A stretch of 20,948 nt of DNA. Origin: a virus. This document shows positions 1-20,948 of the stretch, one piece after another. The position numbers were made by a program, and so were the translations under genes. A model generated the notes under the pieces. That model made no database searches. It had not been told where the DNA came from and saw nothing but the letters and a program-made list of their open reading frames with translations. Positions within the stretch are counted from its first letter, which is position 1. Each line of letters starts with the position of its first letter. The stretch covers positions 1 to 20,948 of IMG/VR virus record IMGVR_UViG_3300036846_000595; one strand, written 5' to 3'.

Positions 1-10
1 GCTCCACCAT
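1..10 (-). CDS. Start of a leftward gene, cut by the window edge
   Basis: Only the first three codons (M-V-E) are inside the window, so nothing can be said about the product. The start is supported by an ATG at 10-8 that directly follows the TAA stop (13-11) of the HTH gene, and by a strong Shine-Dalgarno AAGGAGA at 25-19, eight bases before the ATG. The site lies inside the end of the HTH gene, so the two would be translated from one leftward transcript. In temperate phages the gene behind a repressor is often an integrase, an exclusion gene or another regulator, but here that is only a guess. Confidence 0.5.
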
Positions 11-229
11 TTATGCTGTCTCCTTGGGTTGGGACCGGGAGACGGCAAACATCAAGTCGCTCACGTCGACCTCGCCCTCGGTCGCAGCTAATATTTTCGT
101 CAGATTACCCCGCTTCGGGATCGTTGCGCCGTTCAACAGCCGATAGATCGTCGTTGGATGCACGCCCACGCGCGCCGCGAACGATTCCGGGCTCATTTGT
201 TTCTTGGCGAGGAACTCGCTTAGGCGCAT
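11..229 (-). CDS. Small Cro/CI-type HTH regulator, candidate phage repressor
   Basis: A 72-residue DNA-binding protein. Residues about 13-36 form a helix-turn-helix: SPESFAARVGVHPTTIYRLL, followed by the NGATIPK wing-like turn typical of XRE-family proteins. There is no second domain, so it is Cro-sized rather than a full CI with a dimerisation or RecA-cleavage domain. A frame-consistent start exists at 265, but the ATG at 229 begins exactly at the HTH domain and lies 7 bases from a good -10 (TATGGT, 241-236), which suggests a leaderless mRNA. No convincing ribosome binding site precedes it. It is divergent from the long plus-strand operon, and the intergenic space holds a perfect palindrome, the usual arrangement for a phage lysis-lysogeny switch. 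Repressor versus Cro role is undetermined. Confidence 0.8.
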   Translation of the reverse strand: MRLSEFLAKKQMSPESFAARVGVHPTTIYRLLNGATIPKRGNLTKILAATEGEVDVSDLMFAVSRSQPKETA

Positions 230-235
230 CGCGCT

Positions 236-265
236 ACCATAAAGACGCAGCCATCTAGCGGTCAA
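236..265 (-). promoter_or_regulatory. Leftward promoter of the HTH gene, apparently leaderless
   Basis: On the minus strand, -35 TTGACC (265-260) is followed by an 18-base spacer and -10 TATGGT (241-236). Transcription would start at about 229, the A of the ATG. That resembles the leaderless cI message made from lambda PRM. A TGCAAA half-site (266-271 on the plus strand), part of the 9-base palindrome GCAAATTGC (267-275), touches the upstream edge of the -35. It could let the regulator sense its own level. The assignment is by eye. Confidence 0.5.
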
Positions 266-290
266 TGCAAATTGCCCCCTTGATTGGTCA

Positions 291-320
291 CTTGCAGTTG
301 ATGCAAGATAGAGCCGCTAT
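291..320 (+). promoter_or_regulatory. Rightward early promoter with overlapping palindromic operator
   Basis: CTTGCA (291-296) works as a -35, with an 18-base spacer and CGCTAT (315-320) as a weak -10. The same bases form a perfect inverted repeat: CTTGCA, spacer GTTGA, TGCAAG (291-307). A regulator bound there would cover the -35 and part of the spacer. It is the only clear promoter for the plus-strand operon beginning at 472, leaving a leader of about 145 bases. The first 14 bases (CTTGCAGTTGATGC) recur exactly at 10681-10694 in another promoter. Confidence 0.55.
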
Positions 321-427
321 CCGATTCAGTTCGCTACGGCCGATTCGGTGCGCTGTGTCGGGACAGAGCATCGCGGTCGGCCGTGAGGTGCGCGCCACGA
401 GCTGAGTTGGGTCCCGTGTGGAGGTTC

Positions 428-460
428 GGGGGCGGTCTGGTCGGGCCGCCCCCGGAGGGG
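428..460 (+). promoter_or_regulatory. GC-rich leader hairpin next to the first ribosome binding site
   Basis: GGGGGCGG (428-435) and CCGCCCCC (446-453) form an eight-base perfect stem with a ten-base loop. The next bases, GGAGGGG (454-460), are the purine-rich ribosome-binding region of the gene at 472. CCCC (449-452) can instead pair with GGGG (457-460), so the two folds exclude each other and one hides part of the Shine-Dalgarno. There is no U-run, so it is not an ordinary terminator. A translational or antitermination role is possible but unproven. Confidence 0.35.
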
Positions 461-471
461 AGAGAGTCGAA

Positions 472-885
472 ATGATCAAATACCGCATTCAAGTGACGGT
501 CGACGCCGAGCGCCTGCCGGAGATCGTGTCGGTCGTCTATCAAGCGCCGCTGGCCTTCGACCCCGAGTTGAAGGTTTACACGGCGACAGCCCCCGCAGCG
601 ATCGCAACCAAGGCGCCGCCTGCTGCGCCCAAGCCCAAGCGGCGCTCGCCCGCCACACCGCGCGAGATGGGCAAGCGCGGGACCGCCGTCGAGGAAGCCC
701 TGAAGACGGGACCTAAGCGATGGACCGACCTGAAGAAGGCGATTGTGGACGCGGGGCTCCCCGAATCGACGCTCAACAGCCTGATCAGCAAGTGGCAGAG
801 CGAGGGGAAGATCGAGCGCGGCCCGCACGGCCTCTGGCAGCTGGTCGAACAGAAAGGGCATTCGCATGTCGAGGCGCAGGCCTGA
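472..885 (+). CDS. Hypothetical protein with C-terminal winged-helix-like domain
   Basis: First gene of the early operon, 137 residues. The start at 472 (MIKYRIQ) is preferred over the upstream in-frame start at 418, because 418-471 falls in the leader hairpin and reads as low-complexity Arg/Gly. The N-terminal 45 residues look like a small beta-rich unit. A Pro/Ala/Lys linker (about 46-65) follows. Residues 69-124 look like a winged helix: a helix (TAVEEALKTG), WTDLKKAIVDAG, the recognition-like STLNSLISKWQSEGKIE, then a GPHGLWQL wing. This fits a DNA-binding accessory protein, but no named family is recognised. The stop overlaps the next gene by 20 bases. Confidence 0.8.
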   Translation: MIKYRIQVTVDAERLPEIVSVVYQAPLAFDPELKVYTATAPAAIATKAPPAAPKPKRRSPATPREMGKRGTAVEEALKTGPKRWTDLKKAIVDAGLPESTLNSLISKWQSEGKIERGPHGLWQLVEQKGHSHVEAQA

Positions 886-1309
886 CGAACCTGAAAGGTT
901 CCTGACCGACTTTCCCGACATGCCTTGGTGCGGTCAGTACATCCTTGGCGGCGAGGAAGGGCACACGCCCATCCCCTGCTATTCGCTGACCGAGTGGGGC
1001 CAGTTCCTGGCGGATCGCGAGCGCGTAATTGTCGCCCGCACCGGCAACGAGACCAAGTGGGTCTCGACGGTGTTCCTCGGCATCGATCACCAGTTTTGGC
1101 ACGGGCCGCCGCTCGTCTTCGAGTCGATGGCGTTCGTAGACGAGGGCCGCACCATCGAGTGGGAGGACGGCGAGCGGATGTGGGTGCCCACCCCTCTCGA
1201 TACGGAGCGCTATTCGAGCTGGGACGACGCCGAGATTGGCCACAAGGCAATGGTGCGCAAATGGCTGATCGACGCCAAGACCCGCGTGAGGGCCGATGAG
1301 GCTTCTTAA
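866..1309 (+). CDS. Conserved phage hypothetical protein (GIDHQF / GPPLVFES type)
   Basis: 147 residues with no signal peptide or membrane segment. The centre carries VSTVFLGIDHQF (66-77) and PPLVFESMAF (81-90), and the end carries RYSSWDDAEIGHKAMV (115-130). These blocks match, from memory, a widespread small protein seen in actinobacterial and proteobacterial phages whose function is unknown. The conserved His, Asp and Glu residues could be structural or catalytic; nothing here decides. It starts inside the preceding gene, with an AAAGGG ribosome binding site about nine bases upstream, and overlaps the next gene by 14 bases. Confidence 0.85.
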   Translation: MSRRRPDEPERFLTDFPDMPWCGQYILGGEEGHTPIPCYSLTEWGQFLADRERVIVARTGNETKWVSTVFLGIDHQFWHGPPLVFESMAFVDEGRTIEWEDGERMWVPTPLDTERYSSWDDAEIGHKAMVRKWLIDAKTRVRADEAS

Positions 1310-1553
1310 GAAAAAGGCCCCGCCAGCGCTGCTTGGCTTCGCCGAGGGGCGCTCCAGCAACTTCCTCGTGAACGGCGTGCGATTCGCCGTCCTGCGAGAC
1401 GGTGCCGAACTCTCGGTCTGCTTGGCTCACGAGGTCGATGCTGGCCTGCCCTCGAAGGGCGAGCGCGAGATTGAACAAATGGCCGACGCGCTCCAGTCGC
1501 TCAAGGCGGCGAAGGAAGCCTACGAGAAATTCATGCGCGGCGACAAGCCATGA
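1296..1553 (+). CDS. Hypothetical protein, 85 residues
   Basis: Short soluble protein of unknown function. The N-terminus is basic (MRLLKKKAPP), the middle (FLVNGVRFAVLRDGAELSV) looks like beta strands, and the C-terminal third (residues about 57-80) is a charged helix, REIEQMADALQSLKAAKEAY. No motif is recognised. It overlaps the upstream gene by 14 bases and the downstream start by four (ATGA), so it is almost certainly translated as part of the operon. The ribosome binding site is weak (GAGGG at 1288-1292, close to the ATG), which fits translation by coupling. Confidence 0.75.
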   Translation: MRLLKKKAPPALLGFAEGRSSNFLVNGVRFAVLRDGAELSVCLAHEVDAGLPSKGEREIEQMADALQSLKAAKEAYEKFMRGDKP

Positions 1554-1888
1554 AATATCGCGAACGGATGAGCATCGGCGATAAATTCGGCAGGCTTACC
1601 GTCATCGGGTTTCGGCCAGCAAAACCGCGATCCTTCGCCATCTGCCGATGCGAGTGCGGCGCACAAAAAGATGTGCGGAGACCTCATTTGCAGACAGGCG
1701 CCACCAAGTCCTGCGGCTGCTTAAACCGGGAGCTTTCAGCCGAACGCATGACACATGGCCAAGCCCGTTGCCGAGCTGGGCGCAAACCGACCCGTGAATA
1801 TACTGCTTGGATAAATGCGCGTCGGAGCGCGGAGGGCCGTGCTCGCTGGCCAGATTTCCTCACTTTTCTCGCGGAGAGAGGCCGGTGA
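1550..1888 (+). CDS. Zinc-binding protein of the phage HNH/AP2-associated type, apparently shortened
   Basis: 112 residues. The N-terminal half has the layout common to phage HNH/AP2 homing-endonuclease-like proteins: GDKFGRLTVIG (10-20), a CRCECG cluster (32-37), then TGATKSCGCL (49-58). Together these look like a four- or five-cysteine zinc ribbon. After REYTAW (82-87), such proteins usually continue with an RC-x(n)-YGGRGI-V block before a W-x-F-x-x-F end. Here the chain goes almost straight to RWPDFLTFLAERGR, so about 20 residues are missing. It may be a nuclease remnant or a compact DNA-binding form. It overlaps both neighbours by four bases (ATGA and GTGA). Confidence 0.75.
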   Translation: MKYRERMSIGDKFGRLTVIGFRPAKPRSFAICRCECGAQKDVRRPHLQTGATKSCGCLNRELSAERMTHGQARCRAGRKPTREYTAWINARRSAEGRARWPDFLTFLAERGR

Positions 1889-2817
1889 TCCATAGCTGGC
1901 CAATTACAAGCCGGGAGGAATGGCTTGCGCGCCGACGCAAGAACGTCAACGCGAGCGAAGTCTCCGCGCTGTTCGGTCCGGACATTCATCCGTCGCTGAC
2001 TCCATACAAGCTCTGGGCGCTCAAGTGCGAGAAGGTCCCCGACGAGGGCGACAACCCCACGATGCGGCGCGGGCGCAAGTTTGAGCCGGTCGTCCTCGAT
2101 ATTTTGGCTGAAGAAAATCCGACGTGGCGACTCCGTAAGGCCGAGGTTTATTTCTGGGACGACGAGACGCGGCTGGGCTGCACCCCTGATGCATATGAGA
2201 CCCGGCCCGACGCCTATGGGGACGGCATCGTCCAAATAAAAACCGTTGGCCAATTTGCTTTCCGCCGTCGCTGGCATGATGAAAACGGAGACATCGCTGT
2301 CCCCACTTGGGTCGCCGTGCAGGCGTCCGTCGAGGCCTATCTGACCGGCGCAACACGGGCAGGAGTCGCCGCTCTGAGGCTTGGCGACGGCGGAATCGAC
2401 GTCATCTATATCGACATCCCGCTCAAGCCGCACCTGATCCACGCGATCGAGGATCAGGTCGCCGAGTTCTGGTACCGGGTCAAAGAGAACCGGCCCTACG
2501 ATCCGGACTTCGGCCGCGACCGCAAGCTCATCTTCGACATGTATTCGGAGGGCAAGGGGCCGATCATCGATCTATCGGCCGACGCCGAGTTCGGCGAGAT
2601 CCTGCAAGAACGCGCGCAGTTCAAGGAAGTCGAGAAGGCGGGCGAGAGCGCCGCCAGTCAGCGCAAGATTCTCGACGCGCGGATCATTCAGAAGCTTGGC
2701 AACGCGCCGAGCGCGCGCAGCGGCATGCGCGTGGTCACTGTCAAGCTGGTGAAGAAGAAGCCCTACACCGTCAAGGCGCAGCAATACCCGCTCGTAACCG
2801 TGAAGGGAGCCGCATGA
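1885..2817 (+). CDS. YqaJ-family phage exonuclease
   Basis: 310 residues, the size of a phage YqaJ/lambda-exonuclease-like nuclease. It would chew 5' strands of double-stranded DNA ends to make single-stranded tails for the RecT protein encoded next. Visible core: NASEVSALFG (22-31), RRGRKFEP with Glu67, TPDAYE with Asp102, and VQIKT (116-120). A QASVEAYLTGA helix follows, as in YqaJ proteins. Gln117 sits where lambda exonuclease has Glu in its E-x-K motif. The start is GTG 1885 rather than ATG 1807, because GTG overlaps the previous stop in GTGA, has GGAG at 1873-1876, and begins just before the conserved domain. It overlaps the RecT gene by four bases. Confidence 0.9.
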   Translation: MIHSWPITSREEWLARRRKNVNASEVSALFGPDIHPSLTPYKLWALKCEKVPDEGDNPTMRRGRKFEPVVLDILAEENPTWRLRKAEVYFWDDETRLGCTPDAYETRPDAYGDGIVQIKTVGQFAFRRRWHDENGDIAVPTWVAVQASVEAYLTGATRAGVAALRLGDGGIDVIYIDIPLKPHLIHAIEDQVAEFWYRVKENRPYDPDFGRDRKLIFDMYSEGKGPIIDLSADAEFGEILQERAQFKEVEKAGESAASQRKILDARIIQKLGNAPSARSGMRVVTVKLVKKKPYTVKAQQYPLVTVKGAA

Positions 2818-4052
2818 TGGCGAATGAAATGACGGTCGCACAGGAGCTGGGCTCGAAGGTCAGTCAGTTTGAGGCCGCGCTGGCCGGGAGCGGAATCTCG
2901 GCCAAGAAATTCACGCGCGTCATCATGACGGCAATCGCCCTCAACCCCGATTTGCTCAATTGCGATCGGCGCAGCCTCATGAACGCGGCGCTGAAGGCCG
3001 CCAGCGACGGGCTCGTGCCGGACGGCATCGACGGCGCCCTCGTTCCGTTTGAGGGCAAAGTCCAATGGATGCCGATGATCGCGGGCATCCGCAAGAAGGT
3101 CCGCCGGAGCGGAGAGGTGACGAGCTGGGACGTGACGACGGTCTGCGCCAAGGACTTCTTTGACTTCGAGCTGGGCGACGATCCGTTCATCAAACACAAG
3201 CCATGGATGGCGCCCGAACTGGCCCGCCACGAGGGCGAAGAAGAGGCCGATTACCTCAAGCGACTCCGTGCCCATGTCGATCGCGGCCCAGCGACTTACG
3301 TCTATTCGGTCGCGAATATTAAGGGCGGCGGCAAGAGCCGCGACGTCATGTCCCGCACCGAGGTCGAGCTGGTGCGTGACATGTATGCGAAGAAGAACCG
3401 CAAGGGCGAGTTCAGCCCAGCATGGCGCAAGAGCTTCCCCGAAATGATGAAGAAAACGGTCGCGCGGCGCCACGCCAAGCAGCTGCCGATGTCTAGCGAC
3501 ATCCTCGCTTTGCTGTCGCGGGACGATGACCTATATGATCTCGGTGAAGGGCGCGGCGACCGGATTCAGGCCCCGCGCGATCTGAGCGATCGACTAGACG
3601 TTTTGTCGGGGTATCACCCCGAGACCGGCGAATTTGCTGAACCTGTTGATGAGGTGTCGACTCCCTCATCTCAGAGCGCGGCCCCTGATGACATTCCCGC
3701 CATAGGCAGCGGGGACGAGGGGGCCGCGCAACCTTCCGGGGATGGATCCCCTGCCCCGGAGCGCGTGGGCGATGAATCACCATTTGTCGCAGCCACGCAG
3801 CCCGAGCCAGTGGTCGCACAACTATCTGGCTCGCAAGCGCCACCGGGGGCTGCGCAAACCCCCGCGCCAGCTCCCGGTGGGTCACGCGATCTCCTCACCC
3901 CGACAATCGAACAGCGCGGCGAAGGCATGGCCAAGAAAGGCCGCAACGCGCTTGAACGATGGGTGAACGAGCTGCCCCCGGACGAGATGGCCCGGATCTC
4001 GCTGGCGCAGCTCAAAGCATGGCGCGGCGTCGCTGACAAGGCGGGCGCGTGA
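2814..4052 (+). CDS. recT: RecT-family single-strand annealing protein
   Basis: 412 residues. RecT proteins coat single-stranded DNA and anneal complementary strands during phage recombination and replication. The core is residues about 7-235 and includes LMNAALKAASDGLVPDG, WMPMIAGIRKKVRRSG, the YVYSVANIKGGG strand and KSFPEMMKKTVARRHAKQLP. Residues about 250-370 are a Pro/Ala/Ser-rich disordered linker, followed by a compact charged tail (375-412, GRNALERWVNELPPDEMAR). RecT is usually nearer 270-330 residues, so this one is extended, as in some proteobacterial phages. The start is ATG 2814 in an ATGA overlap with the exonuclease. ATG 2817 has better spacing from AGGGAG (2804-2809) and is equally possible. 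Confidence 0.92.
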   Translation: MMANEMTVAQELGSKVSQFEAALAGSGISAKKFTRVIMTAIALNPDLLNCDRRSLMNAALKAASDGLVPDGIDGALVPFEGKVQWMPMIAGIRKKVRRSGEVTSWDVTTVCAKDFFDFELGDDPFIKHKPWMAPELARHEGEEEADYLKRLRAHVDRGPATYVYSVANIKGGGKSRDVMSRTEVELVRDMYAKKNRKGEFSPAWRKSFPEMMKKTVARRHAKQLPMSSDILALLSRDDDLYDLGEGRGDRIQAPRDLSDRLDVLSGYHPETGEFAEPVDEVSTPSSQSAAPDDIPAIGSGDEGAAQPSGDGSPAPERVGDESPFVAATQPEPVVAQLSGSQAPPGAAQTPAPAPGGSRDLLTPTIEQRGEGMAKKGRNALERWVNELPPDEMARISLAQLKAWRGVADKAGA

Positions 4053-4453
4053 TGGCCAGCTTCGCCGCTAAAACCAAGGTGCCGGTCGAGAAAACCCGCA
4101 TCGAGATCGAGCGGCTGGTGAAGAAGTACGGCGCCAAGGGTTTCGTGAGCGGCTGGCAAGGCCCACAGGCCCGGATCGAGTTCCTTTGCGCCGACCGTCA
4201 CATCCGCCTTTCGGTCATTGTGTCCGACCTCGACCGCCAAGGCCCGCAGAAGTGGCGGACGCTACTCCTCCTCGTGAAGGCCAAGCTCGCCGGAGTCGAA
4301 GCCAAGATCGTGACCTTCGAGCAAGCCTTTGTTGGCGACATCGTTATGCCGGACGGGCGCACGGTGTGGGAGGCCACGCGCGAGCCGATCAAGCTCGCCT
4401 ACGAAGGCAAGCCCGTTCAACTGTTGGAAGGAACCCATGGCCGGACCCCTTAA
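4052..4453 (+). CDS. Conserved phage hypothetical protein beside recT
   Basis: 133 residues, soluble. It has an N-terminal helix (KTRIEIERLVKKYGA), a beta section (FVSGWQGPQARIEFLC, IRLSVIVSDLD), then WRTLLLLVKAKLAGVEAKI, FEQAFVGDIVMPDGRTV and an AYEGKPVQLL end. This combination recurs in phage recombination and replication regions, from memory, without a known function; a nucleic-acid-related role is inferred only from position. The ATG at 4052 overlaps the recT stop by one base (TGATG). A GTG at 4049 would give a four-base overlap. It overlaps the following HTH gene by 17 bases. Confidence 0.85.
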   Translation: MASFAAKTKVPVEKTRIEIERLVKKYGAKGFVSGWQGPQARIEFLCADRHIRLSVIVSDLDRQGPQKWRTLLLLVKAKLAGVEAKIVTFEQAFVGDIVMPDGRTVWEATREPIKLAYEGKPVQLLEGTHGRTP

Positions 4454-4760
4454 GCTCCACCGCAGCTACAACTTTGTCGACAAGCATTCGATCGTCGACG
4501 AGATCAGAACGGCGATTCAGGACAGCGGCGAGCCTATCGAGTACATCGCCCGCAGCGCCGAGCTGAACCCGCACACGCTCCATGCGTGGCTGAGCGGCAA
4601 GACGCAGAAGCCATACACGGCTAGCGTCGAGAAGGTGGCGAGGGCGCTGGGCAAGCGCCTGACGCTGATCGACGGCGAGTTGCACATGGGCGAGGTCGTC
4701 CCCCTCCACCAGAAGACGCCCCGGCGCCATGCCGCTTGGGGCTGGAGGCGCTATCAGTGA
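4437..4760 (+). CDS. HTH (XRE-like) DNA-binding protein within the early operon
   Basis: 107 residues. Residues 18-77 form an XRE-like domain: SIVDEIRTAIQDSG, then EYIARSAELNPHTLHAWLSG (35-54) as the helix-turn-helix, then a supporting helix VEKVARALGKRLTLI. The start at 4437 is chosen because GGAAGG (4426-4431) lies five bases upstream and the longer in-frame extension from 4329 lies inside the previous gene. The C-terminal 25 residues are basic. As a second regulator inside the early operon it could be the Cro-like partner of the protein at 11-229, or a regulator of later genes. It overlaps the next gene by four bases (GTGA). Confidence 0.85.
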   Translation: MAGPLKLHRSYNFVDKHSIVDEIRTAIQDSGEPIEYIARSAELNPHTLHAWLSGKTQKPYTASVEKVARALGKRLTLIDGELHMGEVVPLHQKTPRRHAAWGWRRYQ

Positions 4761-4975
4761 CCATGACGCGCGACGAATGGCTCGCCGATCTGAAGAAGCG
4801 CGCCTTGGAAGTCGCCCGCGCTGGCGATCTCGCGCACGCCGTCGCCATGATGACGGTCGAGGTCAACCGGCGGCCGGACAGCAAGGTGCATCACGCTTTC
4901 TCGCTCGCCGGGACGATGCGGGCGATGAACGAGGACCGGCAAGGCGTCATCGACTGGATTGAGAGCTTCGCATGA
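4757..4975 (+). CDS. Small helical hypothetical protein, 72 residues
   Basis: A soluble, mostly helical protein (WLADLKKRALEVARAGDLAH, AVAMMTVEVNRRPD). Its A-x-x-G-D-x-x-x-A spacing recalls a single TPR-like helical pair, but one repeat is too little to assign. The start is GTG 4757: it overlaps the preceding stop (GTGA) and has GGAGG (4744-4748) eight bases upstream. The internal ATG at 4763 is 14 bases from that site. It overlaps the next gene by four bases (ATGA). Confidence 0.75.
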   Translation: MTMTRDEWLADLKKRALEVARAGDLAHAVAMMTVEVNRRPDSKVHHAFSLAGTMRAMNEDRQGVIDWIESFA

Positions 4976-5169
4976 GAGTCGAATATTTCACGCTGGTGAT
5001 GCAGATTCTGATCCTCGCCTTCGTCAGCTGGACGACATGGAGCATATTCCAGAGCACGAGGCTGACGCGGAAGACGACGGCGCTGATCGAGGGGTATCGA
5101 CGAGAGCTTGGATGGCTGGAGGCGCGCATGACCGCGCTCGAAGCTCGACGAGGGAGGGCAGAATCATGA
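4972..5169 (+). CDS. Small single-span membrane protein with coiled-coil tail
   Basis: 65 residues. One hydrophobic segment (about 8-26, LVMQILILAFVSWTTWSIF) is followed by a positively charged turn (RLTRK) and a helical charged tail (EGYRRELGWLEARMTALEAR) able to form a coiled coil. The positive-inside rule puts the tail in the cytoplasm. The size and shape recall phage membrane anchors and spanin-like or exclusion proteins, but no specific family is recognised. It is linked to both neighbours by four-base ATGA overlaps. Confidence 0.75.
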   Translation: MRVEYFTLVMQILILAFVSWTTWSIFQSTRLTRKTTALIEGYRRELGWLEARMTALEARRGRAES

Positions 5170-5417
5170 CGGATAAAAAGGTGGTTGCAGCGGGCGATCT
5201 GATTCAGGTGAACGAAGACGGCCCGGGGCATTGGTTCCGGTGCATCCTCGTGGTCGACTCGGTCAAGGGCTGGGGCGTGCAGGCCTATTGCGTGATGCCC
5301 GCCGCGCGCGGCCGACCGTCCGGCGACGCCTACATGCGGCTTGAATGGAAAGAGTTCGACACGCTGGGCGTCAAGTCGAAATTCGTGGCGTGCGAGATGC
5401 CGCAGACGACGCTTTAA
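5166..5417 (+). CDS. Small phage hypothetical protein, beta-rich
   Basis: 83 residues, soluble. The sequence (VAAGDLIQVNEDGPGHWFRC, ILVVDSVKGWGVQAYCVMP, AYMRLEWKEFDTLG) looks like a small SH3-like or OB-like barrel. Proteins of this look are frequent in phage early regions with unknown function. The start at 5166 is supported by the ATGA overlap and by AGGGAGGG (5151-5158) seven bases upstream; the in-frame extension from 4959 is rejected. It is followed by the operon's only clear gap, 15 bases. Confidence 0.8.
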   Translation: MTDKKVVAAGDLIQVNEDGPGHWFRCILVVDSVKGWGVQAYCVMPAARGRPSGDAYMRLEWKEFDTLGVKSKFVACEMPQTTL

Positions 5418-5432
5418 CCAAAGGAGGAAACC

Positions 5433-5906
5433 ATGACGCTGACCAGCCTACTTGCCTTCGCTTCGGGCGCGGTGATGGCGCGATTCAAGAAAGAGCCCGT
5501 GCTGGAGGAGAAGGACCAGCGCATCGCCGAGCTGGAGGCGCTCTGCGATCGGTTCGGCATCGCCACGAGTTCGCTGTCCGCGCACCTGACGGAGGCGAGG
5601 GCTGAGAGCGCTGCGCTCCGCCAAACGCTAAGGCAAACTCGCGCCGAGATCACCGACCTCTACGCTGGCGTCTATGCGAGGCCGCTCAGCCCGGAACAGC
5701 AGGCCGAGTTCGCTCGCCAGTTCGGAGAACAGCGCAATCCGCAGTTCCAGATGCAAGCCGGTCTCGCGTACCCCGTGCCGGGTCAGGTGCTGCGCGAGTT
5801 GAGCGAGTTCGACTGGCGGAGCTGCACATGCGTTCCCGGCCGCGCCGACGCGCTCCGCAGGATCGTTGAGCCGGATGGGCGTATCAGCCGCCAGCGCGAT
5901 CTGTGA
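5433..5906 (+). CDS. Hypothetical protein with N-terminal hydrophobic segment and coiled coil
   Basis: 157 residues. A short hydrophobic N-terminus (TLTSLLAFASGAVMA) could be a membrane anchor or signal. It is followed by a heptad-rich helix (about 22-75, EEKDQRIAELEALCDRFGIA through RQTLRQTRAEITDLY). The C-terminal half is Gln-rich and then ends with SEFDWRSCTCVPGRADALRR. No family is recognised. It has the best ribosome binding site of the operon, AAGGAGG at 5421-5427, and follows its only real gap, so its translation is probably independent. It overlaps the next gene by four bases (GTGA). Confidence 0.75.
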   Translation: MTLTSLLAFASGAVMARFKKEPVLEEKDQRIAELEALCDRFGIATSSLSAHLTEARAESAALRQTLRQTRAEITDLYAGVYARPLSPEQQAEFARQFGEQRNPQFQMQAGLAYPVPGQVLRELSEFDWRSCTCVPGRADALRRIVEPDGRISRQRDL

Positions 5907-6106
5907 CCAAGTGCATCTGCGGCGAGGACCATGAGCGCCACCCCGTTCCTCTGCTGAGCATGGGGATCTCGACGACCGACGAAGTCATCAGCGTCGAGCC
6001 CTTCACAGCGGAGGACGGGCGCCGCGCTTGGCGTTGCCTGATGGCGGACGGCAAAAGGGAGATCGTTGTCGAACTCCGGGAGGCGCCAGCTAAGGGGGGT
6101 ACTTAA
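5903..6106 (+). CDS. Small hypothetical protein with N-terminal CxC
   Basis: 67 residues starting at GTG 5903, which overlaps the previous stop in GTGA. The N-terminus carries KCICGEDHERH, whose two Cys and two His might bind a metal. The rest (DEVISVEPFTAEDGRRAWRC, REIVVELRE) looks like a small beta sheet. No family is recognised. It abuts the next gene with no gap. Confidence 0.65.
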   Translation: MTKCICGEDHERHPVPLLSMGISTTDEVISVEPFTAEDGRRAWRCLMADGKREIVVELREAPAKGGT

Positions 6107-6640
6107 GTGGAAAAGAGTCGAAGAGAATGCGGGAGCTGCACGCTCTGTTGCAAGCTCCTGCCGGTAAAGACCATCAGAAAACCAGCGAACACGCGCTGTC
6201 CGCATCAATCGTTCAAGGGATGCCGCGTCTACCATAAGCCCGAGAAAGGGTTCCCGTGGGAGTGCGGCCTATGGGAGTGCGTCTGGCTGGCGAACAACGA
6301 GGCGGAGGGCCTGCGCCGCCCTGATCATTGCCACTACGTGGTCGATATCATGCCCGACTACGTGACCAACGAGATGTCCGATGGGCAAAAGATCGTCATC
6401 CCGGTCGTGCAGATCTGGGCCGATCCGAAATATCCTGACGCCCACCGCGATCCCGCACTGCGGGCTTGGCTCATTCTCCGCAACGGATACTGCGGGCTCG
6501 TCCGCAACGGCAACGCCGACGGGCTCCTGATCGTGCCGCCGTACCTGAACGATTCGGGCAAATGGATTGAGAAGGGCAGCAATATGAAGGAGGAAAACCA
6601 TTCCTTCGGCCAAGTCCTTCAGGCGTTGGGTGCGGCGTGA
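6107..6640 (+). CDS. Cysteine-cluster protein (YkgJ-like N-terminus)
   Basis: 177 residues. The N-terminus has C-x2-C-x2-CC (Cys8, 11, 14, 15), then RCPHQSFKGCRVY (Cys31, Cys39) and ECGLWEC (Cys53, Cys58). That pattern fits the CxxxCxxCC-type zinc or iron-sulphur cluster proteins (YkgJ family), whose biochemical role is poorly known. The second half (about 80-160) is ordinary alpha/beta with IVPPYLNDSGKWIEKG near the end. It starts at GTG 6107, immediately after the preceding stop, with a G-rich ribosome binding site at 6094-6099. It overlaps the next gene by four bases (GTGA). An RNA- or DNA-linked role is not shown. Confidence 0.8.
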   Translation: MEKSRRECGSCTLCCKLLPVKTIRKPANTRCPHQSFKGCRVYHKPEKGFPWECGLWECVWLANNEAEGLRRPDHCHYVVDIMPDYVTNEMSDGQKIVIPVVQIWADPKYPDAHRDPALRAWLILRNGYCGLVRNGNADGLLIVPPYLNDSGKWIEKGSNMKEENHSFGQVLQALGAA

Positions 6641-6963
6641 GGCGCGCTATCATCGCCTCGCTCGCTATGCTGGTGGCGACCGACACGGCCTCGGCATGCC
6701 ACCGATTCAGCCGCTGGTACTATCCTTACCGCCAGAGCTGCCGGGTGACGGCGCTGGCCCCGCGCATGAGGTTTCGGCTCCCGCGCGCCCGGATCAATAT
6801 CCACCTAGTGACGGAGGCCACGCCGCCGCACCGAATCGCGACGTCGGTCCCGGACATCCCGCTGCCGGATCTCGTCGACATCGATTGGGGGCATCCCCCC
6901 GATGAAGACACGCGCGGGCGCCTACTCCTGCGCGTCATACTCCAAGGAAAGGAAGACAAATGA
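6637..6963 (+). CDS. Small secreted hypothetical protein
   Basis: 108 residues with a clear signal peptide: MRR, a hydrophobic stretch (AIIASLAMLVA), and an A-S-A cleavage site before Cys21. The Cys follows Ala-Ser-Ala rather than a proper lipobox, so signal peptidase I is more likely than lipoprotein processing. The mature protein starts CHRFSRWYYPYRQSC, rich in aromatic and basic residues. The start is GTG 6637 in a GTGA overlap. A secreted product in an early operon could act in the periplasm on the host envelope, but the target is unknown. Confidence 0.75.
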   Translation: MRRAIIASLAMLVATDTASACHRFSRWYYPYRQSCRVTALAPRMRFRLPRARINIHLVTEATPPHRIATSVPDIPLPDLVDIDWGHPPDEDTRGRLLLRVILQGKEDK

Positions 6964-7286
6964 GTGACGAAGCCCAAGCCCACGCCTCTTACGAGGTGCC
7001 CGGTGGCATCCATCGCGAGACGATCCATCCGACCGTGGACCCGGCGGCGCCCTTTCACCGGATTCTCCGAGACATCCCGCCACGGGAGCGCCCAGCCGAG
7101 CCGCCCTCCGAGCTGGCGAACATGGTGACGGCCGACGCGGTCAAGCGCTCCGAGGCCCGCCGCGACGCCATCCTCGCGGTCGCGCTCGCCGTCAAACGAC
7201 GCGGGCAGAATCCGATGACGGACTGGACGACCAAGGACACGGATACAGCCTACGCCATTGCGGAACAGCTAATCGCGCTCGCATAA
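6960..7286 (+). CDS. Hypothetical protein, last gene of the early operon
   Basis: 108 residues, soluble. The N-terminal half is Pro-rich and probably flexible. The C-terminal half (about 55-108) is helical: VTADAVKRSEARRDAILAVA, then TDTAYAIAEQLIALA. No family is recognised. The start is ATG 6960 in an ATGA overlap, with AAGGAAG a few bases upstream. A 7-base inverted repeat (AGCTAAT 7267-7273 with ATTAGCT 7286-7292) spans its stop codon, and the next promoter's -35 follows directly. Confidence 0.75.
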   Translation: MSDEAQAHASYEVPGGIHRETIHPTVDPAAPFHRILRDIPPRERPAEPPSELANMVTADAVKRSEARRDAILAVALAVKRRGQNPMTDWTTKDTDTAYAIAEQLIALA

Positions 7287-7291
7287 TTAGC

Positions 7292-7321
7292 TAGACAAAA
7301 GATGCAAATCGGCCCTACGAT
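7292..7321 (+). promoter_or_regulatory. Promoter for the structured intergenic RNA
   Basis: TAGACA (7292-7297, five of six matches to TTGACA), an 18-base spacer and TACGAT (7316-7321). The spacer starts with AAAGA then TGCAAATCGG (7303-7312); the same ten bases occur at 8324-8333 upstream of the PEP-CTERM genes. The start site would be about 7328, which coincides with the first base of the RNA's closing stem. Confidence 0.5.
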
Positions 7322-7326
7322 TGCCC

Positions 7327-7448
7327 CGTTAACCGGAGGAACCGGGGTCCCACAACCCCAGTTCTATCAGCACACACCCGGTTGACGCAGCAGGAAGGGG
7401 GGCCTCTCCCCAAGAGCCGCCACACTCCATGGAGACGGCCTCCCTTCC
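7327..7448 (+). ncRNA. Candidate structured small RNA between early operon and PEP-CTERM genes
   Basis: Three nested elements are visible. First, CGTTAACCGG (7327-7336) pairs with CCGGTTGACG (7378-7387) over ten positions with one G-U. Inside it, GGGGT (7344-7348) pairs with ACCCC (7355-7359). Second, GGAAGGGGGGCC (7393-7404) pairs with GGCCTCCCTTCC (7437-7448) over twelve positions with one G-U, extended by TCTCC/GGAGA (7405-7409 with 7431-7435) around one bulged C. A promoter places the start at about 7328. The 3' end is not clear; hairpins continue to 7520. No plausible reading frame is confined to it. No known RNA family is recognised. Confidence 0.5.
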
Positions 7449-7460
7449 AAGCATATCGCA

Positions 7461-7490
7461 AAGAAAAGGGGAAGGCCGAAGCCTCCCCCC
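7461..7490 (-). terminator. Intrinsic terminator of the leftward PEP-CTERM gene
   Basis: On the minus strand, GGGG-AGGC (7488-7481), a TTCG tetraloop and GCCT-CCCC (7476-7468, one bulged base) form a strong hairpin followed by TTTTCTTT (7467 down to 7460). It lies about 45 bases past the PEP-CTERM stop. A second hairpin, CGACCAC/GTGGTCG (7498-7504 with 7514-7520), lies between. On the plus strand the hairpin has no U-run. Confidence 0.8.
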
Positions 7491-7531
7491 ACGGGACCGA
7501 CCACTTGAGCGGCGTGGTCGAGCCCTAACTC

Positions 7532-8251
7532 CTAGAACGCGAAACGCGCCTGACGCGACTTACGCACGCCCAAGAATCCCAACAGACCAAAGCCAATCGC
7601 CATCATCGCCCAAGTCGAGGGCTCCGGCACTATGGCCTGCATCGACTGATCGAAGCCGGTCACCGAGGCTCCGCCGATGAGGTTGAGGCTCGCCGACTCT
7701 GTCATCGAGAACGGGCTGTCGGCGATGAACCCCGTGGTCGTGGTGCCGCTAAAGCTGTCAGGATTCGTCGCTGGCGTGCCGGACGTGCTGAGCAGCGCGA
7801 TGCCCGGTGTATTGGTCGGGTTCGCCCCCTGCACGTTGGCGGGATCGGCAAAGAAGCTGAGCGTTGATGGCCCTGACCCGACAGCCGAGTTGAAGGTCAA
7901 CGACCCGCTCTCCGTGATGCTCTTGACCGGCGCGAGGAAGTTGGTGTCGCTGGCCACGAGGCCGACGGTGATCGGGGCGCCCGTCTCATTGATGATGTTG
8001 GCGCTGGACAGCTGCAAATCATCGGGCGGACCGAATGCGCTTTGAGTGAGCGTGAGCTGGACGAACGCGCCGCCGATCACGGTGTTGATGGTCAACAGGT
8101 TGTTCGCGAGGCTGGAATTATCGCAACTCAGCTGACCATCGAAGCACGAGAACGTGGCGCCATTGGCGGTGATACTGACTTGCAACCGGGCGTCGGCCGA
8201 CGTCGCGCCCAGCGCGGCGAGAAACGCAGTAGACAACAATAATTTGTGCAT
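7532..8251 (-). CDS. PEP-CTERM (PEPxxWA-type) surface protein 1
   Basis: 239 residues. It has a signal peptide (MHKLLLSTAFLAALGATSADA), a beta-rich Ser/Thr/Gly/Asn-rich body with one close Cys pair (CFDGQLSC), and a C-terminal sorting signal starting at residue 208: VPEPSTWAM, a hydrophobic segment, then an Arg/Lys tail. PEP-CTERM proteins are exported, cut and probably anchored by a host exosortase; many are linked to exopolysaccharide or cell-surface roles. The start at 8251 is chosen because AGGGG lies just upstream with good spacing; ATG 8257 is possible. It has its own terminator and stands divergent from a second PEP-CTERM gene. No exosortase gene is in the window, so processing would need the host. 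Confidence 0.9.
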   Translation of the reverse strand: MHKLLLSTAFLAALGATSADARLQVSITANGATFSCFDGQLSCDNSSLANNLLTINTVIGGAFVQLTLTQSAFGPPDDLQLSSANIINETGAPITVGLVASDTNFLAPVKSITESGSLTFNSAVGSGPSTLSFFADPANVQGANPTNTPGIALLSTSGTPATNPDSFSGTTTTGFIADSPFSMTESASLNLIGGASVTGFDQSMQAIVPEPSTWAMMAIGFGLLGFLGVRKSRQARFAF

Positions 8252-8270
8252 GAGCATCCCCTGTGGTTCG

Positions 8271-8289
8271 GTCGTAGGGCTACTACGAC
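8271..8289 (-). promoter_or_regulatory. Perfect inverted repeat in the PEP-CTERM 1 leader
   Basis: GTCGTAG (8271-8277), a five-base loop and CTACGAC (8283-8289) form a seven-base perfect stem about 20 bases before the start codon at 8251 and just upstream of its ribosome binding site. It could be an mRNA leader hairpin or a protein-binding operator distinct from the TTGCA palindromes. Confidence 0.4.
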
Positions 8290-8312
8290 TCCATGACCAT
8301 TTGAACACTAAT

Positions 8313-8329
8313 CTTGCACGAAATGCAAA
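8313..8329. promoter_or_regulatory. TTGCA-N5-TGCAA palindrome upstream of PEP-CTERM 1
   Basis: CTTGCA (8313-8318), spacer CGAAA, TGCAAA (8324-8329). The layout is the same as at 291-307, 8385-8401 and 10681. Read leftward, the element would overlap the -35 of the gene starting at 8251, but the matching -10 (GTTCAA or TTCAAA at 8306-8300) is weak, so that promoter may need activation. Its centre is 72 bases from the centre of the palindrome at 8385-8401, about seven helical turns. Confidence 0.5.
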
Positions 8330-8384
8330 TCGGTGACGGCGGCGCTTGGGCGGTGCGAGGCGTTTTGGTCGCCATCGTGACCTG

Positions 8385-8413
8385 TTTGCGAGCAGTGCAA
8401 ATCAATGTATGGT
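8385..8413 (+). promoter_or_regulatory. Rightward promoter of PEP-CTERM 2 with overlapping palindrome
   Basis: TTTGCG (8385-8390) as -35, a 17-base spacer and TATGGT (8408-8413) as -10, leaving a leader of about 80 bases before ATG 8503. TTTGCG-AGCAG-TGCAAA (8385-8401) repeats the palindrome layout over the -35 and spacer. The -10 hexamer is the same as the one proposed for the HTH gene. Confidence 0.5.
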
Positions 8414-8502
8414 GAAGACAGCCTCGCATTGCCCAAAGCGTGCGAGGGTTTAAGGTCGTGGCTCCAGCCATGATCTGGGATCTTTTGAAGGGGTACACAA
8501 AA

Positions 8503-9195
8503 ATGAAAAAGCTACTTTTAACAACGACGCTGCTGGCCGCGATGGGAGCGGTTCCGGCGAGGGCGGCGGTCACCGCCACCTTCTGCGGCCCCTCCACCGA
8601 GGGCGGGACGTGCGAAGGACCGGGTGAAACCAAGGTGTTTCTCAATGAGGGGCACACCGAAGCCTCCGGCTCAGGCACGGTCGGCACGAGCGGACCGACG
8701 CTTCTGTTCAGCGTCGATGGCGGCGCGCTCGACACGCGGGTCGACACTGGCGGCGGCTTCGCCAACATCACGTCGGCCGGGGCCGACAAGATCGCCGACT
8801 TCAACGGGATCGACATCACCATCCCCGGCTTCACCTTCACTGACATCGCGTTCGACGTGCAGTTGAACCCGACCGAGGAGAGCGGCATCGACACGTTCAC
8901 CGCAGAGGCCTTCTCCGGCGCCCACATCAGCGATGGCGTTTTCATCGGCTCAGATACGCCCGACGACGACAAGCAGTTCTCGCTGACGGCGACGGGCGGG
9001 GCGTTCGACGAAGTCAATCTTCTGAGCGCCGATGGCTTCAAGGAGATCAAGCACATCGAAATCTCAGGGATCTCTCCGATTGTTTCGGCGGTGGTGCCCG
9101 AGCCTTCGACCTGGGCCATGTTCATCGCTGGCTTCGGCTTGATGGGCTTGATGGGCTGGACACGTTCGCGCCCTGCGCGACTTAATTTGTCGTAA
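8503..9195 (+). CDS. PEP-CTERM (PEPxxWA-type) surface protein 2
   Basis: 230 residues. It has a signal peptide (MKKLLLTTTLLAAMGAVPARA), a beta-rich acidic body with an early close Cys pair, and a sorting signal from residue 198 (VPEPSTWAM, hydrophobic GFGLMGLMGW, then RSRPAR). The start at 8503 has AAGGGG about nine bases upstream; the in-frame extension from 8440 is not a plausible signal peptide. The body shows no obvious similarity to PEP-CTERM 1 beyond the signal and sorting ends, so the pair is not a recent duplication. It has its own promoter and a strong terminator, a cassette-like layout typical of accessory genes in phages. Confidence 0.9.
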   Translation: MKKLLLTTTLLAAMGAVPARAAVTATFCGPSTEGGTCEGPGETKVFLNEGHTEASGSGTVGTSGPTLLFSVDGGALDTRVDTGGGFANITSAGADKIADFNGIDITIPGFTFTDIAFDVQLNPTEESGIDTFTAEAFSGAHISDGVFIGSDTPDDDKQFSLTATGGAFDEVNLLSADGFKEIKHIEISGISPIVSAVVPEPSTWAMFIAGFGLMGLMGWTRSRPARLNLS

Positions 9196-9216
9196 GCATT
9201 GCTTTAAGGCGTACCC

Positions 9217-9256
9217 GGGCGGCAGAGTATCCCCATCTGCCGCCCAACTCATTTTT
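9217..9256 (+). terminator. Intrinsic terminator after PEP-CTERM 2
   Basis: GGGCGGCAGA (9217-9226) and TCTGCCGCCC (9236-9245) form a perfect ten-base stem with a nine-base loop, followed by AACTCATTTTT. It lies about 20 bases after the stop at 9195 and separates the gene from the membrane protein at 9276. Confidence 0.9.
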
Positions 9257-9275
9257 CGGGTCCGGGGACTTCGCA

Positions 9276-9533
9276 ATGCGCCATCTGATCGAGCGGTGGT
9301 TCAGGCCATCCGGCAATCTCGGCCTTCACATGACCGGCAGCGGCATGGTCTTGTTGATGGTCTCGCTTCTTCTCAGTCACCTGTCGCCCCAGCCGATGTC
9401 TTTCGATCCCGACGACTGGCTGGCCGCCAGCCGGGTGATTGGTTACGTGGCGGGATGCTGGGCGATGTGGCTCATCGGCGCTCTTTTGGTGATCGCTGGC
9501 GCCGCGCGAATTTTATCCATGCTGGATGAATAG
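9276..9533 (+). CDS. Small membrane protein with two hydrophobic segments
   Basis: 85 residues. Two hydrophobic stretches (about 22-34, GSGMVLLMVSLLL, and 53-79, RVIGYVAGCWAMWLIGALLV onward) are joined by a polar loop with SFDPDDW. The size and layout would allow a holin or a membrane exclusion protein, but no family signature is seen, and a holin would be expected beside an endolysin, which is not found here. Only a weak ribosome binding site is visible. It is preceded by the PEP-CTERM 2 terminator and followed by a perfect hairpin at 9543-9577. No clear promoter of its own was found, so read-through may express it. Confidence 0.65.
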   Translation: MRHLIERWFRPSGNLGLHMTGSGMVLLMVSLLLSHLSPQPMSFDPDDWLAASRVIGYVAGCWAMWLIGALLVIAGAARILSMLDE

Positions 9534-9542
9534 CGAATCAGC

Positions 9543-9577
9543 GGCGGCGGCGCTGTGGGAGGTTGGGCGCCGCCGCC
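9543..9577. terminator. Perfect 11-base GC stem between convergent genes
   Basis: GGCGGCGGCGC (9543-9553) and GCGCCGCCGCC (9567-9577) pair perfectly with a 13-base loop. It follows the plus-strand gene ending at 9533 and faces the minus-strand virion genes ending at 9650. There is no good U-run on either side, so it may act with Rho or block transcription collisions rather than be a simple intrinsic terminator. Confidence 0.5.
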
Positions 9578-9649
9578 AGCCTCATCTTCTCCAAGCCCGA
9601 ATCCAGTGCGCTTCCGGCCCGCTCTCGGAGACGATTCGGTTCCAGCAGC

Positions 9650-10666
9650 CTACCACCTCATCATTTTAATGGTGCAAGTGGTCGGCTGGATGTTGTTATG
9701 CGCCGCCCAGCCGCCCTGCGCACCGATGTAGATGTTGGCGTAGCCGGTCCCGACGTAGACGTTTGGCTGGCGCGCGTCGGTCGTGCCATTGGCCAGAGTG
9801 AGAACACCGCTGGTCCCGCTCGCGGGGCCGTAGCCTCCAACAATCACCTGTCCGCCAGTGACGTTATGGCTATGGGCGTCCTGCGAGGCGCCATGGCCAT
9901 GGCCCGAATCGCCGCTGCCCGGATGGTTGTGCCCCGGCATTTCCGCAATCGAAATTTGATGATTCGCCTCGCCTGCGAAGGTCGTGACGCCCCAGCTGTT
10001 GAGGATGCCCCGGTTGCCCTCGTTGACGGCGTAGGGTCCGGAGGACGGGAGAGTGCCGACCTGATCCGCCATCGCTAAGACCGTTCCGCGATAGTCCGGA
10101 AGCTTGAATGAGCCGCCGCTGATTCCCCAAGTGCCGCCGACGACGTCGTAAAGGATGTCGTGCAGGGCTTGGCTGACCCACCGGCCGTCGCACGGCAGCC
10201 AGCCATTGCCGATCCAACCCACTGGAATGTCGGCGACCGTCGAGGGATTGATGCTTCCATAGTCCCACATGACTCGCCAAGGCAGGACGACGATGCTGTA
10301 GGGGATGCCGAACGAGGTCCAGAAATAGATGCCGTTCCCGTCGCTGCCATTGTTGCCGCGCACGTAGAGCGTGTGGCCGTTGAGATTGATGCCTTGAACG
10401 ATGACGCGCTTCCCGGACGGCCCCGGATTCGGAAAGTAGAGATATTGATCGCTGGAAAGCGTGCCGCCGAGACTGATGACCTGATTGGACGCCTCGGCGA
10501 GCGTCAATAGGTGCGCCCCGCCGCTCAGCGTGAGCGAGAGAAGCCCGCCATACGCCGTGTCCAGCGTACGGAGCGAGCCGTCCATCGGGTTGTCCCACCC
10601 GGTGGTGGCGTAGTCGCCGTGGGCGGGGATCTCAAGCGCTAGGTTGGGGGTGAAGGTCGAGGCCAA
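9650..10666 (-). CDS. Phage tail-collar / short tail-fibre protein
   Basis: 338 residues. The N-terminus (MASTFTPNLALEIPAHGDYA, then DNPMDGSLRTLD) is the conserved virion-attachment start of many phage fibre proteins. Residues about 147-200 form a tail-collar domain: VGWIGNGWLPCDGRWVS, then a GTWG turn and FKLPDYRG. A His-rich stretch follows (EMPGHNHPG at 242-250, GHGHG, HSHN), like the HxH metal-binding regions of trimeric short tail fibres. It probably binds the host surface. The start is TTG 10666, kept because it gives the conserved N-terminus exactly and GGGGGAC lies about five bases upstream. It is separated from the other leftward virion genes by one reversed gene. Confidence 0.88.
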   Translation of the reverse strand: MASTFTPNLALEIPAHGDYATTGWDNPMDGSLRTLDTAYGGLLSLTLSGGAHLLTLAEASNQVISLGGTLSSDQYLYFPNPGPSGKRVIVQGINLNGHTLYVRGNNGSDGNGIYFWTSFGIPYSIVVLPWRVMWDYGSINPSTVADIPVGWIGNGWLPCDGRWVSQALHDILYDVVGGTWGISGGSFKLPDYRGTVLAMADQVGTLPSSGPYAVNEGNRGILNSWGVTTFAGEANHQISIAEMPGHNHPGSGDSGHGHGASQDAHSHNVTGGQVIVGGYGPASGTSGVLTLANGTTDARQPNVYVGTGYANIYIGAQGGWAAHNNIQPTTCTIKMMRW

Positions 10667-10680
10667 GTCAGTCCCCCAAT

Positions 10681-10709
10681 CTTGCAGTTGATGCGAATTG
10701 CACTATGTT
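10681..10709 (+). promoter_or_regulatory. Promoter of the reversed membrane gene, with the early-promoter motif
   Basis: CTTGCA (10681-10686), a 17-base spacer and TATGTT (10704-10709): the best sigma-70-like match among the promoters in the window. The first 14 bases repeat those at 291-304 exactly, including the GTTGA palindrome spacer. A second inverted arrangement overlaps it, TGCG-AATT-GCAC (10692-10703). Transcription would start near 10716, about 19 bases before GTG 10735. Confidence 0.65.
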
Positions 10710-10734
10710 GAGCGGGCCTACAGGAGTCGAAGCC

Positions 10735-10941
10735 GTGGTCTTCTTAATCTTATCGCCGGGTGCCTTTATCGCCATCGTCTTGGCCGAGATCATCTGGGGC
10801 GCGCATGACCTTAAGAAACGGCAAGAGCGCGAAAACCCGACGCCAAAAAAGCCGATGGACCCGCGAGAGGAAGGGATGGGGGCATTGCTTGCTTTAATAC
10901 CAATCGTTCTCTTTCTCGCTGGCGCTTTGCTCTTTGGGTGA
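10735..10941 (+). CDS. Small two-span membrane protein, reversed among virion genes
   Basis: 68 residues. It has two hydrophobic segments (VFLILSPGAFIAIVLAEIIW at the start; LLALIPIVLFLAGALLFG at the end) joined by a charged loop (KKRQERENPTPKKPMDPRE) that should face the cytoplasm. The start is GTG 10735: AGGAG at 10722-10726 is eight bases upstream, whereas the in-frame ATG at 10705 lies inside the -10 of the promoter. Its stop is only four bases from the stop of the converging 648-residue virion gene. It has its own promoter and an orientation opposite to both flanking late genes, a typical moron layout. Exclusion or host-membrane modification is possible; the function is unknown. Confidence 0.75.
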   Translation: MVFLILSPGAFIAIVLAEIIWGAHDLKKRQERENPTPKKPMDPREEGMGALLALIPIVLFLAGALLFG

Positions 10942-10945
10942 TTCA

Positions 10946-12892
10946 TTAAGGCTGGCCTCCTCCGCCGGGATCCACGGATGAGTTGCCGCCGCCGTGCTCT
11001 TCCTCCTCCCGCGTCATCGCCGCTGCGGCGAGCGCCATCGGATCGACCTTCGCTCCGAGCTGCGCGCCCATGGTGGCAGTGACGCGCGTCGCCGCGTTGC
11101 GGATCAAATTGGCGTTGCCCGTCCCAACGGCGCTCACGAAGGCGCCCGCAGCCCCGGACCCCGCTGGGGTCGCCAAGAATTTACCTAGGGCTCGCCCGCC
11201 CATGAACGCCGTGAGCGTCTTCAGCGGGTGGCGCCATCCCTCGATCGCCATGCCGACGCCGACGCCGTGCCCCGCCGTCCCCGACGGGTTCGCGTATTTG
11301 TAGAGGCTCTTCCATTGCCGGGAGACGGTCGCGAGATCGTCGAGGTTCTGGCGCAATGGGCCGCCCTGCGCAAACAGCTCGTCCTTGGCCTCGTCGGAAA
11401 TCTTGCCGTAGTCCGTCAGGAACCGTTGCGGGCTGAAGTTGCCGTCGGCGTCCCGACCGAATTGCGAGACCATCCCTTGTGACAGCTCGTTCCAATCATT
11501 CGGCGCCACCTTGTCGCGCGCCAGCTTAAGCAGATTGATATTCCCGCCCTTCGCTTGAGCGGCGCGCTGCAACGCGCCGTAAATGCCCTCCGGGGGAGCA
11601 TTGGCCTGCTGGCCGCCGAGAATCTTGAGGAGGCTTTCCCGCTGAGCTTGGGTCTGGGCGTTCAGGGCGTTGGCGCGGTTGAAGGCGGCCGAGGCCCCAG
11701 CCGGGTCACGCGCGGAATAGCGCACCGCATCCGCGAGATCGCTTGAGAGGCCGCTGTAAAGCGTCTTCAGTTCGGCTTGCGACGAGCCTGCGGGAAGGAT
11801 GCTTTGATCCATCATCTCGCCGATGCGTGAGCGGAGATTTTTGATCCCGTCGTAAGTCAGGCCGATCGGCTTATTGATGGCGTTGTTGATCAGGTCGAAA
11901 GCCTCGCCGCTCGGCTCATCTCCGTAGGTGCCTCGCTTGGCGATAATGTCCCGCATCGACTGCTGGACGCCGTTGAGCGAGTTTGAGCTGATGTTCTGGT
12001 TCACGAATTGATTGACGTTATCGTAGGCGGCGCTCACGCGCGCTTTGGAGCCCGGTCCGACCCAGTCCTTGAGCGCGTCCCCCACCTTTTCGCCCGCCGA
12101 CAGAGGCGTGGATCCCGCCGCCGCCGTGTCGGCAGCCGAACCCATCCCATGCACCGACTCCGAGGTGGCTTCTTCGAGCGGCGTCGACATGCCGGGAATG
12201 CTGTGCCCGACCATGCCTGCCCGCTGGACGAGCGGCGAGGTTGAAACCGCATAGCGCGGCATGGTGACGCCAAGCCGGTCGGCCGCGCTCAGAACAGCCT
12301 TGCGCGTGGCGTCTCCGGCGACAGGCGCGATCGCGCTGACAGCCTTCGCGCCTCCGGCCCCGAGCCCCGCGCCAAGGATGGTCCGGCCAACGGTGCCAAC
12401 CGCGCTGTCGCCCGATTCGACCCCTTCGCTGAGCCCGAGCGCTCCGCCCGCCAGCGCCGCCCCTTTCACGGTCGCGCCACCCGGCATCGCGAGCATCGGA
12501 ACCACGCCCGCCGCAGCGGTCGTATAGGGATGGGCTTCCTGTAGGTTCGCGGCATTGCCGAATATCCGCGCGCGATTCTCCGCGTAGCGCTGCGCCCAGC
12601 CTTCGCCGGTTTGGTCGACCGGGGCGTCGCCGGGAGCGCGCATCCATTTCGGCAGATAGCTTTCGGCAGTCTCGACCGCTGCGCCCATGGTTTTGCCGAA
12701 CGGAAGGCCGCCGACGAGGCCGTACTTGATGGCGTTGCCTTGCGAGAGATCGTCGCCCCCGAGCGCCGCCGAGGACGACCCACCGCTCCAATCATCCGGG
12801 CCGGAATCGGAGGGGGTCCCGCCGCTCGGCTTACTGGCGGCGGCGGGAGACTGCCCGGTAACCCAATCGTCGGGGCCAGTGGGGGCGGCCAT
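10946..12892 (-). CDS. Glycine-zipper virion protein, probable DNA-ejection component
   Basis: 648 residues. The N-terminus repeats GPDDW twice (residues 6-10 and 31-35) in a Ser/Gly/Pro-rich stretch; short repeated D-x-W motifs are common at the start of phage internal virion proteins. Membrane-active glycine-zipper segments follow (AAAGVVPMLAMPGG, ALAGGALGLSEG, ILGAGLGAGGAKAV). A long helical middle (about 280-530) comes next, with another zipper near the end (GHGVGVGMAIEGW, ATPAGSGAAGAFV). This layout fits proteins ejected with phage DNA to form a channel across the envelope. The ATG overlaps the stop of the giant upstream gene by three bases (ATGA), so the two are coupled. Confidence 0.75.
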   Translation of the reverse strand: MAAPTGPDDWVTGQSPAAASKPSGGTPSDSGPDDWSGGSSSAALGGDDLSQGNAIKYGLVGGLPFGKTMGAAVETAESYLPKWMRAPGDAPVDQTGEGWAQRYAENRARIFGNAANLQEAHPYTTAAAGVVPMLAMPGGATVKGAALAGGALGLSEGVESGDSAVGTVGRTILGAGLGAGGAKAVSAIAPVAGDATRKAVLSAADRLGVTMPRYAVSTSPLVQRAGMVGHSIPGMSTPLEEATSESVHGMGSAADTAAAGSTPLSAGEKVGDALKDWVGPGSKARVSAAYDNVNQFVNQNISSNSLNGVQQSMRDIIAKRGTYGDEPSGEAFDLINNAINKPIGLTYDGIKNLRSRIGEMMDQSILPAGSSQAELKTLYSGLSSDLADAVRYSARDPAGASAAFNRANALNAQTQAQRESLLKILGGQQANAPPEGIYGALQRAAQAKGGNINLLKLARDKVAPNDWNELSQGMVSQFGRDADGNFSPQRFLTDYGKISDEAKDELFAQGGPLRQNLDDLATVSRQWKSLYKYANPSGTAGHGVGVGMAIEGWRHPLKTLTAFMGGRALGKFLATPAGSGAAGAFVSAVGTGNANLIRNAATRVTATMGAQLGAKVDPMALAAAAMTREEEEHGGGNSSVDPGGGGQP

Positions 12893-15800
12893 CAGAGCGG
12901 TTTCCCGTTCGCGTCATAAAGCTTGCCGGACGGGTCGCGCCATTGTTTCCGGCTCGGGCTGTATTGCGAGCCTTCCGGCATGCCGCTCGGCAGCGTTGGC
13001 GCGGTCGGCATGTCCTCGCCGGTCGTGGTCTTGAGCGTCTCTGGCGTGATGCCCTTGAACATCGGAATCTCTTTGCGCGCGGCGTCGCGGTAGGTCTCCC
13101 ACTTGTGCCCCTTGGCGAACTCCGTGACGCCAGACGAGACGTCGTACTGCTTCGAGCCGACCGTATTGTAGAGTTCGTGGTTGTAATCGAGCGAGGCCAG
13201 CGAATCCGTGAGGATCTTGCGCAGCGCGGCCGGGTCCATGGTCGGCTTCGCGATCATCAGCATCGCTTCACGCAGGCCAGCGCGTGGCGCCTTCTGCATG
13301 CCCGAATCCGCGACCTGTTGGAACGCCTGCTTGACTGCTGTCTTCATCGCGGCGTCGAAGCCAGCCGCCTGCGGCAGCTTGAGCCCGAGCGCATTCGCCC
13401 AGCTCGCCAGTTCGGCCTGCGCCTCGCCGGATCGGCCAGCCTGATAATGGCTATAGATGTCCGACAGTTCTTTGAGCTGGTTGCGAGTGTCGTCGTAGGT
13501 CGACTCGAATTTGGTCCGGTCTTCGAGATACTTCTGATAGACCGGCTTTTGCGCCTCGGTCACCGCCTCGGTCGCCTTCTCGCCGATCTCCTTCGAGATG
13601 CCCCCTCGATTCTTCGCCCCCTCGATCAGTTCGGTGCCTCGCGTGACCTCGGCGTCGCCCATGCCCTTCGAGAGCCAGTTGTCGTCATTGCCCTGCTGAA
13701 CGAGCGCCGTGCCTTTGATGTAATCGGGGTCCTTGGTGTAGTCGGCGCCAGCGATGCCGCCCGCAGGAGCCCCGCCTGCTGGAGCCCCGCCCGCAGGAGC
13801 TGGAGCGCTGCCGCTCGGAGCAGGAGCTGCGCCGGAAGGCCCCGCGCCGCCGCTGGGAGCCGCGCCAGAGCCCGTCCCGCTTGGGAGCGGCCCGACGGAG
13901 GGCAGCGGGGCGACGCCCGTCCCTGAGCCATCTGTGGGGCTTGCAGCCCCGGCGCCGTCCCCGCCGCCGCCAGCGAGGCGTTGGCGCATCCGGTTGATCA
14001 CAAGCTGCGTCATCTGCCGCTGGAGCTGGAGCTGGTTCACCTTGATGTCGGCGTCCGCGCCGTGCTCGCGCGCCTCGGCCGACAGGTTCTGGATCTGCGC
14101 TTGATTGAGGCCCCAGTCCTTCTCAAGCGACTGCATCTGGCCGAGATACTTGTTCCCGGCCTCAAGGCCTTCGCCGACTCCAACCCCGAGCCATGGCGAG
14201 CGCGACGCCATCATCCCCGCGCCGACCGTCATCATGTAGCCGAACGGGTCGCGCCGCAGCTCGGAGCCGAGAGTCGGCGGTTGAGACGTCTGCTGGCCGC
14301 CGCCGGGAGGAATGGAGAAGCCGCCGCCATACCCTTCGGTCGTTCCCGAAACGGGCATCGCGCCTGACGAAGGCAGATCCCGCTGCTGTAGGTAGCCGGT
14401 CTGGTAGGTCCCGCCGCCGCCGGTTATTTTGTCCGCTTGGCTCTTGGTCGACCAGTCATTCCAGCCGTGCTTGGCGGTGTAGTCGGCGACAAACTTGATT
14501 TGGTCGGGCACCGTCTTGGGATCGCGCGCATCGAGGCCCGTCTGCTTGGTGAACTCGTCGCCCAGACCGGGATGCGGCATATCCTTGTTGACGCCGCCGT
14601 AATGCAGCTGGAACGGCCCGAAGGACGAGCCGCCGTCGCCGATGTAGCTCTTGCCCCCACTGCTTTCGAGGCGAGAAATGGTCGAGGCATAACCAGCCCG
14701 GTCGCCGAAATGCTGATTGATCAGGCTCCCGACATCGCCGCCCGCAGGAGCTGCGGCTGGCGGCTCGCTGCCATGCAATGCAGCGCTTACGTCCGGCGCG
14801 AACGCTTGTTGTAAGGCGGTGTCGGTCGCCGCGTCCGCCGCGTTCCCGCCATCTGAAAAGCCGCTGCGCAGGGAGCCAAGCCCCACGCCACCTCCTGTCG
14901 CAAAGCCTATGTCGCCGCCGCCGGTCAGGGCTAGGCCTAAGCCCAAGTCCGCATCCGAATAGCCGAAGTCATTCCAGCCCCCACCTCCGCCTCCGCCTCC
15001 GCCTCCGCCTGTTGATCCAGTCGGCGAGCCTTGGACGCCGGTCTTGAACTGCTTCGCCAGATCGCCTGCCTGCTTCATGAGGTCGCTGGGGCCGCCCCCC
15101 GGCTTGCCGTCGCCTGCTGGCTCGGGCGGCTTGGGCGCCTGCGGCGGCGGCGGCGGTCCAGATCCGCCTCGGGACTGCGGCGACGAGGCCATGATCTCAG
15201 CGAGAAATGGGTCACCGCCATCCGCGAAGCCCTCGCGCTCGCCGCCGCCGAACATGTCACCAAATCCGGCGGCCGATTTGGCGGTTTGAAAAGACCCGAC
15301 CCCTCCCCCTTGCGAAGTCTGGCCGTCCAAGGCGAATCCCTGCGGCGAGTAAGCGCCCGCGTTGCCGATCGGCGAGGAGCCCATCAGGCCGCCGCCGCCT
15401 TGGCGGCCGACCCGGCCGCCAGTCCACTGTCCGGTATCGGCATAGGGATCGACGGAGCGTCCAGTTCCATGCCGAGTCGTCGTTGCGCCGAGGTTGCCGC
15501 CGCTGCCGAAGAGCGTGGAGACCCCGCTCCCGGGGGTATTCTCTCCTCCGAGGTAACCCTCATTGGGCGGGACCCAAGAATTGTACTGCTTCTGCCGCGC
15601 GACAATCTCCGGATCGACGATTCCCGGCGCCCTCCCGCCTCCGCCTCCGCCGCGCGAGCGAATGATATGCCGCGCAATGGCGATGGCAGGATGAACCGGC
15701 GCTTGGGCGCGCATCCTCGGATCGATTCCGCCGCCGCCGGGGTCGGGCACGTAGGTCGCGCCCCGCGCATTGCCGGTCGTCGGCACATAGTGTCCGAGGT

Positions 15801-18800
15801 TGAGCGCGGTGACCGTGTTCCCACCCATCTCCGAGATCGGAATAGCGAAGGGCGCTTGTCCGGATCCGCCAGACAAGGAGCGCGGCGGAATCCGTTGCGC
15901 CGACATCGGCGCGGCGTTGCGCGACGGGACATTGGCTGGGTTGCTCTGGCCCCAGTCGATATCGCTCAGTCCGCCTCCGCCTCCACTATCGAAGGCGTGA
16001 TCTCCGAGGTTGGCGAATGTCTGGTCGAGGTCCAGTCCGCTTAGATCGCCGCCGTCCTGCGGATGCACGCTCCCGCCGCCAGACGGCCACGGCATATTCC
16101 GGGTGGCAGGATCATCAGTGACGTTGCCGCCGTCGTCGCGGCCGATGCGCCCGCCCCAGCGATAATTCACCGGGCCTTCGTCGCCCCAGCCCGCCTCGGC
16201 GCGCGGATCGCGCGGCGTCGGCTCGACATCGCCCCGGCCCGGGGCTCCGCCTTCGGTGTCCCACGTCCCAAGGTCGGTCACATGCGACTGCGGCGGGCCT
16301 GCTTGGATCACTTTCGGCGGCCCGTAATTCGTCGAGTGGCCGCCGTAAGGCTTCGACATCCACGACTCATCGAGCGGAGCGTCGGGCGGTGGGCCAGACG
16401 GTCCTCGGCCGGGGCCGCCCGAGCCGACCATGCCGGGACCGCCGATGTTGCGCGGGAAGTCTTTCGGCGCCAGCTCGCCGGTCTCGGCTGGGTCCGCTCT
16501 CAGAACCTCTCTGCCGGTTGAGATGGCGCGGCCGAGTGGCGTGTTCCGGAAGCCGAACTTCATCCACCACGGCATCTCGCCCCCGGCGAACTCGCTCTCG
16601 GGAACGGTCGCTTGGCCGGGGGGAGGCAAGGCAGTTTCCTCGTTGGGAATGCCGCCTATCCTGCCGGGTTCGCCTCTCTCTCCCCAAGGTCCGAACCCCG
16701 GCCTGCGCAGCGGCTCTTTGGTGCCGAATTGATTCGGCGGGGTGAACTCCGGCGGGATCTTCGCCCCGAAGCGCGGCGGCGGCGCTTCCATCCCCTTCGG
16801 GTCGAGCGGCCCGCCAGCTGCGCCCGGGCCGCCGCCTGCGGCGCCGGGAGTCGGCCACATCGGATAGCGCATGGTCGAAGGATGCTGCGGTTGCGGCGTT
16901 TGCTGCTGCTGCTGCCGCTGCGGGGTGATGTCGTGATGCTGGCCAGTGGTCGGGTCCTGCGCGATGACGCGCGGCCGGACGAGGCCGTGCTGGACCGCCG
17001 CCGTGGCGCGCGCCTTTCCCTGAAGCTGCCGCTGAATCGCGATCGCGGGAGGCAGCTGCGCAGGCGGATTATAGGTCGCGCCCCGCGCATTGCCGGTCGT
17101 CGGGGTGTAGTAGCTGTAACGCGGGTCATTGAGCATCGGCATGCCGCCGCCTTGGAAGCCCGCCCGTCCGCCATCTGCGCGACCCATTGCACCGCCTCCT
17201 CCTCCGCCCATCCCGGGCATCCATACCATCTCCCCCGGGACGTTCGTCCCGCCGCCCCCGCCGCCGTGATTGAAGGAGTAAGCGCCAGCCGCGCCACCCG
17301 TGACTTGCCCACCGGGCGTCTGCGCCCAATGCCCTTGCGGGGGAGCCGCCGGAGCGGCGGCCTTGGCGGCGGCCGGGGTCGCAGCCGGAGTTTGGTTGGG
17401 GGTCTGTCCGGGCGTGTAGTCGGGGCCGAAGAGCCCCTTGAGCGAGGCCTCGGCCGCGCCGAACTGCGGCGAGTTCTGAAGGTTCTGGTAGTCCGGTTGC
17501 GGCGAGGCGGTGGCGCCGCCGGGGCCAAGGTTGCCGCCCGTGCCAAGGCCGCCGCCCGTGCCGCCGATCGACGGCATCCACCCGCCTTCGCCGATCGCCT
17601 CGATCTGGTTGAGATCGAGGCCGTAGGACGGATCTTTCGTCCCCGCCGTCAGCTGTTGGTAAAGCGACGTGGCGACGCCAGAGGTGGGATCGACGAGATC
17701 CCCCGGCTGCCATCCTCCGTAGCTGGTCTGGCGTGGGTCCGAGCTGTAACTGATGGGGGACTCCGCAGCGATGCCGCCGCCTTGGAAGCCTTTCCGCAGC
17801 GGGACGGTGTCGAAGCCGGGATTCGGGTGCGCGCTGGCGCCGCCCATGAGCGCCATCGGGCCGTAGCCCATGCGCGCGCCCGGGTCGCCCATCATCATCA
17901 AATCGCTCGACGGAGAGGCCCCGCCCGAGCCGCCGCCGCCAGAACCGCTCAAGCTGCCCAAGCCCATGGCGCCCATGCCAGCCACGCCCATCCCCGGTGC
18001 GCCTCCCATCGCGAAATGGCCGCGCTCGGCCGCGTCGTCGGTCGCGCCCCTGTAGTCGACGCCGAGGAGATCGCCGATGCCGATCCGCTTGACATTGCCG
18101 GGGTCGCGATAGGCCTCTTCCTGCGCGAGGAGTCCGATCTGCGTGCGCGGGTCGCCCTTGAAGTTGTAGCGATAGATGTTCTGCCCATCGTAGGTCTTGC
18201 CGACGGGCTCGATGTTCTCTTTCGCGCGCTCGTCCGAAAGGCCGAACAGGCTGCCGAGAATCCCGAGGCCTTGCATGCCCGCGCCAATTCCTTGGCTGAG
18301 CGTGTTCGGAGCAGGCGAGGTCGTGGTGCTCGATCCCGAGCCCCCGGACAGACCTCCGGTCCCTTCGATGATGTTGCCGAGCCAGCCCGTCGTCGTGAAC
18401 GGATAGGCTTGCCCGGTCTGGTACATGTTCTGCGCGGCGGTATCGATCGCCTGCTGTTCCTGCTGGGGGATCATCCCCGCTTGGATCTGCGCCTGCGAGC
18501 CCTGCAATCCGGCCTGCTGAGCGGACTGGCCAATCGAGCCGAGCTGGGCGGCTCCCGTCATCTGGCGCGCCTGATTGGCTTGCTGAGCCGCAAGGTTCAC
18601 GCCTTGCTGGTTCTGCCAGTTGCTCATCGCCTGATTGTAGTTGGCCTGATTCAGGCCCGCGATCGTCGGGGCCTCGGCCAGCTGTTGCTGATTGGCTAGG
18701 ATCGACTGCCCGATGCCCGCTCTGTCCCCGCCGAACGCCCCAGAACTTATGTTCGCGCTGTTGAGAAACTGTGCCTGTTGCTGGTTCTGATTATTCATCT

Positions 18801-19152
18801 CCCCTTGGGTCGCCTGAACGACCGACTGGGTGTACGGATTCATGTAGTTTTGGAGCGAACCCATGCCTTGGAATTGCTCGGGGTTCACGGCCCCCGAAGC
18901 GCCCATGGTCATGCCCGCCGCAGCTCCGAGATAGGGCTGCGCGGCGTTGGCGTACTGGCTGATTCCACCGAGCCCCTGAAGCGTCTGGCTGGTCAGCGGG
19001 GCGACCTGTTCGCCTTGGTAGGGTTGGTAAGGCTGGTTGGCCACATTCGTCGCGCGGTCGACGAGGCCTTGGTACTCAGCCATCACTTGGGGCGGAGGCG
19101 ATGACGACGACGCGGTCGACGTTTGCTGAGTGCTGCCGCCCTTCTGGCCCAT
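12892..19152 (-). CDS. Giant fused virion protein: S74-like segment, Gly-rich repeats, lysozyme domain
   Basis: 2086 residues. Residues 1-300 are a Gln/Ala-rich helical virion region (EYQGLVDRATNVANQPYQPY start). Residues about 306-370 are S74/endosialidase-chaperone-like: SDERAKENIEPVGKTYDG, YNFKGDPRTQIGLLAQE, GVDYRGAT. Residues about 375-1465 are Gly/Pro-rich low complexity with repeated G-R-x-G-F-x-x-GG units. Residues about 1470-1575 form a lysozyme/transglycosylase-like domain: ISRLESSGGKS with Glu1496 as likely catalytic acid, then SSFGPFQLHYGG. The last 500 residues are helical with a PAGGAPAGG linker. The start at 19152 has GGAG about eight bases upstream. It probably forms part of the ejection machinery and cuts peptidoglycan during infection. 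These parts are usually separate proteins. Confidence 0.88.
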   Translation of the reverse strand: MGQKGGSTQQTSTASSSSPPPQVMAEYQGLVDRATNVANQPYQPYQGEQVAPLTSQTLQGLGGISQYANAAQPYLGAAAGMTMGASGAVNPEQFQGMGSLQNYMNPYTQSVVQATQGEMNNQNQQQAQFLNSANISSGAFGGDRAGIGQSILANQQQLAEAPTIAGLNQANYNQAMSNWQNQQGVNLAAQQANQARQMTGAAQLGSIGQSAQQAGLQGSQAQIQAGMIPQQEQQAIDTAAQNMYQTGQAYPFTTTGWLGNIIEGTGGLSGGSGSSTTTSPAPNTLSQGIGAGMQGLGILGSLFGLSDERAKENIEPVGKTYDGQNIYRYNFKGDPRTQIGLLAQEEAYRDPGNVKRIGIGDLLGVDYRGATDDAAERGHFAMGGAPGMGVAGMGAMGLGSLSGSGGGGSGGASPSSDLMMMGDPGARMGYGPMALMGGASAHPNPGFDTVPLRKGFQGGGIAAESPISYSSDPRQTSYGGWQPGDLVDPTSGVATSLYQQLTAGTKDPSYGLDLNQIEAIGEGGWMPSIGGTGGGLGTGGNLGPGGATASPQPDYQNLQNSPQFGAAEASLKGLFGPDYTPGQTPNQTPAATPAAAKAAAPAAPPQGHWAQTPGGQVTGGAAGAYSFNHGGGGGGTNVPGEMVWMPGMGGGGGGAMGRADGGRAGFQGGGMPMLNDPRYSYYTPTTGNARGATYNPPAQLPPAIAIQRQLQGKARATAAVQHGLVRPRVIAQDPTTGQHHDITPQRQQQQQTPQPQHPSTMRYPMWPTPGAAGGGPGAAGGPLDPKGMEAPPPRFGAKIPPEFTPPNQFGTKEPLRRPGFGPWGERGEPGRIGGIPNEETALPPPGQATVPESEFAGGEMPWWMKFGFRNTPLGRAISTGREVLRADPAETGELAPKDFPRNIGGPGMVGSGGPGRGPSGPPPDAPLDESWMSKPYGGHSTNYGPPKVIQAGPPQSHVTDLGTWDTEGGAPGRGDVEPTPRDPRAEAGWGDEGPVNYRWGGRIGRDDGGNVTDDPATRNMPWPSGGGSVHPQDGGDLSGLDLDQTFANLGDHAFDSGGGGGLSDIDWGQSNPANVPSRNAAPMSAQRIPPRSLSGGSGQAPFAIPISEMGGNTVTALNLGHYVPTTGNARGATYVPDPGGGGIDPRMRAQAPVHPAIAIARHIIRSRGGGGGGRAPGIVDPEIVARQKQYNSWVPPNEGYLGGENTPGSGVSTLFGSGGNLGATTTRHGTGRSVDPYADTGQWTGGRVGRQGGGGLMGSSPIGNAGAYSPQGFALDGQTSQGGGVGSFQTAKSAAGFGDMFGGGEREGFADGGDPFLAEIMASSPQSRGGSGPPPPPQAPKPPEPAGDGKPGGGPSDLMKQAGDLAKQFKTGVQGSPTGSTGGGGGGGGGGGWNDFGYSDADLGLGLALTGGGDIGFATGGGVGLGSLRSGFSDGGNAADAATDTALQQAFAPDVSAALHGSEPPAAAPAGGDVGSLINQHFGDRAGYASTISRLESSGGKSYIGDGGSSFGPFQLHYGGVNKDMPHPGLGDEFTKQTGLDARDPKTVPDQIKFVADYTAKHGWNDWSTKSQADKITGGGGTYQTGYLQQRDLPSSGAMPVSGTTEGYGGGFSIPPGGGQQTSQPPTLGSELRRDPFGYMMTVGAGMMASRSPWLGVGVGEGLEAGNKYLGQMQSLEKDWGLNQAQIQNLSAEAREHGADADIKVNQLQLQRQMTQLVINRMRQRLAGGGGDGAGAASPTDGSGTGVAPLPSVGPLPSGTGSGAAPSGGAGPSGAAPAPSGSAPAPAGGAPAGGAPAGGIAGADYTKDPDYIKGTALVQQGNDDNWLSKGMGDAEVTRGTELIEGAKNRGGISKEIGEKATEAVTEAQKPVYQKYLEDRTKFESTYDDTRNQLKELSDIYSHYQAGRSGEAQAELASWANALGLKLPQAAGFDAAMKTAVKQAFQQVADSGMQKAPRAGLREAMLMIAKPTMDPAALRKILTDSLASLDYNHELYNTVGSKQYDVSSGVTEFAKGHKWETYRDAARKEIPMFKGITPETLKTTTGEDMPTAPTLPSGMPEGSQYSPSRKQWRDPSGKLYDANGKPL
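13757..13805. repeat. Tandem 15-base repeat encoding PAGGA units
   Basis: About three imperfect copies of a 15-base unit (CCCGCAGGAGCCCCG-like) encode the PAGGAPAGGAPAGG linker in the C-terminal third of the giant virion protein. In-frame repeats like this can gain or lose units without breaking the gene. Confidence 0.6.
14984..15010. repeat. CCTCCG hexamer tract encoding poly-glycine
   Basis: Four and a half copies of CCTCCG encode most of an uninterrupted glycine run in the giant virion protein, just before WNDFGYSD. The unit is six bases, so slippage keeps the frame. Confidence 0.75.
15752..15783. repeat. 32-base direct repeat, copy 1, inside the giant gene
   Basis: It starts TAGGTCGCGCCCCGCGCATT and is identical over 32 bases to 17072-17103, in the same orientation and frame. 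It encodes PTTGNARGATY on the minus strand. Both copies are followed in the protein by a Pro-rich spacer and a P-A-I-A-I-x-R motif, so the duplicated unit was probably larger and has diverged around this core. Confidence 0.9.
17072..17103. repeat. 32-base direct repeat, copy 2, inside the giant gene
   Basis: Identical to 15752-15783, 1320 bases away. The protein context is PTTGNARGATYNPPAQLPPA followed by IAIQRQLQGK. The first gene of this virion set encoding a similar N-terminal motif (NPSAIRIQRML) is at 19965-20672. Confidence 0.9.
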
Positions 19153-19156
19153 CGCG

Positions 19157-19723
19157 CTACTCCGCAGCGACGCTGTTCGCGGGCGTCATTTCAGCGAGGC
19201 GCTTCTCGAAGGGGACCCGGTTCGGCGGCGCGTAACAGAAGAACGCGCCCATCGGCGGGAGCCAGCGGCGATAAAGCCGGATTTTCGCCTCGGTGCGGAT
19301 GTTGGAGAACACGCCGACGGTGAGGTCGAGGCCGATCTGATCCGAGCATCGCTTGGCGTAGGCGATGAGGTCGGCGGCGAAGCCCATGCGGCGATATTCG
19401 GGCCGCACGTAATTGAAAAATTCGAGGAGCTGCCAGTCGTCCGAGTACCAGATCGGATCGATCAGCAGGAAGATCGAGCCCTTGAGGTCGTGCCGATCGC
19501 CGATCACGCCGAGGATGCCGCGCCGCTCCGGCCCCGGCTTGATCGCCAGCCGGATCATCGCGGCGACCTTGCCGAGGTTGAGCGGATGATAAGGCTGTTC
19601 GGCGTGCATCATCTTGCACATCTCAAGGATGCCGAACTCATCGTGCTCGTCGGCGAGGCGGATCGGCAGGCGCGGCGCCGTCGAGCGCAGCTCAGCCTCG
19701 TGGTCGCGGGAGAACTCTTTCAC
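19157..19723 (-). CDS. GNAT-family N-acetyltransferase, phage type
   Basis: 188 residues. It carries the GNAT acetyl-CoA-binding signature: a beta strand (LLEFFNYVRPEY) running into the pyrophosphate loop RRMGFA (111-116) and helix ADLIAYAKRCSDQIG, then the strand DLTVGVFSNIRTEAKIRLYR. It would transfer an acetyl group from acetyl-CoA to an unknown amine. GNAT genes of this kind are often found among podophage-like virion genes, from memory, with unresolved role. The start is GTG 19723, which overlaps the preceding stop in GTGA and has GGAGAA about seven bases upstream. Four bases separate its stop from the start of the giant virion gene. Confidence 0.88.
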   Translation of the reverse strand: MKEFSRDHEAELRSTAPRLPIRLADEHDEFGILEMCKMMHAEQPYHPLNLGKVAAMIRLAIKPGPERRGILGVIGDRHDLKGSIFLLIDPIWYSDDWQLLEFFNYVRPEYRRMGFAADLIAYAKRCSDQIGLDLTVGVFSNIRTEAKIRLYRRWLPPMGAFFCYAPPNRVPFEKRLAEMTPANSVAAE

Positions 19724-19968
19724 GCTTGGTTCTCCCCATCGTCTTCTGGGTAGAGCGGCCGGTACGAGCCGCCCTCGTTCTTGAGCGGCGCGAGCCCGAG
19801 GTAGCGCAGCGGCGGTCCCGGCTGCCGCAGCCCCATCGCGGTCGGCAGATCGACGAACGGCATGGGCGGAGGAGGAGGAGGAGGCGGCGGCGCTGCGGCG
19901 GCGACCTTCGGCGCGATGGCGGCAGCGGGCGCGAGGCCCAACAGTGTGAGGAGTCCTCGTCTGTTCAT
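19720..19968 (-). CDS. Small secreted poly-proline protein with Tat-like signal
   Basis: 82 residues. The N-terminus MNRRGLLTLLGLAPAAAIAP has a twin-arginine-like start and an AAAA-type cleavage region. The mature chain opens with nine consecutive prolines (27-35), then MPFVDLPTAMG. The rest (PPLRYLGLAPLKNEGGSYRP) looks extended. The start at 19968 is chosen because it overlaps the upstream stop (ATGA) and begins exactly at the signal peptide; the longer frame from 20031 lies inside the neighbouring gene. Tat use is suggested, not proven, since the full S-R-R-x-F-L-K motif is absent. No family is recognised. Confidence 0.65.
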   Translation of the reverse strand: MNRRGLLTLLGLAPAAAIAPKVAAAAPPPPPPPPPMPFVDLPTAMGLRQPGPPLRYLGLAPLKNEGGSYRPLYPEDDGENQA

Positions 19969-20672
19969 TTGGCGGGTCCCGGCAAGCGTTTGATCGTGTC
20001 GGCTGCCTCTTTCTTCAGAGCGAGGACCCACTTGTCGAGGACTCGGTGCCCCTTATTGACGTCGCCATCCCCAATTCTCGCGACCTCGTCCGGCTCGATG
20101 ACGAACTCCCCGCCGCTCGCATTGATCGGGATCGCACCGTTCCCTCCGGTCGCCGCGCCGCCGTGCTTCTGCGTGGCGAGCGCCGGATTTGCCTGCGGCA
20201 TGCCCGCTGGAAGCTTGATCCCTGTCAGCCCGAGCGGCTCGGGAGGTTTCGGATGCGGCATTGGGACGCCCTTGCCGACCGGAAGCTTCGGGCTCGGCGC
20301 GCCATAGGGCGTCTGCTGACCGCCCAGCGGGCTTCCGAACATCATTTTCAACATCTGCATGCCGTTGACAGTGTTCCCTTCGCCCATGTGGCTGACCGCC
20401 CAAGCGGGCATGACGTAGGCCCCGTTGGGCACATGCATCGGGACGTCGTCGGCTCGGCCGGCGCCACTCGATAGGATGCCGCCCGCGAAGGGGCTGTAAG
20501 GACTGTCGGCGATCCCGCCGCCCTCGGCGCGCCCCGGCCGCATCAGCATTCGGTCGCTGAGCTGCGAGGGGAGCTTCGGCGTCGCCATGGGCTTCGGCAT
20601 CGGCGGCGGGCGCGGGGGCCGCGTGGCGCCGAGCATGCGCTGGATCCGGATCGCTGACGGGTTGTACGCCAT
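19965..20672 (-). CDS. Conserved phage structural protein (YVMPAWAVSHMGEGNT type)
   Basis: 235 residues. It begins MAYNPSAIRIQRMLGA, like the P-A-I-A-I-x-R motifs inside the giant virion protein. A Pro/Met-rich spacer and GRAEGGGIADSPYSPFAGGI follow, then the block DDVPMHVPNGAYVMPAWAVS and GEGNTVNGMQML, then INASGGEFVIEPDEVARIGD and GHRVLDKWVLALKK near the end. The last two blocks recur in podophage-like virion clusters, from memory, as proteins of unknown function. The start at 20672 overlaps the preceding stop (ATGA) with GGAGG about nine bases upstream; the extension to 20774 is rejected. It probably belongs to the same particle component as the giant protein. Confidence 0.8.
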   Translation of the reverse strand: MAYNPSAIRIQRMLGATRPPRPPPMPKPMATPKLPSQLSDRMLMRPGRAEGGGIADSPYSPFAGGILSSGAGRADDVPMHVPNGAYVMPAWAVSHMGEGNTVNGMQMLKMMFGSPLGGQQTPYGAPSPKLPVGKGVPMPHPKPPEPLGLTGIKLPAGMPQANPALATQKHGGAATGGNGAIPINASGGEFVIEPDEVARIGDGDVNKGHRVLDKWVLALKKEAADTIKRLPGPAK

Positions 20673-20857
20673 CAGACGCGCGCGCCTCCGAAGAGGAGCC
20701 AGAGGATAAGGATGAGGAGGATGACCCCGACGATCCCCATTCCGCCGTAGCCAACGCCATAGCCGTTCGTCCACGGCGCGCCCCAGTAGGGGCCGCCGAC
20801 GCCGCCGATAAGAAACAGGATCAGAATGACGACGAGGATGGTCGGGAGCAGGGGCAT
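20672..20857 (-). CDS. Small DUF3309-like membrane peptide
   Basis: 61 residues. Two strongly hydrophobic segments (LPTILVVILILFLIGG and GIVGVILLILILWLLFGG) flank a Gly/Trp/Tyr-rich turn (GPYWGAPWTNGYGVGYGG). This layout, a short hydrophobic hairpin around a W-G-Y-G-rich loop, fits the DUF3309 family of small membrane proteins, which are common in proteobacteria and in some phages and have no known function. The ribosome binding site is weak. The stop overlaps the next start by four bases (ATGA). A role in the envelope or the virion is equally possible. Confidence 0.65.
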   Translation of the reverse strand: MPLLPTILVVILILFLIGGVGGPYWGAPWTNGYGVGYGGMGIVGVILLILILWLLFGGARV

Positions 20858-20862
20858 GGGCG

Positions 20863-20948
20863 CTACACCGGGTAGTAGGGAATCAGGCGCGGGCCGACGC
20901 CGGGAATATTGACCGTGATGTAGCCGTCTGGGGCCTCGGGGAGCGGTC
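20863..20948 (-). CDS. C-terminal end of a leftward gene, cut by the window edge
   Basis: An open frame enters from the right edge and stops at TAG (20865-20863). The 27 visible residues end in EAPDGYITVNIPGVGPRL and IPYYPV. This reads as natural protein, whereas the other two minus-strand frames give Arg/Pro-rich text. Five bases separate it from the DUF3309-like gene, so it belongs to the same leftward transcript. The product cannot be named. Confidence 0.65.
   Translation of the reverse strand, partial: PLPEAPDGYITVNIPGVGPRLIPYYPV

Follow-up and report, generated by a model that had tools for sequence, protein, structure and literature searches.

In phage P1 a single repressor, C1, acts at 22 dispersed operators, its own promoters included; these operators are 17-bp asymmetric sequences (ATTGCTCTAATAAATTT), and C1 works with the accessory proteins Coi and Lxc (PMC8546580). 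In L5-type phages the sites number more than 20 and lie genome-wide, within promoters and in short gaps between genes. These stoperators are 13-mers without symmetry whose orientation follows transcription, and the repressor of the related TipsytheTRex binds DNA as a two-domain monomer (PMC9283540). In SPbeta a repeated 15-bp element, the SPBRE, lies at about 10 intergenic promoters; it was found in silico first, and binding by the master repressor MrpR was shown later (PMC10516654).

The record analyzed here (the window, meaning the whole stretch of DNA under study) comes from an uncultivated virus and is 20,948 bases long, GC-rich and repeat-bearing. It carries a helix-turn-helix (HTH) gene at 11-229 (minus), two PEP-CTERM genes, a tail-collar gene and a rightward early operon that encodes an exonuclease (RecE/YqaJ-like) and an annealing protein (RecT-like). 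A sequence-only reading of this DNA had proposed that intergenic variants of TTGCA-N5-TGCAA answer to one phage regulator. Our data argue that the palindrome serves as operator for a repressor encoded by the phage itself, the 72-aa XRE-family HTH protein at 11-229 (minus), a reading we hold with a probability of roughly 85%.

Records and site scoring

Relatives of the window were gathered from IMG/VR by three queries, using the exonuclease, the HTH protein and a two-site DNA pattern, and these gave eleven related records. The two-site pattern also picked up L044 and L048, which were dropped after sequence reading as repeat-rich chance matches. Together with the window the relatives form a core set of 12 records (587 kb, 10% of it intergenic), and the group consists of uncultured phages about 71-78 kb in length. 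Gene calling relied on a simple script of our own. Several records are closely related (G013 with G012, G004 with G003, G014 with G015) and are therefore not independent; for gene-family counts the first two pairs were each merged into one, giving 10 distinct genomes. A further 30 records were found mostly via terminase. The HTH protein had no relative among the isolate phages searched, and its matches in bacterial genomes (39-44% identical, mostly Dormibacterota MAGs) assigned no host.

A weight matrix was trained on 72 sites from relatives, with the window excluded, and sites were cut at 12 bits. The sequence-only reading had suggested such a scan, and in the window it returned exactly five strong sites, scoring 17.8-26.9 bits and all intergenic. 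The putative operators, none of them assigned a strand, are:

256..270: operator 2, TAGCGGTCAATGCAA, over the repressor promoter; 17.8 bits; aligns with TTGCATTGACCGCAA of relatives
292..306: operator 1, TTGCAGTTGATGCAA, over the early-operon promoter; exact motif; 24.0 bits; kept in 10/10 genomes
8314..8328: operator of the PEP-CTERM gene 7532-8251 (minus); exact motif; 26.9 bits, the best in the window
8386..8400: operator of the PEP-CTERM gene 8470-9195 (plus); one mismatch; 17.9 bits
10682..10696: operator of a small membrane gene opposite the collar gene; one mismatch; 22.0 bits

The next-best score is 8.3 bits and falls in coding DNA, and chance gives 8 bits 1.7 times per window. All four palindromes first picked out from the sequence alone are recovered here, two as exact copies and two with one mismatch. 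The stretch 266-271, which had been read as a half-site, is instead one arm of the complete, degenerate operator 256-270, and in the alignment the counterpart of that operator in relatives, TTGCATTGACCGCAA, lies on the other strand. The reported 14-base identity between 291 and 10681 is real (CTTGCAGTTGATGC); about 2e-4 occurrences would be expected, and 42 14-mers in all repeat within the window. Allowing up to two mismatches, the window alone holds 9 motif matches against 5.8 expected, which is not significant, and it was the relatives that made the motif overwhelming.

Conservation of the palindrome among related phages

The 12 core records contain 55 exact copies of TTGCA-N5-TGCAA, while spacers of 0-4 and 6-20 give 0-2 copies each in the same records. 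Among 1024 pentamer palindromes with an N5 spacer, TTGCA is the commonest in the intergenic DNA of the first seven records. Every record of at least 46 kb has 11-18 matrix sites, and the palindrome precedes about 10-18 genes per genome. The sequence-only reading had tied its proposal to the motif being scarcer in coding and host DNA and to conservation of the sites in relatives. Intergenic DNA holds 50 of the 55 exact copies and 103 of the 123 matrix sites found over all 12 records, and the sites are kept in related phages. In five bacterial MAGs of 2-3 Mb each, none of them known as a host, the motif is rare, at 0-1 exact copies per genome.

The candidate repressor

The protein proposed to read these sites is:

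11..229, minus: 72-aa XRE/Cro-type HTH protein, proposed repressor; PF01381 at 32.0 bits against a cut-off of 23 (ORF 11-265)

It shows two features of an XRE/HTH_3 repressor, an HTH_3 match above the curated cut-off and a gene that sits in a divergent region beside its own putative palindromic operators. The S24 peptidase domain of CI/LexA-type SOS-cleavable repressors is absent, the 72-aa protein being HTH only. No sequence relative was found in the PDB; the AlphaFold model (mean pLDDT 78) resembles 434 Cro and CylR2, as a weak match with a best E of 0.02. The recognition helix, VHPxTIYR, is invariant in 10 homologues.

Two HTH proteins had been put forward as the regulator. Each core record that carries the sites also has a homologue of 11-229, always with two sites in the control region of its gene, and this candidate stands. 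The other, 4437-4760, is missing from six site-bearing genomes (G003, G004, G014, G015, G016 and G030) and was rejected as the binder. Comparison of more distant phages bears on the same question, through one distant positive (G030) and two negatives (G028 and G045). In G030 the exonuclease is 44% and the HTH protein 42% identical, and the helix is nearly unchanged at VHPVTIYR; exact sites number 6 and matrix sites 15 in this genome, among them one in the HTH-exonuclease region and two in tandem before its PEP-CTERM gene, and TTGCA-N5 is again its top intergenic palindrome. G028 shares 61 of 105 genes, and its HTH gene diverges from the exonuclease gene, yet the helix is changed to VHRTSVYR and no site reaches 12 bits. 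In G045, which is similar, none reaches 12 bits either, and 23 of the 30 further records have no exact copy. The sites thus follow the HTH protein and not the phage backbone. Of the computational evidence that the HTH protein reads the motif, this joint variation of helix and sites is the best, and the idea of one shared phage regulator is well supported at the level of sequence.

Candidate promoters and predicted target genes

Candidate promoters could be placed at most of these sites. The early operon would start from TTGCAG (292-297) and CGCTAT (315-320), the gene 8470-9195 from TTGCGA and TATGGT (8408-8413), and the small membrane gene from TTGCAG and TATGTT (10704-10709). In these three the -10 sits 16-17 bp past the TTGCAN, in line with the -10 spacing that the sequence-only reading had described. 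The predicted repressor promoter has its -35, TTGACC (265-260, minus), inside operator 2 and its -10, TATGGT, at 241-236; the repressor mRNA is predicted to be leaderless because ATG 229 follows so closely behind that -10. Counted from the first base of the operator, TANNNT has its peak at +22 and TTGAC at -11 to -9 and at +5. TTGCAN serves as the -35 in many cases, with the -10 16-18 bp further. The ArdC and SNF2 promoters have a TTGAC 9-11 bp upstream; there the palindrome fills the spacer, and its right arm, TGCTA, is merged with the -10. Whether on the -35 or in the gap before the -10, a bound protein would obstruct RNA polymerase in each of these arrangements. This favors repression, with promoter occlusion as the most likely mode of action. 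The varying position of operator relative to promoter suits a repressor, and activation may occur at some sites.

The protein genes concerned in the window are:

472..885, plus: opens the early/recombination operon, ahead of the RecE/YqaJ-like exonuclease and RecT-like genes (PHROG 434, 148)
7532..8251, minus: PEP-CTERM exported protein; PF07589 above cut-off; NF035944 at 34.5 bits, just below the cut-off of 35
8470..9195, plus: PEP-CTERM exported protein, paralogue; PF07589 above cut-off; NF035944 at 35.6 bits
10735..10941, plus: small membrane protein gene; GTG 10735 behind AGGAG

The proposed control finds support in orthologues for the early genes, for the two PEP-CTERM genes and for the small gene that starts at 10735. 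The early gene has upstream sites in all 10 distinct genomes. In the same 10/10 a pair of sites lies in the divergent region that separates the 72-aa HTH gene from the early operon, counting seven HTH genes directly and three after over-long called starts were reset to the homologous start. Sites also precede ArdC, a structural-region gene and a 92-aa gene family (6/6 each), the SNF2-like helicase (5/7) and the replicative ATPase (5/8). The ATPase sites are within an operon and lack a convincing promoter, and some other action is possible there. For the PEP-CTERM genes the count is 6/9, and the remaining three have degenerate sites (11.7 and 6.5 bits) equally far from the gene; this distance is 62-75 nt in relatives and is similar for the 8314 site. 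The start of 8470-9195 may lie further in, near 8503. No homologue of the PEP-CTERM protein was found in 50,697 phage records, and none among the plasmids searched.

The 10682 site is flanked by the collar gene on one side and, on the other, by the small gene on the opposite strand. An alignment of seven genomes shows conservation of the operator, a CTATRT-like -10, CTACAGGAGTCGAA and the start on the small-gene side, and the operator-to-start distance is 38 nt in four genomes (the window, G012, G014 and G016). On these grounds, and as ATG 10705 overlaps the -10, the small gene most likely starts at GTG 10735.

A conserved structured RNA

Where the early operon ends, every relative examined has a promoter and then a structured RNA. 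In the window these are:

7292..7321, plus: structured RNA promoter, TAGACA-18-TACGAT, with a decayed operator half, TGCAA, at 7304-7308
7331..7457, plus: structured RNA, conserved; three hairpins, the last terminator-like

Compensatory change is seen at 17 of the 30 consensus pairs, and a CCCACA loop is invariant; Rfam gave no match. The sequence-only reading had included this RNA among the controlled genes and had listed a half-site at 7303-7308. Sites occur at this promoter in 8/8 relatives, at 10.7-27.4 bits with two under the 12-bit cut, which supports the control in relatives. The window's own sequence gives no support, and 7294-7308 was rejected as a working operator there, having no operator score with the weight matrix. 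Because the same promoter has a site in all eight relatives, 7303-7308 looks like a decayed operator.

Proposed mechanism and alternative readings

The HTH protein 11-229 would most likely bind TTGCA-N5-TGCAA as a dimer on one helix face, and once bound would block sigma-70-type promoters. It would silence both early operons, namely the recombination operon and its own HTH/replication operon, along with some ten further promoters that include those of ArdC, the SNF2 helicase, the PEP-CTERM genes, the structured RNA and the small tail-locus gene. Such silencing would serve either a dormant state or the end of early expression. Binding, dimerization, occlusion, autoregulation and timing are all steps that we infer.

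It should be considered that the sites might bind a borrowed host regulator, with the phage HTH protein having some other target. Phages are known to borrow host operators. Here this is improbable given that the phage HTH gene has a pair of sites in its control region in every genome, and that G028, with most of its genes shared and a different helix, has none; the five MAGs, though none is known as a host, carry 0-1 exact copies per 2-3 Mb. Even less credible is the idea that the motif is a mere TTGCA-type -35 of the host lineage conserved through RNA polymerase. Many sites do place TTGCAN at -35 distance from a -10, but sigma factors need neither the TGCAA arm nor an exact 5-bp spacer, the ArdC and SNF2 promoters contradict it with a separate TTGAC -35 and the palindrome in the spacer, and G028 shares much of the backbone yet is without the motif.

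A closer contender, at somewhat less than even odds, keeps the same operators and sees in the HTH protein a lytic regulator of the Cro type, which would shut off early transcription, and not a lysogeny repressor. It overlaps with the explanation we prefer, because it concerns the timing of HTH action and not the identity of the element. The protein is a single 72-aa domain, and its gene, divergent from the recombination operon, heads an operon of RuvC-like, primase and helicase genes, as lambda cro does. Among nine records tested a tyrosine integrase was found only in G002 and G028, leaving seven without, and ParA in none. On the other hand, the G002 integrase and a serine recombinase family common to six records suggest that these phages are, or once were, temperate, and silencing of accessory PEP-CTERM and ArdC genes would suit a prophage repressor too.

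If the palindrome is the operator of the HTH protein, it predicts the controlled genes and so offers a readable regulon for this uncultured phage group. PEP-CTERM proteins are thereby linked to phage regulation, and a structured RNA with no Rfam match is exposed. We suggest only tentatively, and with rather more doubt than belief, that a phage master switch governs the replication/recombination operons together with PEP-CTERM (exosortase-sorted) surface proteins and the new structured RNA. If true, display on the host envelope and a small RNA would be tied to the phage's developmental decision.

Comparison with described systems

The style of control is already known; of the phage group we found no earlier description. 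Operators of lambda cluster at OL and OR. The locus shares with lambda and 434 Cro a small single-domain Cro-like HTH protein encoded by the first replication-operon gene, a divergent region and two operators; unlike in lambda, the operators here are scattered over 10-18 places, and no separate CI-like protein was identified. With P1 C1 it has in common a single phage repressor, here a proposed one, whose operators are dispersed over the genome and include its own promoters, but the operator here is a 15-bp palindrome and the protein a 72-aa single domain. Many sites at promoters and intergenic gaps across the genome recall the L5-type phages, whereas the sites here, unlike stoperators, are palindromic, and the alignment shows the core in both orientations at the same locus. 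SPbeta likewise repeats a 15-bp element at intergenic promoters, read there by MrpR, which has a tyrosine-recombinase fold, and here, as we propose, by a small XRE helix-turn-helix protein. In having many intergenic promoter copies genome-wide, this phage group resembles the dispersed-operator systems of P1 C1, L5 and SPbeta.

Promoters and leaders at predicted operators

We examined the gene of the proposed repressor, a 72-aa XRE/Cro-type protein, and found that in the window (229-241) and in relatives its ATG lies ~6 nt beyond the end of the -10. Because the -10 ends so close to the ATG, the repressor mRNA is predicted to be leaderless.

Some genes are preceded by tandem predicted operators (TTGCA-N5-TGCAA) at a spacing of 17-18 bp, which may possibly serve cooperative binding:

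G030 (distant relative) 15934/15951
G012 47536/47554
G016 18364/18381

Within the replication operon, a further predicted operator stands directly 5' of the ATPase gene, and in G003 and G014 it falls inside a short ORF overlapping the ATPase start. It could be part of a promoter or act as an elongation block:

G001 25193
G003 31712
G014 59951
G015 70350
G016 41415

In the leaders of the ArdC (anti-restriction) and SNF2 (helicase) genes, the stretch from the operator promoter to the GGAG ribosome site holds a GC-rich hairpin with a T-run behind it, which looks like a terminator or attenuator in each leader:

G001 33772, 36683
G003 40341, 42561
G009 4633
G012 35583
G014 68044, 70209
G015 4856
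G016 30091

PEP-CTERM genes and a conserved structured RNA

Window 7331-7457: conserved structured RNA, 3' of the early (recombination) operon
Window 7532-9195: two PEP-CTERM genes

Besides the window, seven core genomes and G030 carry PEP-CTERM homologues, and none was found in isolate phages or plasmids; presumably the phage's host has an exosortase.

The structured RNA occupies the equivalent place in G001, G002, G003, G009, G012, G014, G015 and G016, and a search of Rfam gave no match. It opens with a hairpin whose CCCACA loop is invariant and whose stem shows compensatory changes, followed by a second hairpin and then a terminator-like stem; double changes affect 17 of its 30 pairs. The window copy lacks the ACCUCCU found in the last loop in G001, G003, G009, G012, G014 and G015, a motif that resembles the 16S anti-Shine-Dalgarno sequence.

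Follow-up and report, generated by a model that had tools for sequence, protein, structure and literature searches.

The window analysed here is an entire IMG/VR record of 20,948 bases. The RNA locus lies in the gap 7287-7531, with the early module ending on one side and a PEP-CTERM gene transcribed toward it on the other, which is the placement given in the original prediction. Upstream of the RNA are a YqaJ/RecE-like exonuclease, a RecT annealing protein and small early genes, and downstream are PEP-CTERM proteins and tail genes. The open reading frame at 11-265 (minus strand) appeared helix-turn-helix repressor-like by eye. A second PEP-CTERM gene (8440-9195, plus strand) is divergent from the one at 7532-8308 (minus strand) across a shared region with two putative operator dyads, and PEP-CTERM-like genes were found again in relatives of the window phage. 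At 6107-6640 (plus strand), a cysteine-rich protein (CxxCxxCC) is encoded, which has relatives in Bradyrhizobium and other Hyphomicrobiales genomes and showed no match in Pfam or PHROG. A 2086-aa open frame containing stretches rich in glycine and proline runs along the minus strand at 12892-19152; for a record of 20.9 kb this late protein is very large. The features of the window used in the analysis are as follows.

256-270 and 292-306: two dyads TTGCA-N5-TGCAA (probable operators) in the early promoter region, conserved in relatives
6960-7286, plus strand: final gene of the early module, coding for a 108-aa unknown protein, kept 5' of the RNA in relatives
7292-7321, plus strand: predicted sigma-70-type promoter TAGACA-N18-TACGAT, consensus match 9/12
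7302-7308, plus strand: half site ATGCAAA of the probable operator TTGCA-N5-TGCAA, by sequence match; the full dyad is lost
7327-7387, plus strand: P0, outer stem around P1 (7327-7336 / 7378-7387) in the MFE fold, window-specific and replacing P2 of the relatives
7339-7364, plus strand: P1, conserved hairpin with arms 7339-7348 / 7355-7364 and loop CCCACA at 7349-7354, from covariation and the invariant loop
7393-7448, plus strand: P3, conserved long 3' hairpin with arms 7393-7409 / 7431-7448, from the MFE fold and covariation, in terminator position
7410-7430, plus strand: apical part of P3 with the mini-hairpin GAG-CCGCCACA-CTC at 7414-7427, from the MFE fold and the ensemble
7467-7490, minus strand: intrinsic terminator, a separate element, with a 10-pair stem, a 4-base loop and a TTTCTTT tail
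7532-8308, minus strand: PEP-CTERM protein gene, convergent with the RNA (PF07589, 30.9 bits)
8314-8328 and 8386-8400: two dyads TTGCA-N5-TGCAA (probable operators) before the PEP-CTERM genes, conserved in relatives
10682-10696: dyad TTGCA-N5-TGCAA (probable operator), preceding the gene of a 78-aa membrane protein (10705-10941, plus strand), conserved in relatives

The MFE fold agreed exactly with the proposal for 7327 to 7448, showing both long stems as well as the enclosed hairpin. The outer stem (7327-7336 / 7378-7387) is composed of 10 pairs and encloses the hairpin 7339-7364, and the 3' stem (7393-7409 / 7431-7448) is composed of 17 pairs with one bulge. One G-U pair is present in the 10-pair stem and one within the outer 12 pairs of the 3' stem, as was claimed for the main arms. 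The folding energy was compared with shuffled controls, as suggested with the prediction. On the plus strand, 7327-7448 reached -61.9, while the shuffles averaged -39.4 (z -6.35), and none of the 200 dinucleotide-preserving shuffles was as low. The whole span 7292-7490 gave a z of -7.57 with the same kind of shuffles, and the minus strand folded more weakly than the plus strand (z -3.8). The window displays the CCACA loop twice, in P1 (7349-7354) and at the tip of P3 (7417-7424). No U-run follows its P3; AAGCAT comes next, so termination at this hairpin is less clear. Of the span 7292-7490 given with the prediction, the 3' portion holds a separate element, the minus-strand terminator at 7490-7467, which most likely ends the PEP-CTERM transcript.

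A related RNA was found in 13 other IMG/VR contigs, representing about nine distinct sequences (L002/L003, L004, L010, L011, L024, L027, L030, L031 along with L032 and L033, L039, and L043). The relatives were gathered through the 108-aa neighbour gene, a 177-aa early protein and DNA patterns derived from the loop. All members carry the RNA in the identical genomic slot, where the early (recombination) module ends, ahead of a convergent late module. One related contig (L049) is without the RNA and by eye has a PEP-CTERM-like gene in that slot. The folds of the relatives gave z values from -3.9 to -9.4, with 0 or 1 of 200 shuffles as stable. In the six members compared on both strands, the plus strand always had the better z, as expected of an RNA read from that strand. 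Wider pattern scans revealed no further member, only unrelated terminators or chance matches, and a weak covariance-model match in G008 was unconvincing by eye. The RNA covariance model also found no match in eight genomes holding relatives of the 177-aa protein, where 150 candidates per genome were scored.

Searches for the neighbouring 108-aa protein in 84,980 species genomes, 272 Bradyrhizobium genomes and 398 genomes from the order of that genus gave no match. Among named phages there was no useful DNA match to the window, near or distant, and the 177-aa early protein had a match, a weak one, in a single Rhizobium phage. Most relatives of the 177-aa protein come from genomes of Bradyrhizobium and other Hyphomicrobiales, and among the reference genomes examined none was found to carry the RNA-bearing phage. 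The window phage is a soil phage and probably a temperate phage of alphaproteobacteria.

Residue conservation and pairing were analysed in an alignment of ten rows, holding about ten distinct sequences including the window, several of them closely related. The P1 loop CCCACA is identical in every member, and in the ensemble it is unpaired with probability 1.0 in 9 of 9. The stem beneath it changes: two-sided compensatory changes were observed in 6 of its 9 pairs with 93% of cells paired, and when the partners were slid by one base as a control, pairing fell to 53-56%. P3 is present in all members, with 100% of cells paired in an 8-pair core and two-sided changes in 3 pairs. G-U pairs occur in both P1 and P3. 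For the whole RNA, 11 of 23 pairs showed two-sided changes, and the observed score was reached by none of 500 shuffles, which do not keep relatedness; the slid controls do keep it, and collapse. The substitutions in relatives keep P1 and P3 paired by compensatory changes. Of the stems described, the 3' stem P3 and the enclosed hairpin P1 are conserved and the 10-bp outer stem is not. P0 is absent from the consensus, and where the window has P0 the relatives have a middle hairpin, P2. Members of the larger clade have ACCUCCU in the loop of P3, and its first bases are mostly unpaired in the ensemble. U-runs as in intrinsic terminators follow P3 in L027, L030, L031 and L039, and therefore P3 can serve as terminator there.

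A covariance model of all ten rows gave one strong match per phage, always at the RNA slot, these being matches by construction. A model of the larger clade, built without the window, L024 and L043, found all three (E 2.4e-4, 7e-5 and 9e-7, respectively, on a rough calibration). Coding origin is unlikely, because many gaps in the alignment are not multiples of three and the stems change in a compensatory way.

Searches of Rfam 15 with the window and two relatives detected no family above the gathering threshold at the RNA, and the sole match there with E up to 5 was a sub-threshold microRNA on the other strand of L004. No tRNA or tmRNA was found. RF02791 (CcsR) scored 17.7-18.9 bits, against a gathering threshold of 65.3, elsewhere in the phages and nowhere at the RNA. 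In the late module a hairpin with the loop CCUCCCACA is conserved (window 9576-9540, minus strand; L002 at about 7078-7044, minus strand). It is terminator-like, with a T-run in L002, and weak sub-threshold matches of RF02791 (CcsR1) fall at it. Taken together, the covariation, the constant slot, the matches of the held-out model, the lack of an Rfam family and the promoter boxes and operator matches of the relatives bear out the prediction of an undescribed structured RNA with its own promoter, and a real, previously undescribed family of small structured RNAs is well supported from the sequences.

The promoter proposed for a start at 7328 was recovered as a consensus match, and TAGACA-N18-TACGAT is the only sigma-70-like match in 6900-8700, where 0.3 were expected. 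A start near 7328 is predicted from this match. Relatives possess promoter-like (-10-like) boxes some tens of bases 5' of P1. In all five phages examined, the junction of the putative repressor gene with the early operon holds two dyads TTGCA-N5-TGCAA, and this dyad is a probable operator of the phage repressor. With a weight matrix trained solely on the ten sites of the repressor/early junction, the sRNA promoter region was found to hold the dyad, as one of the first to sixth best sites of the locus, in 8 of 8 relatives. These sites overlap the -35/spacer or -10 region or sit just upstream. In the window, the best operator match at the sRNA promoter ranks 53rd in the locus. The RNA is probably part of the repressor regulon, because operator matches lie in the sRNA promoters of relatives and the dyad is also found before other genes.

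A single element GTCGCCCCGCAG(A)AGGGGCGTGGATCGAAAC follows P3 in L030 and L039, about 14 nt away and on the same strand. Its positions are as follows.

L030, 9358-9388, and the same place in L039 (G002, 60785-60815, minus strand, and G004, 49934-49963, minus strand): solitary repeat

We take this repeat to be of the type I-C form. By pattern it is present as a single copy in each of these two phages (G002 and G004), and neither the window nor any of six further phage records searched with the type I-C pattern has it. When 385 genomes of the class were scanned, it was detected in one alphaproteobacterial genome, in eight regularly spaced copies forming a CRISPR array; the element of L030 and L039 is therefore a solitary repeat unit, and it is a candidate RNA anti-CRISPR by this comparison. 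RNA anti-CRISPRs made of solitary repeats have been shown experimentally, including a type I-C example co-transcribed with the preceding gene (PMC10651486).

The best explanation, to which we assign an even chance, is a repressor-regulated, trans-acting sRNA that would pair with host RNAs through exposed C-rich loops. A promoter of its own, located where the early module ends, would drive transcription of a non-coding RNA of ~120 nt, from 7328 to about 7448 on the plus strand, and the 3' hairpin P3 would end the transcript. The phage repressor, bound to its operators, would keep the RNA off or low in the lysogen, and it would come on along with the early genes; low or no expression in the lysogen is expected because the promoter regions of most relatives hold probable repressor operators. 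CCCACA of P1 and the P3 loop would then pair in trans with messenger or small RNAs of the host; in the larger clade, the ACCUCCU of this P3 loop could pair with Shine-Dalgarno sites. The P1 loop is suggested as the point of contact because it is fixed and exposed on a drifting stem. No conserved complement of CCCACA was found at phage translation starts, which makes a host target probable. A trans-acting, base-pairing sRNA is the likeliest reading because of the size, the structure, the terminator in several relatives and the P3 loop of the larger clade, which could pair with Shine-Dalgarno sites. Against this explanation, the window copy has no full operator, no U-run and no ACCUCCU loop.

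A loop that never varies while its stem changes could equally well be bound by a protein. In that case the CCCACA/CCACA loops would act as a decoy that sequesters an RNA-binding protein or a nuclease of the host; alternatively, the locus would be a slot for RNA anti-CRISPRs. We consider this decoy or anti-defence reading, the next likeliest, rather unlikely. The freely changing P1 stem under its constant loop and the double display of CCACA in the window are in line with a decoy, and the solitary type I-C-like repeat behind P3 in L030 and L039 is in line with an anti-CRISPR slot, as is the known co-transcription of a type I-C RNA anti-CRISPR with the gene before it (PMC10651486). However, the window and six other phage records are without the type I-C pattern, P1-P3 do not resemble a CRISPR repeat, and the protein partner is purely putative. 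It is distinctly unlikely that the element is a mere terminator or insulator between the convergent early and late modules with no function in trans. The slot between convergent modules in every relative and the terminator-like P3, with U-runs in several of them, would suit such a role, but it would need no invariant P1 loop, no covarying P1, and no promoter or operator; moreover, P3 of the window is without a U-run and the minus-strand gene owns a separate terminator.

An antisense regulator had been offered as one option; it would act in cis on the 3' end of the transcript from the convergent late or PEP-CTERM gene. The RNA does lie on the strand opposite to the convergent gene, and in relatives the stop of the late gene comes just past P3. 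We nevertheless regard it as very improbable, since the convergent gene varies (PEP-CTERM in the window, a small membrane protein in most relatives), the PEP-CTERM transcript of the window should end at 7467 before reaching the RNA, and the invariant loop and compensatory changes are left unexplained. Scarcely probable at all is symmetry at the level of DNA, as in a binding, packaging or replication site. Long inverted repeats can be DNA sites and operator dyads are present in the promoter region of relatives, but pairing is kept while the stem sequences change, P1 and P3 contain G-U pairs, and the plus strand folds better than the minus strand in every member compared. The earlier suggestion that pairing of RNA rather than DNA symmetry matters is thus favoured by these same observations.

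The preferred trans-acting sRNA can be compared with several known systems. DicF is a phage-encoded, trans-acting small RNA. PreS of lambda and VpdS of VP882 are also small RNAs encoded by phages (PMC12197685). Similar to these three, the window RNA would be a small RNA with its own transcription unit in a temperate phage and a probable base-pairing regulator; it differs in having no Rfam relation, a different host group and an invariant hairpin-loop motif. Lambda OOP, P22 sar and P1 c4 are likewise short phage RNAs tied to the lysis/lysogeny circuit (PMC12197685), but they pair with a phage gene, whereas here the P1 loop has no conserved phage complement. CcsR (RF02791) and the alphaproteobacterial sRNAs with CCUCC loops share C/U-rich loops that can pair with Shine-Dalgarno sequences, represented by ACCUCCU in the larger clade; unlike CcsR, the new RNA has no RF02791 match, and the weak matches below the gathering threshold are in other phage hairpins only. 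The resemblance to Racr and solitary repeat units lies in the type I-C-like repeat of two relatives, placed behind the RNA and downstream of the same promoter, while the RNA of the window itself neither mimics a repeat nor is followed by one.

A further reading, which we hold to be decidedly improbable, joins these elements in an RNA-only counter-defence locus under the repressor, where the CCCACA loops of a structured RNA would sequester an RNA-binding or defence factor of the host and two relatives would add, on the same transcript, a mimic of a CRISPR repeat. If true, one non-coding unit would block more than one host system.

To our knowledge, little is known of phage small RNAs outside enterobacteria and vibrios. 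The family described here is small and well delimited; comparison of relatives supports its structure, it probably has a place in a repressor regulon, and its fixed loop motif can be mutated. In two phages it is physically linked to a probable RNA anti-CRISPR. With this family one can ask directly whether alphaproteobacterial soil phages rely on RNAs to steer or to disarm the host.
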